64,000 nucleotides of DNA from a virus. Under the pieces are notes generated by a model. It ran no database searches and was not told the DNA's origin. It saw only the letters and a list, made by a program, of their open reading frames with translations. Location: IMG/VR virus record IMGVR_UViG_3300044960_000921, positions 62,001 to 126,000 of that record; one strand, given 5' to 3'. The translations under genes were made by a program, and so were the position numbers. How positions within the stretch are numbered: position 1 is the stretch's first letter; each line of letters begins with the position of its first letter. Shown one piece after another: positions 1 through 64,000 of the stretch.

Positions 1-1
1 G

Positions 2-331
2 ATGTTTTCCGACCTGCGGGTCTTCACCTTCTCCAACAGCCTGGTCGAGGTGCCGGGACGGCGTGGGTTTGCCCTTCGGGATGCGATCACTGGTGCTCAG
101 CCGCACGGCGGGACGGAACTGGGTAAGGCGGTCCGCTCGCTGCCGGCTCGGGATCGGCTGATCGTCATCACCGACGAGCAGAGCCACGACCCGGTACCGC
201 AGATGAAGGGCTACCTGATCAACGTCGCGAGCAACAAGAATGGCGTCGGCTACGGCCAGTGGGTCCACATCGACGGCTGGTCGAACAAGGTCCTCGACTA
301 CATCGTGAAGTTTGAATCTGCCAATGAGTAG
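2..331 (+). CDS. rsr: Ro60/Rsr (TROVE) RNA-binding protein, C-terminal part
   Basis: Partial gene entering from the left edge; about 109 codons are visible, ending at TAG 329-331. The segment matches the von Willebrand A half of bacterial Ro60: a beta strand DLRVFTFSN, the HGGTELGKAV loop supplying the MIDAS threonine, and the VITDEQSHD strand supplying the MIDAS aspartate. Ro60 is a ring protein that binds misfolded RNA and Y RNA and works with exonucleases in RNA quality control. The next gene, rtcB, starts inside this one, so the two are probably translationally coupled. The HEAT-like ring, any Y RNA and the promoter lie outside the window. Family assignment is firm for the visible part; completeness cannot be judged. 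Confidence 0.85.
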   Translation: MFSDLRVFTFSNSLVEVPGRRGFALRDAITGAQPHGGTELGKAVRSLPARDRLIVITDEQSHDPVPQMKGYLINVASNKNGVGYGQWVHIDGWSNKVLDYIVKFESANE

Positions 332-1565
332 GCAGTTCCTCGGCAAGGAAGCCGTTCCGATCTACGGCTGGACCGAAGGCGTACCTCTCGACCAGAAAGC
401 CGTCGACCAGCTCCGCAACGTCGCCCGGATGCCCTTCATCCATCACCATGTCGCGGTCATGCCTGACGTCCACTGGGGCATGGGGGCCACCGTCGGCTCG
501 GTCATCCCCACAGTCGGGGCGATCATTCCGGCGGCTGTGGGCGTGGATATCGGTTGCGGCATGATGGCCGTTCGGACCGGACTTCGGGCTGAGGACCTGC
601 CCGACAACCTGTTCGAGATCCGCTCCGACATCGAGGCGGCGGTGCCGCACGGTCGCACCGACAACGGCGGGGCGAGCGATCGTGGGGCTTGGGGCGATCT
701 GCCGGACGAATCCGCGTGGGCGTTCAAGAGTGATGCCTTCGGGCCGTCGCTTCAGGAACGCCTCGAAGCCATCGTCGCCAAGCACCCCGACCTGGCCCGG
801 TCCGCAACACGCGCTCCGCACCACCTCGGCACGCTCGGCACCGGAAACCACTTCATCGAGCTGTGCCTCGACACCGACGGGGCTATCTGGGTGATGCTCC
901 ACTCCGGCAGTCGGGGCATCGGGAACAAGTTCGGCATTTACTTCATCGAGCGGGCCAAGGCGGAGATGCGCCGCTGGTTCGTCAACCTGCCGGACGCCGA
1001 CCTGGCCTACATTCCGGAAGGGTCAGACCTTTTCGACGACTACGTCGAGGCCCTGACCTGGGCGCAGGACTTCGCCCGGGCGAACCGCGAGGTGATGATG
1101 CGGGCGGTGCTCAGGGTGCTGGAGCGGCACTTCCCCGGCCGGGTCGGCCGCCCGGACGAGGTTGCGGTGAACTGCCACCACAACTACGTGGCCCGCGAGC
1201 AGCACTATGGCAAGAACGTCTGGCTCACCCGCAAGGGGGCCGTCCGTGCCCGCCAAGGCGATCTGGGGATCATCCCCGGCTCGATGGGTGCCCGGTCGTT
1301 CATCGTGCGGGGCAAGGGCAACCAGGAATCATTCTGCAGCTGCTCGCACGGCGCCGGACGGGTGATGAGCCGGGGCGAGGCCAGCAAACGCGTCAGCCTC
1401 GAAGACCACGCAAAGGCGACTGCTGGTGTCGAGTGCCGAAAGGACGAAGGGGTCCTGGACGAGAGCCCGGCGGCCTACAAGCCGATCGATGCGGTCATGG
1501 CGGCGCAGCAGGATCTGGTGGAAATCGCTTATGAGCTGAAGCAGGTGCTATGCGTGAAGGGATGA
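324..1565 (+). CDS. rtcB: RtcB-family RNA-splicing ligase
   Basis: A 413-residue RtcB, close to the usual length. It joins RNA 3'-phosphate or 2',3'-cyclic phosphate ends to 5'-OH ends using GTP and Mn2+. Metal-binding Asp75 and Cys78 lie in VDIGCGM, and the guanylated histidine is about residue 342 in CSHGAGRVMSR. HHHVAVMPDVHWG and the SMGARSF/GKGN motifs are also present. I chose ATG 324 because it overlaps the Ro60 stop; an upstream TTG at 312 is possible. It sits between Ro60 and a (p)ppGpp hydrolase, with overlapping junctions, so this is an RNA repair/stress operon. No key residue is missing, so it is probably active. Confidence 0.95.
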   Translation: MSRQFLGKEAVPIYGWTEGVPLDQKAVDQLRNVARMPFIHHHVAVMPDVHWGMGATVGSVIPTVGAIIPAAVGVDIGCGMMAVRTGLRAEDLPDNLFEIRSDIEAAVPHGRTDNGGASDRGAWGDLPDESAWAFKSDAFGPSLQERLEAIVAKHPDLARSATRAPHHLGTLGTGNHFIELCLDTDGAIWVMLHSGSRGIGNKFGIYFIERAKAEMRRWFVNLPDADLAYIPEGSDLFDDYVEALTWAQDFARANREVMMRAVLRVLERHFPGRVGRPDEVAVNCHHNYVAREQHYGKNVWLTRKGAVRARQGDLGIIPGSMGARSFIVRGKGNQESFCSCSHGAGRVMSRGEASKRVSLEDHAKATAGVECRKDEGVLDESPAAYKPIDAVMAAQQDLVEIAYELKQVLCVKG

Positions 1566-2107
1566 CAGACCTGCCGACTCTGGCCCTCGGCTTCGCCAAG
1601 TGTGCCCATCGGCAGCAGAAGCGGAAATACACCGGCGAGCCGTATGCCAACCACTGCCGGAACGTCGCCTCCATCGTTGCCGAGTACATCAGTTACCCTG
1701 CCGTGATCGCTGCCGCCGCTCTGCACGACGTGCTGGAGGACACAGAAGTGACGCCGGCCGAGCTTCAGGACGTCTTCGGCGAAAGGGTGACTCTGCTCGT
1801 GATCGAGGTGACCGATGTGTCCCGGCTTGAGGATGGGAGCCGCGAGGTGAGGAAGCGGCTGGATAGGGAACATCTGGCCCGATCGTCGCCGGACGGCGCT
1901 ACGATCAAGCTGGCCGACCTGATCGACAACACGGGGTCCATCGTGGAGCACGATAAGGCTTTTGCCAAGGCCTATTTGCGCGAGAAAGAAGCGCTACTCG
2001 GAGTGCTTAAACACGGTAATACCGAGCTTTGGGAACGTGCCTACTCAACGCTGCAAGCAGCGCAATTGAAGCTCATCCACGCGAGTTTGGAGCGGGGGAA
2101 GGCATGA
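1562..2107 (+). CDS. MESH1/SpoT-like HD-domain (p)ppGpp hydrolase
   Basis: A stand-alone HD phosphohydrolase of 181 residues, the size of a small alarmone hydrolase. The order matches the SpoT/MESH1 hydrolase fold: AHRQQKRKYTGEPYANH near residues 15-31 with His31, HDVLEDT at 55-61 (His55-Asp56, Glu59-Asp60) and KLADLIDN near 120. Such enzymes remove the 3'-pyrophosphate of (p)ppGpp; no synthetase domain is present. ATG 1562 overlaps the rtcB stop (ATGA); an in-frame ATG at 1550 is the alternative. Within this operon it could blunt the host stringent response, which is inference. NADPH phosphatase activity, known for MESH1, is another possibility. Confidence 0.82.
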   Translation: MTDLPTLALGFAKCAHRQQKRKYTGEPYANHCRNVASIVAEYISYPAVIAAAALHDVLEDTEVTPAELQDVFGERVTLLVIEVTDVSRLEDGSREVRKRLDREHLARSSPDGATIKLADLIDNTGSIVEHDKAFAKAYLREKEALLGVLKHGNTELWERAYSTLQAAQLKLIHASLERGKA

Positions 2108-2325
2108 CCCCTGTTGAGCTGCGGGCGATCTGCAACGTCCTGAACGACGATCGAAACACGGGAGGACAGACCAGGCTCGCCCGTCTGCTCGGCTGTGACC
2201 CGTCGACGATTCGGCGTAAACTGTCTGGGAAGTCGAAGATCAGCCGGGCGGATGAGCTGGCCATCACCAAGGTGGTCGAGAGCTTGGCTGTTGGACGAGC
2301 GAGACGACGCCGATCTCGTATCTGA
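2104..2325 (+). CDS. small helix-turn-helix DNA-binding protein
   Basis: A 73-residue protein starting at ATG 2104, which overlaps the previous stop (ATGA). The middle contains a clear HTH: QTRLARLLGCDPSTIRRKLSGK is the Cro/XRE-like pattern of two helices and a turn. The C-terminus is Arg-rich (GRARRRRSRI), giving extra DNA or RNA affinity. It lies in the Ro60-RtcB-hydrolase operon and is a candidate local regulator. No operator can be assigned. The HTH is plain; the role is inferred. Confidence 0.7.
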   Translation: MTPVELRAICNVLNDDRNTGGQTRLARLLGCDPSTIRRKLSGKSKISRADELAITKVVESLAVGRARRRRSRI

Positions 2326-2334
2326 GGTGGGCCG

Positions 2335-2904
2335 GTGCGCGAGAAGTACCTCGGCGACTCCTTCGATTTGGTGAAGCGGTTCTGGGCCGACTCGCTTTCG
2401 GTGATCGCCCCGTTAATGGCTCACGACCGCTTTATTCCAAAGGATCTCCGTGCAAGGTACTCCCTGCTGATTTCGATGCCGATCTACGATCCCGCGTCAC
2501 CACCAGCCGCACGCTTCGGCCTGCTGCTCGATCCCCACACCGGGATACCTGTCCCCGAGCACAAGATGATCGAAGCGACAATCGAGCACGCCCCACTCGC
2601 CTTCATCGTGAGAGAGCTCAGGCGGCTTCGACCAGCCTACATGGTCTGCTTTGACCAAGGGAACGACTGGCGTCACGAGCTTGATGCCGAAGCCCAACGG
2701 GAATCGAAGCGGGCGTACTTGAGCACGCAGGGAATTCCCTCGTTTTACTATCGCTCCCACGCTCCATTCCTCTTCCTGGCCAACACCGAACCGGAACTCC
2801 GGACGGTTCGCGAGCGACTGATCGCCGTGGGCATCCCGGAGTCGACATCGGATGGCTGCCGACTCCAGGACATCCTCCCCGCAAGCCAGTCAGAACAGCC
2901 GTAG
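2335..2904 (+). CDS. conserved-looking protein of unknown function, 189 aa
   Basis: Starts at GTG 2335, nine bases after the HTH gene, and ends tail to tail with the methylase-helicase gene (15-bp overlap). I do not recognise a family. Visible features are the N-terminal REKYLGDSFDLVKRFWAD, a central RFGLLLDPHTGIP segment, PAYMVCFDQGNDWRHELD, a basic helix EAQRESKRAYL and SFYYRSHAPFLF. There is no signal peptide or membrane segment and the composition is that of a soluble folded protein. As last gene of the RNA-repair/alarmone operon it may share that role, but nothing in the sequence shows a reaction. Confidence 0.6.
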   Translation: MREKYLGDSFDLVKRFWADSLSVIAPLMAHDRFIPKDLRARYSLLISMPIYDPASPPAARFGLLLDPHTGIPVPEHKMIEATIEHAPLAFIVRELRRLRPAYMVCFDQGNDWRHELDAEAQRESKRAYLSTQGIPSFYYRSHAPFLFLANTEPELRTVRERLIAVGIPESTSDGCRLQDILPASQSEQP

Positions 2905-5900
2905 CTGCTCCGCCTTTGCCTGACGGCGGTTCTCAACCGCCTTCGCATGGCCATTCACGGGTTTTGACAGGTCCGGCATCAGTATCACCGTCGCGGTCGG
3001 GGCTGCCGGCGACTCCTCAGGCTTCTCCTCGATCGTCGTGCTGGTTGCCGTGAGCCCTGTGGTTTCCTCTGCCTTCGCCGCCAACTGCTCGCCCAGCTTC
3101 GAGCGAATCCTCGCCGTGACCGGCCTTTCAGCCCGCGCGGCCTTCCTGATCGCCCGCTCCGGCGCGGATTCTACGGTGTTGGCCTCCCTCAACGTCTTAA
3201 TCTTCTCGGCCAGTTCCGCGACGGTCGGCCCCTCGGGCTTCGGCTCCTGCTGAGCCTTCTCCGAGAGCCCCTCCTTGAGCTGGTCACGCAGGTCGGCCAG
3301 CCGGGCCATGAACTCGCTGTGGGCGAACGGCTTGCCCAGGCGGGCCTCGTAGTCCTTGAGCTGCCCCTGTTTCACGCCGATCTCCGCCCGGTGGCTCCGG
3401 CACTCGTAGTCGTAGCTGTTCGCCAGTCGCTCCAAGGCGTTGAGCACGGCACGTGGGCCGGGGTTATCGCGCATGAGCGTCTCGCGCCGGCGGGTCGCCC
3501 CGTCCAGCACGACCTCCGTCCCGCCCAGCGGGTGCAGGATCAGGCTGGCTTCCAGTCCGCGGTATCTCCCCAGCGGCGTGCGGTAGGTTTCGCTCACCTT
3601 CTCCGGCATGCGCTTCATGCGCTCGGCGATTGCCTCCTGTGAGGGGATGAAATCGTTCGCCGCGAGCGTCGCCATATCGGCCGTCAGCCCGTCCAGCCGC
3701 TTCTCCAGCCGCCGGATGTCGTCGGGGAGGTCGCGGAGGTTCCGCTTCGCCAGATACTGCTCGTCCAGGTGGTTCTTCCGCAGGATGGCCAGCCGCTGCA
3801 GCTCTGCATCGGCCTCGGCCAGCGTCAGCACGGCGGGGTTACCGGACGCGATGGCCTTCACCTCGGCGTAGCTGAGTTCCTGTCCGCCGATATCCTCGGC
3901 CTTACGGACAGCGCAGTCGCCGCTCATCACCTGGGCGATGAATCGGGCCTTGGTCTCCAGCGCTTGCCACATGTAGGCGTCGAACGAGCCCTCGGTGACG
4001 TAGCGGAAGATCGCCACCTCGGCGTTCTCGTTACCCTGACGGAGGATTCGGCCGTCGCGCTGCTCGACCTCGGCGGGCTTCCATGGGGCGTCGAGGTGGT
4101 GCATGGCCACCAGCCGCTTCTGGACGTTGGTGCCCGTGCCCATCTTGGACGTACTGCCCAGCAGGACGCGCACCGTCCCTTGGCGCACCTTCTCGAACAG
4201 CGCCTGCTTCTTGGCGTCGGTGTCGGCATCGCCCATGACGGCGATCTGGCTGCGGGGGAGGCCGTGGTCGGCCAGTTTCTCCACGATTTCGTCATAAACC
4301 GAGAACGGATTCGGGTGGACGCCCATGTCGCAGAAGATCATCTGCGTGCCGCGCTTCGCCTCGGTCTGCCTCCATATCCGGACGACGTTGCCGACCAGGG
4401 CGTTGATCTTTGAGCCGGGGAAGTCGCCCCCGGCGCCGAGCATCCGCCCGTCGAGGGCCAGCTTGCGGCCGTCCGTGGTGATCGCCAGCGCGTTGTCCTC
4501 GCGGGGGTCCACCTTCTCGTTGCGGATGCGGTCATACCGCTTGATGAGCCCGGCTTGTAGTTCCCTCTGGTCATCCGACATCGGGCAGGCCACCGTCTGG
4601 GGCTTGCCGCCCTCCAGCTTCGGTCTGGGCAGGTCGAGCATCTCCGCCGTCTGCACGTCGGCGAAGGCCCGGAACATCTGGACCAGCTCGGGCAGGTTCA
4701 CGAACTTGGCGAAGCGGCTGCGAGGCCGCAGGCTGGCGCCGTCTGGCGAGATCTCCATGGAGTCGACCACCTCGCCGAAGGTGGCCGCCCAGGCGTCGAA
4801 GTGCTCGATGCCACGTGAGCGCAGCCCCTCGGGGTCGAGGAACCGCTGCATCGTGTACATCTCGACCATCGTGTTGCTGATAGGGGTGCCCGTGGCGAAG
4901 GTGACCCCGTGGCCGGGATGCTTCTCGTCCAGAAAGCGGGCTTTCATGAAAAGGTCGAACGCCCGCTCGCTGCCGCCGGTCTGGATGCCTGCCACACGCT
5001 CCATCTTCGTGGGAGTCTCGAGGTTCTTGAAGTAGTGCGCCTCGTCGACGAAGAGGTGGTCGACGCCCAGTTCGTCGAAGACCAGCCCGTCGTCCTTCTT
5101 GTCCTCGGCCAGCAGGTGCTTCAGCCGCTCCTCCCGGTTCGCCTTCTGCTTCTCCAGCGTCTTGATGATGTTGCGGCCGTGAGAGGCCTTGTCGACCAAC
5201 AGGGCCTCGTATTCTGCGATCTGTTCGCGCAGGAACCGCTCCTGGTATTCGCGGCTCATGCCTATACGCTCGAAGCTCGAATGCGTCGTGATGACGGCGT
5301 CCCAGTCGCCGGTGGCGATCTTGGCGGTCAGGAACTTGCGGCGTTCCTTCGTGAAGTCGTCTTTCGTGGCGATCAGCAGCTTGGCGTTCGGGTAGAGCTG
5401 CATGAACTCGCGGCCGAACTGCTCCAGCATGTGGTTCGGCACCACGATCATGGGCTTCTTGACCAGCCCGGCCTGCCGCATCTTCATCGCGGCCGCGGCC
5501 ATCTCGAAGGTCTTCCCGGCCCCGACGCAATGCGCCAGCAGCGTGTTCCCGGCCGTCATGCACCGCCAGACCGCGTCCTTCTGGTGCGGGTTCAGCGAAA
5601 TGGCCCGGCTCATCCCCGGGAAGTCTAGGTGCGACCCGTCAAAGAGTCGGGGACGAAGATTGTTGTAGGTGTCGTTGTACATCCGGACGAGCCGCTCGGT
5701 GCGGTCGGGGTCGGAGAAGACCCACGCCTTGAACCGCTCCTTGATGAGCTTCTGCTTCTCCTTGGCGGCCTGGGTTTCTGTCGGGTTCAGGACCCTCTCG
5801 TCGCCGTTGACGCCCCGGATCGTGTCGTAGATGACCGGGGATTTCAGGTTCAGGGCCTGGGCGAGCAGCTCCGTGCCGTTGATCCGGCCCGTCCCGAAGT

Positions 5901-7953
5901 CGGCGGTCGCCGCGACCGACTGGATGGCCCGGTAGTCGGGCTCCAGGCTCCAGACGGCATCCTTCTTCAGATGGCCGACGTTGAACGAGCCGCCGAAGAG
6001 CTCCTCCGCGAACGCCTTGATGTCCTTCTCGGGAATCCACGGAGCGCCAAGGTTCGCGTCGATGTCGCCGGGGAGGACGTCCTCCGGCTGGACTGATCGC
6101 AGGGCCACGGCGTTGCGGGCATACTCCGGCCCGGCCTTCTCGGCGGCGGCCAGCTTCGCGCGGACGTTGCCGGAGAGGTAGTCGTCGGCAACTTCGAACT
6201 TCCTGGTCTCCGGGTTTTCGAAGATCAGATCGCCCAGCTCGGCGATGATGAGTTGTACGGGCTTTCCGTACAACTGAGCGATGTACGGCAGGTCGACACA
6301 CCCGTGGTCATTCAGCGAGACCAGCAGGCCCTCCTCGGCGGAAGTTACGCGGGTGACGGGCGGCTTGGGCCCGACCACGTCCTTCTTCATGATGGCGGCC
6401 TTCTCCGCCCGGCCGGTGGCCTCGTCGTACTCTTCCAGCGACATGACCAGCATGGCGTCCGGGTCTTCCCGGAACTTGACCAGGTTGGGCATCCGGCGGA
6501 TGGTGCCGGTCCTGGTCTCCGTGAACGTGGTCTTGTTGACCGGGCCGTAGGCGGCGACGAAGCGGTCATAGGCCCGGTTCAGGTCGCGGCGGGCCTCCTG
6601 GCGGTTCGCCTCGGGCCAGCCCTCGTTCTGGGATTGGAGAACGCGGCGGGCGAGGTCGCGGAGCTCGATCAGCGAGCCGATCTTGCGGCCCTGGGGCGTG
6701 CCATTGGCCTTAAGCAGGACGCCGCAATAGGTGACGGGCTCTGCGTTTCCGTTCTCGACCTGGCGGATAACCCGCTCGTCGTCGATGAACAGGCTGCCTT
6801 CGGTGATGTGCCGGAGCGGCGGGGGCGGGACGAAAGGAGGCGTTTCAGGTTTGCGACCGAGATTAATGTCGGCCACAGCGGGCGGCGGATTAGGCCGCTC
6901 CGCCTCGGACTGCTTCACCTGCGGCAGCCGGGCGACGGCCTCCCTGAGCTGGGTGGCCAGGTCGCCGTTGCTGATCACGCTGAAGCCCACGGCGCCGTGG
7001 AGCAGGTGCTCCCGGCTCCAGTCGCCCAGCACCATCTCGTGGTGGTTCAGGAAGTAACGGTTGACCGGCAGGTCGGCCCCCGCGATGCCGATCTCGGAGG
7101 TCTCCAGCCATTCGGGGTCGGCGTGGTTCGGCGCCTGCCCGGGGGCCCGTTTCCGCAAGAAGAGGATGTCGGTGGTGACCGCCGTGCCCTCCCGCTTGAA
7201 CGCGTCGTTGGGCAGGCGGATGGCCCCGAGGAAGTCGGCCTGGCTGGCGAGCAGCTCGCGGACGGCCGCGTTCTGCTTGTCGAGCGTGAAATGGCTGGTG
7301 ACCACGGCGAGGACGCCGCCCGGCTTCAGGCCCTCGACCGACTTGGCGATGCAGAAATCGTGGAGGGAGAGCTTCTGGCCGTGGAAGTCGAGATGGACGT
7401 TGGCGAAGGGCACGTTGCCGATCACCGCGTCGAGCGGGGGGAGCCGGGTATCGCGGAAGTTCTCGATGCGGATGTCGGCCTGCGGGTTGAGCGCGCGGGC
7501 GATGCGGCCGGTGAGGGAGTCAAGCTCCACGCCGATGAACCGCTGGCTCGCGGGGGCGAGGGCCATGAAATTGCCGGTGCCACATCCCGGTTCGAGGACC
7601 AGGGCGTTATCGGGGACTCCCAGACGCGAAAGGGCCTCGTGCATGGCCCGCATGACGACGGGGGAGGTGAAGAACTGGGAGAAGGTCGTCCGCTTGGCGG
7701 AGTCGTATTCCTCGGGGGTCAGGAGCCTCTGAAGCTCCTGGCCGATCTCCTGCCAGCCGTCCTTGAACCGGCCGGTGACCGGGTCGGGGAAGATGGAGAG
7801 GGCGACGGGGCCGAAGCCGCCGAAGCGGCAGAGGGCCTGCATCTCGTCGTCGGTCGGGGGGCGGTGCTCCCGCTCGATGGTCTTGAGGGCACGAATGGCG
7901 GCGAGGATGTCGCGGGCCTTGGCCTTCTCGCCGGTAGAGAGTGGATTGTCCAT
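2890..7953 (-). CDS. DarB-like N6-methylase / SNF2-type helicase fusion
   Basis: About 1687 residues. The N-terminal methyltransferase has SAM motif I VLEPGCGTGNF (about 119-129) and a weakened motif IV IGNVPF in place of NPPF (about 178-183). Then comes an SF2 helicase: Walker A HCVGAGKT (about 807), DEAH box FVDEAHYF (about 967), FATGTPISN, and motif VI EQRDGRILRQGN (about 1297), followed by a charged coiled-coil tail. This is the plan of phage P1 DarB and of large plasmid methylase-helicases that protect DNA from restriction. ATG 7953 has a perfect AAGGAGG site six bases upstream. The frame stays open to ATG 8244, adding 97 Pro/Ser-rich residues, but that ATG has no ribosome site. Confidence 0.85.
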   Translation of the reverse strand: MDNPLSTGEKAKARDILAAIRALKTIEREHRPPTDDEMQALCRFGGFGPVALSIFPDPVTGRFKDGWQEIGQELQRLLTPEEYDSAKRTTFSQFFTSPVVMRAMHEALSRLGVPDNALVLEPGCGTGNFMALAPASQRFIGVELDSLTGRIARALNPQADIRIENFRDTRLPPLDAVIGNVPFANVHLDFHGQKLSLHDFCIAKSVEGLKPGGVLAVVTSHFTLDKQNAAVRELLASQADFLGAIRLPNDAFKREGTAVTTDILFLRKRAPGQAPNHADPEWLETSEIGIAGADLPVNRYFLNHHEMVLGDWSREHLLHGAVGFSVISNGDLATQLREAVARLPQVKQSEAERPNPPPAVADINLGRKPETPPFVPPPPLRHITEGSLFIDDERVIRQVENGNAEPVTYCGVLLKANGTPQGRKIGSLIELRDLARRVLQSQNEGWPEANRQEARRDLNRAYDRFVAAYGPVNKTTFTETRTGTIRRMPNLVKFREDPDAMLVMSLEEYDEATGRAEKAAIMKKDVVGPKPPVTRVTSAEEGLLVSLNDHGCVDLPYIAQLYGKPVQLIIAELGDLIFENPETRKFEVADDYLSGNVRAKLAAAEKAGPEYARNAVALRSVQPEDVLPGDIDANLGAPWIPEKDIKAFAEELFGGSFNVGHLKKDAVWSLEPDYRAIQSVAATADFGTGRINGTELLAQALNLKSPVIYDTIRGVNGDERVLNPTETQAAKEKQKLIKERFKAWVFSDPDRTERLVRMYNDTYNNLRPRLFDGSHLDFPGMSRAISLNPHQKDAVWRCMTAGNTLLAHCVGAGKTFEMAAAAMKMRQAGLVKKPMIVVPNHMLEQFGREFMQLYPNAKLLIATKDDFTKERRKFLTAKIATGDWDAVITTHSSFERIGMSREYQERFLREQIAEYEALLVDKASHGRNIIKTLEKQKANREERLKHLLAEDKKDDGLVFDELGVDHLFVDEAHYFKNLETPTKMERVAGIQTGGSERAFDLFMKARFLDEKHPGHGVTFATGTPISNTMVEMYTMQRFLDPEGLRSRGIEHFDAWAATFGEVVDSMEISPDGASLRPRSRFAKFVNLPELVQMFRAFADVQTAEMLDLPRPKLEGGKPQTVACPMSDDQRELQAGLIKRYDRIRNEKVDPREDNALAITTDGRKLALDGRMLGAGGDFPGSKINALVGNVVRIWRQTEAKRGTQMIFCDMGVHPNPFSVYDEIVEKLADHGLPRSQIAVMGDADTDAKKQALFEKVRQGTVRVLLGSTSKMGTGTNVQKRLVAMHHLDAPWKPAEVEQRDGRILRQGNENAEVAIFRYVTEGSFDAYMWQALETKARFIAQVMSGDCAVRKAEDIGGQELSYAEVKAIASGNPAVLTLAEADAELQRLAILRKNHLDEQYLAKRNLRDLPDDIRRLEKRLDGLTADMATLAANDFIPSQEAIAERMKRMPEKVSETYRTPLGRYRGLEASLILHPLGGTEVVLDGATRRRETLMRDNPGPRAVLNALERLANSYDYECRSHRAEIGVKQGQLKDYEARLGKPFAHSEFMARLADLRDQLKEGLSEKAQQEPKPEGPTVAELAEKIKTLREANTVESAPERAIRKAARAERPVTARIRSKLGEQLAAKAEETTGLTATSTTIEEKPEESPAAPTATVILMPDLSKPVNGHAKAVENRRQAKAEQLRLF

Positions 7954-7974
7954 GGAACCTCCTTGGGACGTTGG

Positions 7975-7995
7975 AGGCCCCGCGAGCGGGGGCCT
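7975..7995 (-). promoter_or_regulatory. hairpin just upstream of the methylase-helicase ribosome site
   Basis: AGGCCCC and GGGGCCT form a 7-bp perfect stem around a 7-base loop, ending about 10 bases before the AAGGAGG site of the giant gene at 7953. If translation starts at 7953 this is a leader hairpin that could tune expression. If the long start at 8244 is used it is simply coding sequence. Confidence 0.4.
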
Positions 7996-8274
7996 GACGT
8001 CGGAGCGATCCACAGACGCCAGGGCGGACGGGTCAACGCCCGTAATGGGGTTGGGGGACCCGTTCGGGCTTGAGCCGGCCGACTGCGGCTGTACCTTCGC
8101 GGAGGAAGGACCCGGCGGGGAGGTATGGACGGTATGGGGAGGGGGTTCGGCGAAAGAGAGCGAGGCCTGGCCGCGAGCGGGCCGGACGCGCTCCACGAAG
8201 GAGGCCGGGCGATCTTTGGGGGGAAAGCGGCTGGCGAAGGACATTCAGGACGGGCGGCGGTGGTTGACGCAGCC

Positions 8275-8302
8275 AGTATGCCGGGAATGATGAAAATGGC
8301 AA
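8275..8302 (-). promoter_or_regulatory. possible sigma70-type promoter for the methylase-helicase
   Basis: Read on the minus strand, TTGCCA and CATACT are separated by 16 bases, upstream of both candidate starts of the giant gene. The match is weak. It would give a leader of about 24 bases to the 8244 start or about 315 bases to the 7953 start. Confidence 0.25.
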
Positions 8303-8313
8303 CCAGAAAGGAG

Positions 8314-8342
8314 TTGCGCTATTGCACTGGGGCGGATAGGGT
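8314..8342 (+). promoter_or_regulatory. possible promoter for tRNA-Gly and carbonic-anhydrase gene
   Basis: TTGCGC, 17 bases, TAGGGT on the plus strand, about 115 bases before the tRNA. It resembles two other plus-strand promoter candidates at 38724 and 50988. The stretch 8245-8455 otherwise shows no gene. Confidence 0.3.
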
Positions 8343-8455
8343 GAGCTTGCTGCGGCGGCGCCAATTGAGGTGCGAAGCTGTAGGTGAGCGGGTAGGCCCC
8401 TGGGAGCCGAACGAAGCGAGCCAGCCGGAATCAACCGGGAGCCGCAGCACTGATC

Positions 8456-8531
8456 GCGGGGTAAGTGCTGACGGTTGCACGCCAGCCTTCCAAGCTGGAG
8501 GAGCTCGGTTCGAATCCGGCACCCCGCTCCA
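8456..8531 (+). tRNA. tRNA-Gly (anticodon UCC)
   Basis: The 76-base cloverleaf includes an encoded CCA. The acceptor stem GCGGGGT pairs with ACCCCGC at 8521-8527, the discriminator is T, and CCA is 8529-8531. The D stem is GTGC/GCAC. The anticodon stem CCAGC/GCTGG (8482-8486, 8494-8498) encloses loop CTTCCAA with anticodon TCC at 8489-8491. The T loop is TTCGAAT; its stem has one C-C mismatch and one wobble. Phage tRNAs often supplement codon supply, and the 3' end of a tRNA can also be an attachment site, but no integrase is in view. Confidence 0.88.
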
Positions 8532-8626
8532 TCACCGATCCCATCTCGCGGTTTTCGTTGTGGCTGGCGCCCTTTCCGGCGAGTATGCTCGAACCCGCCA
8601 GATCCCCCAACCCACAGGATGCTGCC

Positions 8627-9181
8627 ATGGCCGACGACCGCGAGAAGGCGCGCGAGTTCCTGAGCTCGAACGAGGCCAAGGTGCTGCTGCTCACCTGCAT
8701 CGACCACCGTATCCAGGCCCAGATACCGGGGATCATGCGTTACCTGGGGTACGACGTCACGAGGAAGGAGTACGACCAGACGATCCTGGCCGGCGCGTCG
8801 CTCGCCCCGCAACTGGACTTCGGCCCCGACCAGAAGCCGCACTGGGAGCAGACGTTCTACGAGACGCTCTTCCTCGCGATCGAGGCCCACGCGATCAACG
8901 GCCTGGTCATCCTCGACCACACGGACTGCGGGGCCTACAAGCGGTACTGGAACTCGATGGGGGTGGGGCCGTACGAGCCGGGGAAGGAGCCGGAGCGGCA
9001 CCTGTTCTTCTCTCGGCGGCTGGCGGAGAGGGTCCGGGCGAAGGTGGCCATCGTCAGGCCGCGGTTCCAGATCATCTGGGCCCTGATCCGCGTGCCGGTG
9101 GACTCGGCAGACGCGGAGAGGATGCTCGATAACGCCACGATCGAGAAGATGCTCGAGGGCGCCACGATTCAGACCCTTTGA
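8627..9181 (+). CDS. beta-carbonic-anhydrase-like protein
   Basis: A 184-residue protein starting at ATG 8627 after a CAGGA site. It has the beta-class carbonic anhydrase zinc pattern: Cys24-Ile-Asp26-His-Arg28 and His98-Thr-Asp-Cys101 in LDHTDCGAYK. The order and the spacing of about 73 residues fit the fold, and ILAGASLA occupies the place of the usual RNAGG loop. Beta-CAs hydrate CO2 to bicarbonate; some family members do other chemistry, and this one is divergent. It stands alone after the tRNA, opposite to the lysis genes, like a cargo gene. The zinc site is clear, but the substrate is unproven. Confidence 0.75.
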   Translation: MADDREKAREFLSSNEAKVLLLTCIDHRIQAQIPGIMRYLGYDVTRKEYDQTILAGASLAPQLDFGPDQKPHWEQTFYETLFLAIEAHAINGLVILDHTDCGAYKRYWNSMGVGPYEPGKEPERHLFFSRRLAERVRAKVAIVRPRFQIIWALIRVPVDSADAERMLDNATIEKMLEGATIQTL

Positions 9182-9211
9182 GGAGGGTACGCGGGCAGCT
9201 CGGCCGGGGTT

Positions 9212-9469
9212 CTACCGCCTCCGGTCCCCCGCCCACATGCTTCGCTCGTCGAGCCGGCGGCCGACCCGCTCCATATTTATCCGCTGCGCGTGGGTCAGGT
9301 GGGAGATGGGACGGAAGATGGACTGCGCAGCTTGAATGGCGCACGGCAAAGCCATCAGGACCATGCAGCCGATGGCAATTTGGTTCAAGAACATGGCCTG
9401 CTTGCCGCTGGCATTCTGAGCCATGCGCTCGGCCTCGCGGGCGACGAAGGAAGGGTTAACGGCGTTCAT
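9212..9469 (-). CDS. small membrane protein of the lysis block
   Basis: 85 residues with one hydrophobic segment (QIAIGCMVLMALPCAIQAA, about 30-48) between a polar N-terminal helix and a basic C-terminus rich in Arg. The start ATG 9469 overlaps the small lipoprotein gene by 14 bases. It is the last gene of the lysis transcript. One membrane segment plus charged tail would fit a class III-like holin or antiholin, but no family is recognised. Confidence 0.55.
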   Translation of the reverse strand: MNAVNPSFVAREAERMAQNASGKQAMFLNQIAIGCMVLMALPCAIQAAQSIFRPISHLTHAQRINMERVGRRLDERSMWAGDRRR

Positions 9470-9563
9470 GGGGCTCGAATACCAGGGGAAACAGTGGGTA
9501 CGGTGTGCAGCCCGACATGAGGGCCATCGTCACCGCGAAGATGATCCAGTATCGCCAGTACAT
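9456..9563 (-). CDS. 35-aa lipoprotein
   Basis: ATG 9563 is preceded by a strong purine-rich AAGGAGAAGGA site. The protein has an Arg-flanked hydrophobic signal and a lipobox ALMSGC, then a short Pro-rich mature part (TPYPLFPLVFEP). Proline-rich mini-lipoproteins resemble o-spanins, but a better Rz1 candidate lies at 9789-10025, so this may be an accessory envelope protein. It overlaps the zinc-finger gene in another frame by 34 bases. Confidence 0.6.
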   Translation of the reverse strand: MYWRYWIIFAVTMALMSGCTPYPLFPLVFEPHERR

Positions 9564-9691
9564 TCCTTCTCCTTTTCGATCCGCCAAAGGCAGAGTTCCA
9601 CGCAGTTCTCGCAGATATGCACGTTCCGCGAGGGATTGGCAACGAGTATCTTGCCCCGCCCATCCCCGCAGAAATCGCATACGGCGATCAT
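9530..9691 (-). CDS. free-standing ClpX-type zinc finger, 53 aa
   Basis: The ATG at 9691 overlaps the previous stop (ATGA); the ORF runs to TGA 9530. The protein has Cys5-x2-Cys8, eighteen residues, then Cys27-x2-Cys30 in CDFCG...HICENCVELC, which is the spacing and flanking pattern of the ClpX N-terminal zinc-binding domain (CSFCG...YICDECVDLC). ClpX uses that domain to bind substrates and adaptors. No ATPase part is present. Inference: a phage decoy or adaptor for host ClpXP. It sits in the middle of the lysis genes, between two overlapping tiny ORFs. Confidence 0.7.
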   Translation of the reverse strand: MIAVCDFCGDGRGKILVANPSRNVHICENCVELCLWRIEKEKECTGDTGSSSR

Positions 9692-9792
9692 CCTGGGCTC
9701 CGACCGTAGGCGGCGAAGAGCACCAGGCCGGTCAGGCGCGCATGCAGACGCTCGCGGGCTTGGCAGCCGCGGACGACGCGCAACAGGATCAC
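9688..9792 (-). CDS. possible 34-aa protein in lysis block
   Basis: GTG 9792 overlaps the Rz1 stop (GTGA) and the TGA stop overlaps the ATG of the zinc-finger gene. The peptide is basic and hydrophobic (ILLRVVRGCQARERL, then LTGLVLFAAYG). The tight overlaps on both sides match the style of the operon, which is the main reason to accept it. No family recognised. Confidence 0.4.
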   Translation of the reverse strand: MILLRVVRGCQARERLHARLTGLVLFAAYGRSPG

Positions 9793-10025
9793 AGCGAGTC
9801 CACCAATCCGGCGTGGCGGGCAGAGCAATCGCGGTACATGACGACGAGTTCCAGGTAGTCGGTGATCAGGTCGTCGGCGGTGCGGCCCTCGAACTGCCGC
9901 AGGGGTGGGCATTTGGCCGTGAGGTTAGCGTGGGGTCTCGCCCACGGGGCCGGTGGCATCGCGGAGCAGCCCGATACGGCTATCGCCAAGCAGGCAAGGA
10001 GAAGGTTCTTGAGCACGGAGTTCAC
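9789..10025 (-). CDS. Rz1: Rz1-like outer-membrane spanin lipoprotein
   Basis: 78 residues from GTG 10025. It has a Lys-containing N-terminus, a hydrophobic signal and the lipobox IAVSGC at about 16-20, then a proline-containing mature part with CPPL, and the segment DYLELVVMYRDCSARHAGL typical of the Rz1/LysC partners found in many phages. It overlaps the Rz-like gene in another frame by 101 bases, the usual nested arrangement. Together the pair would fuse inner and outer membranes at the last step of lysis, which implies an outer-membrane host. Confidence 0.8.
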   Translation of the reverse strand: MNSVLKNLLLACLAIAVSGCSAMPPAPWARPHANLTAKCPPLRQFEGRTADDLITDYLELVVMYRDCSARHAGLVDSL

Positions 10026-10257
10026 TCCACTTTCGGTTGATGGTTGACTGCTTTTGCCGCAGGACAGCGAGCTCAGCCTCCACCGCCTCAGCCTTGGCGG
10101 CCAGCTTGTCCTGTCGCTCGACCTGGGCCCTGATCTGCTGGCGCAGCACGTCGGCCTGCTCAGCCTCCTCGATCTTGCCCTTGACGAAGTATCCTCCGAG
10201 GAAGACGGATAGAACGGCCAGCGTGAGGAGGCCCATCCGGATCAGCGCGGGGTTCAC
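9925..10257 (-). CDS. Rz: Rz-like inner-membrane spanin
   Basis: About 110 residues from GTG 10257, which overlaps the endolysin stop (GTGA). One N-terminal membrane helix (MGLLTLAVLSVFLGGYFV) is followed by a long charged coiled coil with heptads (EEAEQADVLRQQIRAQVERQ...) and a terminal domain NRKWSELRAQEPSPCLLGDSRIGLLRDA, a pattern I know from Rz/LysB proteins. It is the partner of the overlapping Rz1. An in-frame extension to 10293 would intrude into the endolysin gene and is not needed. Confidence 0.82.
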   Translation of the reverse strand: MNPALIRMGLLTLAVLSVFLGGYFVKGKIEEAEQADVLRQQIRAQVERQDKLAAKAEAVEAELAVLRQKQSTINRKWSELRAQEPSPCLLGDSRIGLLRDATGPVGETPR

Positions 10258-10970
10258 CGCAGCCCCCTGCGGCGGTCGTCCCAGCGGCTCCACATGATGA
10301 ATGCGGCGGCAGCGATCACCACCAGGCCGAACACGATAAGCAGGCCGTCGGGGTGTTCGTGGGCGCTCTCGGCTACGTCGCGAACGACGGTAACAGCCGG
10401 GGCCATCTGGTTCACCTGGTCAGCCAAGCCGGTGCCGACAGCAACGACGCCGGTCCCCGCCAGCGCACCGGAGGCAGACATGGTGCGGGTGCGGGCCAGC
10501 GGGCGTTGCTGGTCGAGTGCTTCCTTAGGCGTGGCCGGGGGCTTCGTGTCGACGTCGTTGAAGAACAGGTGTTCGTGGCCCCGGTTATGGGTCACACGGT
10601 AGACGGGTTGCTTGCCCTTGGCCCATTTCGGCTTTTTAATGAACGTGGCGTAGTAGTGCGTGCTGCCGCTGGTCGGGTCCGGTAAGGCCCCGCTCAGGGC
10701 GGCCGAGGCTATCTCGCGGCACCGATCGAACCACGGGCCTTTTGCGGCCAGGATGCGGGCACGGTTCGGGTCATTGGCGTTCCAGCAGGAGAACTGCCAG
10801 GGCTGGAGACAGACCTCGGCGGCCGTGTCGGGCCAGTTCCGGTACCTGGCGCGATTCATAACCACCGAGGCGATGGCCTTGGCGTCCGCGGCGTTTCCCG
10901 CCTCGGCTTCGCCGTAAAGAGTTCGGGAGAGGATGTCCAGGTCATGCACGGTCGGGGTGGTCATGGTCAT
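10254..10970 (-). CDS. SleB-like cell-wall hydrolase (endolysin) with C-terminal membrane anchor
   Basis: 238 residues. The N-terminal about 130 residues match the Hydrolase_2/SleB fold: LSRTLYGEAEAGN with the catalytic Glu, AIASVVMNRARYRNWPDT, VCLQPWQFSCWNAND, and STHYYATFIKKPKWA. These are lytic transglycosylase/amidase-type peptidoglycan hydrolases. The C-terminus holds a glycine-rich stretch and a strong membrane helix (LLIVFGLVVIAAAAFIMW) before a basic tail, so the enzyme is probably tethered. The start ATG 10970 follows an AAAGGGAC site. It heads the lysis cassette and precedes Rz/Rz1. Confidence 0.88.
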   Translation of the reverse strand: MTMTTPTVHDLDILSRTLYGEAEAGNAADAKAIASVVMNRARYRNWPDTAAEVCLQPWQFSCWNANDPNRARILAAKGPWFDRCREIASAALSGALPDPTSGSTHYYATFIKKPKWAKGKQPVYRVTHNRGHEHLFFNDVDTKPPATPKEALDQQRPLARTRTMSASGALAGTGVVAVGTGLADQVNQMAPAVTVVRDVAESAHEHPDGLLIVFGLVVIAAAAFIMWSRWDDRRRGLR

Positions 10971-11015
10971 TGTCCCTTTCTGCTTGTTTTCAGGTTCTCA
11001 TCGCCCTACATGGGC

Positions 11016-12059
11016 TTACACCCCGGTCCAGGCAATTCCCCACTTGCTCGCCAGGTAGCTGCCGATCTTGTTAAGTTCTGCGTTCGACAGGGACTTGGCG
11101 TACACAAGCACCTCGGCGACGATCCCGTCGAGGCTGTCGGTGGTGTTCGCGGAGTCGCGCCCGATGCCCAGAGAGGTCAAGGTGCAGTCCTGCGCGTTGC
11201 TGCCCGGCGTGCCGTCAGCGCCGTCATAGAACGGGGTAATGGCCGTCCCTGACCGACGGTAGCCCAGCGCGTGGGCGCTGGTGTTCCGGGTGATGGTGAT
11301 GTTCGTGAAGGCGACGGCGGTGCGGTTCTGCACCGAGAAGGTCGTGGTGGACCCGTAGCGGGCGGTGACGTTGGTAGTGCCTGCGTTGCTGCCGTTGTAG
11401 AACCTCTGGTTGTTCGTGGTGTCGTCTGCTGCGGCCACGATGATGACCGTGTTTGCCCCCGCCGAAACCCCGTACATGCCCGACGGGAGCTCCAGCAGGT
11501 GTTGCGAGGTCCGCACGAAGTCAAGCACGTTTCTGCTGTTGAGCGTGCGCGTGCCGGTCGTCGGGCGGTTCCCGGCTGTGCCCTGGGTGGCGTGGCGGCC
11601 ATTGCCCGACTTGTCGCTCCACTGGCTCACCGCACCGCCCGAGGCGGTGATGCTGCTGGTATCCGCCGCATCCAGCCACAGGGCCATGCTGGAGATGTCG
11701 GTGGGCACGAACGCCTTCGTCACGGTAGCGGTGGCGGCGCTGCCGGTGTTGTTCGCCGCGTCGGTCAGAGTTGCCGAAAGGGTGAGCGTGCCGTCGCTCA
11801 GGCCGGACACGTTGATGCCGGTGACGCTCTGGTTCGAGCTGCTGATCGTGCCAGATCCGGTGACCGGCGTGCCTCCCCCCGAGCTGGTGATGGTGTAGTT
11901 GAACGTGCAGCCCACCTCCGCCCCGGAAAACTGGAAGGCCGCTGCCGGGGCGTTGGCGTCGCTGATCGGGTCGGTCGTGAACACGACCGAATAGCCGCTG
12001 GGGGCGGTGGTGTCTGCCGCCCCTGCAGCGGGCGGCTTAAGGAGTGTGAGCAGGCGCAT
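11016..12059 (-). CDS. tail fibre / receptor-binding protein with Ig-like and LamG-like domains
   Basis: 347 residues. An Ig-like bacterial domain (about 25-115, with INVSGLSDGTLTLSATLTD) precedes a concanavalin/LamG-type lectin domain (about 120-347) starting ALWLDAAD and QWSDKSGNGRHATQ and ending EVLVYAKSLSNAELNKIGSYLASKWG. The lectin half is a clear relative of the C-terminus of the 604-residue fibre at 14013-15827, including the GTRTLN-RN motif. Both likely bind surface polysaccharide. It is the most distal tail gene before lysis. Confidence 0.75.
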   Translation of the reverse strand: MRLLTLLKPPAAGAADTTAPSGYSVVFTTDPISDANAPAAAFQFSGAEVGCTFNYTITSSGGGTPVTGSGTISSSNQSVTGINVSGLSDGTLTLSATLTDAANNTGSAATATVTKAFVPTDISSMALWLDAADTSSITASGGAVSQWSDKSGNGRHATQGTAGNRPTTGTRTLNSRNVLDFVRTSQHLLELPSGMYGVSAGANTVIIVAAADDTTNNQRFYNGSNAGTTNVTARYGSTTTFSVQNRTAVAFTNITITRNTSAHALGYRRSGTAITPFYDGADGTPGSNAQDCTLTSLGIGRDSANTTDSLDGIVAEVLVYAKSLSNAELNKIGSYLASKWGIAWTGV

Positions 12060-12412
12060 TAGACAGGCCGCAGGGCCAGGATCAGTTGGCGGGCTGCGGC
12101 CTCTGCCTGGGCCCCGGCGAGGCGAACGTACTTCCAGCCGGCGAGGAGTGCGAGGTTTTCGAAGCTGATCGCCTGGTTACGGTAGACGTTGATCGTGAAG
12201 TCACTGGCCCCAGCCCCGCGCCCTTCCTTGAGTGTGACGAACCCGGTGTCAGGCTTGTCCGACACCTGCAGCTTCAGCGTGCTGTTTGTCATGTCAACGT
12301 CGGGGAAAATGATCCCGGCCAACGAGTCGTTTTGTAGATTGATCGGGTCCGTCATGTTCTGGCCGGACGCGATGCTGACTTGGTGATACCGCCTTTCGAT
12401 GAGTGCGATCAT
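12059..12412 (-). CDS. tail-fibre-associated protein of unknown function
   Basis: 117 residues, overlapping the lectin-fibre start by one base. It resembles small phage proteins that begin ERRYHQVSIASGQ and carry a beta-rich body (LAGIIFPDVDMTNSTLKLQVS). These usually sit beside tail fibres and may be attachment or baseplate-tip proteins. No enzyme motif or membrane segment. The role is inferred from position. Confidence 0.6.
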   Translation of the reverse strand: MIALIERRYHQVSIASGQNMTDPINLQNDSLAGIIFPDVDMTNSTLKLQVSDKPDTGFVTLKEGRGAGASDFTINVYRNQAISFENLALLAGWKYVRLAGAQAEAAARQLILALRPV

Positions 12413-12428
12413 GTGCTGCCCTTTCGGT

Positions 12429-13988
12429 TTAGGTTAAGGCCACACCATCAACGCGCAGGCCGGTGTTCTGGCCGCTCGTCGTGCCGGTCCCTGCCACCTT
12501 CGAGTCGGAGTAGGTGGCCTGGGGGAAGGTGTAGATGTCGCCAATGTTCCCCTTGTTCGCGGTCCCCTCAATGTAGAGGGCGTTGGTGCCGCACGACGCG
12601 GTATTGGACAGGTCGTTGTAATCGAAAGTTAGCGTCGGCTGGGCGATGCAGCTGTTGAAGCGGTTGTACTTCGGGTTCTGGTGGGCCGAGTTGGCGTCCT
12701 TCAGGTGGTAGCCGGCGCGGACGGTGGGCGGCGTGCCAGTGGCTACCAACGCCGCGCGGCCGGGGTCCGAGGAGATGCAGCCATTCAGCAGGTTCATGCC
12801 GCTCTCGATGTAGAAGCCCGAACCCCGGCTCTCCTGGGCCTCGCAGTTCGTGAGGTAGACCAAACCGTTGACGAAGCTGTCCGCGAGGAGGGCGAAGTTG
12901 GCGCAGTCTGCGTTGCTGCTGCCCCCAGTCGCGCCCGAGTAGTAGGACTTGCAATTCGTCAGGTGGATGTTCGCCGACTTGTTGACCCGGAAGCCGGTCT
13001 TGAAGGCGCCGCCGGAGTTGCAGACGAAGAAGCGGCTGTCCATCGAGCCGTCGATGAAGAATCCGTAGCGGAAGGCATTGCCGGCGAAAAGGTTGAAGTA
13101 CACGCCTTCGCCTCGCCCGCTGATGTAGAAGGCATCCTGCTTGGCCTCGAAGACTCGGATGTTGGCCATGTAGGGGAAGGCGTCGGTCTTCACATAATTG
13201 TTGAAGGCCACCTTTACGTAGACGCCGCTGAGGCAACTGCTGGACTGCCATCCGCCGTTGCAGAACACGGAGAAATCCTGGGCCTGGAGGAAGTCCGACC
13301 AGCTACCGCCCGATATTTGCGAGTTCTCGTTGGTGACGCCGTGGCCGACATTGCCGGGCGCAAGAATGATGTGCGTCTGGCCCATGCCGCCCCCGCGCAG
13401 GGCGCAGCGGCGGGGCACCACGATGGCGGCGGTCTTCCCGGCGTCGAACCGGGCCTGCGTGTTCTTGACGAGGTAACCCCGTCCCGAGCGGAGCATGACC
13501 GTACCGCCGAAGGGAATCGGACCCCAGGAGTTCGTTTCGGAGGTCGAGCCGTCCCCTACCGCCGCGCCCACGGTCCTGGCAGCCTGCATGGCCGCCTCGA
13601 TGGCGTTGGTGTCGTCCGTCCCCACCAGCCAGGGGATGCCCGTGCCATTGGTCACGCTGCTCGACAGGGTCGCCACCCCGTTCGAGACCGAGGTGATGAC
13701 CCTCGCGCTGCCGTTCACATAGATCGTCTGTCCCACGCGAGAGGCGGGGAACTGGTAGCTGGCCGCGGAAAACGTCGTGCCGCCGGTCACCACGCCGTCG
13801 TGGTTGCCAACCGCATCGCCCTTGGCTCCGTAAGCGTGCACGTCGATGAAGAGCTGGCCAGCCTGGAGAAGGTCCTGGGCCGTTATGGGATATGTAATGC
13901 CGCCCTGCTCGATCGGCAGCATGGCGCTGCCTGGGATGAGGTTGGCGAAGCTGAGAGCATTTCCGCTATTGAGTTGGCTAATCCGCAT
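12429..13988 (-). CDS. right-handed beta-helix tailspike/tail fibre protein
   Basis: 519 residues. The N-terminus has FIDVHAYGAKGDAVG and GTDDTNAIEAAMQAA, the signature of pectate-lyase-like (Pectate_lyase_3) phage tailspikes. About 170 residues onward are short beta strands rich in Gly/Asn with regular coils (IHLTNCKSYY, VYLTNCEAQESRGSGFYIES), as in a parallel beta helix. These spikes bind and often cleave capsule or O-antigen. Catalytic residues cannot be named from sequence alone. Its start lies 25 bases downstream of the 604-residue fibre gene. Confidence 0.8.
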   Translation of the reverse strand: MRISQLNSGNALSFANLIPGSAMLPIEQGGITYPITAQDLLQAGQLFIDVHAYGAKGDAVGNHDGVVTGGTTFSAASYQFPASRVGQTIYVNGSARVITSVSNGVATLSSSVTNGTGIPWLVGTDDTNAIEAAMQAARTVGAAVGDGSTSETNSWGPIPFGGTVMLRSGRGYLVKNTQARFDAGKTAAIVVPRRCALRGGGMGQTHIILAPGNVGHGVTNENSQISGGSWSDFLQAQDFSVFCNGGWQSSSCLSGVYVKVAFNNYVKTDAFPYMANIRVFEAKQDAFYISGRGEGVYFNLFAGNAFRYGFFIDGSMDSRFFVCNSGGAFKTGFRVNKSANIHLTNCKSYYSGATGGSSNADCANFALLADSFVNGLVYLTNCEAQESRGSGFYIESGMNLLNGCISSDPGRAALVATGTPPTVRAGYHLKDANSAHQNPKYNRFNSCIAQPTLTFDYNDLSNTASCGTNALYIEGTANKGNIGDIYTFPQATYSDSKVAGTGTTSGQNTGLRVDGVALT

Positions 13989-14012
13989 GTTGCATCCTCA
14001 AAGTATGATTCG

Positions 14013-15827
14013 TTAGGCGAAGCCGGACGTGTAGGAGCCCGAGAAGTTGGTCACGTTCCACTTTTCTTTCAGGTAGTCGGCCACCTGGTTGGCCTCGACC
14101 AGCGTGAGCGCCCGGTTGTAGACCAGCACCTCCACGATCATCCCGTTGAACGGGGCGGAGCCGCTGGGGTTCGCGCCGAGGCCGATGTCCGTCACGGTGA
14201 CGTTGTTCGCCCCGGAGGCATTCACCGTCTGCGTGGTGTTGAAGCAGGCCGTCAGCGCCGAGCCGTTGCGACACTGGGCGAAGATGTTGGCCGTGTTGTT
14301 CTTGGTGATCGTCGTGAAGACGTTGGTGCTGGTGTGGTTCCGGTTCTCGATCCGGGTGCTGCCCGGGTTGAGCTGCATCTGGAAGCTGGTCGTGTTTGCC
14401 CTCAGCAGCGCCTGCGCTCCGCTAGAGCCTGTTCCGGTATCGGACAGCGCGACTATTAAGATTGTGTTGCTTACGCCTGGAATGGAGTTGAGCGCGGAGG
14501 GTAGTAGCAGGTACTGAGCCGTCGTTCCCAGGAAGTCGGGCGCGTTCCGGTTATTGAGTGTGCGCGTCCCGATGGTAGGCTGGTTCGCCTCCGTCGACTG
14601 CGTCACGTGGTTGCCATTCCCGCTGCGGTCATTCCACTGGCTGATGGCGCCGTTCGTGACGGTGAAATCGGCAAGGTCCGTGCTGGTCAGCCAGAGCTGG
14701 AGCCCGGAGGTGACCGGCGGCGGCGGGTCATCGTACACCCCGAAGTTGGCCGAATAGGTGCCCACGGTGAGCGTGGCGACTGCCGGCGTGCCGTCGGCCG
14801 AGGATGTCACCCGCAGGGTTATCGTGTCGCCGTCGAAGACGTTCACGCTGGCCGAGGAGTAGGCTCCGCCGTTGATCGAATACTCCCCGCCGGAGATGCT
14901 GAGCGGGGTCGGCACGTTCACGCCGCTGACCGTGACCGTGTTGCTCGTGAACGGCGTCGAGCGCTGTGTGGTCAGCACGTCCATGAAGGTGAACGGTAGC
15001 GGAGACGTATCATCCACGATGTTCATCACCGTCACCCGCACCGCCTTCGTCGCCGCATTCCCTTCGGCGTTCGTCGCCCGCACCGTCAGCTCGTACACGT
15101 TGTCGGCGTTGGCGTCAGCCGGGGCTTCGTAGTCCTTGTAGGGCAGCGTGACGATGTTCCCGGCAAGGGAGAACAAGCCCGCGTCCGGGCCTTCCAGGCT
15201 CCAGGTCACGGGGACGTCCGCCGTGAGGCCGAAGATCAGGTTCTGCCCTTCCGTCACCGAGTGGCTGTTCCCGCTCAGGATGATGGGGACTGGCACCGGC
15301 CTGATGTCGATCGGGTTGTTCAGATGGTCGGTGATCGTGTTGCCGTTTCCGTCGCTCAGGTATTCGACGGGATCGGGAGGAGGTGCCGGCGCCGGAGCGG
15401 GCGCAGGCGCGGGGGCCGGCGCCGGAGACGGGCTCGGGGCGGGAGCGGGAGCCGGAGCGGGCGAGGGGGACGGCGCGGCCGAGAAGTCGAAGGTCGTCAC
15501 CTCGGGGCTGACCGTCACCACCCCTTGGTGGGTGCGGGTCAGGCGCCCGCTCGTCTCGCGGGTCTTGATGTCGTACACGTAGCTTCCGGGCAGGAAGGCC
15601 GAGGCCGTCGCCGCGCTGATCACTGGCATGATGCGCCTCGTGGCCGTGTCCAGGAGCAAGCCACCCCCCTGCAGAGTCAGTGTGAGCAGGGGGACGGGGT
15701 ATCCGTAGTCGGCCCTGATCTGCATCGCAGCCTGCAAGCCGTTCAGGTCGAGCGAGGCGGGCAGGTCGAACACCTCGGCGAAGTCAGCTCCCTGTTCGAT
15801 GGTGATGTCCTGGCGCTTCGCTCCCAC
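14013..15827 (-). CDS. modular tail fibre: Pro/Ala linker, cadherin-like and LamG-like domains
   Basis: 604 residues. Residues 1-115 form a beta-rich virion-anchoring domain (ITIEQGADFAEVFDL), then a roughly 35-residue Pro-Ala/Pro-Ser linker, a cadherin-like repeat (about 190-270, YELTVRATNAEGN and VRVTVMNI), an Ig-like region, and a C-terminal LamG-type lectin (about 375-600) starting LQLWLTSTD and QWNDRSGNGNHVTQ. The lectin parallels that of the 347-residue fibre, a sign of duplication. Likely receptor binding at the baseplate. The linker is made by GC-rich repeats at 15377-15474. Confidence 0.78.
   Translation of the reverse strand: MGAKRQDITIEQGADFAEVFDLPASLDLNGLQAAMQIRADYGYPVPLLTLTLQGGGLLLDTATRRIMPVISAATASAFLPGSYVYDIKTRETSGRLTRTHQGVVTVSPEVTTFDFSAAPSPSPAPAPAPAPSPSPAPAPAPAPAPAPAPPPDPVEYLSDGNGNTITDHLNNPIDIRPVPVPIILSGNSHSVTEGQNLIFGLTADVPVTWSLEGPDAGLFSLAGNIVTLPYKDYEAPADANADNVYELTVRATNAEGNAATKAVRVTVMNIVDDTSPLPFTFMDVLTTQRSTPFTSNTVTVSGVNVPTPLSISGGEYSINGGAYSSASVNVFDGDTITLRVTSSADGTPAVATLTVGTYSANFGVYDDPPPPVTSGLQLWLTSTDLADFTVTNGAISQWNDRSGNGNHVTQSTEANQPTIGTRTLNNRNAPDFLGTTAQYLLLPSALNSIPGVSNTILIVALSDTGTGSSGAQALLRANTTSFQMQLNPGSTRIENRNHTSTNVFTTITKNNTANIFAQCRNGSALTACFNTTQTVNASGANNVTVTDIGLGANPSGSAPFNGMIVEVLVYNRALTLVEANQVADYLKEKWNVTNFSGSYTSGFA
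15377..15474 (-). repeat. Pro-Ala coding repeat in tail fibre linker
   Basis: Imperfect runs of GCCGGAGCGGGC-type units encode alternating Pro-Ala and Pro-Ser in the fibre. Such simple repeats are prone to length variation and set the reach of the lectin head. Confidence 0.7.
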
Positions 15828-15829
15828 TG

Positions 15830-16048
15830 CTATCTACCCGATTGGCCGAGCGAGAACAGATACATCACCAGTTTCATGACCCCCGCCCCGATGGCGCCGG
15901 CCAGTGCGAGCGAGGCGGCGAAGGCCCCCTTGCCGCGGTTCATGATGGCCGTCAGCTCCTTGACCGCAGCACTGAGTTCTGAGACCTGAGTTGTGAGCGC
16001 CTCTACCTTGGTCTGTAGAATTGCGATCTGTACTTCGGCATCAGCCAT
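15830..16048 (-). CDS. small coiled-coil membrane protein, XhlA/holin-like
   Basis: 72 residues from ATG 16048, behind an AGGGGG site. A heptad-rich amphipathic helix (ILQTKVEALTTQVSELSAAVKELT) leads to a single membrane helix (AFAASLALAGAIGAGVMKLVMYLF). This matches the layout of XhlA-type hemolysin/holin partners. It lies among the tail fibres rather than with the endolysin. It is a candidate holin; the distant endolysin block offers alternatives. Confidence 0.6.
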   Translation of the reverse strand: MADAEVQIAILQTKVEALTTQVSELSAAVKELTAIMNRGKGAFAASLALAGAIGAGVMKLVMYLFSLGQSGR

Positions 16049-16077
16049 GCAGCCCCCTGTATAAAGCAACCATAAAA

Positions 16078-16107
16078 ATTATCGCATGAATCATGTCGCC
16101 CGCGCAA
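16078..16107 (-). promoter_or_regulatory. possible promoter in the gap before the distal tail genes
   Basis: On the minus strand TTGCGC and GATAAT are 18 bases apart in an AT-rich gap (16049-16144), the only sizeable gap in the distal structural operon. It would drive the holin-like and fibre genes. Confidence 0.35.
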
Positions 16108-16144
16108 TACTCGGCATACACCGGTTTGATGGAAAGCACGATAT

Positions 16145-17791
16145 TTACAGCTTGATGATCCAGTTGCAGATGAAGCCCGGCGGCATGTTGTTGTGCGCCT
16201 GGCCGCCGCCCGTGGAGCCGGTGGGCGGATTCGTCTGATAGCTCGGTGAGGGAGCGCTGCCGTCGTTGCTGAAGTAAGGGGTCGCGCTGTAGGCGCCGGT
16301 ACCGCCGACGCCGCCCGTCTTGCCGGTGATCTCGTGCGTGTGGCCGGGGATCTGGTTTACCGTCAGCGTCACGTTCTCGGCGCCGCCAGTCGCGCCGAGC
16401 GTCGTGCCCGTGACGCCAGAGCCGGCATTGGTAATGCGATTCGCGGCCGATCCGCCCATGTTGTCCCGGCCGAACAGCCCTCGGCCCCGGAGGTCCGGCA
16501 GGCTGATCCGCTTGTTCGCCGCCCAGTCAGTCGCCGCATCCACGCCGCGAATCGAGGCCGCGCCGCCGCTCGTAAAGATCGGGATTTCGGCGTCCGTGTA
16601 GTCGGCCCACAGTGCGTTGAACAGGGCCTGCGTGTCGGCGTTGGCCCGTGCCGTGGCCCCGGAAGAGGCGGAGCCGATGGTCTGGCCGGAGCAGAGCAGC
16701 CAGCCGGAGGGGATGGTGTTGACCAGCAACGGCCAGCAGATGCCCGTCGGCACCCTGCCACCGATATTAATGAGCGCTTGCTCCGGGTTCGACACGTCGG
16801 AGAGATTGTTCGCCGGGAGCAGCCCGGTGGCCGAGGCCGCGGTGAACCCCTGGAGCTGCCATCGGTTGCCGTTGGCGTCGTAGACCAGCGTGTAGATGCC
16901 GTTGGCCACCATCGCGTTCGCCGTCAGGGCCGCCCCGCTCGTTGTCACCACCGCGACGTTGCCGAGGCCGTTCGTGTTCATGACCGTCGCCCCGGTGACC
17001 GAGTTCGCCACCTTGACCGCGACCCGCATCCCGTTCGTCAGCGCGGCCGGGGCCGGGTTCAGGGCGATGTTGATCTGGTTCGCCGCCCCGCTCGTGTCCT
17101 GTGCGAACGTCACGGCCCCGCTCTGGATCGTGGAGAGCATCGCGGGCAGCTTTGCGTCGATGAAAGGGGCGGTCGCCAACCTCACGATATCGGGGCTCGT
17201 GATGGTCGTCTGGCCGTTGGCCACCGTGACGGCGTAGAGGCCGACGTAGCCCGCGTCGGGGGCCGGCGTCGCCTGCGTGCCGGTGGTGGCGGAGGTGCCC
17301 GCCTTCACGCCCAGGAGGCAGACCCCCTTGCGGACCGTGTTCTGCGACACGCCCGAGTTGTTCGGGCCGCTCCAGGCCTGGGTCGGGTCGGAGGCGTTGT
17401 AGTACGGCAGCACCGTCGCCCCCGCGTCGAGATCCTGATAGGCCGCCTGGATCAGGTAGACGATGGAGTGCCCCGTCGTGGCCGGGGCCGGGCAGTTGAA
17501 CGACTGAGCGGTGAGCGAGATGCCCTGCTTGACGATCTGGTTGGTGGTATCCGCCGGGATCGTGCCGTAGGCCGTGCCGTCGACGTTCTGCAGGCTGTGG
17601 ATCGAGCCGGGGCCAATCAGCACGGTCATATCCGCGGGGCTGTTCGGTGTGCAGGCGAGGCCGTCGACCGACAGGCTCGTGCCGAGCACCGCGCGCATGA
17701 GGAAGCCGAGTGCCACCATCGTGTTCTTGTTGGTGAGCAGCAGGTCGGTTTCGAGCGGGATCTGGCCCTGGTACACGATCTCACGATCCAT
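16145..17791 (-). CDS. tail fibre protein with C-terminal tail-collar domain
   Basis: 548 residues. The last about 190 are a phage tail collar domain: PSGWLLCSGQTIG, ISLPDLRGRGLFGRDNMGG, ENVTLTVNQIPGHTHE, and the terminal MPPGFICNWIIKL. The upstream shaft is beta-rich with repeated TITSPDIVRLA-type strands. The N-terminus (MDREIVYQGQIPLETDLL) would dock on the baseplate. It lies directly after the baseplate I-like gene, as expected for the first fibre. Confidence 0.85.
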   Translation of the reverse strand: MDREIVYQGQIPLETDLLLTNKNTMVALGFLMRAVLGTSLSVDGLACTPNSPADMTVLIGPGSIHSLQNVDGTAYGTIPADTTNQIVKQGISLTAQSFNCPAPATTGHSIVYLIQAAYQDLDAGATVLPYYNASDPTQAWSGPNNSGVSQNTVRKGVCLLGVKAGTSATTGTQATPAPDAGYVGLYAVTVANGQTTITSPDIVRLATAPFIDAKLPAMLSTIQSGAVTFAQDTSGAANQINIALNPAPAALTNGMRVAVKVANSVTGATVMNTNGLGNVAVVTTSGAALTANAMVANGIYTLVYDANGNRWQLQGFTAASATGLLPANNLSDVSNPEQALINIGGRVPTGICWPLLVNTIPSGWLLCSGQTIGSASSGATARANADTQALFNALWADYTDAEIPIFTSGGAASIRGVDAATDWAANKRISLPDLRGRGLFGRDNMGGSAANRITNAGSGVTGTTLGATGGAENVTLTVNQIPGHTHEITGKTGGVGGTGAYSATPYFSNDGSAPSPSYQTNPPTGSTGGGQAHNNMPPGFICNWIIKL

Positions 17792-17806
17792 AAGGTCTCC
17801 TGGTTG

Positions 17807-18472
17807 TTAGCTTTGAATCTGGGTCCACACCGTGGTCGCGGCAGGCTTCACCGCGTCGACAGCGGCGTAGATGTCCGCATCCGTCACGGCGCCCTGGACG
17901 AGCGCGAGGCTTGCGTACATCGCCTGGCTTGCCTGGCCGTAGCCGCCACTCGGGACGCCGTACCCGGCGATGTTGGGGATGCCTTGCCCGAGCGGCCGGT
18001 AGGCGACCACGAAGGCCTGGTGGGGCATCTCCAACGAGCCGTAGCCGCCGCCCACGCCGTAGCCCACGCCGCCCACGCCGTAGCCGCCCGTATCGTCGGG
18101 CCTGCTCGGCTCGAACACCCACGGGGTGCGGCCGGTGAGGATCTCCAGCGTCCGGATCAGGCCCCTGCGGGTGCCCTTCTCGGGGAACAGGGCGGCGAGG
18201 ATACGCGTGCGATACGCGTCGTCGGTCTCCTGCCGCTTGCGGGGCAGCCCGGAGCCGAAGAAATCGAAGGCGATCAGGTCGAGGAAGCCGTCGGTGGCCG
18301 TGCCGATGCGGCACTGCCTCCGGGCGTAGTCGGCCAGCCCGTAGGCTGCGGCCAGCGCCCAGCCGATGCCGGCCAGCACGCCGTCGAGGATGGGGGTCTC
18401 GTCGCGGAACCAGCCGCCCGGGAGGACGGCCTTGATTCGCGAGGAGAAATCGGATCGATCACCAGTGGCCAT
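17807..18472 (-). CDS. baseplate protein I / Mu gp48-like
   Basis: 221 residues. KAVLPGGWFRDETPILDGVLAGIG and LDLIAFDFFGSGLPRKRQETDDAYRTRILAALF match the P2 gpI / Mu gp48 (YmfQ) baseplate family. It is followed by a Gly-Tyr-Val repeat (GGYGVGGVGYGVGGGYG). Its place after the J-like gene is canonical. The GIY-YIG gene upstream overlaps its start by 14 bases. Confidence 0.75.
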   Translation of the reverse strand: MATGDRSDFSSRIKAVLPGGWFRDETPILDGVLAGIGWALAAAYGLADYARRQCRIGTATDGFLDLIAFDFFGSGLPRKRQETDDAYRTRILAALFPEKGTRRGLIRTLEILTGRTPWVFEPSRPDDTGGYGVGGVGYGVGGGYGSLEMPHQAFVVAYRPLGQGIPNIAGYGVPSGGYGQASQAMYASLALVQGAVTDADIYAAVDAVKPAATTVWTQIQS

Positions 18473-19208
18473 TCATCTTCCTACGAATGTTTCGCAACGT
18501 TGCCGCTTCTGACAGAGCCTTCTTCCTCTCAGGAGATAGCACCCGGTTCATTGCTGCCTCTGACAACTTACGACGATGTTCCTCAGATTTAGGCTTGCCG
18601 CGATTTGCAGCAGACATTTTAGCGCGTTCCTCGGCAGTAGGTTTCCTGCCCTTGTTTCTGGCGCTGATGAGAGCCTTCTGCTCCGGCGTCATCGGTCGCT
18701 TCTTCTTGCCACGCATGATAGCTGCTACCTTCTCGGCGATTTCTCTGGGACGCTTCCGTCCCTTGAGTGAGGCGCTGATCTTGGCGCGCTGCTCTTGCGT
18801 GATGACTTTCCCTTTTTGTGATTCCGATATTTTTCGGATGACGTCTGGCGGCAGCTTCTTGCCTTTTCGGGCATTTGACAGCTTTCTGCGAGTGCTTATT
18901 GCCGTAACATGTCCGTTATGTCCGTCGCCGCCAGGACTCACGTTTGTGAGCTGGCATCCTTGGCTTCGGTAATATGCGATCCAATAACACTCTCGCTCGG
19001 CCCAATTATCGCCGACTTCCTCGATGCAACGGATTATTGGTCGCTTCCCTTCAGCTTTTAGCTTCCCTATCCACCGACCGGAATACACCTTCGGATTGGC
19101 CTCCATGTGCTTTGCAAGTCGATTGCAAAGGCGCATTGCGGTTTTACCTACATAGCGAACTTCGCCGGTATCAGGATCGCAAAGCACATATATTCGAGTA
19201 ACCCTCAT
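18459..19208 (-). CDS. GIY-YIG homing endonuclease with NUMOD3 repeats
   Basis: 249 residues. The GIY-YIG module is at the N-terminus: IYVLCDPDTGEVRYVGKT (Tyr7 and Tyr19 region), then Arg27 in RLCNRLAKH. The C-terminal half repeats a short helical DNA-grabbing motif of the NUMOD3 type at least five times (RRKLSNARKGK, IRKISESQKGK, RAKISASLKGR, KALISARNKGR, RAKMSAANRGK). The gene is visibly less GC-rich than its neighbours and splits the baseplate J and I genes, a free-standing homing endonuclease insertion. Confidence 0.9.
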   Translation of the reverse strand: MRVTRIYVLCDPDTGEVRYVGKTAMRLCNRLAKHMEANPKVYSGRWIGKLKAEGKRPIIRCIEEVGDNWAERECYWIAYYRSQGCQLTNVSPGGDGHNGHVTAISTRRKLSNARKGKKLPPDVIRKISESQKGKVITQEQRAKISASLKGRKRPREIAEKVAAIMRGKKKRPMTPEQKALISARNKGRKPTAEERAKMSAANRGKPKSEEHRRKLSEAAMNRVLSPERKKALSEAATLRNIRRKMNGHW

Positions 19209-19217
19209 ATCCCAGTG

Positions 19218-20339
19218 CTAGCCGATGGTCATGACTCCTGCAACAATTCGTTGTTTTTGGTTGGCGGCCAGGTCTGCCGTGCCGCCGTTGAGTTCGACCC
19301 CGGTCACGTTCTGCACGCCCGGCACCCCGTAGGCGACGCTGGCGATCTGTGTGTAGGGCACCGACACGCCGAGCTTGAGGCTGTTCAGGAAGTTCGTGAG
19401 CGCCACCCCGACGTTGCCGACGACGGTCGGGTGGTTGTAGCCGGGCGCGGAGGTGACCGTCATGGCCACGTTCGCCGTGACGATGGCGGGCGCGAACACG
19501 CCGAAGCTGCTGGTGAAGGGGCGGACCCCGTCGATCGCCGCGTTCACCTTGTTCAGCAGGTCGGCGGACGCCTGCCCGGTCCCGTCATCGACCACCACGT
19601 AGAAGTACCCCTGGTTGGCCGTGCCGTTGTAGTTCTGGTTCTCGGTGATCGTGTAGTTCAGGCCCTGCTGCACGCCGAGGATGGCAGAGCCGATGGCCGA
19701 TTTGGTGGCCCTGGAAAGCGAGGCCAGGAAGAGCACGAACCGGGCGCGGAAGTCGGCGTCGGGCTCGGCGTCCGCCCCGTTCAGGAATCCGGCGGAGTTG
19801 GTCACCGTGTCCACGCCAGCGATCGGCGAGGTGATGACGGAGATGGCCCCCGCCTGGACGTTCCCGCCGCTGCCCCCAACGACGGCCTGCACGGGCACGT
19901 TCACGCTGGCGGTGTTCGCCAGGATGACATAGCCGCCGAGACCGGCGTTATACGCGCTGTTGCTGGTATCGACCGTGACGGCGAAGGTCTGGCTGCCGTC
20001 AGCGGTCTGGACCGTGGCGCCGACCGGGACCACGGCCTGTTGCGTCGACGTGAACCGGGAGAACATCACCTGGCCGGTGGCGGCCCGGGCCGGGAGCCGG
20101 GCGAAGCCGAAGTCGGCGCACCAGGAGTCGAGGTCGGCCCCGACGCTCGTGGCCGCGCGGGTGAGCGTGAGAACCTGCAGGACGATGGCCTGGAGCCAGA
20201 GGAGCTGCCCGGCCACGGCCTGGGCGAGTGCCCGCAGGATGGAGCCGACGCCGAATTCGATCAGGGAGGACGCGGCGGCCTGGGTAGCGGTGGCGATCCC
20301 GGAGACGATCTGGTTGAAGGTGTAGGTCTGAAGAGCCAT
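19218..20339 (-). CDS. baseplate J-like protein (P2 gpJ / Mu gp47)
   Basis: 373 residues. LDSWCADFGFARLPARAATGQVMFSRF is the baseplate_J entry motif. GAVQV-like VQTADGSQTF, VVGGSGGNVQAGAI, and GFLNGADAEPDADFRARF follow in the usual order. It forms the baseplate wedge with the W/gp25 protein encoded just upstream. Firm by motif and by order. Confidence 0.9.
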   Translation of the reverse strand: MALQTYTFNQIVSGIATATQAAASSLIEFGVGSILRALAQAVAGQLLWLQAIVLQVLTLTRAATSVGADLDSWCADFGFARLPARAATGQVMFSRFTSTQQAVVPVGATVQTADGSQTFAVTVDTSNSAYNAGLGGYVILANTASVNVPVQAVVGGSGGNVQAGAISVITSPIAGVDTVTNSAGFLNGADAEPDADFRARFVLFLASLSRATKSAIGSAILGVQQGLNYTITENQNYNGTANQGYFYVVVDDGTGQASADLLNKVNAAIDGVRPFTSSFGVFAPAIVTANVAMTVTSAPGYNHPTVVGNVGVALTNFLNSLKLGVSVPYTQIASVAYGVPGVQNVTGVELNGGTADLAANQKQRIVAGVMTIG

Positions 20340-20348
20340 TCGGTGTCC

Positions 20349-20714
20349 TTACGCGGTTACTTCGAAGGCCAGAGTCTCGGTCCTGCCGGTCTGCGCCTCG
20401 ACGTAGACGATGCGCACGAAGACGCCGTTCAGGATGGGCGTGAGTTCGATCTGCGGCTCCGGCTGCTGCTGGACGCTGCCTTCCAGGTACATCTGCGAGC
20501 GGATCAGGGCCGTGAGCGCCGTCAGGTCGAGCTTCTGGCCGATGAACCTGGGAAGCCCCGCCCCGTAGTCCGGTTCCCAGATGTAATCGCCGGGGTTTGT
20601 CAGCAGGCGGCGCAGGATGCGCTGCCGGCTGAGGAGGGAGCCCTCGGCCGCCTGCAGCCCGCCGGTCGCCCCCAGGCCGAGGTCGCCTGAGAAGTAGTGT
20701 CCGATGTCTGCCAT
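20349..20714 (-). CDS. baseplate wedge protein, gp25/W family
   Basis: 121 residues. LLSRQRILRRLLTNPGDYIWEPDYGAGL is the gp25-like lysozyme-fold wedge motif as in Mu gp46. It lies between the V and J genes, the standard baseplate order, with 6-9 base gaps. Confidence 0.82.
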   Translation of the reverse strand: MADIGHYFSGDLGLGATGGLQAAEGSLLSRQRILRRLLTNPGDYIWEPDYGAGLPRFIGQKLDLTALTALIRSQMYLEGSVQQQPEPQIELTPILNGVFVRIVYVEAQTGRTETLAFEVTA

Positions 20715-20720
20715 GTCGCC

Positions 20721-21371
20721 CTACAGTTGCTCATTGGGCACGCCGCTGGTCCCGCTCGGGGTCGGGTGGGTGTGCGTGTTGTACACGTCTCTGATGTGCC
20801 CCACGGTGCCATCGGTGCCGTTCAGGTCCGTGATGTCGCCGGTGGCGAATATTTCCCCGTCCACCGTCACATCACCGGTGATATTCACGTCGCCGGTCAG
20901 GTTGAACTGCGAGGCCGAGGCCACCACGTTGCCCGTCACCGTCAGGTTGGCCTGGCCCGCCACCGTGGCGTTCAGGTCGCCCGCGGTGTGCAGTTCCACC
21001 GAGCCGTCGTTCCTGAACTTCAGGAAGCTGCCCGAGGCGTGCTGGAGCCAGAATTCGCCGGATGGCACCGCGAGCGGTCTCAGGGCGTCCCCGTAGTGGC
21101 GCAGGCCGACGATGCCAGCCTCCTTGCCGCCCTCCTGGAACCGCACCTCGACCACGTCCCCGACCTTTGGCGGCGCGAAGAGGCCCCAGCCGTTGCCGAC
21201 CCAGAGGCTGGCGACGGGCAGCCACCCGGTCTCCACGTCCTCGGGCTGGATGCGAACCTTGGCCGAGTAGGTGGCCGGGTCGTAGTTGCTCACGACGCCG
21301 ATGCGGGTGAGGGAGAGCTGGGTCATCGCCCGTGCCGCCTCCCGGCGCATCATGTTGGTCAAGCCGTCCAT
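20721..21371 (-). CDS. baseplate assembly protein V / spike
   Basis: 216 residues from ATG 21371, which shares one base with the stop of the D-like gene. The OB-fold part (RIGVVSNYDPATYSAKVRI, LFAPPKVGDVVEVRFQEGG) is followed by a repetitive beta-helix tip (DLNATVAGQANLTVTGNVV, DVNITGDVTVDGE) and a terminal THTHPTPSG zinc- or iron-binding-like end. This is the membrane-piercing central spike of contractile tails. An in-frame region upstream to 21617 is antisense-like and overlaps the D gene, so I excluded it. Confidence 0.88.
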   Translation of the reverse strand: MDGLTNMMRREAARAMTQLSLTRIGVVSNYDPATYSAKVRIQPEDVETGWLPVASLWVGNGWGLFAPPKVGDVVEVRFQEGGKEAGIVGLRHYGDALRPLAVPSGEFWLQHASGSFLKFRNDGSVELHTAGDLNATVAGQANLTVTGNVVASASQFNLTGDVNITGDVTVDGEIFATGDITDLNGTDGTVGHIRDVYNTHTHPTPSGTSGVPNEQL

Positions 21372-22468
21372 CAGCCGATCACCACCGTGCTCTGGGTGCC
21401 GTGGTTCTTGGCGCGCAGGTCCATGCGGTATCCCTCCTCGAACGAGATGCGGCGGGTGACCGAATCCGGGTAATAGAGCTGGTCCCAGCCGTTGCCGGCC
21501 CCGACCAGATGGATCATCGCCCGCGTGGTGAGCTTGCTGTCGCCGGGGAGGCTCGCGGTCAGCACGCGCTCGTGCCGGGTGATCTCCTCGGCCTTCGCCT
21601 TCGCCAGGGCAAGGCACTGGTCCCGGGTCAGGTTCGGGACGTTGAAGCTATAGGTCTGGAACGCCCTGCGCCCCGCTTCCCTCTCGCCGTTCGCCAGCCG
21701 CGCGACCCGAAATTCGACCTTGAAGGCCCGCTGCAGCTTCTGGTTCCAGCTCCGCACGATGACGATCACGTCCCTGGCCAGCGTCTGCGACCGGCTCAGG
21801 CGGATGTCGAGGGCGTTGGAGGCCAGCGCCGCCTCGTCCCAGGCGATCTTGTAAGCCGGGTTGGTGGGCAGCGGGGACGGCTCGAAGTGCAGCCGGTCGC
21901 CGGTCACCCAGACGTCGAACCCTTCCTGCTCGGCGAGGTAGACGAGCAGGTCCCACTCGGATTGCTCCTGGGTCAGCACGACGTGCTCGTGGCTGTAGTA
22001 GGTGCCCGCCTTGGTGCTCGTGGCCTGGACTTTCGAGAGGAGGCCGTGGCGGTCGGCCAGCGTCTCGGCGATCTGGCTGGCGGTCTGGTTGACGAACTTC
22101 TCGGCGGTCTTGGCGTCGATCAGCGGGGCCGACAGGTCCCGCCCGCTCAGGGTGATGGTCCGGCGCACCGGGTCGTAGTCGATCTCGTCCACCTGCCCCA
22201 GGATCAGCGGCATCAGCCGCTCGCCCGCGAACCCGGCGGCGATGCCGATCCGGTCGTACACGGAATTCGCCCAGTAATCGGGGCCGTAGGCGGCGGGCAA
22301 CTCGGAGAGCGCCAGGACTGCATGGAAGGTGTCCGAGGCGAAGTGCGTGTTGTTCGTCACCTCGGCCTCGATCAGGCCCGGGATGGGGATGCCGTTGACG
22401 GTGAGCTCGACGACCGGCCGGCGGACGTCGCTCAGGACGACGGGGTTCAGGTCACCGAGCAGGAACAA
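21371..22468 (-). CDS. tail hub protein D (late-control-D-like)
   Basis: About 365 residues. VVELTVNGIPIPG, VDEIDYDPVRRTITLSGRDLSAPLIDAKT and EWDLLVYLAEQEGFDVWVTGDRLHFEP match the P2 gpD / Mu gp44 hub family. The start is decided by TTG 22468, with a GGAGG site five bases upstream inside the end of the X gene. No ATG or GTG start fits, and the longer reading frame to 22597 is the shadow of gene X. The hub links tube and baseplate. Confidence 0.82.
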   Translation of the reverse strand: MFLLGDLNPVVLSDVRRPVVELTVNGIPIPGLIEAEVTNNTHFASDTFHAVLALSELPAAYGPDYWANSVYDRIGIAAGFAGERLMPLILGQVDEIDYDPVRRTITLSGRDLSAPLIDAKTAEKFVNQTASQIAETLADRHGLLSKVQATSTKAGTYYSHEHVVLTQEQSEWDLLVYLAEQEGFDVWVTGDRLHFEPSPLPTNPAYKIAWDEAALASNALDIRLSRSQTLARDVIVIVRSWNQKLQRAFKVEFRVARLANGEREAGRRAFQTYSFNVPNLTRDQCLALAKAKAEEITRHERVLTASLPGDSKLTTRAMIHLVGAGNGWDQLYYPDSVTRRISFEEGYRMDLRAKNHGTQSTVVIG

Positions 22469-22643
22469 AGACGCCTCCGCCCGCGTTCCGGTCCGCCGCC
22501 GGGATGCGCAGTACCGCCGTGCCGGTGAGGAACGGATCGAGCAGCCCGTTGGCCTGGGCAATCCGGTTCCACTGCGTGGCGTCCCCGAGATGCTCAAGGG
22601 CCAGCACGAACAGGTTGCCGCCGGCGACGGTCACGGTTTTCAT
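22452..22643 (-). CDS. tail protein X (LysM-like)
   Basis: 63 residues. LFVLALEHLGDATQWNRIAQANGLLDPFL is a LysM-like fold as in P2 gpX, which helps dock the hub in the tail. It overlaps the D-like gene by 17 bases in another frame, and its own 3' end carries the ribosome site for that gene, so expression is coupled. Confidence 0.8.
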   Translation of the reverse strand: MKTVTVAGGNLFVLALEHLGDATQWNRIAQANGLLDPFLTGTAVLRIPAADRNAGGGVFVPAR

Positions 22644-22646
22644 TTC

Positions 22647-23438
22647 TCAGCTCCCAAAATTGCTGATGTTCAGCGTCATGCGCCCGAGCGAGTCGGACAG
22701 GCGGTGGAGATTGTTCAGCTGGGCAAAGTCGGATGCCTGCTCCACCAGGCCGGCGGCCATGTCGGAGACCGCCCCGCCCGCGGCCGGCAGCAAGGTGCCC
22801 AGCCCGAGGTTGATGTTCGAGATGGCCTTGCCCACCAGAGCCTGGGCCCCGGCGGCCGAGGTGAGCATTCCGCCCAGGATCGCCCCTTCCGTCGGCGCGA
22901 TGGCGGCGGTGATGAGGTTGGTGGACCACGGCACGCCCGCCTGGAAGTTGCTGAAGCCGGCGGCCACGCCGTCCACGGCGGCGCTGATCTCCTCGCTCCC
23001 AATCAGGTCGCTCAGCCCGGCGGCTTCCACCAGGTCTGAAGCCAGCGACTCGGCCAGGCCGGCGGCGAAAGACGCAATGGCCTGAGCCTCGTCCAGGACC
23101 ACGGTGCAAACGATGCTATAGGGGATTTCGTGCGGGCTCTGGTAGTTGGCCTCGAACGAGCGGATGACGACCTGGAACCGGTGCAGGCCCCAGGCCAGCA
23201 GGATTTTTCTGCCGCGCCGCCGCATGAAATCCAGCAGGATACCCCGCTGCTCGCTGCTCGGCCCCCGGAGCCGCCCGGACCAGCGGATGTCGGCGTCGTT
23301 CGGGCCCATCGCGTCGATGACGCGGCCCCCGCCCGGCAGCTTGTGGATGGCCAGCTTCTGCTCGCCGCCGAAGTTGATGGTCTCGGGGATCTCGAAGCCG
23401 GTGAAGACGACCCCGCCGAGGGTGAGGGTGACGGTCAT
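22647..23438 (-). CDS. tail protein, distal-tail / DNA-circularisation-like
   Basis: 263 residues. The first about 130 are beta-rich (VTLTLGGVVFTGFEIPETINFGG, IRWSGRLRGPSSEQRGILLDFMRR, FEANYQSPHEIPYSI) and resemble distal-tail or Mu DNA-circulation-type baseplate proteins. The C-terminal half is helical and Ala-rich. Located between tape measure and protein X, so a tube-to-baseplate adaptor is likely. Family name is tentative. Confidence 0.65.
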   Translation of the reverse strand: MTVTLTLGGVVFTGFEIPETINFGGEQKLAIHKLPGGGRVIDAMGPNDADIRWSGRLRGPSSEQRGILLDFMRRRGRKILLAWGLHRFQVVIRSFEANYQSPHEIPYSIVCTVVLDEAQAIASFAAGLAESLASDLVEAAGLSDLIGSEEISAAVDGVAAGFSNFQAGVPWSTNLITAAIAPTEGAILGGMLTSAAGAQALVGKAISNINLGLGTLLPAAGGAVSDMAAGLVEQASDFAQLNNLHRLSDSLGRMTLNISNFGS

Positions 23439-23441
23439 GCG

Positions 23442-25181
23442 CTACCGGCCCCCGCCCGATCCCGAGTGACGTGGGATCGCACGGTAATCGGGCGCTCCGC
23501 CGGAGCCGGAGGGGCGGGACGCGGCCCGCTCGTTGTGCTTGTTCACGGCGTGCGCGACCTTCCGGCCGTCGATGTTGACGGTGGTGTGGATCTCGCGCGA
23601 GTTCTCCCGCATCGGCGGGCCGTAGCTGGGGGCCATCTTTCCCTTGAGCCAGCCGCCGACGGCCTCGCCGCCCTGCTCGATCATGTTGATGGGGTTGTAC
23701 TTCCAGCCGCCGATCGTGTCCGCATTGGCGACGGCCATGCCCAGCCCGACCACTTCCGCCACGGCGGCGGTCAGCGTGCCAAGGCCGGTGGCGGCGACGG
23801 CCAGCGGCAGGCCGGTGAGCGTGGTCAGGACCAGGCCGATGACCTTGAGGCCCGCCCCGGCGATCATCAGGGTGCCGCCCAGCGTGGCGAGAGCCGACAG
23901 GCCGCCGAACGTCAGCATCAGCCCCTGGGTCAGCGTTGGATGGTCGGCCGCGAATGTGGCGAGCGAGTTTAGGGCGTTCGTGAGGCCCCGCAGCATGGGG
24001 ATGATGACCGGGACCACGGTCATGCCGAGGGCGGTTTTCAGGGCGTCCCATTGGGCATCGAGCGCCCTGTAGACGGTGGGCGGGTCGCGCTTGATCAGGT
24101 CGTAATAGGCGCTGGAGTCTCCGGCCCCCTTGATCAGCTCGAAATCCTTCTGGAGCCGGGGCCCCTGCATCATGAGGATATTGGCCATGCGGCCCGCCAC
24201 GCGGTTCGAGAAGAGCCGCTCGATGACCTCCTGCTGGGCCTTCGGGTCGGTGATGCCCCGCTTGGCCAACTCGCCCTGCAGGAACTGCATGTAAAGGAAC
24301 GGGTTATCCTGGAAGAGCCCCGCGTTCTTCGCCTGGATCATCGCGCTCTCGCCGGTGATCCCCTTGACGCTCTGGAGCAGGCCCATCTGCTGCCAGACGG
24401 CCAGGGCCTTCTTGTCGATCCGGCCGCCCACGATGGCTCGGTACATGCTGGTCAGCGAGTTGCCGGTCTGGGACCCGCCCAGTTCCTGCACCAGCGTGGG
24501 GGCGATGCCGTAGAGGAAGTCGTTGCTGTAGCTCGTGCCGCCGATGCCCGCGTATTTCTGCATCTGGAGCAGCATCTGGGGCGTGACCTTGCCGCCGGAG
24601 GCGATGACCGCCCTGGTCATGTAGTCGGCCTGCTCCTGGAAGGTCTGCGGGCTCATCGACGCGCCGCGGAGTTCGAGGGCCTTGGCGGCGGCGAACGCCA
24701 CGTCCCTGGCGCCGATTCCTCCGGTCCCGTGCAGGGTGGCGTCGAGCACGGCCTGGATGCGCTGCATCTGGGGCAGGAAGTGGATGGCCTCCATCGTGTC
24801 GCCGAAGACCATGCGCAGCTCGCGGATGGCCTTGAGATTCTCGGTCGGGCTGCTGGTCATCACCTCGCCGGCGGTCTTCCAGGCGGCGGCGGTGGCTTCG
24901 GCGATCTCCTGCTGCTTCATCCCGGCGGCCTTGGCCAGTTCGAGCTGGTGGACGTACTCGCTGGCGGGCTTGACGGCGGACTTGATCAGGCCCAGCCCCA
25001 TGAATCCGGCCCCGCCGACGATGGCCCCGGTCAGCCCGAGCAGCTTGATCTCCTTGAGGGTCTTCTGGAGCTTCTTGGCCTCGAGGTCGGTCTTGACGAA
25101 GTCGCGGGCGATCAGGCCCAGCGCGGCGCTTACGTTGCTGTGCAGCGCCAGCGTGACTCCGACCTTGTAAGCCTCGAACAT
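23442..25181 (-). CDS. tail tape measure protein
   Basis: 579 residues. It has N-terminal helices (VSAALGLIARDFVKTDLEAKKLQ), a membrane-like Gly-rich segment (GLTGAIVGGAGFMGLGLI) and central phage-tail tape-measure motifs (RELRMVFGDTMEAIHFLP, AAAKALELRGASMSPQTF, FLYGIAPTLVQELGGSQTGNSL). A hydrophobic cluster (about 430-500) would insert in the host membrane at injection. At roughly 1.5 A per residue it predicts a tail near 85 nm. It follows the frameshifted tail chaperone, as in most tailed phages. Confidence 0.9.
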   Translation of the reverse strand: MFEAYKVGVTLALHSNVSAALGLIARDFVKTDLEAKKLQKTLKEIKLLGLTGAIVGGAGFMGLGLIKSAVKPASEYVHQLELAKAAGMKQQEIAEATAAAWKTAGEVMTSSPTENLKAIRELRMVFGDTMEAIHFLPQMQRIQAVLDATLHGTGGIGARDVAFAAAKALELRGASMSPQTFQEQADYMTRAVIASGGKVTPQMLLQMQKYAGIGGTSYSNDFLYGIAPTLVQELGGSQTGNSLTSMYRAIVGGRIDKKALAVWQQMGLLQSVKGITGESAMIQAKNAGLFQDNPFLYMQFLQGELAKRGITDPKAQQEVIERLFSNRVAGRMANILMMQGPRLQKDFELIKGAGDSSAYYDLIKRDPPTVYRALDAQWDALKTALGMTVVPVIIPMLRGLTNALNSLATFAADHPTLTQGLMLTFGGLSALATLGGTLMIAGAGLKVIGLVLTTLTGLPLAVAATGLGTLTAAVAEVVGLGMAVANADTIGGWKYNPINMIEQGGEAVGGWLKGKMAPSYGPPMRENSREIHTTVNIDGRKVAHAVNKHNERAASRPSGSGGAPDYRAIPRHSGSGGGR

Positions 25182-25664
25182 CTACTCTCCGATGGGCAGC
25201 TTGCCCTGAAATACGTCTTTGCCAACGAGCGCGGCGACGATCTCCTCGCCCAGGATCTCCTTCAGGCGGGGCAGTTCCTCCGCCATCGCTCCGCCGAGGA
25301 ACGAGCGGGGAGGGATGTGCTCGGTGCCGAGTTCCTGGTAGACGGCGATATCGCTATCCGAACCGATGGTCACCTCGGTGCCGTGGACCTTGTGGCCGAT
25401 GCTGTCGCGCATCGCGCCGGAGCGGAGCAGCGGTTCGTCTTCCGGGTAGCCCTGCCTGGCGCGGTCGGCCTTGGTCGAATCGGCCAGCTCAGCCCAGCCA
25501 GCGAACGGTGGGGCCGCCTCCTGGTACTCACCGATCTTGGCCTTTGCCCGCTTCTTGACCTGCTTCCCGATGCGATCGAGGATCCGGTGCTCGGACTTTT
25601 TCACGGCGACCGCCATGGTCGTCAGGTGGGCGGCGAAGGCCGCCATGTGGCCGAATTCCTTCAT
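25182..25664 (-). CDS. virion morphogenesis / tail completion protein (Mu gpG / HK97 gp10 type)
   Basis: 160 residues. SEHRILDRIGKQVKKRAKAKIGEY, AELADSTKADRARQG, PLLRSGAMRDSI and YQELGTEHIPPRSFLGGA are the usual pattern of this family, which caps or completes tails. ATG 25664 overlaps the stop of the -1 frameshift product of the tail chaperone. Position between chaperone and tape measure is unusual for a terminator, so it may have been shuffled. Confidence 0.7.
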   Translation of the reverse strand: MKEFGHMAAFAAHLTTMAVAVKKSEHRILDRIGKQVKKRAKAKIGEYQEAAPPFAGWAELADSTKADRARQGYPEDEPLLRSGAMRDSIGHKVHGTEVTIGSDSDIAVYQELGTEHIPPRSFLGGAMAEELPRLKEILGEEIVAALVGKDVFQGKLPIGE

Positions 25665-26208
25665 TTACGCTCTTTCCAGCTCATTGTGGCCCAAGAGAAC
25701 TCGTTGCCCTCGAACTCGCCGAAGATGATGCCGTAGGCGGCCACGTCGGCCTCGGGCAGGGAGAAGGCGACGTCATAAGGCACCCCGTTCTTCACGAGCC
25801 AGAGCCGGTTCCTCAGCCCGGGGTGCCTTCCCCGTTTTTTATCTGGGCCTCCAGGTCGCCGGCGTCGCCGCCGAAGTGCTCCGTGATGCCCTGGACTGCG
25901 GCGATGAAGCCCTCGCGTCCGGCCGTGTTGATGAGCGAGTCCACGGCGATCTTCGAGGTCGGGAACGGCTGCACGATGCCGTCGATCTCGGTGATGAACA
26001 GCAGCGGGTTGAGCATCCCCATGTAGACTTGGTTGGCGGCCAGCTCGGCGCCGACGACGGCCACGATGCGGAACTCGTCTGCGAACTGCGGCTGGCGGAG
26101 CTTGAGCTTCCGCCCGCGGGAGTCTGTCACCTCCACGATGCGGTTAGCGTCGGCGACCACCTTCTGGGACGGCGTTTCGGCCCCGTCATGCACTTTGACC
26201 TTGCTCAT
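25661..26208 (-). CDS. tail assembly chaperone G-T, -1 frameshift fusion
   Basis: The long product of the chaperone gene. Ribosomes read 125 codons from 26208, slip back one base at the heptamer 25834-25840 and continue in the -1 frame for 57 codons (GRHPGLRNRLWLVKNGVPYD...MSWKERK) to TGA 25661. The total is about 182 residues. The -1 frame is open through the region, has no good start of its own, and encodes a sensible folded extension. Tail G/GT pairs next to the tape measure are conserved in long-tailed phages. The extension binds the tape measure while G coats it during tube assembly. Confidence 0.85.
25779..25840 (-). promoter_or_regulatory. programmed -1 ribosomal frameshift element
   Basis: Reading the minus strand, the heptamer A AAA AAC (25834-25840) is in the correct phase (ATA AAA AAC). 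A six-base spacer GGGGAA follows, then an 8-bp perfect stem GGCACCCC/GGGGTGCC (25820-25827 with 25779-25786) around a 33-base loop that can fold further. Phase, spacer and stem match known dnaX- and lambda-type signals. Confidence 0.85.
25813..26208 (-). CDS. tail assembly chaperone G, short product
   Basis: 131 residues in frame 0 (VVADANRIVEVTDSRGRKLKLRQPQFADEFRI, NPLLFITEIDGIVQPFPTSKIAVD). It is the more abundant product of the tail chaperone gene and ends seven codons after the slippery site. It begins just downstream of the tail tube gene. Small helical chaperones with mostly variable sequence are typical here, so the family is assigned by place and by the frameshift. Confidence 0.85.
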   Translation of the reverse strand: MSKVKVHDGAETPSQKVVADANRIVEVTDSRGRKLKLRQPQFADEFRIVAVVGAELAANQVYMGMLNPLLFITEIDGIVQPFPTSKIAVDSLINTAGREGFIAAVQGITEHFGGDAGDLEAQIKNGEGTPG

Positions 26209-26209
26209 G

Positions 26210-26647
26210 CTACGACACCCTCACCCTGCGCGCGGCCTCGAAGGAGAGGGTCTGCTCGACCTTCTTGTCGGCGGCGTAGTCGCCCGCCTCGTCCAGGGTC
26301 AGGCACACGCCCTCGTAGCGCCAGGTGCTGACCGTGCCGTCCTGCTCCTGGATCCGCTCGATGATCGTGGCGGGGGCCGTGGCGCGGTTGGCGAAGTAGT
26401 CGGCCTCCACCTGGGCCCACCAGTTGTCCACCGTCTGGTCGAGGCGGTCGATGGTGATCGAGCCCTGCCAGGAGTCGGGGATGACGGCGTTCCGGGTGAT
26501 GCCGTCCAGGCCCTTCGACCGGAGCTTGGTCACCTCGGGGTTCGCCTTGAAGCTCAGGATGGCCGAGGCCGGGATGAGCAGCGGCCCGTTGGCGGTGTTG
26601 ATCTGGACGCTGACGTCGCGCCCGGTGGTGAAGTTGTTGACGGTCAT
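26210..26647 (-). CDS. tail tube protein
   Basis: 145 residues. It has an antiparallel beta layout with VSVQINTANGPLLIP, FKANPEVTKLRSKGLDGITRNAVIPDSWQGSITIDR and WRYEGVCLTLDEAGDY, a pattern of Mu gpM-like tube proteins. It stands between the sheath (with the HNH gene inserted) and the tail chaperone, exactly where the tube gene belongs. Confidence 0.82.
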   Translation of the reverse strand: MTVNNFTTGRDVSVQINTANGPLLIPASAILSFKANPEVTKLRSKGLDGITRNAVIPDSWQGSITIDRLDQTVDNWWAQVEADYFANRATAPATIIERIQEQDGTVSTWRYEGVCLTLDEAGDYAADKKVEQTLSFEAARRVRVS

Positions 26648-26658
26648 GCGGCGGCTCC

Positions 26659-27462
26659 TTAGACGGCGATGATTGTTCGATCTTTGCGAGGAATATTCAT
26701 AGATCCAAGATACTCAAGTACGGTCAGGTTGTACTTCGAGGAATTGCACGGCTTGCAGGCCGGGACAATGTTATCTGGGCTGTTATCCCCGCCTCGTGTA
26801 ATCGGTGTCATGTGGTCCATTGACAACCTGCCAACCATGCTTTCGTGCTGGAGGCAGTAGGCACAGTGGTAATTGAAGTACTCGAGGATCTCCTGCCACT
26901 CGTCGGCAGTGCATTTCCCCGATGCGGCAGCCCGCTTGATTCGAGCAGAATTGGCCCATGCCTGGAGCTTTTCGGGTTGCTCCCTCTGCAGTTTCTTTTT
27001 GTATTCAGCAATTTTGGGCTTGCTTCTCTTGTAGTACTGCTTTGCCCGCGCCATCTTGTTCTGGCGAAATTCAGGGTCTGAGTTGTAACGCTCACGCTGC
27101 TGCCTGCTGATTTTCCCTTTGTTGACCCGGTATGCAGCGATTAGACGTGCTTTGCGAGAGGCGTGGTTCTTGTAGTAGGTCTTTTTGGCAATCAGTTTCT
27201 TCTTCTCAGGATTGGCGCGCTGCCATTCCTCGGCCTTTTGCTTCTCACGTTCCGCATTCCGAACGTACCAGCTGCGTCTTTGCGCCTTGGCGCATCCCTT
27301 GCAATTGGATTTCAGGCCATCCTTCTCTCGCCGCGCCCTGGAAAATGCTGCCGCTAGCTTTGTCTCTTTGCAAACCGAACAGCATTTCTCGGCCGGATAC
27401 TGTATTTCCGAATCAGAGCGACTCGCGTTTCGTTTTGCGCTATGCCTGTTGCGTTTTTCCAT
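26659..27462 (-). CDS. HNH homing endonuclease
   Basis: About 267 residues. An N-terminal zinc ribbon (CSVCKETK...CKGC), a long very basic helical middle and a C-terminal HNH domain: YHCAYCLQHE, LSMDHMTPITRGGDNSPDNIVPACKPCNSSK with the HNH His and Asn residues and the two CxxC pairs. It is AT-richer than its neighbours and interrupts the sheath-tube pair, so it is a second selfish insertion. Start ATG 27462 is chosen over TTG 27468. Confidence 0.88.
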   Translation of the reverse strand: MEKRNRHSAKRNASRSDSEIQYPAEKCCSVCKETKLAAAFSRARREKDGLKSNCKGCAKAQRRSWYVRNAEREKQKAEEWQRANPEKKKLIAKKTYYKNHASRKARLIAAYRVNKGKISRQQRERYNSDPEFRQNKMARAKQYYKRSKPKIAEYKKKLQREQPEKLQAWANSARIKRAAASGKCTADEWQEILEYFNYHCAYCLQHESMVGRLSMDHMTPITRGGDNSPDNIVPACKPCNSSKYNLTVLEYLGSMNIPRKDRTIIAV

Positions 27463-27474
27463 ACTCAAGAATGA

Positions 27475-29241
27475 TCATACAGCAGGATTGGTGCTCACGC
27501 GATCAATTCTTACGCTCTGGCCGCCTTCCAGATTCACTAACAGGACCTCCGTGATGCTGAAGTACCGCACCTTCACGTCGGCCTGCAGGTAGCCCAGCGC
27601 TGTGCGGCTGAACGGGTTGTTGGAGGCGTCCAGGACGATCTGGTGGTCCTGGCTCTCGCCCTGCTGCTCCAGGTTCGACAGGAAAGCGTCCAGCGTGGCG
27701 TAGGCCTGGTTCATCAGCGTCGGGCTGATCTTGCGGCCGACGTAGAGGCCCATGCCCGCGTTCAGCGTCGCGGCGATGAAGTTGGTCATCCGGGTGTAGT
27801 TGTCGCCGTGGATCACCGCATTGCTGGAAGTGTTGCGGCCGAACCGGGCAGCGAAGTAGCTGCCGCCGGGGGCCGGGTTGGTGATCAGGTCGCCGCGGGC
27901 GAGCGCGATGGCCTGCAGTTCGGCCTGGCTGTACTGCTGGTTCAGGCGGGTCTTCTGGGTGCCCACGATGCCCTGGATCGGCTTGTTCAGGGTCGAGTTC
28001 GAGGGCGTGAGGTTGCCGAGCAGCCCGGCGATGAAGCCCTGGGGCGAGATCAGGCGGACCTGGTTGTTCACAGGGTCGGAGATGTAGCACCAGTCGCCGA
28101 AGAGGATCTTCATCGCGTAGCTGTCGATGCCCGCGCTGGCGACCGTGGTGGCGAAATTGGTGATGGTGTCGCCCGCCGGGCTGACGCCGATCATGTATGC
28201 CCCCTCGGACAGGCCGAAGGCGTTCTGGTAGGTCCACTGGGCCGAGTCGTCGGCGTCCGCCAGCATGGCGACGCTCACCCCGGTGTCCCGCAGGGCGTAC
28301 ATGCCCTTGCGGGGGACGGTGTCCTGGCCGACGAGGGTGGCCGAGTTGATGGTGCCCGTGCCGTCCGTGCCGCCCGAGAGCGTGCCCGTTCCCGTGATCG
28401 GGGCGAGGGTGGCGGCCCCGGCGGTGGCGACCACCAGCTCGGACGGGCCGCGCAGCCCGCTCTGGCCGAGGTTGATGGCGCTGGCCATGTTCTGGTACAG
28501 GGCGTTGCCGGTTCCGCCGATGTTGTCGAACACCTCGGGGAGCTGGCCGGGGAGCTGGAAGGTCAGCTTGTAGGTCGGCGCGCCCGGCGTGCTGTTCGAG
28601 CCGGCGCCGATCGCGTAGGTCAGGTTGTTGCCGTTGCTGCCGGTGTACATCGCGGTGAGTGTCAGGCCGGTGGCGAACGTCAGGTTGAACGTCGCGCCGC
28701 TGCCGCTGCCGCTGGTCGCGGTCTGGACCACGGGGTTGGCCGGGATCGCGGAGTACGAGCCCGGGGTGGTGACGGTGACGCCGGTTACCGCGCCCGAGGA
28801 GACCGAGGACACGGTCAGCACGGCGCCGCCGGTCAGGGTGATGGTGTTGCCCACCGCGTAGCCGGAGCCGCCCGCAGCGACGGAGGCGGCGGAGACGCCC
28901 ACCTGGCGGACGGCCGCCGAGGCGGCGGCGTCCGTGCCGTCGGTGACGCGCACCAGGCGCAGGTTGGCCGCGCCGCCCTGGAGGGCCGCGGCGAAGACGG
29001 CGGTGTTCAGGTCGTGCTTGCGCGGCTGCATCGGGCCAAACAGGCGGGTGGCGTCGGAGATGCCCGAGGCGATCACCGGGCTGTTCACCGGGCCCCAGGT
29101 TGCGGTGCCGACGATGCCCACAACGTTGGTGGGAACTCCGTTGAGCAGCGTGAACGAGGGTGGGACGATCTGGATGATGAGATTGGGGACGACGATGGCG
29201 TTCGTGTTCACCTGGCCTTGCTGGACGATCAGACCGGACAT
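27475..29241 (-). CDS. contractile tail sheath protein
   Basis: 588 residues. The N-terminal strand arm (NAIVVPNLIIQIVPPSFTLLNGVPTNVVGIVGTATWGPVN), NAFGLSEGAYMIGVSPAGDTIT and the C-terminal YFSITEVLLVNLEGGQSVRIDR are of the sheath family, making this a myovirus. Residues about 115-190 hold an inserted beta domain (GGSGYAVGNTITLTGGAVLTV...) that recurs in the head protein at 34989-35759. The insert would decorate the outside of the sheath. Confidence 0.88.
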   Translation of the reverse strand: MSGLIVQQGQVNTNAIVVPNLIIQIVPPSFTLLNGVPTNVVGIVGTATWGPVNSPVIASGISDATRLFGPMQPRKHDLNTAVFAAALQGGAANLRLVRVTDGTDAAASAAVRQVGVSAASVAAGGSGYAVGNTITLTGGAVLTVSSVSSGAVTGVTVTTPGSYSAIPANPVVQTATSGSGSGATFNLTFATGLTLTAMYTGSNGNNLTYAIGAGSNSTPGAPTYKLTFQLPGQLPEVFDNIGGTGNALYQNMASAINLGQSGLRGPSELVVATAGAATLAPITGTGTLSGGTDGTGTINSATLVGQDTVPRKGMYALRDTGVSVAMLADADDSAQWTYQNAFGLSEGAYMIGVSPAGDTITNFATTVASAGIDSYAMKILFGDWCYISDPVNNQVRLISPQGFIAGLLGNLTPSNSTLNKPIQGIVGTQKTRLNQQYSQAELQAIALARGDLITNPAPGGSYFAARFGRNTSSNAVIHGDNYTRMTNFIAATLNAGMGLYVGRKISPTLMNQAYATLDAFLSNLEQQGESQDHQIVLDASNNPFSRTALGYLQADVKVRYFSITEVLLVNLEGGQSVRIDRVSTNPAV

Positions 29242-29265
29242 GGGCGGCTCCTATTTTTCTGCGGG

Positions 29266-29448
29266 TTACTTGCTCTTCTTCTTCGCCGGCTCGGCCGGGG
29301 AGGCCTCGGCGGGCGGCTCCTCCAGCTCGGTCGGGGAGACGTGCCGGGCGTGCTCGCCCGCCAGGATCTCCTCGATCCGCCGCGGGTCGGTGATGGTATT
29401 ACCGCGCTCGTACCCCCCGAACGGTTCCTTGACTACCAGGGCCTTCAT
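29266..29448 (-). CDS. small protein near sheath gene
   Basis: 60 residues from ATG 29448, which has a GAGG site; an ATG at 29463 is also in frame. It begins ALVVKEPFGGYERGNTITDPRRIEEILAG and ends in an acidic then Lys-rich tail (EPAKKKSK). Similar short proteins with a beta-hairpin and basic tail often sit between head-completion and sheath genes. Function unknown. Confidence 0.6.
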   Translation of the reverse strand: MKALVVKEPFGGYERGNTITDPRRIEEILAGEHARHVSPTELEEPPAEASPAEPAKKKSK

Positions 29449-29455
29449 GCTTGCC

Positions 29456-30283
29456 TCATTCATTAGTGGTTGATAACGCGCCGGTATCGCCGGTCGCGTT
29501 GACGATGTCGGCCACCATCTCGGCGGCCTTGCGCACGACGGTCGTGGCGTACTCCACCGCGTAGTGGAAATCCCTTCGGTAAAGACCGAACTTCTGTTGC
29601 GAATCGATGGTGTGCGTGCGCTCGTAGCGGATCCTCCCCGAGGTCCCGTCGCTCAGCGAGATGAACGTGAGGTCGGCGAGGGCCGAATCGAGCACGCCCG
29701 CGATCGCGTCGCGCACCTCCGGGCTGCTGCACCAGGCGGTGATGCAGAATCCCTTCTCCTGGCGCTTCACCTCCTTCACGATGCTCCCGACCGCCCCGAC
29801 GCGCGCCACGAGGCGGGTAGCCCCCGGCACAGTCACGACCGGCCCGTTGCTGGTGGCCAGGGTCGAGGTGTTGATCAGCGACGCAAGGGCCGTGGCGATG
29901 GACGTGGGTGTGTCGGTGGCCTGGAGCGGATACACGAAGGGCTTGCCGTCCACGAGGACGGCGACGTTCAACGGGCAGCAGGGCGTGCCGCCGACGGTGA
30001 TGGCGTTGCCCGAGACCGTCATGGTCAGTGTGACGGGCGGCGAGGGCACTTCCTCCCACTCTCGCCCGGTGGCCCGGGTGGCGTTCTTCTCCGAATCCTT
30101 CGGGAAGACGGAGAGGTTGACGATGCCGGCCTTCAGGTCGGCGTCCAGATTGCCCTGGATGGGCCAGCCCCGGAAGACCTTGACCCTGTCGCCGGTTGCC
30201 GAATCCGCCGCGGTGCCGTTCGGGTAGACGATCTGCGTCAGCAGCGAGACAAGCACGTTCTCGACTTCGCTCAGGTCGGGCAT
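29456..30283 (-). CDS. tail terminator / head-tail joining candidate
   Basis: 275 residues from ATG 30283. The N-terminal helix SEVENVLVSLLTQIVYPNG and VKVFRGWPIQGNLDADLKAGIVNLSVFPKD resemble tail terminator proteins of Mu-like phages, as does the closing YRRDFHYAVEYATTVVRKAAEMVADI. A beta insert (VTLTMTVSGNAITVGG) sits in the middle. Place before the sheath supports a terminator role; the family is tentative. Confidence 0.6.
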   Translation of the reverse strand: MPDLSEVENVLVSLLTQIVYPNGTAADSATGDRVKVFRGWPIQGNLDADLKAGIVNLSVFPKDSEKNATRATGREWEEVPSPPVTLTMTVSGNAITVGGTPCCPLNVAVLVDGKPFVYPLQATDTPTSIATALASLINTSTLATSNGPVVTVPGATRLVARVGAVGSIVKEVKRQEKGFCITAWCSSPEVRDAIAGVLDSALADLTFISLSDGTSGRIRYERTHTIDSQQKFGLYRRDFHYAVEYATTVVRKAAEMVADIVNATGDTGALSTTNE

Positions 30284-30287
30284 GCGG

Positions 30288-30629
30288 TCAGGTCTCCAGC
30301 AACTGGGCGCGGCAGGTCGTGACCATCGGGCCCCAGTCGGGCGAGATGACCTGGTAGCGGTTGCCGATATCGTCGGTGATGACATCGCCCCGCTTCACGA
30401 GGCCGCGAGCGACCTTGACGATGATCTTGTAGACCGGGAGAGAGACAGCATCCGACGGCAGCCTCGATGGGCTGGTCGGGTTCTGCCTGTCGATCTGGAT
30501 ATGGGCCGCGATGCCGCTGGCGATCTCCGTCTCGCTGTCGGCCCGCAGGCCGCTGTAGGGCTGTGCGCCCAGCGTCGGGTCCTGGTTCGGGCGGCGGATG
30601 GAGATGGTCCGGGGGTACAGGAAGCTCAT
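30288..30629 (-). CDS. head-tail stopper-like protein
   Basis: 113 residues, beta-rich (LYPRTISIRRPNQD, VYKIIVKVARGLVKRGDVITDDIGNRYQVISPDWG). RGDVITDDIGNRYQV resembles head-closure/stopper proteins. It lies four bases from the terminator candidate and the adaptor candidate, as expected for connector genes. Confidence 0.65.
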   Translation of the reverse strand: MSFLYPRTISIRRPNQDPTLGAQPYSGLRADSETEIASGIAAHIQIDRQNPTSPSRLPSDAVSLPVYKIIVKVARGLVKRGDVITDDIGNRYQVISPDWGPMVTTCRAQLLET

Positions 30630-30633
30630 CGGC

Positions 30634-31542
30634 TCAGGCCATCAGCAGGGCCTTGTAGGGCTCGAGCAGAGCCCTCGTGTCGGCGTCGAGCGAGCTGGCG
30701 CTGAACCGCTCCAGCGTCGCGTCCCCGGCCTTCATGACCTTGATGTTTCCGCCGAACGGCGAGTCGATGGCGGCGCGGACGATGCCCGCGACGGCCTGCT
30801 TGATCTCGCTCGGGATGTTCTGCCTGGGCCACCCCGCGACGTAGCGGAGCCGCACGTCGGAGAAATGAGCCAGCAGGAGCCCTGGCGGTATCCACACCTC
30901 GCCGGTCTGGACGTTGACGTCGGCCTGGTCGGCGGGGAACGGGGTCCACGCAGGGGGGCCGCCGAATGCCGCGGTGATCGCGAGGAGGTTGGTGTTGATG
31001 TCGAGGCCTTCGAACTGCTGGGACCTCCTGCCGACGGCATAGCGGCCGAAGCCGGAGAGGATCCGCACCACCGGCGTGCGCGACAGGCGGACGGTGGAGC
31101 GGCGGGGCGGGACGGGCAGCTCCTGGTAGATCGTCAGCCCGAAGTCCATGGGGGCCTGGGCGGAATGGGAAAACCGAACGGATTCGAGCGTCAACGCCGA
31201 GCCGCTGGCTGCCGTGATGACGCAGGCCTCGGCCTTGGCCGGATCCGCCCGGTCGAGGATGACGACCTCGCCGACATGCTGCTGCCCGATGGCCTGGCCG
31301 GGCATCGGGATCACGACGTTCTGGCCCGGTGCGATCGGCGCCGGGATGTTCAGCGTCCGGCTCGGGGCGAGGTTGGTCATGTAGGCCGGCGCGCCAGTGG
31401 CGTCCGGCGACCACATCAGCCCCTCGGGGCGGGCGAGGTGTGTGTTGACGACCCGGCAGGCCGATTCGACCTGCTGCAGGGTTGCGTCGGGCACCCCGTA
31501 CGCCGCGTATTCATCCGAGGCCAGGTATGGAACGAAGGCCAT
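30634..31542 (-). CDS. head-tail adaptor-type protein
   Basis: 302 residues. Both ends are helical (YLASDEYAAYGVPDATLQQVESACRVVNTHL and IPSEIKQAVAGIVRAAIDSPFGGNIK) as in connector adaptors (gp6/gp15 types), with a large beta domain between (VVIPMPGQAIGQQHVGEVVILDR). It is downstream of the capsid gene. The function is assigned by order and helical ends only. Confidence 0.6.
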   Translation of the reverse strand: MAFVPYLASDEYAAYGVPDATLQQVESACRVVNTHLARPEGLMWSPDATGAPAYMTNLAPSRTLNIPAPIAPGQNVVIPMPGQAIGQQHVGEVVILDRADPAKAEACVITAASGSALTLESVRFSHSAQAPMDFGLTIYQELPVPPRRSTVRLSRTPVVRILSGFGRYAVGRRSQQFEGLDINTNLLAITAAFGGPPAWTPFPADQADVNVQTGEVWIPPGLLLAHFSDVRLRYVAGWPRQNIPSEIKQAVAGIVRAAIDSPFGGNIKVMKAGDATLERFSASSLDADTRALLEPYKALLMA

Positions 31543-31587
31543 CGGGCGTCAGACGCCAGGCCGGAGGGAACCTGCACGAGTCATGGC

Positions 31588-31827
31588 TTACTCGTCGTCC
31601 TCCGGCATGATGAGCTTGGTCTTGCGTGCGAGGCCGTTGTCGACCAGGTATTTTCCGATCTGGTCGTCCACCTCGGCCTTGCCGTGGCGGAATTCGATCT
31701 GGAAGGTGCGGGGGTTGTTCTTGTCGTCCACCCAGTCAGCAGGCACCTCGCCCTTGATCCGCGGGTCGGCGGCGGGGCTGATGTGCATCGTGTGCGTGGA
31801 CTTCTTGTGCGGCAGATAAACGAACAT
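31588..31827 (-). CDS. small capsid-proximal protein of unknown function
   Basis: 79 residues (PADWVDDKNNPRTFQIEFRHGKAEVDDQIGKYLVDNGLARKTKLI). It resembles a single small alpha-beta domain with no membrane segment. It starts after a GGGAGGAA site that follows the hairpin at 31847-31869. Such proteins next to the capsid gene can be head-completion or decoration components. Unknown. Confidence 0.6.
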   Translation of the reverse strand: MFVYLPHKKSTHTMHISPAADPRIKGEVPADWVDDKNNPRTFQIEFRHGKAEVDDQIGKYLVDNGLARKTKLIMPEDDE

Positions 31828-31843
31828 GGGTTCCTCCCTGAAA

Positions 31844-31869
31844 GGCGGCCGCGCCGGTATGGCGCGGCC
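31844..31869 (-). terminator. hairpin after the capsid gene
   Basis: GGCCGCGCC and GGCGCGGCC form a perfect 9-bp stem with a 5-base loop (31847-31869). Only a short TTT follows on the minus strand, so it is likelier an attenuator or mRNA stabiliser that keeps capsid message high than a full stop. Confidence 0.5.
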
Positions 31870-31910
31870 TATCCTTCAGCTATAGCCCTCTCGGGCCGTT
31901 CGCGCAACCG

Positions 31911-32918
31911 TTACGGACGCTGCACGGCCACGATCGAGTGGGCATAGGAACTGCCCTTCGCGAGAACCGCGTCGAACAGCACGGCGACGAACTTCTTCTG
32001 GAGGTCGCCGACCAGGCCGAGCTGGTACAACTGCGGGATGCCGCCGTTGTGCTTGCCGCCGTCGATGTACGGGCGGGTGACAAGCGACTCGCTCAGGATG
32101 GCGCAGAAGTAGTTCTTGTACCCGGCCGGGGGAGCCGAGAACCCGTAGGCCGAGCCCGTGGCGCTGGGCAGGAACGGGTCGTTCGAGATGATCGGAAGCA
32201 GGCCCGCCTGGGTCTGGATCGCGTTCACCGTCACGCCGGCCACGACCACCTCGCTCAGCTTGATGCTCGCCGCCTTCGCCTCGCGGTCGATGAGGTCACC
32301 GACTATGGGGTTCACGTAGACGGCGGTCGGGCGGACGACGTAGCTGGTGTTCGCCACCATCGCGGCCACCTCGGCCTTGATGCCGTCGATGATCGACGCG
32401 CCGGGGGCGATGGTCGCCTGGCGGGTGATCTGGTTCAGCAGGCCGTAGTACTCGATGCTGGTGGGCGAGGCGTAGGACGTGTCGGCGCCCTGCCAGATCT
32501 TCTGGCAGCGGACGACCTGGATGCCGTTGATGATGTCGTTGACGTCCTTGGCCTCGACGTAGCTGAACTGGCCCTGCTGCTGGGTCACCTGCACGTCGAA
32601 CAGGCCGAAGTTGGACCCGTTCACCATGCCCTTGATGTAGATCACCTTCTCGGTGCGGGTCGGGCCGCCGGCAGAGTAGCTGATGCTACGGGGATCGGTG
32701 AACGCGCCCTGGGCGATCGCCGACTGCTCGAAGAAGCGGTGCGGGTGGCCATTGGCGGGCTCGGCCTTGATGCGCTCCATGATCGGAGAGGAGCGGCGTA
32801 CGAGGTCGAAGATCTCGGTCTCGTACATGTTGACTTCGATGGCGCCGTTGCCGAGGAAGTCGGCGGCGGCCTGCATGGAATCGACGAACTGCGCGCCGTG
32901 TTCGGGTTTGATGGTCAT
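31911..32918 (-). CDS. major capsid protein
   Basis: 335 residues after an AGGAG site. The N-arm (AADFLGNGAIEVNMYETEIFDLVRRSSPIMERIKAEP) and the P-domain pattern (RPTAVYVNPIVGDLIDREAKAASIKL, LLPIISNDPFLPS) fit HK97-fold capsid proteins. The gene directly downstream of the protease/scaffold is the canonical capsid position, and size is typical. No second capsid candidate exists in the window. Confidence 0.85.
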   Translation of the reverse strand: MTIKPEHGAQFVDSMQAAADFLGNGAIEVNMYETEIFDLVRRSSPIMERIKAEPANGHPHRFFEQSAIAQGAFTDPRSISYSAGGPTRTEKVIYIKGMVNGSNFGLFDVQVTQQQGQFSYVEAKDVNDIINGIQVVRCQKIWQGADTSYASPTSIEYYGLLNQITRQATIAPGASIIDGIKAEVAAMVANTSYVVRPTAVYVNPIVGDLIDREAKAASIKLSEVVVAGVTVNAIQTQAGLLPIISNDPFLPSATGSAYGFSAPPAGYKNYFCAILSESLVTRPYIDGGKHNGGIPQLYQLGLVGDLQKKFVAVLFDAVLAKGSSYAHSIVAVQRP

Positions 32919-32949
32919 GGGTGTGGTACTCCTGATGTGATGGGTTGCG

Positions 32950-33474
32950 TTAGACGGCGAGCAGGCCGGCCTTGGAGAGGGCGTTCTTCAGCTCGATGCG
33001 CTGGACCGGCTCCAGGTTGGCGGAGGCGAACGCCTTGTCGACTTCGCCGAGGGAGAGCTTGGCGTTCTCGCCAGGCAGGGTGAGGCCGCTGCGCGCCAGC
33101 AGGGCGGTCACATGGGGCGTCAGCGTCTTGCGCTCGGCGGGCTGGGCGTTCTTCGCCGCCGCGGCCTTCAGGTCGGCGATCTGCGTCTCCTGGGCCGCGA
33201 GCTTGTCCTCCAGCTCCTTCACCTTCTTGTCGCTGGCCTCCTTCTCGGCGGCGGCCTTAATGTCGGCAGCGGCCTTCTCGTCCGCGGCTTTCTTCTCGGC
33301 GGCGGCAGCGGCGCGAGCCTCCTCGGCCTTCTGCTTCTCCTCCGCCGCGGCGGCCTCGATGGCGTCGATGCGCTTGTTCACGGTGGCGAAGCCCGCATCC
33401 AGGGCGTCCTTCATCGCCTTTTCCTGGGATTCGGCCTGGGCCTTGAGCAGTTCCTTCAGTTCATTGATGTCCAT
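32950..33474 (-). CDS. internal-start scaffold protein
   Basis: A nested in-frame product of 174 residues. ATG 33474 (Met331 of the fusion) has a GAGGAG site seven bases upstream, exactly between protease and scaffold parts. This copies the lambda C/Nu3 arrangement, in which free scaffold is made from an internal start. The protein is almost all coiled coil (KELLKAQAESQEKAMKDALDAGF, AADIKAAAEKEASDKKVKELEDK) with a globular C-terminus that would bind the capsid protein. Confidence 0.72.
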   Translation of the reverse strand: MDINELKELLKAQAESQEKAMKDALDAGFATVNKRIDAIEAAAAEEKQKAEEARAAAAAEKKAADEKAAADIKAAAEKEASDKKVKELEDKLAAQETQIADLKAAAAKNAQPAERKTLTPHVTALLARSGLTLPGENAKLSLGEVDKAFASANLEPVQRIELKNALSKAGLLAV

Positions 33475-34464
33475 GGTGTTCTCCTCGGCCTGCGCGGCCA
33501 GTGATGTGGTTGAGTATGCGGCCTTGTCCTTGTAGAGGATCGCAGCCCCGGTGAAGACGCAGTCCGTGATCTCCCACGAAGCCGCGGTGGTGTCCTTCAC
33601 GTAGATGTTCCGCATCTCGTAGGAGAAGCCGAGCAGGCTACGTTCGGACCGCACGCGGGCGACTTCATCGGGAAAGTCGGCCGCGTATAGGAATCCTTCG
33701 ATGTGGATGGCGTCCCCCTCGATGGTGGCCGCCGTGATGGTCCCGATCTTGCGCTTGACGTCGTGGCCCGCCAGGTCGGAGGCGAGGTCCACGGGCATCC
33801 CCAGGAGCGTGGGCAACGCGCGTTCGGCAGCCGCCCGCGTCAGGATGACGCGGCGGTTCTTGCTGCCCTCGGGCGGCCGGTCGCTCGGCTGGTCGATGCG
33901 GGTCAGGATGCCCTTGAAGGGATGCTTGTTCGGGTGGCCGGGCGTGTGGGGCAGGATGAGTGCCATCGCCTCGATGCGGTCCACGACTTCGAGGGATGCG
34001 GCCTCCAGCTTCACGAAGCCCTTCTCCTCGGCCCAGTGCTCGTTAAGCGGCTCGTGGATCTCGGGGCCGAACACCAGGTCGCCATCGAAGGGGACAACCT
34101 TCGAAAGGTCCACGTCTCCGGCGTCGTAGGTGATGGTGACGTGGGGGGAGTAGCTGTCGCCGTGATCCCACGACGCACCCATCTGGCGGGCTTCCTTCCA
34201 GCGGGCCTCCAGTTCGGGGCAGACGAAGTGCAAGACGATGGCGCCCTTGGCCCCGAGCGGCGTGACGAATCGCCCGCCGGTGCTCGCGGCCATGTTTCCG
34301 CCCTGGGGGCGGAACCAGACCGGGGCCCGGCTGTAGACGATGGTCGCGTGGAGCTCGTGCTCGGGAACGAGGTTTGTGAAGCCCTGCGACTTCGCCCAGG
34401 CGGCGAAAGCGGCCGCCGAATCGGGGGTCAGGTTACGGCGGACGTACAGTCCCTGCTCGGACAT
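32950..34464 (-). CDS. fusion: 2H phosphoesterase (Acb1-like) + prohead protease + scaffold
   Basis: 504 residues in three parts. Residues 1-160 carry two HxT motifs, His39-Ala-Thr41 (HATIVYS) and His108-Val-Thr110 (HVTITYD), the 2H phosphoesterase signature. Their spacing of 69 equals that of the T4 anti-CBASS protein Acb1 as I recall it (H44, H113). Residues about 165-325 look like a head protease (DLAGHDVKRKIGTITAATIEGDAIHIEGFLYAADFPDE, SERSLLGFSYEMRN with likely His234 and Ser281). From 331 on it is a coiled-coil scaffold (KAEEARAAAAAEKKAADE). It sits upstream of the capsid gene. Protease and scaffold are firm; the nuclease substrate is inference. Confidence 0.82.
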   Translation of the reverse strand: MSEQGLYVRRNLTPDSAAAFAAWAKSQGFTNLVPEHELHATIVYSRAPVWFRPQGGNMAASTGGRFVTPLGAKGAIVLHFVCPELEARWKEARQMGASWDHGDSYSPHVTITYDAGDVDLSKVVPFDGDLVFGPEIHEPLNEHWAEEKGFVKLEAASLEVVDRIEAMALILPHTPGHPNKHPFKGILTRIDQPSDRPPEGSKNRRVILTRAAAERALPTLLGMPVDLASDLAGHDVKRKIGTITAATIEGDAIHIEGFLYAADFPDEVARVRSERSLLGFSYEMRNIYVKDTTAASWEITDCVFTGAAILYKDKAAYSTTSLAAQAEENTMDINELKELLKAQAESQEKAMKDALDAGFATVNKRIDAIEAAAAEEKQKAEEARAAAAAEKKAADEKAAADIKAAAEKEASDKKVKELEDKLAAQETQIADLKAAAAKNAQPAERKTLTPHVTALLARSGLTLPGENAKLSLGEVDKAFASANLEPVQRIELKNALSKAGLLAV

Positions 34465-34469
34465 GGGAC

Positions 34470-34970
34470 CTACAGGACCGCGAGCAGGCTCGTCAGGTCG
34501 GCCTTGAGCTGCTCGTCACCGGCCGAGGCGATGGCCGCCGGGAGGGCGTTCCTGAGGTCGCCCAGGATCAGCTCGGCCTTGTGCAGGGCGTGCACCGCCT
34601 CGGGAGCGCCGGTGGCGACGATGGCACGGACGGCAAGAGTGAGGCGGTTGGCGAGGTCGGTGGGCGCCGGGGGGATGACGGGGGCCGACGGGAGCGGGGT
34701 CGATTCCGCCTCATCGGATGCCTTCGCAGCTGCGGGCTCGGTAGCGAGCGCAGGCGCGGCTGCGGTTTCGTCGTCCGATTCCTCAGCCTTCGCGTCTTCC
34801 GGATTCTGTTCGGCGGGTTCATTCACCGCGTTGTCCCCCGGTTGCTCATTGGAGGCCTCCACCTGTTCCAGAGCGGGTGCTTCCTGGGCGGTGGTCTCGA
34901 CCGTGCCCTCTACCGCCTGGGACTTCTCGGCCTTGGTTTCGGTGGGCTTCTGGGTGCTTTTCTTCGACAT
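34470..34970 (-). CDS. acidic head-region protein
   Basis: 166 residues. The first about 105 are disordered, acidic and Pro/Ala/Glu-rich (EPAEQNPEDAKAEESDDE). The last about 60 are a helical domain (LANRLTLAVRAIVATGAPEAVHALHKAELILGDL). It lies between the decoration protein and the protease/scaffold fusion. It could be an internal head protein or scaffold helper; no family recognised. Confidence 0.6.
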   Translation of the reverse strand: MSKKSTQKPTETKAEKSQAVEGTVETTAQEAPALEQVEASNEQPGDNAVNEPAEQNPEDAKAEESDDETAAAPALATEPAAAKASDEAESTPLPSAPVIPPAPTDLANRLTLAVRAIVATGAPEAVHALHKAELILGDLRNALPAAIASAGDEQLKADLTSLLAVL

Positions 34971-34988
34971 GGTCGGAACTCCTTTCCG

Positions 34989-35759
34989 TTAAGCGATTAG
35001 CGTTGCGTCGAACGTGCCGGCGGCCAGCGTGGTGCTCGGCGGCACCAGGGCGACGGTGAACCCCGTGCTGGTCTTCAGCGAGGAGGGGACGTAGTGGCGG
35101 CAGTCGAGGCCGGGTTCGACCAGCACGTTGTAAGGAGGGGCGGCCTGGAAGGGCACGAACTTGAAGATCGCGTTGCCGTTTCCGCCCAGGGTGCAGGTGC
35201 CGATGGAGGCGCCAGTGCCGCCGGCGCTGTCCGTGACCGTCATCGAGGGGGCGACGGTGTAGTTGCCGCTGTCGACGATGGCCGCGGTGCCGAGGCCGTA
35301 GGACAGGTTGAAGGTCGGGGTGCCGACGCCCGAGCCGCTGGTCGAGGCCTGCGCGACCGGGTTGGTGACCACCTGGCCTGTGAAGGCACCCGCCGTGGTG
35401 ACGGTCACGGTGGCGACCACGCCGCTGCTCACGCTTGCGACGGTCAGCACGACGCCGTTGGTCAGTGTGATGGTGTCGTTCACCGCGTAGCCGCTGGTGC
35501 CGCCGTTGACGACGGTAGCCGAGACCGCCTTCAGGGAGGTGGGCACGGCCTTCAGGCCGCTGCCCGTGCCGCCGCTGGGCGCCAGGGTGACGGTGCTGAT
35601 GTTGGTGAAGCCGGTGCCGGCGGTGATCGAGCCGAGCACGGTGACCGCGTTGGCGGAGGCCGGGAAGGCAACGTTGTTTGCGACGCCCATCAGCAGGCGA
35701 TCGCCGAATGCGGGCTGCTTGCTGCCGGACAGGAGGCCGATGGTGTGGAGTGCGAACAT
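34989..35759 (-). CDS. beta-rich head decoration-like protein
   Basis: 256 residues with a central repeat domain (TSGYAVNDTITLTNGVVLTVASVSSGVVATVTVTT, VAQASTSGSGVGTPTFNLSY), the same module as in the tail sheath at 27475-29241. No membrane or enzyme motif. Located between portal and protease genes. Likely a surface decoration or minor head protein, by composition and position. Confidence 0.65.
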   Translation of the reverse strand: MFALHTIGLLSGSKQPAFGDRLLMGVANNVAFPASANAVTVLGSITAGTGFTNISTVTLAPSGGTGSGLKAVPTSLKAVSATVVNGGTSGYAVNDTITLTNGVVLTVASVSSGVVATVTVTTAGAFTGQVVTNPVAQASTSGSGVGTPTFNLSYGLGTAAIVDSGNYTVAPSMTVTDSAGGTGASIGTCTLGGNGNAIFKFVPFQAAPPYNVLVEPGLDCRHYVPSSLKTSTGFTVALVPPSTTLAAGTFDATLIA

Positions 35760-35762
35760 GGA

Positions 35763-37085
35763 TCAGGTTCCTTTCTTGCTCGGTTTCGGTTCGTCGCCCG
35801 CGCCGTCCTCGGCGGGGCCGTCTTGTTTCCGCTCCTTCGCCGCGGCGGCGGTGGCGATCTGGATGTCGGCGAAGGTCATATCGCCCCATTTGTGCTCCGC
35901 GGGCGGCTCGCCCAGCCGGTTGCGCACCTCGTTGGGGGTGTAGACGTTGTTCTTGATGTAAATCTGGTGGATCTCCGCCTCGCGCTTCTCGTCCTCGCGG
36001 TCGAGGCCCAGAAAGCGGAACTCGACCTGGCTGAACCCGAGCCGCCCCTCGATGGCGTCCCGGTTGATATGGCTGGCCAGCAGACCGGCCCACGGCTTGA
36101 TCGCGTGGTCCCAGTCGCGGGACTCGGCCACCTCGGCGGTGTTGCGGTTCACGTCCCGCTCGACGCCGAGGTTCTGCGGCGAGATGTCGAATGCGGTGGC
36201 GATCTCGGTCTTCAGGAACTCCTGCCACTTCAGGTATAGGGCCTCGTCGCCGTCGGCGGTGAGCTTGACGGGCTCGATGCCGTCGCCGCTCAGGATGGGC
36301 ATCTTGCCCTGGCCTTCGATCTCGTTGGTCCAGTAGGTCCGGAAGGTCGCAAGTTGCTCGGGTGTGGCCTTGCCAAGGTTGAGCAGGGTCGTGGGCCGGG
36401 CGTTCGTCGCCACGTTGCCCGCGTACTCGCCCACGCCCAGCAGGCGGGAGACGGTCGTGAAGGCAATCTCCAGCGGCCCGCACCCGAAGGGGTGGGCCGT
36501 CGACGGGTTCGGCGCGATGTAGATCAGCTCGTCCGCCAGCAGGTCGATGCCGTTACCCGCGGTCAGCATCCCGTAGCCCGGCACCTGGCAGTATTTCGCC
36601 TCGCGCCGGTCGCCGGTCCAGCCCGCGTAGATCTGCACGGAGAGGGCATCCACCGGGTAGAGCCAGAGCGGGCGGCTCGCGTCGCCGCCGAGCTGCATCT
36701 CGATGGCCCCGGCCCCGAGCATGAGGTCGGTGATGACCTTCTCGACCAGCGACCGCCAGCTGTCCTCGTTGTTCGGGCTGCGGAGGCAGGTGGTCACCAG
36801 TTGGCACTGGCGGCGGATCTCGGAGTTGTCCGTGACGCCCTTCTTGGGCACCACCTCCCATTCGAGCTGGGCGATGGGGTTCTTGATCGTGTTGATCGCC
36901 CGGCGGGCGTAGGGCGTCGTCGAGAACGCCCGGAGATTCCAGGGCGTCGGCTTGAAGACGGGCGTGTTGTGCGCGACCCGCTGCCCCGACATGATCTGCA
37001 TCAGCCGGGGGTAGACCTCGGTGTCGCGCTGCGGCTCATTCCGCCTGCGGCCCAGTCGCTGCTTGAAGCTCGTGAACAATCCCAT
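35763..37085 (-). CDS. portal protein
   Basis: 440 residues. NLRAFSTTPYARRAINTIKNPIAQLEWEVVPKKG, GAGAIEMQLGG, LWLYPVDALSVQIYAG, HPFGCGPLEIAFTTVSRLLG and FDISPQNLGVERDVNRNTAE are typical of HK97/Mu-type portals. It lies right after the large terminase. The acidic/basic C-terminal tail (EDGAGDEPKPSKKGT) may be flexible. Confidence 0.9.
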   Translation of the reverse strand: MGLFTSFKQRLGRRRNEPQRDTEVYPRLMQIMSGQRVAHNTPVFKPTPWNLRAFSTTPYARRAINTIKNPIAQLEWEVVPKKGVTDNSEIRRQCQLVTTCLRSPNNEDSWRSLVEKVITDLMLGAGAIEMQLGGDASRPLWLYPVDALSVQIYAGWTGDRREAKYCQVPGYGMLTAGNGIDLLADELIYIAPNPSTAHPFGCGPLEIAFTTVSRLLGVGEYAGNVATNARPTTLLNLGKATPEQLATFRTYWTNEIEGQGKMPILSGDGIEPVKLTADGDEALYLKWQEFLKTEIATAFDISPQNLGVERDVNRNTAEVAESRDWDHAIKPWAGLLASHINRDAIEGRLGFSQVEFRFLGLDREDEKREAEIHQIYIKNNVYTPNEVRNRLGEPPAEHKWGDMTFADIQIATAAAAKERKQDGPAEDGAGDEPKPSKKGT

Positions 37086-37100
37086 CCGGTCCGGTCTTTC

Positions 37101-38660
37101 CTAAATCGACGCGAAGTGGAAGCCGGAACCTCCCTGGGCATAGTTGAGCACGAGGGCCTCGGCGTAGTCCGGCGAGGGCACGCCCCGCATCGCGAGTTGT
37201 TTCTTGGTCTCGATGACGATCTTGCCCCCCTCGTTCCTGAACCACTTCGGGAGCGAGACCTGGCCGATCAGCTCGTTACAGTCGGGCAGCAGGATCCATT
37301 CGTCCTCCGAGTGCGGCACGCCGTCCTCGTAGCCCTCCAGGTAGCGGACGTGCTCGTGCGTGGCCTTGAAGGCGTCGCGCATCGCCCACCAGAGCTGGGC
37401 CTTGAGGTTGCCGAACCACTCTGAGGCCATGCGGCCGTCGGGCATCAGGGTCTCGGTCGGCGGCACGCCCACGTTGATCGGGCTGACGGTGACGCCTTCG
37501 GTGTTCGCATGCACCAGCGTGCTGGTGACCGTGTTGCCGACGCCGGCGGAGTCATAGTTGACCTGCCGGACGCCGAGGCTCCGGGCCACGTCCAGGGCGT
37601 CGTGGGTGACGTGGATGTTGTCCACGGTCTGCCAGAAAGTCGGCATGACCACGACCGGCCCGAACTTGGGGACCAGCACGGACTTGGCCCTACCGGCGCC
37701 GACGTCGAGCCCCGCCGTACCCGGCCCTTGCGGCTGCCGTTTGAGCGCCCTGGCCAGCTTCAAGGAGGATTCCACCCACTTTGCCGGGATGCAGATGCCC
37801 TCGACCGAGGCCGCGTAGTCGATGTCGTACTCGGCCGCCCAGGTGGCCGGAGTCGAGGAGAGCTCCCGCTGCTTGGCCTCGGCCCAGGCCGCGTCCTTGC
37901 GGGGGTCGTCGGACCAGTGGAAACGGAAGACCGGGATGTGGCCGGAGTGCCGCTTGCGGAAGAAGACGTTGCCGGTGCCGTTGACCGAAGACGCCCAGAT
38001 CCTTGTGTTTGCGTTCGCCACGATGGCGGCGTCGACCTTCTCGGCGTGCTCGATGAACGCGCCCTCGTCCACGACGTAGAGCGTCGAGCGCCCGCCGCGG
38101 CCCATGTTGTCGCCCGCCTCGCCGGTGATGGCGTTCCCGTTGGCCGGGTTGATCAGGCGCATAAAGTTGTCGTGCTCGGCCCGGTTCAGGCCCGCCGGCA
38201 GCATCCAGTGCGGCAGGCGGTCCAGCATCAGGCGGATCTTGCCGAAGATGCTGTCCGGGTCGCCGATGCGGTCGACGTAGACCTCCTTGCGGCTGCCGAA
38301 CGTCGTCTTGAAGCCGGGTGCGAAGAGCCACTTGTGCAGGGCGTAGCCCGCCGCCACCCAGGTCCAGCCCACGTCGCGGGATTTCTCGACCAAGCCCTCC
38401 TGGGAGGCGGCCACGCGGTCATCCAGCCAGCGGATCAGCTCCTCCTGGCGGGGGAACAGGTCGAAGGGCAGGTAAGCGGGCAGGCCCTTGGCCGCGCCGC
38501 GCGGGTCGTAGGTCCAGGCGAAGGTGTTGAACCACCACACCGGGTCCTTGGCCGCCCGCGCCATGGCGATGGCCTGCAGTTCGGGGTCCCGGTCGAGCTT
38601 GTCGATGATCTCCAGGCGCCGGATGAGGCTCTGCTTCAGTTCATCCGTGCCGAAGGCCAT
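37101..38660 (-). CDS. terL: terminase large subunit
   Basis: 519 residues. The ATPase has a deviant Walker A EKSRDVGWTW (about 92-101, adjacent Arg) and Walker B TLYVVDEGA (Asp198-Glu199). The nuclease part has GLDVGAGRAKSV (about 316), NYDSAGVG (about 366) and SPDYAEAL near the end, giving the acidic metal site. It packages DNA through the portal encoded just downstream. Its partner terS lies upstream but is separated by three small plus-strand genes. Confidence 0.93.
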   Translation of the reverse strand: MAFGTDELKQSLIRRLEIIDKLDRDPELQAIAMARAAKDPVWWFNTFAWTYDPRGAAKGLPAYLPFDLFPRQEELIRWLDDRVAASQEGLVEKSRDVGWTWVAAGYALHKWLFAPGFKTTFGSRKEVYVDRIGDPDSIFGKIRLMLDRLPHWMLPAGLNRAEHDNFMRLINPANGNAITGEAGDNMGRGGRSTLYVVDEGAFIEHAEKVDAAIVANANTRIWASSVNGTGNVFFRKRHSGHIPVFRFHWSDDPRKDAAWAEAKQRELSSTPATWAAEYDIDYAASVEGICIPAKWVESSLKLARALKRQPQGPGTAGLDVGAGRAKSVLVPKFGPVVVMPTFWQTVDNIHVTHDALDVARSLGVRQVNYDSAGVGNTVTSTLVHANTEGVTVSPINVGVPPTETLMPDGRMASEWFGNLKAQLWWAMRDAFKATHEHVRYLEGYEDGVPHSEDEWILLPDCNELIGQVSLPKWFRNEGGKIVIETKKQLAMRGVPSPDYAEALVLNYAQGGSGFHFASI

Positions 38661-38700
38661 GCTACAAGCTATTGGGTCATCGTGATTATTTTATTTTGTT

Positions 38701-38745
38701 GTGCATTCCATGCACTTTCTGCTTGCGCAAGTGCAGCCGCTGCAC
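38701..38745. promoter_or_regulatory. twin 15-bp dyad operators flanking a palindrome
   Basis: GTGCATTCCATGCAC (38701-38715) and GTGCAGCCGCTGCAC (38731-38745) share GTGCA-N5-TGCAC and lie 30 bp centre to centre. Between them is the palindrome CTTGCGCAAG (38722-38731). They sit between the divergent terL gene and the small plus-strand operon with a Cro-like protein, as expected of repressor binding sites. Confidence 0.65.
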
Positions 38746-38752
38746 AATGGTC
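38724..38752 (+). promoter_or_regulatory. possible promoter of the small-gene operon
   Basis: TTGCGC, 17 bases, AATGGT, overlapping the dyads. The stretch before it, CACTTTCTGCTTGCGC, recurs almost exactly at the 50988 promoter (one extra T), which makes a real element likelier. Confidence 0.4.
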
Positions 38753-38801
38753 AGGTTCATGAGCGGCGATGATGCCGCCGGAAACAGAGAGGAATCGAAC
38801 C

Positions 38802-38981
38802 ATGAAGATCACCGTCAAAATCCGCCAGGTATACGGCAACGAAGCCATCTACCCCGTGTGTGAAGCGGCCCAGAACTTCGCTGCCATGATTGGTCAGAAG
38901 ACTCTTACCCAGCGTGACCTGAACTACATTCGCAAGCTCGGCTACTCGGTTGAAGTCGAACAGCAGAGCCTCGCGGCATGA
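38802..38981 (+). CDS. 59-aa protein of unknown function
   Basis: ATG 38802 follows AGAGGA. KIRQVYGNEAIYPVCEAAQNFAAMIGQKTLTQRDLNYIRKLGYSVEVEQ is typical of short conserved phage proteins made early. No enzymatic motif. It leads the little operon controlled by the dyads and overlaps the HTH gene. Confidence 0.65.
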   Translation: MKITVKIRQVYGNEAIYPVCEAAQNFAAMIGQKTLTQRDLNYIRKLGYSVEVEQQSLAA

Positions 38982-39157
38982 CCCGCAAACAACTCGTCGC
39001 ACTGCTCAACAGGCTGTTCGGCTCCCAGACCGAGGCCGCGCGCCAACTGAAAACCCCGCGTCGCACTATCGCGGCGTGGGGCAAGGAAAACCCGATTCAT
39101 CCGGCTGTAGCAGCCCTGCTACTGATGCTGGATGCCGAACGCAACAGAAAGGAATAG
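38978..39157 (+). CDS. Cro-like helix-turn-helix protein, 59 aa
   Basis: ATG 38978 overlaps the previous stop (ATGA) and the ORF ends TAG 39155-39157. It contains FGSQTEAARQLKTPRRTIAAWG, a Cro/YdaS-type HTH, then HPAVAALLLMLDAERNRK. A small Cro-like protein beside twin dyad operators at the border of the late genes suggests a switch regulator. Confidence 0.7.
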   Translation: MTRKQLVALLNRLFGSQTEAARQLKTPRRTIAAWGKENPIHPAVAALLLMLDAERNRKE

Positions 39158-39160
39158 ACT

Positions 39161-39337
39161 ATGCCGAAGTCAAGCAGACTCGCCGAAGGAGTAAACTTCG
39201 TATTCACCCTCGGACTTGGCGTCGTGCAATTCTCCGTCGGCTGCCTATTGCTTTTCCCCGCCGCCATCCTCCTTTGGTTTGGGTGGGTCATGGCTTCCGG
39301 AACGATCACGGCAGCGATTGAGATCTTCGGGCGCTAG
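39161..39337 (+). CDS. 58-aa membrane protein
   Basis: ATG 39161 after AAAGGAA. It has two hydrophobic helices (FVFTLGLGVVQFSVGCLLLF and AAILLWFGWVMASGTI) with a short turn. It ends four bases into the convergent terS gene. Function unknown; it could be a superinfection or membrane-sensing protein. Confidence 0.6.
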   Translation: MPKSSRLAEGVNFVFTLGLGVVQFSVGCLLLFPAAILLWFGWVMASGTITAAIEIFGR

Positions 39338-39780
39338 CCCTTCATCTTCTCGGTGAACAGCATGGTCAGCTCGTCGAGCGACTTGCCCTGAAGGTCGGCC
39401 AGGATGACGGTGTTCTGCTGGGCCGCAGGAAGCGGCTTGCCGTCCGGGCCCGTGAGTTCCTGCTGAATCTTGTCGCCGTATTTCTTCGGCCGGAGCTTGG
39501 CCGCCTTCCACTTGCGGGCGTCCACGCGGATGCGCCGGGCTTCCGGGTGAAGCTTCTCGTTATCGGCGATATCGACCAGTTCGTCCGCGAGGTAATCGGC
39601 CTGGAGTTCCCGCGCCTGCGCGTACTTCTCGCGGAAATCCTCGTATTGCTCTAGCCATCGCATCACCGTGCTGTAGGTCAGCTTCTTCTGCTTGCAGACA
39701 CGGACAAGGCTCTTGCCGCCCGCGATCTGATCGCAGATTTCCTGAGCAATCTTGGTGCTGTAGCTGGATTTCCGGGCCAT
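39334..39780 (-). CDS. terS: terminase small subunit
   Basis: 148 residues. KIAQEICDQIAGGKSLVRVCKQKKLTYSTVMRWLEQYEDFREKYAQAREL is the Sf6/T4-type small terminase: an HTH followed by a coiled coil. The end binds the large subunit. The ATG at 39780 has no ribosome site and lies directly after the terminator at 39781-39808. It is separated from terL by about 670 bases of opposite-strand genes. Confidence 0.82.
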   Translation of the reverse strand: MARKSSYSTKIAQEICDQIAGGKSLVRVCKQKKLTYSTVMRWLEQYEDFREKYAQARELQADYLADELVDIADNEKLHPEARRIRVDARKWKAAKLRPKKYGDKIQQELTGPDGKPLPAAQQNTVILADLQGKSLDELTMLFTEKMKG

Positions 39781-39808
39781 AAAACTAAAAAGCCCGCTAT
39801 GCGCGGGC
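39781..39808 (-). terminator. intrinsic terminator abutting terS
   Basis: On the minus strand GCCCGC-GCATA-GCGGGC is followed by TTTTTAGTTTT. It would stop leftward transcripts from the 39853-40419 gene just before terS, so terS expression would need read-through or antitermination. Confidence 0.75.
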
Positions 39809-39852
39809 GGTAAAATCTGGACACACTGGTGGCCTTTCTAATTCTACGAATA

Positions 39853-40419
39853 TCACATGTTGATCCTGTCTGCAAGCGGAATCTGCGGCTCGTCGCTCAC
39901 GCGATCCTCCTGCACGTCCTTCACTGCCTGGTCGAAGGCCCTCGCGAGCGCTGAGAACGCCCGGCGATAGTTGGGCTTGTGATTGGCGGGCATGTCCGGG
40001 CTTCGGATCGTGTCGCAGGCGTACTCGATGATGGCGACGTTCTCCCGGCCGATGGCGTTGCGGGTGAGGCAGAAGACCTTGGCGGCCTGCTCGCAGGAGA
40101 GCCCCGAGCCGCCTGCCAGGACGGAGAGGTCGAGGCTGGACTTGTAGCCCATCTGCCGCCGGTAGGCCCGCTCGGCGGACCGGCAGGTGACGTAGGCGAT
40201 GCCGTAGTCGACGTCGGCGCTGCTGAGCGTCTCGTTTTCCACCAGCCAGGCGAGGACCGTCTGGTCGCGCTCGCCCGCGGCGATGATCTTACCCGCCGAG
40301 CTCACCTTCACCCAGGCGGATTCGGACTGGAAGACGCCGGCCGCACGGGGGATGCGGATGCCATGCTGCGCGAGCCACTGATCGGTGACGACGTCCTGCT
40401 CGATGTCCGGCTCCTGCAT
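39853..40419 (-). CDS. protein of unknown function upstream of terS
   Basis: 188 residues (DQWLAQHGIRIPRAAGVFQSESAWVKVSS, LSCEQAAKVFCLTRNAIGRENVAIIEYACDTIRSPDMPAN). No family recognised; helical C-terminus with charged residues. Flanked by the candidate origin and the terminator; it could be an antiterminator for the late genes, which is inference only. Confidence 0.55.
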   Translation of the reverse strand: MQEPDIEQDVVTDQWLAQHGIRIPRAAGVFQSESAWVKVSSAGKIIAAGERDQTVLAWLVENETLSSADVDYGIAYVTCRSAERAYRRQMGYKSSLDLSVLAGGSGLSCEQAAKVFCLTRNAIGRENVAIIEYACDTIRSPDMPANHKPNYRRAFSALARAFDQAVKDVQEDRVSDEPQIPLADRINM

Positions 40420-40530
40420 ACCCCACCCCTAGCTGGTTTTGGGCAGTCTGCCACAGGATGTGGTGGGGCGCAAGCCGTTCTTTACGGAGGATTTATGGCG
40501 GTACATGCCCGCACCGAAGGGCCCCATCTG

Positions 40531-40817
40531 AATAAATCGCATCCCAAATAAGTCGCTGCGATTTATCTGCTGCCTGTATGTCATTGAAACAGAAGGGGAA
40601 TGATGCACAGCCGGCTCCGAAGGCCGAATAAATCGCAATTGCTTCCCCCTAATACCACCCTAATGGTTAATATGGAACCGAAGCAGGAATGTGATTTATG
40701 TGATTTATTTATTTTATATATTAAACATAATAATGATATTGAGAAAATTCAGAGGGTCGGCCCTGTCCAATAAATCGCAGAACAGGGTGCGATTAATTGC
40801 AACATTTGCGATTTATC
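40531..40817. repeat. iteron cluster, candidate replication origin
   Basis: An AT-rich gap (40420-40902) contains nine copies of a 10-mer: AATAAATCGC at 40531, 40627 and 40769, a one-mismatch copy at 40547, and the inverted form G(C/T)GATTTAT(T/C/G) at 40558, 40691, 40700 and 40808, plus GCGATTAATT at 40789. The central part (40690-40740) is almost pure AT. Beside the primase gene this looks like a replication origin with initiator sites. Confidence 0.7.
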
Positions 40818-40837
40818 CTCGCAGGACGAGATCGGGC

Positions 40838-40878
40838 TCAAAAAGAACAAGGCCGCCCACGAAGGGCGGCCCCGTTCT
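40838..40878 (-). terminator. intrinsic terminator of the primase transcript
   Basis: GGCCGCCC/GGGCGGCC (40851-40858, 40864-40871) forms an 8-bp stem, loop ACGAA, extended by AGAAC/GTTCT, and followed on the minus strand by TTCTTTTTG. A strong terminator for leftward transcripts crossing from the primase gene. Confidence 0.8.
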
Positions 40879-40902
40879 GCCTCGCTGATCGTCCGGCTCT
40901 CG

Positions 40903-41043
40903 TCAGGCCCTTGACCGGCCAGACCGATTGACGGCCGGGGAGACCTCGGATTCGTCCTCCGCACGCGGCTTGGTTCGGACCTCGACGATGCTGGCCTCGA
41001 TCACCTTCGGGCTCCGGCCCCTGCCGCCCAGGACCCGGCTCAT
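40903..41043 (-). CDS. doubtful 46-aa minus-strand ORF
   Basis: ATG 41043, TGA 40903, encoding GRGRSPKVIEASIVEVRTKP with a basic/acidic tail. No ribosome site. It would fill the gap between the sigma-like gene and the terminator. Weak. Confidence 0.25.
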   Translation of the reverse strand: MSRVLGGRGRSPKVIEASIVEVRTKPRAEDESEVSPAVNRSGRSRA

Positions 41044-41050
41044 CTTGACG

Positions 41051-41317
41051 ATGAAGAGGCCGGCGGGCGAGGAGAGGCTGCCATGGTGGGAGCGGGAGGC
41101 GCTGACCCACCTCTTCGAGACTGCGTTCGCGCAGATGAGCCCCCCTCTTCGCTCCGAAACACAGCGCGTCATCTTTTTGCGGTACTGGGAAGGTCGTTCG
41201 ATTCAAGACATCGCACAATATCTCGGTCGACACGAACAGTCGGTGAGGAGTCTGTTGTGGCGAGCCATACAAAGGTTGAGGGAGACGCTCCGGCAGATGG
41301 GCGAGGACGAGCCGTAG
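41051..41317 (+). CDS. sigma-70 region-4-like regulator
   Basis: About 88 residues. RSETQRVIFLRYWEGRSIQDIAQYLGRHEQSVRSLLWRAIQRLRETL is the region 4 helix-turn-helix of ECF-type sigma factors; no region 2 is present. Start ATG 41051 is a choice; the frame opens further to 40928. Its 3' end lies three bases from the end of the primase gene. It could bind -35 elements and redirect host RNA polymerase or control the origin region. Confidence 0.7.
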   Translation: MKRPAGEERLPWWEREALTHLFETAFAQMSPPLRSETQRVIFLRYWEGRSIQDIAQYLGRHEQSVRSLLWRAIQRLRETLRQMGEDEP

Positions 41318-41320
41318 TCG

Positions 41321-43498
41321 CTACCGCAATGCCCGGTAGCGGTAGGAGTGCTTGGTCTTGCCGTCGACCTCCTCCCGCTCGACGTCACCCGACTCGACCA
41401 GGTCGGCGATGATCTCGTTGCGTTCCCTGAACTTGAGGTTGCGGGTCCGCAGGAGCAGCGTGCGGTTGTCCACCCAGTTGCCCTTTCCGTCCCGGATGAC
41501 CTGCAGGACCCTGTTCAGGTTTCGCTCGTGGTCGCTCTCCGCCACGTTGGTCTTCACCGCTTCGGCCATGTAGGCCGCGCAGTGGTCGGCCAGGGCGATC
41601 CCCCAGCTCATGGCCACCGCCTCGATCGTGTCGCCCTCGTGGGCGACCAGGGCCAGCTTGATGGCGTGCTCGGCCGAGCGGGCGTAGATGGCCGACAGGC
41701 CGCTGCGCGCCGCCGACTCCTCGGCGGCCCGGCGCCGCATGGCCTCGCTGTAGGAACCAATGATCTTCTCGGCCTCCTCCGAGTAGCTGACCACCATCGG
41801 GCTTATCCGGAGCACCCCGTCCACATTGCCACGCGGGTCGTAGTTGCTCGGGGCGTCCTTCCATCGCCGCAGTTCGGCCAGGACCTCCTCCGGTGGGTCG
41901 TTGACGTCGCCCGTGGGCCTGGCCGGCTTGAGGGTGTACTCCTTGCTCTCCAGGACGAGCCAGCGGGCCAGGAAGCCGTCGATAGCGTCGTCCGAGGTCA
42001 GCGTCTGGAAGAACCGCTCGGGAACGGTCGTCGCGTAGACCGACAGGCAGGGCTGGTCGATGGGCGTGCGCTTCATCTTGCCGTCGTGGTTGGCGTACTG
42101 GACCCCGGCGTACATGCTCTTCGAGGAGCTGAACAGCTCGATCAGGTAAGTCAGGATGTCCCGCTGGTGGCTGCCGGCGTTCTTGTGGGTCAGGTTCTTC
42201 AGCACGCGCCCGAACTCGTCCCAGAGCACCAGGCACCTCCCGCCCCCCTCCCGGAGCGCCGTCAGAAGACCGGCCCCGCTCGCCGGGGTGCCGCCGATCA
42301 GCCCCTCAAGGCCTGCCCGGCACAGGAGAGTCGTCACGCAGTCTCGGGCGTGGTCCTTGCCCGCACCGCTGGGCGCCAGCCCCATCGTGTAGAAATTTGT
42401 CCGTAAGCGCGTCGGAGACTGGACCTTGTGGCTCATGACCGCCCCGGCGGCGGTGATCGCCGCCGCCACGGCCAGCATCGGCTGCGGATAGATACTCGTC
42501 TCGTTGATCCAGCGGGCAATCTTACCGACCAGGCCCGGAGGGTTCAGAATGGCCGCGTGATCGGGGGTATAGCTCACGCGGCCGATGGCGAAAGGGCGGA
42601 GGTTGCCGCCCTCCTCAATGGTGACCGACGGGGCGGCCGGACGATCGTGGCCCCGCCTCGGGGGGATGTAACCGTGGTCCATCGCCGTGTAGAACAGGCT
42701 GGCGATCGTGATGTCCGAGCGGTTGAAGCTCCGCCACCGCTTCGGGATCTCGCGGGCGTCGTATTTCGGGCTTGTCGCCGACCACTGGTCCCACAGGGCC
42801 ATGCCGCGGTCCCCCAGATGCTGCCGGAGGGCCATGCCCATCCGGATCCAGACGTCATAATCGTCGGCCGGGATGCAGCGAAGGGCTTCGGCGATGTCCG
42901 CCAGTTCGGTCTCGCGATACGGGTCGTGGAAGGTCTGGCGTGGGGCAGCCCGTGCCGGCTCCGGTCGGAACAGCGAGGAGATGATCTGCATGGTGCTGGC
43001 GGAGATCTCGGGCAGGTAGTCGGGCCGGACCATGCTCAGGTTCACGGGCGTCACCCACTCGTAGGCCCCTCCGGAGGGATGCAGGGAAGGCGGGAGCACG
43101 GTCTGCCTCCCGTCGGAGAGCACGTCAAGCACGCGGGTGCCGCGGACGCTGTAGCCCTGGCTCCGCTGGCCGGAGTAGCGGTAGAACGCAGTGAAGCCCT
43201 TGGCCCCGCGCTTCTTGACCGGCGAATCGGGGATCACCGTCAGAATCGAGGCATGCAGCCCGTCGACGTCGTCGTCGAAGTCGAGGGCCATGACGCCGGA
43301 AGCCGCTCCCAGGCAAAGGCCTATGTTCGAGGCCACCCAGCCCATCCAGCGGACGTGCTCCTCGTCGGTCGGTAGGCGAGAGCAGTACTCGCTCCAACGC
43401 TCGATCGTCGGATATTTCTGTGTCGGCGCCAGAGGGATGACGGAATAGCCCTGCGCGCGTAGCCCGGGTGCTGCGGCCTGAAAGGGGCTACGGGTCAT
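41321..43498 (-). CDS. primase-polymerase / DUF3987-like helicase
   Basis: 725 residues. The N-terminal Prim-Pol domain has GYSVIPLAPTQKYP, LCLGAASGVMALDFDDD and FTAFYRYSG; YDVWIRMGMALRQHL is a PriCT-like linker. The C-terminal ATPase resembles the DUF3987 family: LAPSGAGKD (Walker A), CLVLWDEFGRVL (Walker B), and VPERFFQTLTSDDAIDGFLARWLVLE. These proteins start and unwind plasmid or phage replication forks. Its position beside the iteron cluster is consistent. It overlaps the AlpA-like gene by four bases. Confidence 0.85.
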   Translation of the reverse strand: MTRSPFQAAAPGLRAQGYSVIPLAPTQKYPTIERWSEYCSRLPTDEEHVRWMGWVASNIGLCLGAASGVMALDFDDDVDGLHASILTVIPDSPVKKRGAKGFTAFYRYSGQRSQGYSVRGTRVLDVLSDGRQTVLPPSLHPSGGAYEWVTPVNLSMVRPDYLPEISASTMQIISSLFRPEPARAAPRQTFHDPYRETELADIAEALRCIPADDYDVWIRMGMALRQHLGDRGMALWDQWSATSPKYDAREIPKRWRSFNRSDITIASLFYTAMDHGYIPPRRGHDRPAAPSVTIEEGGNLRPFAIGRVSYTPDHAAILNPPGLVGKIARWINETSIYPQPMLAVAAAITAAGAVMSHKVQSPTRLRTNFYTMGLAPSGAGKDHARDCVTTLLCRAGLEGLIGGTPASGAGLLTALREGGGRCLVLWDEFGRVLKNLTHKNAGSHQRDILTYLIELFSSSKSMYAGVQYANHDGKMKRTPIDQPCLSVYATTVPERFFQTLTSDDAIDGFLARWLVLESKEYTLKPARPTGDVNDPPEEVLAELRRWKDAPSNYDPRGNVDGVLRISPMVVSYSEEAEKIIGSYSEAMRRRAAEESAARSGLSAIYARSAEHAIKLALVAHEGDTIEAVAMSWGIALADHCAAYMAEAVKTNVAESDHERNLNRVLQVIRDGKGNWVDNRTLLLRTRNLKFRERNEIIADLVESGDVEREEVDGKTKHSYRYRALR

Positions 43499-43704
43499 GC
43501 TGCGGTACCGCCGTCGGAGTTGGACGCAGGGCTGGTGACCTGGTTCTCAAGCACCCATCGCTCAACTTCGGAGCGGACGAAGCGCTTGCGCGCGCCAACC
43601 ACGATATAGGGCGGATGGGGCAGCCCCTCAGCAATGATTCTCCATAGCTGTGAGTAGGTCAGTCCGAGAAACTTGGCTGTCTGCTTAGCGTTCCATAGCT
43701 CCAT
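43495..43704 (-). CDS. AlpA/excisionase-like HTH protein
   Basis: 69 residues from ATG 43704 after GAGGTG. AKQTAKFLGLTYSQLWRIIAEGLPHPPYIVVGARKRFVRSEVERWV is a MerR-like HTH_17 pattern. It leads the primase transcript. No integrase is visible, so a role in repression or replication control is likelier than excision. Confidence 0.75.
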   Translation of the reverse strand: MELWNAKQTAKFLGLTYSQLWRIIAEGLPHPPYIVVGARKRFVRSEVERWVLENQVTSPASNSDGGTAA

Positions 43705-43724
43705 AGCACCTCGCATAATATCGC

Positions 43725-43753
43725 TTGACATTGCAAAACATCGCATTTAATGT
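43725..43753 (+). promoter_or_regulatory. strong sigma70 promoter of the replication operon
   Basis: TTGACA, 17 bases, TAATGT, upstream of the gene at 43806. GACATT and AATGTC form a 6-bp inverted repeat over the promoter (43727-43732, 43749-43754), a possible operator. On the opposite strand TATTAT (43714-43719) may serve the divergent AlpA-like gene. Confidence 0.7.
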
Positions 43754-43805
43754 CCTGCTTACTACGAATTACCAAATTATGCAACAACGAACTTACGGAG
43801 CCATT

Positions 43806-44201
43806 ATGCACCAAGACGCCAACCAGAAGTTAGCACTCCTCACTCAGGCATGGAAAGAGGCAAAGCAGCAAGAAGCCGAAGCCAATGCCCGCCGTATCGC
43901 TATCGAATCCCAAATCTATGAACTGGTTGAGGCAGAGCTGCCCGAGAAAGGCACGCACACGCTACCTTCCGGCATGAAGATCGCCACGGGGTTCAGCGAG
44001 GAATGGTCGCAGGAGCAACTCAACGCCGCTTATCAGGACTGGGACGCCTCGGTGCCGTTCCCGTTCACCGGCGTCTGGAAGCCCGACGGCAAGGCCATCA
44101 GCTATCTGCGCGACAATTTGCCGGAGGCTTACAAGAAGATCCAGCCCGCCCTTACGCTGAAGCCGAAGAAGCCTGCCTTCAGTGTGAAAGATGCGGCTTA
44201 A
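43806..44201 (+). CDS. early protein of unknown function (131 aa)
   Basis: ATG 43806 after ACGGAG. Helical N-terminus (KLALLTQAWKEAKQQEAEANARRIAIESQIYELVEAELPEKGTHTL), then GMKIATGFSEEWSQEQL. Resembles short phage proteins that precede recombination genes. First gene of the early operon; function unknown. Confidence 0.65.
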   Translation: MHQDANQKLALLTQAWKEAKQQEAEANARRIAIESQIYELVEAELPEKGTHTLPSGMKIATGFSEEWSQEQLNAAYQDWDASVPFPFTGVWKPDGKAISYLRDNLPEAYKKIQPALTLKPKKPAFSVKDAA

Positions 44202-44229
44202 CTCCCAGGAATATGAAAGGACAACCGAA

Positions 44230-45015
44230 ATGCTAAACCTCTCCGAAATTAAACCTTCCCGCGTTATTCTGCCGCCCCGGCTTGTGCTGTATGGGCCTCC
44301 GAAGATTGGCAAGACGACCTTCGCCGCCGACATCGAAGGCGCCATCATCCTCGACATCGAGGGTGGCTCCGGGGCGCTCAACGTGGCCCGCGTACAGAAG
44401 GACAAACTGACGTCCTACGGCGATGTGATTGCTGCAGTCGAGGCCCTCTACACACAAGACCACCCGTTCTCCACAGTCGTCATCGACTCGGCCGACTGGC
44501 TCGAGGCCCTGATCTTCCAGCAGGTGGCCGCCGAGGCCGGGAAGAAGTCCATCGAGGACATCGGCTACGGGGCGGGGTATGTGGCTGCCGTGAATCTCTG
44601 GAAGCAGCTCTTCGACGGACTGACGGCCCTGCGGAACGACAAGGGCATGGCCGTGCTGCTGATCGCTCACGACCAGGTGAAGCGCTACGACAACCCACTC
44701 ACCGACTCCTACGATCGGCACATGCTGAAGCTGCACGCGAAGTCGGCCGCGATCCTCACCGAGTGGTCGGACTGCCTCCTGTTCGCCAATCAGGACGTCT
44801 ACATCGACGCGAAGGACGTGGGCTTCAAGAAGAAGGTCACGAAGGGCCGCGCGGGCGACCGGGTGCTGCATACCGTCGAGAGCCCCGCCTTCATGGCCGG
44901 CAACCGCTACGGCCTCCCGCCGGAGCTGCCGTTCTCGTGGGCTGCGTTCAACGAGGCGTTAACCGGCGCCCTCTCTGAGCCTCAAACGTCCGAGGCAGGC
45001 GTGGAGGCCGCTTAA
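44230..45015 (+). CDS. Sak4-like RecA-fold ATPase
   Basis: 261 residues after an AAAGGA site. LVLYGPPKIGKTTFAADIEGAIILDIEGG carries Walker A GPPKIGKTT; FSTVVIDSADWLEAL is Walker B; AVLLIAHDQVKRYDNP follows. Known as phage nucleotide-binding or Sak4 proteins, these act in single-strand annealing recombination with an SSB-like partner, here the next gene. Confidence 0.82.
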   Translation: MLNLSEIKPSRVILPPRLVLYGPPKIGKTTFAADIEGAIILDIEGGSGALNVARVQKDKLTSYGDVIAAVEALYTQDHPFSTVVIDSADWLEALIFQQVAAEAGKKSIEDIGYGAGYVAAVNLWKQLFDGLTALRNDKGMAVLLIAHDQVKRYDNPLTDSYDRHMLKLHAKSAAILTEWSDCLLFANQDVYIDAKDVGFKKKVTKGRAGDRVLHTVESPAFMAGNRYGLPPELPFSWAAFNEALTGALSEPQTSEAGVEAA

Positions 45016-45099
45016 GACATGGCCGCCTGACCGCGACCATTGGGGTGGCTCCCCGCTACAGCCAACAACCCATCGATCAACTTACGAAAGGAAGAACTT

Positions 45100-45615
45100 A
45101 TGGCTTACTTAGGTGCTGAATTTGACGCTTCTCAGGTAGAACCCTCCAAACCCCGCGAAGTGGTCCCCCCCGGCTGGTACAAGGCTATCATCGAGGCCAG
45201 CGACGTGAAACCGACGAAGAAGGCTCAGGAGGCGATTCAATACAACGGTCCGGAGGCCCACGACCGCCTTCTTACCCTCAGCTTCCGAGTCATCGAGGGT
45301 GACCACAAGGACGCCCTGATCTTCGCGAACCTCAACATCGTCAACACGAACCCGCAGGCCCAGGAGATCGGCCAGCGTGAGCTTTCGGCGGTCTGCCACG
45401 CGGTCGGCAAGCTGAAAGTCAAGGACTCCAGTGAGTTGCACAACAAGCCGCTGATGATCAAGGTCGATGTGGAGCGGAAGGAGGGCTACAACCCCCGCAA
45501 CGTCATCAAGGGCTTTGAGGCTGTGGGCGGGGAATCCTCGTCGGGTGCTGTCTCAGCGACTGGGTCTGCCGCACCGGCGGCCGCGAAGGCGGCACCCGCC
45601 TGGGCGCGGAAATAG
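45100..45615 (+). CDS. DUF669-like single-strand-binding protein
   Basis: 171 residues from ATG 45100 (AAAGGAAG site). VVPPGWYKAIIEASDVKPTKK, RLLTLSFRVIEGDHKDALIFANLNIVN and KLMIKVDVERKEGYNPRNVI match DUF669, a phage OB-fold family. Its Ala/Ser-rich tail (SGAVSATGSAAPAAAKAAP) suggests a flexible C-terminus. It would coat single-stranded DNA for the Sak4-like protein. Confidence 0.8.
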   Translation: MAYLGAEFDASQVEPSKPREVVPPGWYKAIIEASDVKPTKKAQEAIQYNGPEAHDRLLTLSFRVIEGDHKDALIFANLNIVNTNPQAQEIGQRELSAVCHAVGKLKVKDSSELHNKPLMIKVDVERKEGYNPRNVIKGFEAVGGESSSGAVSATGSAAPAAAKAAPAWARK

Positions 45616-45618
45616 CCT

Positions 45619-46347
45619 GTGGCCCTGATCCCCGAAGTGGTTGACCCCACGCTCGCGGCGATCGACCGAGAGTTGGAGCGGCGTGCGGCACTGGAACCGC
45701 GCCGCTCCTACCTCGGGGCCTCGGCCATCGGCGATGCCTGCGAGCGGAAGCTCTGGTACTCGATCAGGCCGGATATTCCCCGCAAGCCCTTCGACTCCGC
45801 CAGCCTCAAGCGTTTCGAGGATGGCCACCGTGGCGAGGCGCTCATGGCCGAGCGGCTGCGGATGGTGCCGGGCGTCGAGCTGTGGACGGTGGACGACGCG
45901 ACCGGCGGCCAGATCGGCGGCACGCTGTACGACGACCGGTTCGGCTGGCACGTGGACGGGGTCATCCTCGGGTTGCTTCAGGCCCCGCAGACGCCGCATG
46001 TCTGGGAGCACAAGCAGGTCGGTCAGAAGAAGTACGACGAATTCCGCAAGCTAAAGGCCTCGCTCGGCGAGAAGCTCACGCTCCAGGCCTGGGACCCGGT
46101 CTATTACGCCCAGGCAGTCGTGTACATGGAACTGCTCGACCTGACACGCCACTACCTGACCGTTTGCACGCCGGGCGGCCGGGACCACGACGCCTGTCGG
46201 ACGGAGGCGAACCCGACCATGGCCAAGGCCCTGCTAGCCAAGGCCAAGCGGATTCTATCCGCCAGCGAGGCCCCAGCTCGCATGTCGGAGAAGCCCGAAC
46301 ACTATAAATGCAAGATGTGTGATTTCAGGGAGGTATGCCATGGATAG
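45619..46347 (+). CDS. Cas4-like PD-(D/E)XK exonuclease
   Basis: 242 residues, GTG start. AIGDACERKLWYSI gives the first cysteine. WHVDGVILG and VWEHKQVG carry the metal Asp/Glu-x-Lys residues. The C-terminal KCKMCDFREVCHG supplies three more cysteines for an Fe-S cluster. Phages use such nucleases for recombination or end processing. Placed after Sak4 and DUF669. Confidence 0.82.
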   Translation: MALIPEVVDPTLAAIDRELERRAALEPRRSYLGASAIGDACERKLWYSIRPDIPRKPFDSASLKRFEDGHRGEALMAERLRMVPGVELWTVDDATGGQIGGTLYDDRFGWHVDGVILGLLQAPQTPHVWEHKQVGQKKYDEFRKLKASLGEKLTLQAWDPVYYAQAVVYMELLDLTRHYLTVCTPGGRDHDACRTEANPTMAKALLAKAKRILSASEAPARMSEKPEHYKCKMCDFREVCHG

Positions 46348-46576
46348 GAGGACACAGGAGTTCTTCGACAAGCTCTTCGGCTTGGACGAGAAGGCTGCGG
46401 CTCCGGTCAAGCCGACGACCACGGACAAGCCGGACATCAAACTGTTCATGCTGCAAATGATCAACGCCTATGCTCAGCTCGCAACGGCCGATTCAATGCA
46501 GTGGGAGAAGTCGTTCCGCAACAAGGAAAACGGCAAGCAGTATACGGTAACCATCCAGCTTCGCGAATCCATGTAG
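46340..46576 (+). CDS. 78-aa protein of unknown function
   Basis: ATG 46340 behind GGGAGG overlaps the nuclease stop. Two predicted helices (EFFDKLFGLDEKAA, KLFMLQMINAYAQLATADSM) and a short beta end. No family recognised. Two bases separate it from the helicase. Confidence 0.55.
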   Translation: MDRRTQEFFDKLFGLDEKAAAPVKPTTTDKPDIKLFMLQMINAYAQLATADSMQWEKSFRNKENGKQYTVTIQLRESM

Positions 46577-46577
46577 T

Positions 46578-48263
46578 ATGCAGCTCAGGGACTATCAGCA
46601 GCGCGCCATAGACGGCCTGTTCCAGTATTTCGAGCATAACTCCGGCAACCCGCTCATCATCGCCCCGACTGGCAGCGGCAAGAGCGTCATCATCGGGGCG
46701 CTCTGCAAGCTGATCCTCGAATCCTGGCCCGACCAGCGGATCATGGTCCTCAGCCACGTCAAGGAGCTTCTGGAGCAGAACTTCGGCAAGATCGTTTCGT
46801 TCTGGCCCCAGGCACCCGCCGGGCTGTACTGCGCCGGTCTCGGCAAGAAGTCCTCCCGCGACCCGATCACCGTCGCCAGCATCCAGTCGGTGTACCGCAA
46901 GCCGCACGTCTTCGGCTGGCGCGATCTGGTGCTGATCGACGAATGCCACCTGCTCTCGCCTGATTCCGATTCGATGTACCGGGCGTTCATCGACGGGCTG
47001 AAGGAGACGAACCGCCGCCTTAAGGTCGTCGGGCTGACGGCGACGGCCTATCGGCTCAGGACTGGGTTGCTGCACGAGGGGGAGAAGCGGCTTTTCACGG
47101 ACATCGCCGTGGAAATCAGCCTGGCAGAGTTGCTGGAGGCCGGTCACATCTGCCCGCTGAGGACCCGGCCCTCAGAGATACAGGCCGACCTGTCCAAGGT
47201 CGACTTGGTTGGCGGCGAATTCGACCGAAGACAGACCGAAGAGGCCATGGACAAGGAGGCCCTGACCGCCGCCGCTCTGGACGAGGTATTCGCCCTCGCT
47301 AGTGATCGAAAGTCTTGGCTGTTCTTCTGTTCGGGCGTCAATCACGCGGAACACGTCGCCGAGGCCCTCTGCCTGCGAGGAGTGGAGGCCGCCACCGTCA
47401 CCGGCGACACTCCGCCGGCCGATCGGGACGCCATCCTCAAGGCGTTCAAGGCCGGGACGCTGCGGGCCGTCACCAACGCCAACGTGCTCACTACCGGCTT
47501 CGACGCCCCGAACATCGACCTGCTGGTCCTGCTCCGCCCGACGACGTCACCGGGGCTCTACACGCAGATCCTCGGGAGGGGGATGCGTCTGCACCCGGGC
47601 AAGGCCAACTGCCTGGTGCTGGACTACGCGGGAAACATCGAACGTCACGGCCCTATTACCCACGTGAAACCGCCCCGAACGGCCGGGACACGGGGGAAGC
47701 GGGAGACCCACGAGAAAACCTGCCTGATTTGCCCGGATTGCCGCATGGCCTCGCCGCTCGGCTCGCTGGAATGCGCAGACTGCGGCAAGCTGTTCACGCC
47801 TCCGGAGCGGATCAAGCACGACACTACCGCCAGTTCGGCCGAGGTGATGTCGCTGGGCGAACTGCCGCCGACCGAGCTCGGGGAGTGGGTGCGCGTGGAT
47901 TCAGTTACTTACCACAAGCATTCGAAGGAAGGGAAGATCCCGAGCCTCAGGGTCGAGTATCGATGCGGTCTCCAGACCTACCGCGAGTGGATCTGCCTCC
48001 AGCACCCTCCTGGCTTCGCGAGGGCGAAGGCGATCGGCTGGTGGAAGCGTCGATCCGGCGTCGAGCCGCCGGACCGGATCGAGACGGCCTTGTACTATTC
48101 GGACGTGCTCCGAAAGCCGTTCAGCATCCGGGTGAAGCAACAGGATAAGTATTGGGAGATTACAGGCTATGACCTCACGGGATTCACGGTTAATGGACCC
48201 GAAGCTGAAGCAGGAACTGCTGCAAGCGCTGAAGAGTTTATCGACTTTTCTCGAACGTATTGA
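46578..48263 (+). CDS. SF2 DEAD/DEAH-type helicase with zinc ribbon
   Basis: 561 residues. Motif I IAPTGSGKS, motif II LIDECH, motif III GLTATAY, motif IV/V LFFCSGVNHAE and TTGFDAPNID, motif VI QILGRGMRLHPGK. After the helicase core a zinc ribbon (CLICPDCRM and CADCGK, about 380-410) and a beta-rich C-terminal domain follow. UvsW/SSL2-like helicases remodel replication forks. Part of the replication operon. Confidence 0.9.
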   Translation: MQLRDYQQRAIDGLFQYFEHNSGNPLIIAPTGSGKSVIIGALCKLILESWPDQRIMVLSHVKELLEQNFGKIVSFWPQAPAGLYCAGLGKKSSRDPITVASIQSVYRKPHVFGWRDLVLIDECHLLSPDSDSMYRAFIDGLKETNRRLKVVGLTATAYRLRTGLLHEGEKRLFTDIAVEISLAELLEAGHICPLRTRPSEIQADLSKVDLVGGEFDRRQTEEAMDKEALTAAALDEVFALASDRKSWLFFCSGVNHAEHVAEALCLRGVEAATVTGDTPPADRDAILKAFKAGTLRAVTNANVLTTGFDAPNIDLLVLLRPTTSPGLYTQILGRGMRLHPGKANCLVLDYAGNIERHGPITHVKPPRTAGTRGKRETHEKTCLICPDCRMASPLGSLECADCGKLFTPPERIKHDTTASSAEVMSLGELPPTELGEWVRVDSVTYHKHSKEGKIPSLRVEYRCGLQTYREWICLQHPPGFARAKAIGWWKRRSGVEPPDRIETALYYSDVLRKPFSIRVKQQDKYWEITGYDLTGFTVNGPEAEAGTAASAEEFIDFSRTY

Positions 48264-48393
48264 GACGCAGAAGTCATGCGGGACGTGCCGGCACTGGCAA
48301 GGGGGGCTCTGCAGCCTAGCTCAGGCCGTCCCTCCGCCCGAGGTCCAAGCCGAAGGCTGCGAATCGTGGGTGTTCGACGAGGTGCCGTTCTAG
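48169..48393 (+). CDS. small zinc-binding protein
   Basis: About 74 residues (ATG 48169, or more likely ATG 48193). Helix KLKQELLQALKSLSTFLERIETQ, then CGTCRHWQGGLCSLA and EGCESWVFDEVPF, a Cys pattern common in phage early proteins. It overlaps the helicase gene by 71-95 bases and the opposite-strand VRR-NUC gene by 78 bases. Confidence 0.6.
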   Translation: MTSRDSRLMDPKLKQELLQALKSLSTFLERIETQKSCGTCRHWQGGLCSLAQAVPPPEVQAEGCESWVFDEVPF

Positions 48394-48675
48394 CTCGCCG
48401 GCACTGCGGGCGAGGATATACACGCCGCCATTCCGCTCTATCATTTTCTGGAATAGCTTCTGCTGCTTGGATTGCCTGCCAGCAGGCGCCTTGCACTCCA
48501 CGGACAGGAAAAGGCCGCTTGGAAGAATGCCGAGGATGTCCCCGCTACCCGGGTGCCCGTACCGGATCCATCGTCCGTCCAGCTTGCAGGCCCCAGTATT
48601 GTTCCGCCATGCGAAGACTCGCCGGAGGGCAAGCCACTCGAGGCACTGGGTGACGATGACCGACTCGCTACTCAC
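48316..48675 (-). CDS. VRR-NUC endonuclease
   Basis: 119 residues. GHPGSGDILGILPSGLFLSVECKAPAGRQSKQQKLFQKMIERNGGVYILA has the VRR-NUC core: Asp in SGD, Glu-Cys-Lys, and the Gln after the basic turn. These nucleases resolve branched DNA. It ends inside the convergent zinc-protein gene. First step of a small minus-strand operon running from 50.8 kb. Confidence 0.85.
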   Translation of the reverse strand: MSSESVIVTQCLEWLALRRVFAWRNNTGACKLDGRWIRYGHPGSGDILGILPSGLFLSVECKAPAGRQSKQQKLFQKMIERNGGVYILARSAGELERHLVEHPRFAAFGLDLGRRDGLS

Positions 48676-48841
48676 GACGCCTCGGCTTGGCCGTGAACGG
48701 CTGCTTGCCCCCGCCCTCGGCGTACCTGGCGGGGTAGATCGCGATCGTCCGGCCCTGCTCGTCGGTGTAGGTGTCGACTGGCTGGAGCGGCAAACCGGTC
48801 GGTGCCGTGTCTTCGGCCTGGGATTCCACTTTGCTACGCAC
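48668..48841 (-). CDS. 57-aa small protein
   Basis: GTG 48841 overlaps the previous gene's stop. LPLQPVDTYTDEQGRTIAIYPARYAEGG is beta-rich and the tail is basic. No function known. Confidence 0.45.
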   Translation of the reverse strand: MRSKVESQAEDTAPTGLPLQPVDTYTDEQGRTIAIYPARYAEGGGKQPFTAKPRRRE

Positions 48842-49022
48842 GGGCGAGGAGCTTTCTGGCCTGGGCAACCCTCTCCCGCGCGGCCCGAAAGCGATCGAGG
48901 CGGTCGGGATCGTCGTATGGGAGGTCGAAAGCCTCGTCGTACTCTCTGCGAGCGAGATGGTATTCCTGGCGGAGGGCGTACACCCGGTTATAAAGGATCT
49001 CGAAGCCAGGACTGATTATCAC
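48834..49022 (-). CDS. 62-aa helical protein
   Basis: GTG 49022 overlaps the stop of the gene before (GTGA). It is a charged helical hairpin (EILYNRVYALRQEYHLARREYDEAF, FRAARERVAQARKLL). Function unknown; overlaps on both sides support it. Confidence 0.5.
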   Translation of the reverse strand: MIISPGFEILYNRVYALRQEYHLARREYDEAFDLPYDDPDRLDRFRAARERVAQARKLLARA

Positions 49023-49300
49023 GGCCGCCACTCGGGCTTGTAGAGCAGCATATCGGCCCCCGCCACAAAGGCCACGCGGTTGGCCTCCCGCATCAGAGCG
49101 TCGAGCTTTGCCGGGCGGCCATCCAGGTATGCCCCTCGCTCGCCCCGCTCCTCCAGCCGGGAGCCGAGCCAGTGCTGAGCGAAGGTCAGCGGGCTGGGCT
49201 TCGGCGGCGGGACGTAGGTGCTACGTTCGACCGGGGATTTCTCGGGCTTGGTCGGGGTTCGGATCCGCCGGTGGACGACCTGGAAGGGAGGCTTGGTCAC
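49019..49300 (-). CDS. 93-aa protein of unknown function
   Basis: It overlaps its neighbours by four bases at each end. Pro-rich N-terminus (STYVPPPKPSPL), then a helical domain (FAQHWLGSRLEERGERGAYLDGRPAKLDALMREANRV). No family recognised. Confidence 0.5.
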   Translation of the reverse strand: MTKPPFQVVHRRIRTPTKPEKSPVERSTYVPPPKPSPLTFAQHWLGSRLEERGERGAYLDGRPAKLDALMREANRVAFVAGADMLLYKPEWRP

Positions 49301-49737
49301 TGAAAGCCTCGCTGCCTACTGCGGGCGCGGAAGGCCTTCCGTTCCTCGTACCGAGCGCCAGTGCCGGCCGCAGCTCTCCACTGCGGCCAGCCGTTCTGCA
49401 GGATGTCGCGAGCCTTCTGACGCACGACTTCTGGTCGGTACCCCGCCATCTCGCACCACTGAGCAAGATCGGATGGGCCGAAAAACCAGTTCTCGGCACG
49501 CCAGCGAATCACTCCCTCTTCGTTGCGAGCGACATGCGACTTGCCAGCCAAGTCCTGCAACATCTGGAGTATCTTCGCCACCGCCAGCTTTTGCTCCGGC
49601 GTTCGCGCCTCGGTGACTTCGCGGAACAGGAAGCAATTCGGCGTTTCCTGCCCTCTCGCGGAAGAGCGGGAGTTCCCGTCTACAATGCGAGGAGGGCATT
49701 GGGTGACACCTCGCTCGCGAATAAACGCCTCGATCAT
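49297..49737 (-). CDS. 146-aa DNA-binding-like protein
   Basis: The overlap with the upstream gene is ATGA. FFGPSDLAQWCEMAGYRPEVVRQKARDIL looks like a wHTH domain and it has a basic C-terminus. No clear family; possible regulator of the small-gene block. Confidence 0.5.
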   Translation of the reverse strand: MIEAFIRERGVTQCPPRIVDGNSRSSARGQETPNCFLFREVTEARTPEQKLAVAKILQMLQDLAGKSHVARNEEGVIRWRAENWFFGPSDLAQWCEMAGYRPEVVRQKARDILQNGWPQWRAAAGTGARYEERKAFRARSRQRGFQ

Positions 49738-50396
49738 GTCTGCCTCGCTGCGTCGCTCGCCACCTTGGACGGCGACGCCTGGGCTTCCCCCGGCGATTGT
49801 GCCTCCTGGCCCCGACGCCTTTCAATGAAAACATCGAGGTCTTCCGGCTCCTCGTCGTAGTCGCTGGCGATCTGGTTGAGCGTCCGACCGGCGGCCAGCA
49901 TCTCCTTGATCTCGGACCAGTCGGCGTCGGTCAGTTTCGACGTACGCCGATGCACAGGGACCTTGATCCGCAGTTCTTCCTTGGTGAAGTCCGGCGTGGG
50001 CTCATCCTCGGCAGAGGCCCGCTTCTTAGCCTCCCGGCCCGCTTTCAACCGCTGCGCGACCGCGGCCTTCTGCTCAGCGGTCAATTCCGGATACTTCCGC
50101 TTCTTCTTCGGCGGTGCGGTCGGTTCAGAGCCGTGGTCGTCCACACAGTCGGCGCCAGGCGCGTTCTGATCTGGCAGATCGCCACGGCTCTCGGGGGAAC
50201 CTTCCGCTCGGGGCTCCGGCTCGCGCAATGGGGGCAGCCTGAGGCTGGATATCGCCGGTCCCGCAATAGTCACCACAGGTTGCGGGACGCGGCCCAGCTC
50301 GGCGATCACCGCCTCCAATGCTTCTATCACCTCGGTGGGCGGGTTCTTGTCGAGAAGCCAGCCCTTGAGCAGATACGCTTGGTTGAGCGGGCTCAT
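49734..50396 (-). CDS. 220-aa protein with C-terminal HTH-like part
   Basis: Start ATG 50396 overlaps the upstream stop (ATGA); the frame extends further but into the next gene. It has a short N-terminal helix domain, a disordered acidic middle and a basic KKKRKYPELTAEQ stretch, then SKLTDADWSEIKEMLAAGRTLNQIASDYDEEPEDLDVFIERR, which resembles a small HTH/sigma-like fold. Function unknown. Confidence 0.5.
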   Translation of the reverse strand: MSPLNQAYLLKGWLLDKNPPTEVIEALEAVIAELGRVPQPVVTIAGPAISSLRLPPLREPEPRAEGSPESRGDLPDQNAPGADCVDDHGSEPTAPPKKKRKYPELTAEQKAAVAQRLKAGREAKKRASAEDEPTPDFTKEELRIKVPVHRRTSKLTDADWSEIKEMLAAGRTLNQIASDYDEEPEDLDVFIERRRGQEAQSPGEAQASPSKVASDAARQT

Positions 50397-50581
50397 TCGG
50401 CGTCGCTCGCTGTCAGCTTTGCCTCCAGCCGGGCCAGTCGCTTCCCGTAGCGGTCCAACTCGCCCTCGATCGCTGCCGCCATCGCCAGCAGCGTATCGTC
50501 TATCGGCATCGCCCGGGTGTCCCGGTCGGGGTGCCGCTTGGCGTACTCCTGCCGGGTTAGGGTGAGCAGATCGGGCCTCAT
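50393..50581 (-). CDS. 62-aa helical protein
   Basis: It overlaps the DUF1508-like gene and the 220-residue gene by four bases each. The sequence is helical and charged (LLTLTRQEYAKRHPDRD, AAIEGELDRYGKRLARLEAKL), a coiled coil. Unknown. Confidence 0.5.
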   Translation of the reverse strand: MRPDLLTLTRQEYAKRHPDRDTRAMPIDDTLLAMAAAIEGELDRYGKRLARLEAKLTASDAE

Positions 50582-50751
50582 TCGACCTCGACGGTCCGGG
50601 CGAACGGAGCCCCAGCCTTGATGAGGGCGACCGCCTCGACGGCGTTGCGCTTGCGGGTGTAGGAATCGCTTTGAGCAAGGATCTTGCCGTTGCCGGCGAC
50701 TATGCAGAAGCGCCAGTCGTTCTTGCCGAATTGAATGATTTCAAACTTCAT
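50578..50751 (-). CDS. 57-aa UPF0339/DUF1508 (YegP-like) protein
   Basis: ATG 50751 has an AGGGGG site. FEIIQFGKNDWRFCIVAGNGKILAQSDSYTRKRNAVEAVALIKAGA is a single YegP-type repeat: a small alpha-beta fold of unknown role, common in mobile elements. Overlaps the next gene (ATGA). Confidence 0.7.
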   Translation of the reverse strand: MKFEIIQFGKNDWRFCIVAGNGKILAQSDSYTRKRNAVEAVALIKAGAPFARTVEVE

Positions 50752-50772
50752 TGTTTCCCCCTCTGTCCTTGT

Positions 50773-50979
50773 TTAAGAAATGGTTTCGTCCAGAATATAG
50801 GCAGTCAGCTTTTCTATAGTGCTGTTTCGAGATTTACGGGTCAGCTTTCCGCTCGCGAGCCGCCAGAGGCTGGTGCGACCTACCCCTGAACTAGCGGCTA
50901 ACCGGCTGTAGTTTCCTGCTTTCCGAAGGGCGATTCCGAGCAATTCACGGTCTGTAATCACGGTGGACAACTGTTTCAC
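50773..50979 (-). CDS. XRE/Cro-like repressor, 68 aa
   Basis: GTG 50979 start (alternative GTG near 50958). ELLGIALRKAGNYSRLAASSGVGRTSLWRLASGKLTRKSR is a HTH of the XRE type. It faces the divergent promoter at 50988-51016 and the palindrome AATCTAGATT (51002-51011), so it probably controls the small plus-strand operon. Confidence 0.7.
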   Translation of the reverse strand: MKQLSTVITDRELLGIALRKAGNYSRLAASSGVGRTSLWRLASGKLTRKSRNSTIEKLTAYILDETIS

Positions 50980-50987
50980 TTTTCTGC

Positions 50988-51016
50988 TTGCGCTGGTTTC
51001 AAATCTAGATTATGGT
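50988..51016 (+). promoter_or_regulatory. promoter with palindromic operator
   Basis: TTGCGC, 17 bases, TATGGT, followed after 39 bases by ATG 51055. The palindrome AATCTAGATT (51002-51011) spans spacer and first -10 base. CACTTTTCTGCTTGCGC upstream is shared with the 38724 promoter. Confidence 0.55.
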
Positions 51017-51054
51017 GACCACAATTCTGCCGAACAGTCAAGGAGGACTTGCAT

Positions 51055-51468
51055 ATGTCACTACGCTGCGAAGATAACGTCCACTACACCGCCGAGCACC
51101 GCGCCGAGGAGGCCGAGAAACAGCTCGACCGCGCCCATCGGCACTACCGCAACGTCCTGAAGGCCCTGGTGGACTTGGCCATCAAGGACAGGGTGATGTA
51201 CGGGAAGGACGACATCGAGGTCATCATGGAGCGGGTCGGAGAGAATCTGGCCCACGAGTTCGACAGCGCCATTTCGGAGCTGGACGAGCAGTACCCGACC
51301 TACACGCACGGCGCCTCGCCTGCGGATAGCGAGAAGCTCATCGCCGAGGAAGCCGAGCGGCTGCTTGACGCCTTTCGCCCGAAGCCTATCGACTCCGCCG
51401 GGCTGCTGCGTGACGCCCTGCGCCCCGTCCCGACAAACCCCGCAACGAAAGGATTTGCCCATGAATAA
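51055..51468 (+). CDS. 137-aa helical protein
   Basis: ATG 51055 with AAGGAGGA upstream. Long helices (AEHRAEEAEKQLDRAHRHYRNVLKALVDLAI, ENLAHEFDSAISELDEQYPTYTH) make it a coiled coil. First gene of the small plus-strand operon. Function unknown. Confidence 0.6.
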   Translation: MSLRCEDNVHYTAEHRAEEAEKQLDRAHRHYRNVLKALVDLAIKDRVMYGKDDIEVIMERVGENLAHEFDSAISELDEQYPTYTHGASPADSEKLIAEEAERLLDAFRPKPIDSAGLLRDALRPVPTNPATKGFAHE

Positions 51469-51724
51469 GCTGCATCGCCCCGCCCTGACCCTGTGGCACA
51501 TCGCGGTCTGCTGCCTGCTGGTGGCGGTGACTGCCAGGCCCGAGCCAGAGGAACTGGACTACTCCGCCGACTCCCGGCAGGCGCTCGCCGACCTGGTGGC
51601 CGGCACGTCCAGGCCGAAGGGCTACGTCGTCTACGACAGCCACGCCCGCGCCGCCGTGATCGCGGCGGTGTGGAACATCACGCCGGAGAACGAGGACAGC
51701 TACAAGCGGTGGGGGCTGAAATGA
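51461..51724 (+). CDS. 87-aa exported or membrane-anchored protein
   Basis: ATG 51461 after AAAGGA, overlapping the stop of the previous gene. N-terminal hydrophobic segment LTLWHIAVCCLLVAVTA then a soluble domain with KGYVVYDSHARAAVIAAVWN. Possibly periplasmic. Unknown family. Confidence 0.6.
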   Translation: MNKLHRPALTLWHIAVCCLLVAVTARPEPEELDYSADSRQALADLVAGTSRPKGYVVYDSHARAAVIAAVWNITPENEDSYKRWGLK

Positions 51725-51909
51725 AGGACGTGTCTCTCCCCAAGCGGGTCATGATTCCGCTCGTGGCCCCGGCGGCGTTCGCTGGTCTGTTCCTTATAGG
51801 CTGCTTCTTGCTCAGCGGCCTGTTCGTGGCCGCGATGGCAGTAGCCATCACGGGACGGTCCACTGCCGCCGACGGCATCCTGGTCTTTCTGCTGGGAGAG
51901 CCGGAATGA
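51721..51909 (+). CDS. 62-aa two-helix membrane protein
   Basis: Overlaps both neighbours by four bases (ATGA). Two hydrophobic helices, FAGLFLIGCFLLSGLFVAAMAVAI and ILVFLLG. Unknown. Confidence 0.6.
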   Translation: MKDVSLPKRVMIPLVAPAAFAGLFLIGCFLLSGLFVAAMAVAITGRSTAADGILVFLLGEPE

Positions 51910-52160
51910 GCGACCATCTGCCAAGCGATCCCGATGGATTCGCGTATCAGCTAGTCATCTGGTTGAGCCTGGCCCTGGCGACGTGGCTGGGTGCGACAGA
52001 TTCACCGAGTACGAGAGGCTTGCGTGATTGGCTCCGGCGGACCGGAGTGTTGATCGCATGCCTGGTCCTGGCACCGCTCGCGCTTTTGGTGCTGGCCATG
52101 CTCGCGGTCGTTTGCCTGTTCGGCCCGTGCGAGAGCGTGCGGTGGAGGGTCGGGTTATGA
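51906..52160 (+). CDS. 84-aa membrane protein
   Basis: Two membrane helices (LVIWLSLALATWLGA, VLIACLVLAPLALLVLAMLAVVCLF) and a cytoplasmic basic linker. Part of a chain of overlapping ATGA starts, perhaps a membrane complex with its neighbours. Confidence 0.6.
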   Translation: MSDHLPSDPDGFAYQLVIWLSLALATWLGATDSPSTRGLRDWLRRTGVLIACLVLAPLALLVLAMLAVVCLFGPCESVRWRVGL

Positions 52161-52405
52161 CCGAAGCCTTCACCCACGGCCAGGAGGTCATCGCGTATGA
52201 CCACAACGGCAAACAGTTCCGAGGCACGATCATGGGCGTGCATCGGTGCAACCCCTGGCAATACGACGTCCAACCCCGGGGCGAGTCCAGCCTGTCCCAG
52301 CGGGTCTGCGGCATCCACCACGACAGGGTGCGGCCGGTTGCCAGGCCGTACCTGGCCTACGAGCGGCGGGAGGCCAGGCCGATGCACATCCTGGACGAGG
52401 CGTGA
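52157..52405 (+). CDS. 82-aa SH3-like protein
   Basis: ATGA overlap. FTHGQEVIAYDHNGKQFRGTIMGVHRCNPWQYDVQPRG resembles a small beta-barrel (KOW/SH3-like) fold. Unknown role. Confidence 0.5.
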   Translation: MTEAFTHGQEVIAYDHNGKQFRGTIMGVHRCNPWQYDVQPRGESSLSQRVCGIHHDRVRPVARPYLAYERREARPMHILDEA

Positions 52406-52638
52406 CGGCGATGCACGTAGTTCTTCCGCAGATACTCCAGGAGGCGCTTACGGAGAACGCTGCGCTCCGGAAGCAGGTCGCTGATCTGACCGAGCAACTC
52501 AAGAAGCGGGACAGGGATGTTCTGAACTGGATCAACCATTGCCAGCGAGCAGACGCAAAGGCTGCTCTGCTAGAGGGTCAATATCTGCAGAACGGCTACT
52601 GCGCATGCGGGGCTGTCAAGGAGAAAAGAGCAGTATGA
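52402..52638 (+). CDS. 78-aa coiled-coil protein
   Basis: GTG 52402 overlaps the previous stop. LTENAALRKQVADLTEQLKKRDRDVLNWINHCQRADAKAALLEGQYLQ is a coiled coil; CACGAVKE at the end may bind metal. Unknown. Confidence 0.5.
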   Translation: MTAMHVVLPQILQEALTENAALRKQVADLTEQLKKRDRDVLNWINHCQRADAKAALLEGQYLQNGYCACGAVKEKRAV

Positions 52639-52674
52639 CCGAGTTTGCTCCCGAACAGTTGGCACGGTGCGCTT

Positions 52675-52842
52675 ATGGTTGAGGCTGGCAGACCTCGAAT
52701 GATCAAGGTCCTGGTCTTCGTCGTGGGCCTCCTGCTCCTCCTCGGCTTCGTCTGGTCGCTCCGTCAGCCCATGCCCGGACTTTACCCGGACGGCATCGTG
52801 CCCGTGAAGGACGGCGATTTGGAATGGCTCAATTTGCGGTGA
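52675..52842 (+). CDS. 55-aa single-pass membrane protein
   Basis: ATG 52675, with one strong helix (IKVLVFVVGLLLLLGFVW) and a short C-terminal tail. An ATG at 52699 is the alternative start. Unknown. Confidence 0.5.
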   Translation: MVEAGRPRMIKVLVFVVGLLLLLGFVWSLRQPMPGLYPDGIVPVKDGDLEWLNLR

Positions 52843-52963
52843 TCGCCGGCGGCTGGAACGGTTCCATGTCCTGCAGGCACGCCACAGGAGAGATGTGTGA
52901 GGCCGGATTGCACGGGATTCCACCGCGGCTCGCCCGCCCCGCTCAGTTGACCGACTCAGGAGA

Positions 52964-52987
52964 GGGGCCGGTTTTTCGCCCGGCCCC
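52964..52987. terminator. hairpin between convergent genes
   Basis: GGGGCCGG/CCGGCCCC forms an 8-bp stem around an 8-base loop. No T tract follows, so it is only a terminator-like hairpin between the plus-strand operon and the minus-strand 52996 gene. Confidence 0.4.
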
Positions 52988-52995
52988 GTGCCCCG

Positions 52996-53319
52996 TCAGT
53001 AGGGTATCTCCTCATCCGAGGGGAAGTCGGATTCGCGGGTCGATTCCCCCTCTGGTGTGAAAAGTCCCTTGGCCCATTTCTGGATAGCCTCCTTGGCTTC
53101 ATCGATCTGCTTGCCCCATGCCTCCAGAGCCGAGCGGCTAACCGAGGCGTTGGGCGTGTTAGAAATGAGCTCGAGGGCGGTATGAATCGCCTTGGCCTTC
53201 AGAACGTGCTCTCGGATATCTCCGATGTAGACCTTCGAGGTGATGAGGTCGCATTTTTCTGAGATCTGGGCGGCGGTCCGCTTCAGCTGCACGAAAGCGT
53301 AGGCTCCGCGATGGAACAT
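52996..53319 (-). CDS. 107-aa protein upstream of the relaxase region
   Basis: ATG 53319 behind AAAGGAAAT. It is helical (VQLKRTAAQISEKCDLITSKVYIGDIREHVLKAKAIHTALELI, ALEAWGKQIDEAKEAIQKWAKGLF) with a short acidic tail. It is transcribed away from the oriT-like region and could be an accessory nicking-complex protein, but no family is recognised. Confidence 0.55.
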   Translation of the reverse strand: MFHRGAYAFVQLKRTAAQISEKCDLITSKVYIGDIREHVLKAKAIHTALELISNTPNASVSRSALEAWGKQIDEAKEAIQKWAKGLFTPEGESTRESDFPSDEEIPY

Positions 53320-53348
53320 GGTGTGATTTCCTTTCTGTGAATGGTTGA

Positions 53349-53579
53349 GGTAGTAGGACAGGCAAGAGCTTGCTCGATGCCTCGTCCTACTACCGAATGG
53401 ATGCCCCTTCGCCGCGGCCCGGACTGCGGTCAAGGGCGGCGAAGCCGCTCGTGTAACCCTTGACCGCATTAGGGCCGGGCTGTGGCTATACAGGCCCCCG
53501 CGGGCTTCCACCCGTCCTCTGCCGCGATAGGGATGCGGTGGGCGGCGCAAGCCGGTCGCTTGCGACGGGAGCGCAAGCG
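53349..53579. other. candidate origin of transfer (oriT) with three inverted repeats
   Basis: The 340-base gap before the relaxase gene has no ORF. It holds three perfect hairpins: GGTAGTAGGAC (53349-53359) with GTCCTACTACC (53384-53394), extended by AGGCA/TGCCT and GAGC/GCTC; TGCGGTCAAGGG (53425-53436) with CCCTTGACCGCA (53457-53468), flanked by GCCCGG/CCGGGC; and CGCTTGCG (53557-53564) with CGCAAGCG (53572-53579). MobF relaxases usually nick next to such repeats just upstream of their gene. No nic site can be named. Confidence 0.6.
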
Positions 53580-53626
53580 CACCCCATAGCAGCCCGGTCG
53601 GCTTGCCGAATCGCCCATACTGCTGT

Positions 53627-53654
53627 TTGACAAGCATCTGACCATCCCTATTAT
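53627..53654 (+). promoter_or_regulatory. near-consensus sigma70 promoter of the relaxase
   Basis: TTGACA, 16 bases, TATTAT. The GTG start at 53661 lies seven bases after the -10 box, so transcription would begin at or next to the start codon (leaderless message). Confidence 0.75.
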
Positions 53655-53660
53655 TCTGGT

Positions 53661-56447
53661 GTGCTGCGTACACACTGGATTACCGATGCTGCTGCTGCGA
53701 AGGCCTACTATCAGGCATCGGACTATTACGCGCAGGCGCAGGGCGACTGGCTCGGCAAGGGCGCCGAGGCCCTCGGGCTGGTGGGGCAAGCTCGGAAAGA
53801 GGACTTCGAGCTGCTCTGCGACAATCTGAACCCGCTCACCGGCCAGCCGCTCACGACCTATACCCGCGACGGCAGGCGGGTCGGCATCGACCTGAACTTC
53901 AACAGCACGAAGTCGGTGGGCATCGCGCGCGAGCTGGCGGGGCCGGACAACCGGGGCGACGATCGGATCGAGTGGGCGCACCGCGAGGCCGTGGCCTATG
54001 CGATGGGTTATGTCGAGGCCGACATGCGGGCCCGCGTCCGGGCCGGGGGCAAGAACGAGGACCGGGTCACGGGTAACATGGTCGCCTTCCGGGTGACGCA
54101 CCGGGATACCCGGGTCAGCGGCCAGGATGGTTTGCCCGACATGAGCCTTCACGACCATGTGGTCGTCTTCAATGCCACCGAGGATAAGTTCGAGGGCAAG
54201 TGGAAGGCCGCCGAGATCGGGCAGATCAAGCACGACGCCCCGTACTACGAAGCCATCTACCACAACCGACTGGCGTCGAACCTTCGGCAACTCGGCTACG
54301 GCGTTCGGAAGAAGGACAAGGCTTTCGAGATCGAGGGCATCTCCGACGAGCTGGTCCGGAAGTTCAGCCGCCGCCGGGCCTACATCGACCAGGTGGCGGA
54401 GAAGCTGGGCATCACCAGCCCCGAGGGCCGGAACACGCTTGGGGCAACGACCCGGCTGGGCAAGGTCAAGGAACGTGCGGACGACCTCAACCGCTACTGG
54501 GTCAGCCGCCTGACTGACGTGGAGCGCCAACAGCTTACCGGGCTGATCGGCAAGGCCGGGTACGAGGGGGACGTAAAGGCGGCCGTCGAGTTCGCCATCG
54601 GCCACCTGTTCGAGCGCAAGAGCGTGGTGGACGAGAAGCGGGTCTACGAGACGGCGATCCGCCACGGCATCGGGGCCGTGACGCCGGAGCTCGTCCAGGA
54701 GGAGGCGAAGCGGCAGGGCCTGCTCACGAAGGACGGGGAGGCCACGACTCGGCTGGTGCACGCGGAGGAGCAGCGGGTGATCGGGTTCGCCAGGGATGGG
54801 CGGGGGACGTGCAGGCCGATGGGCAACGAAAAAGGCCGCCCGGATTCGAATGAGCGGCCTTTGATCTCAAAAGAAAATGGCGTATCGGGGTTAGAGCTTC
54901 ATAACGGCCTCGACGGTTTCGGGTTCAACGAAGACGCTCAAATCGTAGGAGGCCATGGTGCCACATCTGCGACGGTGGCGCAACCGAAATCTGAACTCTC
55001 CCCCGATCAGGCCGCCATCGCCCGCCACGTCTGGACCTCCCCCGACCGGGTCATCCTGATCCGCGGGGCCGCAGGCACCGGCAAGACCCACACGATGAAG
55101 GCGACCATCGCGGGCATCGACCGCCCGGTGGTCGTCCTGGCCCCCTCCGCCGAGGCCAGCCGGGGCGTGCTCCGCAAGGAAGGCTTCTCCGAGGCCGACA
55201 CCGTGGCCCGGTTCCTGATCGACGAGAAGTTCCAGGAGAAGGCCCGGGGCGGCGTGATCTGGGTGGACGAGGCCGGGCTGCTGGGCATCCGCCAGGTGCG
55301 GGAGGTCTTCGACGCCGCCGAGCGGCTGGGGGCCCGCGTCGTCCTGCAGGGCGACCGGAAGCAGCACGGCTCGGTGGAGCGCGGGGCGACTCTGCGGGTA
55401 CTCGAGGAGTTCGCCGGGCTGCCCGTGGCGGAGTTGAAGGATATCCGCCGCCAGCAGGGCCGCTACAAACAAGCGGTGGCGTCCCTGGCCAAAGGCGACC
55501 TTCTGAGCGGGTACGACCAGCTCGAGGCCCTGGGCTGGGTCAGGGAGGCCCAGGACAACGCCCCGCTGGTCGAGGACTACCTGGCAGCGCTCGATGCCCG
55601 GAAGTCCGTCCTGGTCGTCGCCCCGACCCATGTCGAGGGCGGCGAGATCACGGCCGAGATTCGGGCCCGGCTCAAAAAGCGGGGGCGTATCGCCAGCGAG
55701 GGCAAACAGATTGGCGTCCTCGTTCCCCTTGGCTGGACGGAGGCCGAGCGGGGCGACCTTGAGCGATACGAGGGCGGCGAGGTGCTCCAGTTCCACCGGA
55801 ACTCGGGCACATTCCGGGCCGGGGACCGCGTCCGTGTGCTCGACTGGAAGCCGGGCGACCGATTCGCCAAGGCGTCGCACTTCTCGGTGTACACGCCGTT
55901 AACGATTGAGGTTGCGGCCGGGGATCAGGTCCGCATCACTGCCAACGGCAAGACGAAGGACGGCGAGCACAAGCTGAACAACGGGGCGACCTACCGGGTC
56001 AAGGGCTTCACGAAGGACGACGACATCGTCCTGGAGAACGGCTGGGTCGTGGGCAAGGACTTCGGCCACCTGGCCCACGGCTACGTGACCACCTCGCACG
56101 CGAGCCAGGGCAAGACCGTCGACCGCGTGCTGATCGCCATGGGGAGCGAATCCCGCCCGGCGATGGGCGCGGAGCAGTTCTACGTCTCGGTGTCGCGCGG
56201 CCGGGAGCAGGCGACGATCTACAGCGACCTGACGCCGGCCGAGCTGCGCGAGGCCATCCAGAGGGCCGATTCCCGCAAGTCTGCGACGGAGCTACTCCGG
56301 CCGGTGCCGGTTCCAGTGCGGCCGAGGCGGCGGGTGAAGACGCTCGCGGAGCGTATGCGACTGGCGTTCCAGCAGTTGCGCGAGAAGGCGGCCAGTGCTA
56401 TGCCGGTGGCGAGGGAGAAGGAGCGGAGCTATGCAAGGTCTAGATGA
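53661..56447 (+). CDS. MobF (TrwC-like) conjugative relaxase-helicase
   Basis: 928 residues. The relaxase N-terminus has a tyrosine cluster (Tyr16, 17, 22, 23 in KAYYQASDYY) and the metal histidines (His147, His164, His166 in THRD...SLHDHVVVFNAT). After about 770 bases of linker an SF1 RecD-like helicase follows: Walker A GAAGTGKT (about 467-474), IWVDEAGLLG, LQGDRKQHGS, TTSHASQGKT and VSVSRGREQA. The protein nicks one strand at oriT and unwinds it for transfer. GTG start, no ribosome site. Residues about 390-440 hold an odd inserted stretch with a terminator. Type IV secretion genes are absent here. Confidence 0.88.
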   Translation: MLRTHWITDAAAAKAYYQASDYYAQAQGDWLGKGAEALGLVGQARKEDFELLCDNLNPLTGQPLTTYTRDGRRVGIDLNFNSTKSVGIARELAGPDNRGDDRIEWAHREAVAYAMGYVEADMRARVRAGGKNEDRVTGNMVAFRVTHRDTRVSGQDGLPDMSLHDHVVVFNATEDKFEGKWKAAEIGQIKHDAPYYEAIYHNRLASNLRQLGYGVRKKDKAFEIEGISDELVRKFSRRRAYIDQVAEKLGITSPEGRNTLGATTRLGKVKERADDLNRYWVSRLTDVERQQLTGLIGKAGYEGDVKAAVEFAIGHLFERKSVVDEKRVYETAIRHGIGAVTPELVQEEAKRQGLLTKDGEATTRLVHAEEQRVIGFARDGRGTCRPMGNEKGRPDSNERPLISKENGVSGLELHNGLDGFGFNEDAQIVGGHGATSATVAQPKSELSPDQAAIARHVWTSPDRVILIRGAAGTGKTHTMKATIAGIDRPVVVLAPSAEASRGVLRKEGFSEADTVARFLIDEKFQEKARGGVIWVDEAGLLGIRQVREVFDAAERLGARVVLQGDRKQHGSVERGATLRVLEEFAGLPVAELKDIRRQQGRYKQAVASLAKGDLLSGYDQLEALGWVREAQDNAPLVEDYLAALDARKSVLVVAPTHVEGGEITAEIRARLKKRGRIASEGKQIGVLVPLGWTEAERGDLERYEGGEVLQFHRNSGTFRAGDRVRVLDWKPGDRFAKASHFSVYTPLTIEVAAGDQVRITANGKTKDGEHKLNNGATYRVKGFTKDDDIVLENGWVVGKDFGHLAHGYVTTSHASQGKTVDRVLIAMGSESRPAMGAEQFYVSVSRGREQATIYSDLTPAELREAIQRADSRKSATELLRPVPVPVRPRRRVKTLAERMRLAFQQLREKAASAMPVAREKERSYARSR
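54831..54862 (-). terminator. terminator-like hairpin inside the relaxase gene
   Basis: AAAGGCCGC and GCGGCCTTT form a perfect 9-bp stem with a 14-base loop. On the minus strand the message would end in TTTTTCG. It is in the linker between relaxase and helicase domains and faces a 21-codon minus-strand ORF (54891-54956). Confidence 0.5.
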
Positions 56448-56895
56448 CATCCTGAACGCAGGGCCGAACGGGCTGACCCCCAAGCCGAACGCGGCGGCAC
56501 CAGGATCGGCGTCCACCAGCGTGGGCGACGAGCCCGAACTGCCCGCCCTCGATGCCCCGTACCAGGCCCACGCGAGAGCGGCGAACAAGCCGCTCTATAC
56601 CCTCCACTGCCTGCTGGGGGCGAAGGGCGTGGTGAGTTTGCAGTACGTCCAGCTCGACAGCCACAGCGAGTTCAGGGCCGAGAAGGAGGGCCAGATCATC
56701 AAGCTGCGGTTCGTGGGCTCGAAGATCTGGGAGGTCACGATCGGCGGGCTGAACCTCTGGAAGCTCTACGACGGCATCCACCGGCACGTCACGTCCTGGA
56801 TCAGGCTGAGCGACCGGGGATTCGCCGCCGGGGCGGATGGCGAGGCGCTGATCACGAGCATCCAGATCAAGGAGATCGAGCGGGAGGTGGGGTAG
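56431..56895 (+). CDS. 154-aa protein coupled to the relaxase
   Basis: ATG 56431 with GGAGCGGAG just upstream overlaps the relaxase gene by 17 bases. Disordered N-terminus, then a beta-rich domain (YTLHCLLGAKGVVSLQYVQLDSHSEFRAEKEGQIIKLRFVGSKIWEVTIGGLNLWKLYDGI). Coupling suggests a mobilisation helper; family unknown. Confidence 0.6.
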   Translation: MQGLDDILNAGPNGLTPKPNAAAPGSASTSVGDEPELPALDAPYQAHARAANKPLYTLHCLLGAKGVVSLQYVQLDSHSEFRAEKEGQIIKLRFVGSKIWEVTIGGLNLWKLYDGIHRHVTSWIRLSDRGFAAGADGEALITSIQIKEIEREVG

Positions 56896-56900
56896 GTTAT

Positions 56901-57227
56901 TCAGCCTATCGTGGCCCGAGGCGGTCGGTTGACCCAGCCGCGTTCCCGCATAAAGCCCATGACGTCAGCGACCTGGCGGGGGGACCGGCCCTTCGACAGC
57001 AGACGCTTGATGACCTCGGCGGCCTTCTGCCAGTCATACCAGCCATGCTGGATCAGGAAAAAGTCGTCCTGAACCTGGCCGTTGACCACGCTGCGGACGC
57101 CGGTCTCGTTACTGCCTCTGCTGGACAAGTAGGGTGCTGGGCACCAGTTCGCGTGAGTCAGGAGGTGGGTGTCGGTCTGCTCAGAGCCAAGGGTCGTGAA
57201 ACGAGGGGCGGAATCGTCGTGGGTCAT
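56901..57227 (-). CDS. 108-aa protein with small wHTH-like end
   Basis: Overlaps the next gene by four bases (ATGA). VIKRLLSKGRSPRQVADVMGFMRERGWVNRPP looks like an HTH-containing C-terminus. Unknown. Confidence 0.5.
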   Translation of the reverse strand: MTHDDSAPRFTTLGSEQTDTHLLTHANWCPAPYLSSRGSNETGVRSVVNGQVQDDFFLIQHGWYDWQKAAEVIKRLLSKGRSPRQVADVMGFMRERGWVNRPPRATIG

Positions 57228-57739
57228 GCCGCCCTCCCCGCTTCGATCTGCGACAGAAGCTGGCTGGCCTGCTCAATCTTGGCATCGCAGGCGGTGACTT
57301 CGGCTTCCAAGCCACCGTCACGCTTCTGGGCCTCCTGGAGCGAAGCCAGCTCGGCCTCCGCGTAGGGAAGCACCGCCCGCAGGGCAGCAACGAGTAGGGC
57401 CTCGCGCGAATTCGGGGAGGGCTCGCAGGATGCCGCCGCATCCAAAGCTTCGCACGCCTCTTGATAGGCCTCCATGTCTTCCTCCAGGTCTCGGCCTTCC
57501 TCGATCAAGGCGAGCAGGCGATCGGAGGAGGCCCGCAGTGCGGAACGAAGCCTATGGGCAGCTGTGAACAGTAGGGCTAGAGCTCTGGCCGTGGACGCGA
57601 AGTCCTCCTCCCCGCCGACGTAGATCATCTCCACCATCGGCTTGTCGTCGCCTGCGGCGAAGATGAGGTAAGTGTCGGCGGACTCGCCGGGCTCGAAGCG
57701 GTACGGGCCGGGCGGGAGAGTGGTCGGAGCGGTGCTCAT
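57224..57739 (-). CDS. 171-aa protein of unknown function
   Basis: ATG 57739. A beta-rich start (PYRFEPGESADTYLIFAAGDDKPMVEMIYV) is followed by a long coiled coil (EGRDLEEDMEAYQEACEALDAA, AEAELASLQEAQKRDGGLEAEVTACDAKIEQASQLLSQI). Starts 40 bases from the divergent TGT-like gene. Confidence 0.5.
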   Translation of the reverse strand: MSTAPTTLPPGPYRFEPGESADTYLIFAAGDDKPMVEMIYVGGEEDFASTARALALLFTAAHRLRSALRASSDRLLALIEEGRDLEEDMEAYQEACEALDAAASCEPSPNSREALLVAALRAVLPYAEAELASLQEAQKRDGGLEAEVTACDAKIEQASQLLSQIEAGRAA

Positions 57740-57778
57740 GCCGCCCTCCCGATCGCCCCGGCCACGGCCGCCGTCAGG

Positions 57779-58474
57779 GTGATAGCCGGCGGCCATGCCT
57801 TCGTGTCCTTCCGCCACCCGGAACAGCTCTCGCTCGCCATCGAGGCCTGCCAGAGCTTCGCCGTGGACAACGGGGCCTTCTCCGCCTGGATGGCCGGGGA
57901 GGCCGTCACGGACTGGTCCGGCTATTACGCCTGGGTCGAGGGGCTGGCCCGCTGCCCGGCCTTCGACTTCGCCGTCATCCCCGACGTCATCGACGGCTCG
58001 GAGGCCGAGAACGACGCCCTTCTCGACGCCTGGCCCTTCCCCCGCTGGGCCGGGGCTCCCGTCTGGCACATGCACGAATCAGTGGACCGCCTGTCACGTC
58101 TCGTCCAGGTCTGGCCCCGTGTCTGCCTTGGCAGTTCGGGGCGGTTTGCCACGGTCGGCACGGCTGCCTGGTGGGGCCGCATGGCCGAGGCGATGGACGT
58201 TGCCTGCGACAGGGAGGGACGCACGTTCTGCAGGCTGCACGGCCTGCGGATGCTCGACCCGAGGGTATTCACCCGCCTGCCGCTCGCCTCGGCCGATTCC
58301 ACGAACATCGCCCGCAACATCGGAATCGAGGCGAAGTGGCGCGGGCCGTACACGCCGCCGAACAAGGAGGCTCGGGCCTGGTTGATGAGGGAGAGGATCG
58401 AGGCTCACCAGTCGCCGAGCCGGTGGGAGAGGCGGGATCACCCGATTCAGGCCGAACTGGCTGGGCTGGTGTAG
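57779..58474 (+). CDS. TGT/DpdA-like 7-deazaguanine transglycosylase family protein
   Basis: 231 residues, GTG start. GGHAFVSFRHPEQL, SFAVDNGAFSAW, FDFAVIPDVIDGSEAENDALL, VWHMHESVDRLSRL, CLGSSGRFATVG, FCRLHGLRMLDP and ASADSTNIARN are the signature of a phage protein family I associate with queuine tRNA-ribosyltransferase-like folds. Such enzymes exchange guanine for deazaguanine in tRNA or DNA. No queuosine biosynthesis genes are in the window, so it would have to use host precursor, or do something else. Confidence 0.6.
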   Translation: MIAGGHAFVSFRHPEQLSLAIEACQSFAVDNGAFSAWMAGEAVTDWSGYYAWVEGLARCPAFDFAVIPDVIDGSEAENDALLDAWPFPRWAGAPVWHMHESVDRLSRLVQVWPRVCLGSSGRFATVGTAAWWGRMAEAMDVACDREGRTFCRLHGLRMLDPRVFTRLPLASADSTNIARNIGIEAKWRGPYTPPNKEARAWLMRERIEAHQSPSRWERRDHPIQAELAGLV

Positions 58475-58504
58475 GGTGCCACTTGGGCGGGGTCGATCCC
58501 CATT

Positions 58505-58852
58505 TTAGAACGGCAAGTCTAACTCTTCCGCCAACTGCCGCGACGCCTTAACCCGGTCGCACCAATTCGCGGGCTCGACGAATGTCGGGTCGTCGTCAGG
58601 GCTCAGCAGGACGGGCATTTCGACACAGGTCTCCTCGCCGCTTTCCAGCTTCTCGGACACCAAGGCATCGATCTTCCGCTCCGCGGCCTGCAGATGGAGC
58701 CAGTCCTTCGCGGACTGGGCATCTCCGTTGAAGTAGCGGTTCACGAGCGCCTGGAAGCCCTTGCGGCCAATCTCGGCCATGTGCTTCGGCCCGTAGCGTC
58801 GAAACGTCTCGGCTCCGCCCTTGCTCCCTGCGCTGCGATGATCCTGGGGCAT
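58505..58852 (-). CDS. 115-aa protein with KGG-like start
   Basis: SAGSKGGAETFRRYGPKHMAEIGRKGFQALVNRY resembles stress-protein KGG motifs with helical extension. WLHLQAAERKIDALVSEKLESGEETCVEMPVLL follows. Unknown role. Nine bases from the next gene. Confidence 0.5.
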   Translation of the reverse strand: MPQDHRSAGSKGGAETFRRYGPKHMAEIGRKGFQALVNRYFNGDAQSAKDWLHLQAAERKIDALVSEKLESGEETCVEMPVLLSPDDDPTFVEPANWCDRVKASRQLAEELDLPF

Positions 58853-58861
58853 CCGGCGGGG

Positions 58862-59101
58862 CTATTCGATCTCGCGCTGCCTGACCTTGCTCAGGTTCAG
58901 GACGTTCACCAGATCGGGCATCCCCTCCCGGTCCCATTCGACGTTCGCCTGCTGCCTGCCGTCCTCCTCGCCGATCGCGGTGACGACGCCCTTGGCCTTC
59001 GCCAGATCGGTTCCGGTGCGGTTGTGCTCCCGCAGCCACCGACGCGAAAAACGAACGGTATCGCCGACCTGGACGTCGTTGATGCGGTCCTGCAAGTTCA
59101 T
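58862..59101 (-). CDS. 79-aa beta-barrel-like protein
   Basis: NDVQVGDTVRFSRRWLREHNRTGTDLAKAKGVVTAIGEEDG resembles a small KOW/SH3 beta fold. It overlaps the upstream gene. Unknown. Confidence 0.5.
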   Translation of the reverse strand: MNLQDRINDVQVGDTVRFSRRWLREHNRTGTDLAKAKGVVTAIGEEDGRQQANVEWDREGMPDLVNVLNLSKVRQREIE

Positions 59102-59418
59102 GCGGCGGGCTTCCTTAGCTCGCCGGATTCGAGCCTGGCGAGGGTCTCAGCGGCGAATCTCTGGGGGCTTCCACCCCGCCCGGCGGCAATGAGCTGCAGG
59201 GCCTTCGCCAAGGCGTTCCGCTCGCGGGTGACTCGGCAGGTCTCGTTCTGGGAAAAGGCCAGTTCGGTGACCTTCTCGAAGAGGAGGCGTTCGCGGGCTT
59301 CCGGGATGCTCCCCGGACCGAAGAGGATCGGCTCGGTCGGGCTGGGCCGGAAGTCGTGCTTGCCGACCTCGCTGCTCGCCGGATCAACCCCGACGCAGTC
59401 CAGCGGTTTGCCGCTCAC
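59098..59418 (-). CDS. 106-aa protein of unknown function
   Basis: Overlapping its neighbours by four bases at each end. Helical C-terminus (EARERLLFEKVTELAFSQNETCRVTRERNALAKALQLIAA). Unknown. Confidence 0.5.
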   Translation of the reverse strand: MSGKPLDCVGVDPASSEVGKHDFRPSPTEPILFGPGSIPEARERLLFEKVTELAFSQNETCRVTRERNALAKALQLIAAGRGGSPQRFAAETLARLESGELRKPAA

Positions 59419-59948
59419 CGGGAGATCTCCGCCTCGGCCTGGCGGCGTCGCTCGGCGAACTTTCGGGCCAAGTCCTGGGTTTCATCGAAGGCTCCGTCGC
59501 GGTTGGTCTTGAGCCACGCCTGGGCCTCGGTGAAGAAGCGGAGGCCGATCGCCTCCATCTCTCGCTTCTCCTCAGCCTTGCGCTCCTTGCCCTTGTCGAA
59601 GCGGATACCCACCATGTCCGGGCTGGTGGTCGTGACGTGATGGACGCCGGTGTCCCGGGCATGGGTCGTCCAGGGCCTGACGGTCTCGCCCCACGTCTTC
59701 TGACGCCTGGCCGGCTCTTCGGCCTTGGGAGGCTCGGTCACGGCCTGCTCTTGCTCACGCTGCCGCTGGAACGCGGCGACGGCATCCGCCTCGCTCGGCT
59801 CAGGCATGGGCCGCTCGGGTTCGGTCTCTGCCTTGGCCTCGCGGGAGGCGATTATCTGGGCAATGGGAGACTGCTCAAGGACCGCTGCGACGGGCGTGGG
59901 CTCGGTGGCGGGTGATTCGACGGATTTACGGCGGGACTTACGCGGCAT
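59415..59948 (-). CDS. 177-aa protein with disordered N-terminus
   Basis: Basic start (PRKSRRKSVES), Pro/Glu-rich linker, then a soluble domain (HARDTGVHHVTTTSPDMVGIRFDKGKERKAEEKREMEAIGLRFF) and a charged helix. Unknown. Confidence 0.5.
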   Translation of the reverse strand: MPRKSRRKSVESPATEPTPVAAVLEQSPIAQIIASREAKAETEPERPMPEPSEADAVAAFQRQREQEQAVTEPPKAEEPARRQKTWGETVRPWTTHARDTGVHHVTTTSPDMVGIRFDKGKERKAEEKREMEAIGLRFFTEAQAWLKTNRDGAFDETQDLARKFAERRRQAEAEISR

Positions 59949-60124
59949 AGGCCTCCTTGCGGTTCGGGTCTCTGCGGGCCGGGCTGATTAACCACCGACT
60001 TGGTAGACGAAGCCTCCCGGAACCGTGGTCGTCACGCTCTCGCGCCGCCGCAGCTCGGGGACAGTAGCGCGGTTTCGCGACGATGTCAAAAGGAAAGGGC
60101 GGCCCGGAGGCCGCCCCAGCCCGG
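59949..60124. other. gap with terminator and no convincing gene
   Basis: The 176 bases between the 177-residue gene and the small ssDNA-binding-like gene hold the terminator at 60084-60116 and nothing else I can support. Confidence 0.6.
60084..60116 (-). terminator. intrinsic terminator
   Basis: GGGCGGCC-TCCG-GGCCGCCC (60097-60104 with 60109-60116) followed on the minus strand by TTTCCTTTTG. It ends the leftward transcript of the 60125-60394 gene. Confidence 0.85.
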
Positions 60125-60394
60125 CTATTTCGCCGTCACGCCGTCGCGCTCCCGCAGCCCCTTGGCGTCGGCACGCTTCTGCGTCTTGATCCATGCGTAT
60201 GCCTCGCGGAGCAGCTCGGCCATGGCCAGCAGGTCGTCGGCGTTGAGGCTGTCGGTCTCCCGCCAGGTGTCGTCGCCGTTCTTGTAGGAACGCTGGGGGT
60301 TGACCGTGTAGTAGGTCTGGCCGCTGGTGCTGGTGTTGCGCCAGATCACGGCCTGCAGGCAGCCGTCGCGGAGCTTGTGTGCTGGTTGGGACAT
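60125..60394 (-). CDS. 89-aa ssDNA-binding-like / DUF736-type plasmid protein
   Basis: Behind an AAGAGAAGGAG site. LRDGCLQAVIWRNTSTSGQTYYTVNPQRSYKNGDDTWRETDSLNADDLLAMAELLREAYAWI matches small conserved plasmid/element proteins with a beta-barrel then a helix, often near transfer genes. Gene ends in a strong terminator, so it is a single-gene unit. Confidence 0.6.
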   Translation of the reverse strand: MSQPAHKLRDGCLQAVIWRNTSTSGQTYYTVNPQRSYKNGDDTWRETDSLNADDLLAMAELLREAYAWIKTQKRADAKGLRERDGVTAK

Positions 60395-60609
60395 CTCGAT
60401 TCTCCTTCTCTTCGGTTTCCGGCCCGCCCATCGGGCCTTCCGGGGAGCGATCCGAAGCCGCCAGAGGCGACCAGTTCACACCGAAGGGGGTAGGGTCCCG
60501 CTGCAGGTTGAACTGGGCGACTGCGGCTTCAGCTTTCCCGATCAAAGGCCAAGTGGCGGGCTGAAATCGGGGCAAAGGAGATTGGCCCGACCAGCCGCAA
60601 GCCGCCCGC
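60395..60609. other. 215-base gap without a gene
   Basis: Holds a hairpin GGCCCG-CCCAT-CGGGCC (60421-60437) in the leader of the 60125-60394 gene and no ORF I can support. A promoter for that gene should lie here; I could not find a convincing one. Confidence 0.5.
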
Positions 60610-61089
60610 TCAGAGCAGTCTGAACTGGCACCACACCGGAGCCTCGGCCTCCGGCATGGCATCCGGCGTCATCTGGAACGCCAGCAGGCCGCCCTGGGTC
60701 GTGCCGCAGGGCCGAAACCCGGCTCGGACGAAACACCGGCCCGGATCGCGCTTCCGGCGTACCCTGTCAGGGTCCACGAAGGTGACGATGCCCTGCGAGG
60801 GGACGCTTGGCCAGACGAAGCGGGAGGCGGCCACCGCCTGACGGATCAGCTCGGAGGACAGCTCGGCCGACTCGTTGCGGAAGAGGGAGCAAACCCAGGC
60901 GTCCTTCCAGGCGTGGTCGACGTGCTTCTGCCAGAGGCTCACCCACAGGGCGTCGGCTCGCAGGCCCGTCAGGACCACGCAGCGGCCGGGGGCCACGAAC
61001 TGGCCGGATGCGGGGCGTTGGCGGCTGTAGTGCCGATTCGCCAGAGGCAGGGCGGCGATATCGGCCCGGTATGAGAGCCGCCAATGCAC
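60610..61089 (-). CDS. 159-aa phage protein, GNAT-like
   Basis: RLSYRADIAALPLANRHYSRQRPASGQFVAPGRCVVLTG and LIRQAVAASRFVWPSVPSQGIVTFVDPDRVRRKRDPGRCFVRAGFRPCGTT have the layout of acetyltransferase-like proteins found in phages near PAPS-reductase-like genes. No catalytic residue can be named. Four bases from the next gene. Confidence 0.55.
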   Translation of the reverse strand: MHWRLSYRADIAALPLANRHYSRQRPASGQFVAPGRCVVLTGLRADALWVSLWQKHVDHAWKDAWVCSLFRNESAELSSELIRQAVAASRFVWPSVPSQGIVTFVDPDRVRRKRDPGRCFVRAGFRPCGTTQGGLLAFQMTPDAMPEAEAPVWCQFRLL

Positions 61090-61093
61090 GGCG

Positions 61094-62125
61094 TCAGCTC
61101 GGCCCGCCGCACCGCTTGTAAGCTCCAGCGGGCGGCATCCACGTCTCGCCGTAAGCGAGGAAGAACATATCCTTCGTGAAGGCGTCCGGCGACATGGCCA
61201 GAGCCCGGAGTTCCGAAGGCTTGTCCGATACGAACTCCCTGCCTCGCGCGGCGATCTCCTCTACGCTCTGGCCCTTCCGGATCGTGCTGCGGAAGTCACG
61301 TTCGAGCCCAGCGATCCGCTTAAACCGCTCGGGGGCGATGGTCTTGACGCTCGCCCACTGGTCGCTGTCGCCGAAAATGCAAGCGAGGCAAGACGTTCTG
61401 CCCCAGCCGAGCTGATAGGCCGGGTGCGGGCGGATGTTCCAGCGCCGGATGATGTCCCAGACCTGTTCCTCGCTCCAGTCGATGACGTTCCGCCATTGGT
61501 GCACCGTCCGGCTCTTGGTATTCGTACGGTGCGGCTCGGCCTCGGCGTATTTCGACCTGGCCGAGGACTCCTGCCGCCGTTCGCCGGTGACGACCAGCAC
61601 CTTCTTGCCCTGGTAGGCCGGGTCGTTGGCCAGGACTCGGGCCATCACGTCAATCTTGAGGTAGGCCGAACACCAGCGGACGCTCAGGTCGGCGCTGACC
61701 TGGGGGAATTTCATCCGCGTGCCGGCCGTCTCCCGCTTTGTCGGCAGGCTGACACGCTCGCCGCTTCGCTCGTAGGCCACCGGGGCGGTCGGTACGTTGT
61801 CGCGTAGCATCTCCCGTACGAACCCGCCCTCGCGCCAGGAGAAGACGACCGGGATGCCGAGGGCCTCGGCCGTCGCCTGTACGTAGGCCCGGGTGCAGGG
61901 CCAGTCCATCAGGGCCTCGCCCTGGCCGTCGATGTCGTGGTGGTGAAGCTCGATCTTCGAGGGCGGGACGCCGCGTTCGAGCAGGTCCAGCAGCGCGGCG
62001 AGGCTGTCCTTGCCGCCGCTGTACCCCAAGGCGATCACATCGTACTGATCGAGCGGGAGGAGCTGGTGGGTTTGCGGTTCGTCTGGCGAAACGTCGAAGA
62101 GCGTGCCTTGGACGGGCCCGTTCAC
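61094..62125 (-). CDS. PAPS-reductase-like PP-loop enzyme
   Basis: 343 residues, GTG start overlapping the methyltransferase stop (GTGA). ALGYSGGKDSLAALLDLL is the PP-loop ATP-binding motif. VVTGERRQESSARSKYAEAEPHRT, NVIDWSEEQVWDIIRRWNIRPHPAYQLGWGRTSCLACIFG (Cys pair) and WCSAYLKI fit the phosphoadenosine-phosphosulfate-reductase / DndC-like superfamily common in phages. Its place in a modification block suggests nucleic-acid sulfur or nucleotide chemistry, not sulfate assimilation. Confidence 0.78.
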   Translation of the reverse strand: MNGPVQGTLFDVSPDEPQTHQLLPLDQYDVIALGYSGGKDSLAALLDLLERGVPPSKIELHHHDIDGQGEALMDWPCTRAYVQATAEALGIPVVFSWREGGFVREMLRDNVPTAPVAYERSGERVSLPTKRETAGTRMKFPQVSADLSVRWCSAYLKIDVMARVLANDPAYQGKKVLVVTGERRQESSARSKYAEAEPHRTNTKSRTVHQWRNVIDWSEEQVWDIIRRWNIRPHPAYQLGWGRTSCLACIFGDSDQWASVKTIAPERFKRIAGLERDFRSTIRKGQSVEEIAARGREFVSDKPSELRALAMSPDAFTKDMFFLAYGETWMPPAGAYKRCGGPS

Positions 62126-63162
62126 GCAGCGACCACGATGTCGGCGAACAGCCCGGCATCCTTCCTCAACCGTCGCTCCGCGATGCCAACGTATTCTGGG
62201 TTTAGTTCAATCCCGATGCAGTGCCGCCCGTGCCGGTCAGCGACCAGCCCGGTTGTCCCCGCGCCGAAGAACGGATCGAGGACGGTGCCGCCCAGTGGGG
62301 AACCGGCGAGGATGCACGGCTCAATTAACTCAGGCGGGTAGGTGGCGAAGTGGGCTTCGGAGAACGGCTTGGTGGCGACGGTCCAGACGGTTCGCTTGTT
62401 CCTCGTCGTGCCCTCCCACGGGACCGACCCGCAGACGTTTGCTCCCGAACCTTCCGGGCAGCCACGCTCCGTGCCGGACTTCCGTTTATTGTTCCCGCTT
62501 CGCTTGACCCGAGCGCCTTGCTCTCGTCCGGCCCGGTGATAATTGCCATGCGATCCGGGCCCAGTGTCCCATCCGTCCGGCATCTTTGTGTCGTCAGGGT
62601 TCCAGTTGCACGGCTCAGCGATGGCCTTGGCGTCGTAGTGGTACTGCTCGCTCTTGGTCAGCAGGAAGAGATACTCGTGCGACTTAGTCGGCCGATCCGT
62701 GACGCTCTCCGGCATCGGGTTCGGCTTCGACCAGATGATGTCGCTGCGGAGATACCAGCCATCCTCTTGGAGGGCGAAGGCAACCCGCCACGGGATACCG
62801 ACGAGGTCTTTAGGCTTGAGGTCTGACATGCCAGCAGCCGCTAGCAGTTGTCGCTGCGTGTGGGTGCGGTCATGCCGTTGTCCGTGCTTCCCCTGGTGCC
62901 CTGTGCCGCCTTGGCTTGCATAGCTGTCCCCGAGGTTCAGCCAGAGGGTGCCGTCGTCTCGGAGGACCCGGCGAACTTCGCGGAAAACGGCGGTGATTTG
63001 CTGGACGTACTCGGCTGGAGACCGCTCAAGGCCGAGCTGTCCGGCGATTCCGTAATCACGAAGTCCCCAATAGGGCGGGCTGGTCACGCAGGTATGAACA
63101 GACTGGCTGGGAAGGGCCTGCAGGAGCGAGAGACAGCAGCCGGTGAGGATGGTGATCGTCAT
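62122..63162 (-). CDS. DNA methyltransferase, N4-cytosine/N6-adenine type
   Basis: 346 residues. TCVTSPPYWGLRDYG is catalytic motif IV (SPPY, the usual N4C form), and LDPFFGAGTTGLVADRHGRHCIGIELN is SAM motif I near the C-terminus, giving the beta-class order. KPKDLVGIPWRVAFALQEDGWYLRSDIIWSKPNPMPESVTDRP is typical of phage solitary methylases. It overlaps the PP-loop gene and the C5 methylase gene. Confidence 0.88.
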   Translation of the reverse strand: MTITILTGCCLSLLQALPSQSVHTCVTSPPYWGLRDYGIAGQLGLERSPAEYVQQITAVFREVRRVLRDDGTLWLNLGDSYASQGGTGHQGKHGQRHDRTHTQRQLLAAAGMSDLKPKDLVGIPWRVAFALQEDGWYLRSDIIWSKPNPMPESVTDRPTKSHEYLFLLTKSEQYHYDAKAIAEPCNWNPDDTKMPDGWDTGPGSHGNYHRAGREQGARVKRSGNNKRKSGTERGCPEGSGANVCGSVPWEGTTRNKRTVWTVATKPFSEAHFATYPPELIEPCILAGSPLGGTVLDPFFGAGTTGLVADRHGRHCIGIELNPEYVGIAERRLRKDAGLFADIVVAA

Positions 63163-64000
63163 GCCGCCCTCGCCACCGGAGCGGTTTCAAACTGCGCCCT
63201 GGCGACCGCCGCCGCGATCGGCGGGCAGACCGAGTTGCCGCACATGCGGACCTGGGCGGTCTTCGAGAGCGGCTTGCCGTCGATGACGGGGCTAATCAGG
63301 TAGTGCTCGGGGAAGCCTTGGGCCCGGTAAAGCTCTGGCGGGGTCAACATCCGCAGGCCGATGTCGACGATCACGTAGTCCTGGCCGTGGACGGTGACCA
63401 AGCCGAAGCGGTCCTTGCTCGTGACGGTATGCAGCGGCTCCTGAAGCCGGGGGTCCTGGTCGGTGCCGAAGTACTTGATCAGGAATGCCCTGACCTCGGC
63501 GTAGTGAAGGCCGCCCGCCTGGACTGTGGCCAGCGGCTGGTCCACGGCCTGACCGTGTTTGCACGTCCCCTTCAGCTTGAGCAGGTGAGAAGCGACCAAG
63601 CTGTGGTGATCGGTCGCCGTAACGGTGCCCATCGGCTCAGGCAGGTCGCTGCCGACGACGCCGGTGTAGTGCTTGGCCAGGAAGGCGGAGACCAGAGCGG
63701 CCCGCGAGTCGGTCGTCATCGTGTTCATCGGCTGTCCAGCGGGGCGAGGCTTCGCCGAATACGCGGGGCCGCCGGTGCCGACGAGGAGAGGGGTCACCAG
63801 AGCGTGCTTTGCCGCCCCGGCGACCACAGTGCCCAGCGGTTTATCGAGGCCCGGTACTCGGGGTGCTTGGCCCTCCCGCTCACCGTACCCGGTCTGTATC
63901 AGGGTCGGGCAGATGATTGCAGCGTCGGCTTTGGCCGTGATCGTCTGGTAGGGCTGGTCTGGCGATCGCTCCGGTGACTGCCCGGCCCGGCCACCGACGC
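63159..64000 (-). CDS. C5-cytosine DNA methyltransferase, C-terminal part
   Basis: Partial; the frame is open to the right edge. Visible are the variable target-recognition region with repeated TITAKADAAIICPTLIQTGYG, GTVTATDHHSLVASHLLKL and HTVTSKDRFGLVTVHG motifs, and the C-terminal DIGLRMLTPPELYRAQGFPEHYLI with motif IX/X and KTAQVRMCGNSVCPPIAAAVARA. The catalytic PCQ motif is outside the window. Solitary phage C5 methylases with such repeated modules are known. Confidence 0.85.
   Translation of the reverse strand, partial: VGGRAGQSPERSPDQPYQTITAKADAAIICPTLIQTGYGEREGQAPRVPGLDKPLGTVVAGAAKHALVTPLLVGTGGPAYSAKPRPAGQPMNTMTTDSRAALVSAFLAKHYTGVVGSDLPEPMGTVTATDHHSLVASHLLKLKGTCKHGQAVDQPLATVQAGGLHYAEVRAFLIKYFGTDQDPRLQEPLHTVTSKDRFGLVTVHGQDYVIVDIGLRMLTPPELYRAQGFPEHYLISPVIDGKPLSKTAQVRMCGNSVCPPIAAAVARAQFETAPVARAA

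Follow-up and report, generated by a model that had tools for sequence, protein, structure and literature searches.

A 53-residue protein encoded in the lysis operon of a contractile-tailed phage is very probably a zinc finger of the ClpX type that stands alone, without an ATPase. We found it in a window of 64,000 nucleotides, corresponding to bases 62001-126000 of a 142,954-base viral record that carries terminase, portal, tail sheath, tape measure and baseplate genes. The DNA itself gives the reading frame, the four cysteines with their spacing, the likeness to ClpX in profile and predicted fold, the packing of the operon and the missing ATPase, and on this basis the protein appears to be a divergent variant of a kind of phage protein that is already known. 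The best overall explanation, to which we give a probability of roughly 0.4, is that a late ClpX-related finger would shift proteolysis by ClpXP.

The ORF (MIAVCDFCGDGRGKILVANPSRNVHICENCVELCLWRIEKEKECTGDTGSSSR) runs from position 9691 to position 9530 on the minus strand; the same frame on the plus strand is interrupted by a stop. Its cysteines (C5, C8, C27 and C30) have exactly the C-x2-C-x18-C-x2-C spacing of the four cysteines of PF06689. Scanned for in DNA form, this core (9602-9679, minus strand) has a single match in the window, and 100 dinucleotide shuffles gave 0. A preliminary description of this DNA, which named no strand, had reported the 53-residue ORF, the cysteine spacing and the absence of an ATPase, and all three are confirmed: the translated product contains no ATPase, and a search for the AAA_2 family found no match anywhere in the 142,954-base record, so that the AAA+ part of the ClpX unfoldase (TIGR00382) is lacking. 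At 53 aa, the product is a short, finger-only protein, to be compared with the 54-204 aa of 40 complete free-standing ORFs from other viruses that are described below.

Database profiles point to ClpX and to no other family. The only Pfam family matched by the protein is zf-C4_ClpX (PF06689), at 25 bits (E 1.7e-5), two bits short of the curated gathering cut-off of 27 bits; the ClpX-profile search proposed in the preliminary description therefore gives a match, but one below the cut-off. A six-frame search of the whole record with PF06689 returned the zinc-finger ORF alone (23.1 bits, E 1.4e-5), with no second zf-C4_ClpX match. NCBIfam yielded ClpX models only (TIGR00382, 20.6 bits), and the best match of a phmmer search against the PDB was the zinc-binding domain of E. 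coli ClpX (2ds5/1ovx). The C4 zinc finger of TraR/DksA was considered and rejected, as it gave no match while zf-C4_ClpX was the sole family reported by Pfam at E values up to 1. Nothing in a defence-system library was matched by the ORF. Among PHROG families, the protein matched phrog_3680 (5e-4), phrog_6797 (0.0035) and phrog_12435 (0.0045), whereas five other free-standing fingers that we compared reached about 1e-7 or better with at least one of these families.

The likeness extends past the cysteines, yet much of it lies in a few pattern residues, as shuffled sequences indicate. With a finger profile derived from full-length ClpX proteins of viruses, the real protein scored 32.1 bits; among about 5,000 shuffles in which the methionine and the four cysteines stayed in place, the highest score was 15.8 bits. 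When C, F, G, I and E of the pattern were fixed as well, 6 of 5,000 shuffles attained 32.1 bits. Unrelated viral C4 proteins with identical spacing scored from 0 to 26 bits on the ClpX profile, and full ClpX proteins and free-standing ClpX fingers, the latter being a class set by a line that we chose at 35 bits, scored from 35 to about 80 bits. The 53-residue protein thus falls at the edge of the family, closer to ClpX than to unrelated fingers.

The AlphaFold2 model (AF2; pLDDT 84.7) is a treble clef with a hairpin (residues 15-19 and 24-27) followed by a helix (28-44). The top match of Foldseek in the PDB was again the ClpX zinc-binding domain (2ds5_A; TM 0.57/0.69, 1.6 Å, probability 0.90), with an E value of 0.69 that is not significant alone. 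As the AF2 alignment was made of ClpX-type fingers, the ClpX-like model is consistent with the sequence evidence and not independent of it. A viral library gave no informative match. Compared with the domain described by PF06689, 2ds5 and 1ovx, the protein shares the cysteine spacing, the C-x-F-C-G start, the V-x-I-C-E-x-C-V-E-L-C end and the predicted treble clef; it differs in having no AAA+ ATPase, in its 25-bit score under the cut-off, and in an arginine in place of Ile46. The hairpin also differs: the L-I-A-G-P of ClpX is replaced by L-V-A-N-P-S-R-N and displaced by two residues. In an alignment to the profile of free-standing fingers, the hairpin segment ILVANPSRNVHIC is two residues shorter ahead of the point marked by LIAGPSVYIC in ClpX and two residues longer behind it.

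In E. coli ClpX, Phe16 and Ile46 line a hydrophobic side pocket that is bound by trigger factor, and this pocket overlaps the site for lambda O and that for SspB and RssB (PMC7804408). The phenylalanine is kept in the 53-residue protein (Phe7), and the equivalent of Ile46 is Arg37, so that the Phe16/Ile46 pair of the pocket is incomplete. I, L, V or M occupies the Ile46 position in 39 of 40 viral full-length ClpX proteins and in 31 of 34 fingers that stand alone in phages. The phenylalanine was part of the pattern used to collect these sequences, and its conservation among the matches is no evidence.

These residues bear directly on the proposal, made in the preliminary description, that the protein occupies ClpX adaptors. 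A free finger could act as a decoy, soaking up SspB-like adaptors or substrates and thereby shielding phage proteins from ClpXP. The N-domain of ClpX does bind SspB, RssB, lambda O, MuA and FtsZ, a free SspB peptide filling the N-domain site blocks degradation (PMC3983244), and Phe7 of the pocket is retained. However, Ile46, the second pocket residue identified in PMC7804408, is an arginine here, where ClpX and the remaining free-standing fingers of phages retain an aliphatic residue, and a place in a late operon would be late for the protection of replication proteins. With Ile46 replaced by Arg37 and the knuckle/hairpin loops shifted by two residues, occupation of adaptors is not supported, and we regard such a decoy as quite improbable. 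The earlier interpretation is supported in part, for an ATPase-free ClpX-like finger inside a lysis operon; its other proposal, dimerisation with host ClpX, is tentative.

The same changes are also compatible with a more general role. The protein may descend from a ClpX finger and now bind another protein or a nucleic acid, for example as a regulator of late functions; we consider this a serious possibility, short of even odds. Loss of the pocket isoleucine, the moved hairpin and the sub-threshold Pfam score all agree with it, as do the unrelated small phage proteins with the same C4 spacing (0-26 bits on the ClpX profile) and the RING, parkin and other treble-clef domains that Foldseek also lists with weak scores. 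Conversely, the protein outscores every unrelated C4 protein of equal spacing, the V-E-L-C at the start of its helix is ClpX-like, and Pfam gives no alternative family, not even TraR/DksA. While the altered pocket argues against adaptor capture, it leaves pairing with ClpX fingers and a role away from ClpX about equally likely.

It would be wrong to regard a free-standing ClpX finger as unusual. Scanning viral contigs with the pattern C-x-F-C-G-x16-[VI]-C-[DE]-x-C gave at least 120 matches, which we sorted by profile score and length. The 120 matches listed comprise 48 full ClpX proteins, 40 complete free-standing ORFs (54-204 aa) and 32 unrelated, weak or truncated sequences. In annotated phages, tblastn with two free-standing fingers found matches in the Pseudomonas phages phi1, BUCT566 and EM and in the Escherichia phages P88, D6, PhiR44_2 and PhiR41_1. 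Free-standing ClpX fingers are therefore widespread in phages and already annotated, and the kind is not new. Bacillus phage G gp258, which also appeared free-standing by tblastn, was set aside because its annotation is that of a complete ClpX-like protein, with a ClpP-like protein encoded next to it. Our searches of a literature library found no paper, functional or other, on free-standing phage ClpX fingers.

Members of PHROGs 12435, 6797 and 5259 (for example in phi1, P88 and Cr30) resemble the 53-residue protein in being a single short finger with no ATPase. The neighbours annotated beside the Pseudomonas and Escherichia fingers are replication, NinG, Ea22-like and other accessory genes, and the finger of Caulobacter phage Cr30 is surrounded by hypothetical genes, close to a tRNA. 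In none of the annotated phage regions examined did we find lysis genes beside a free-standing finger. The copy in the window thus differs from the annotated ones, which belong to early, replication or accessory regions, both in its place in a lysis operon and in its 25 bits against PF06689, compared with 45-61 bits for five free-standing fingers tested against this family. In P88 (KP063541, 10195-10527) and D6 (MF356679 / NC_050154, 78777-79097), the ORFs carry the ClpX-type finger at the C-terminus; the label 'carboxylate-amine ligase' on the finger ORFs of P88 and of D6 in NC_050154 is probably a naming error. Current names of phage ClpX fingers ('carboxylate-amine ligase', 'protease', 'ClpX') are uninformative or misleading.

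All genes of the lysis block lie on the minus strand, and the block itself, claimed in the preliminary description, is confirmed. Immediately upstream of the finger are an endolysin of the cell-wall hydrolase type (10254-10970; Pfam Hydrolase_2, 8.8e-18, and a PHROG endolysin match), a probable Rz-like inner-membrane spanin (9925-10293; weak match to phrog_1152, E 0.007) and, overlapping it in an embedded-Rz1 arrangement, an Rz1-like outer-membrane spanin lipoprotein of the LysC type (9789-10025; Pfam LysC 26.5 bits, phrog_456 Rz-like spanin 5e-8, phrog_2425 1e-13). A 34-aa ORF with a GTG start (9688-9792) links Rz1 to the finger: its start overlaps the Rz1 stop (GTGA), and its TGA overlaps the ATG of the finger (ATGA). 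A Shine-Dalgarno-like GGAG (9698-9701) lies 6 nt before this ATG. Downstream, a 35-aa lipoprotein-like ORF with the lipobox LMSGC (9456-9563) starts within the last part of the finger ORF, where a separate GGAG (9569-9572) precedes it; it is a second small lipoprotein of the block. The last ORF (9212-9469) has a coding score and no family match, and its 85 residues resemble a small membrane protein.

The tight overlaps and the GGAG favour real, coupled translation of the finger. They also suit another reading, that the ORF serves mainly to hand on ribosomes, which arrive from Rz1 and the 34-aa ORF, to the start of the nested lipoprotein, and that its product matters little. The GTGA and ATGA overlaps on its 5' side, the lipoprotein start and GGAG within it, and its neutral codon score are all in keeping with such a relay. 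A relay would not, though, preserve a ClpX-like core of four cysteines (absent from all 100 shuffles; E 1.4e-5 in the search of the whole record), and we judge this reading unlikely. Codon statistics of the finger ORF are neutral (-5.7 bits) and give no clear coding support, and its G+C is 0.549 against 0.65-0.66 in the upstream lysis genes.

Comparative data for the locus are sparse. No relatives of the 53-residue protein were found in annotated phages (E 0.01) or in viral contigs; in a set of genome contigs, the 80 matches listed of 392 fall within long ClpX-type frames from Bacteroidota-type genomes. Searches with the 85-aa and Rz1 ORFs likewise found no relatives. In the six closest relatives of the endolysin, the spanins are present and the finger is absent (6 of 6). 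Only one of 16 baseplate relatives searched has a free-standing ClpX finger, of 73 aa, and it lies beside a ParB-like ORF, outside a lysis block.

We infer the expression, zinc binding and action of the finger from these features. The explanation that we prefer starts from a small phage protein expressed late, which would consist of one treble-clef domain with bound zinc, akin to the N-terminal domain of ClpX, and would be translated by coupling through the GTGA, ATGA and nested-start overlaps of the endolysin-spanin operon. It could then serve as a protein-binding module touching the N-domain of host ClpX or one of the partners of ClpX. Contact would be made by pairing with ClpX fingers, not by way of the pocket that adaptors normally use, and would shift ClpXP proteolysis late in infection. 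The ClpX N-domain recruits the phage substrates MuA and lambda O as well as adaptors (PMC3983244, PMC7804408), and in some prophages induction is decided by ClpX itself (PMC10584840). SPO1 Gp53, a phage-made modulator of ClpCP, provides a precedent for phage proteins that act on a Clp protease of the host (PMC6873191); it differs from the window finger in its 25-kDa size, in having ClpC as its target and in not being characterised as a ClpX zinc finger. Together, these points make a ClpX-directed role reasonable for the class, and the recurrence of free-standing fingers in many phages suggests that the class has a useful role. For the window finger itself, the sub-cut-off Pfam score, the Foldseek E value, Arg37, the shifted hairpin and the codon score all speak against the explanation as a whole, as do the lack of relatives and the absence of the finger beside the six closest endolysins, and we hold an action on ClpX as tentative. 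Through its place in the lysis operon, the finger might couple the timing of lysis to the activity of host ClpXP, for instance by non-pocket pairing with host ClpX fingers that spares unstable lysis or late proteins, but this we regard as a long shot.

Stand-alone ClpX fingers recur across very different phages, including many uncultivated phages as well as those of Pseudomonas, Escherichia and Caulobacter. Should these fingers act on ClpX, steering of host proteolysis by this route would be common among phages, and the finger described here, without the pocket residue kept by the others, provides a divergent test case.

Several other features of the record deserve mention. A tRNA-Gly (tcc) at 8456-8531 (plus strand) lies near where the lysis block ends and is accompanied by a carbonic-anhydrase-like ORF on the opposite strand; it may mark a phage boundary, and a search for an att site around it found no repeat of at least 15 bases within the window. 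A TrwC-type relaxase with helicase domains (53661-56447, plus strand) is present in the same record as the phage head and tail genes, and three integrase-like frames lie outside the window (record positions 1314-1844, 44036-44638 and 141857-142471). With relaxase, integrase-like frames and phage genes together, the record is possibly a phage-plasmid or a chimera of mobile elements. The first 146 residues of a 504-aa ORF (32950-34464, minus strand) match the anti-CBASS protein Acb1 (E 2e-43); this part is apparently fused to a longer protein and adjoins the portal gene. Between baseplate and tail genes is a NUMOD3-containing ORF, probably a homing endonuclease (18459-19208, minus strand). We also found an SNF2-type helicase ORF of 1784 aa with weak methyltransferase-like matches (2890-8244, minus strand) and an ORF resembling queuine tRNA-ribosyltransferase (57779-58474, plus strand; phrog_887, E 1e-65).
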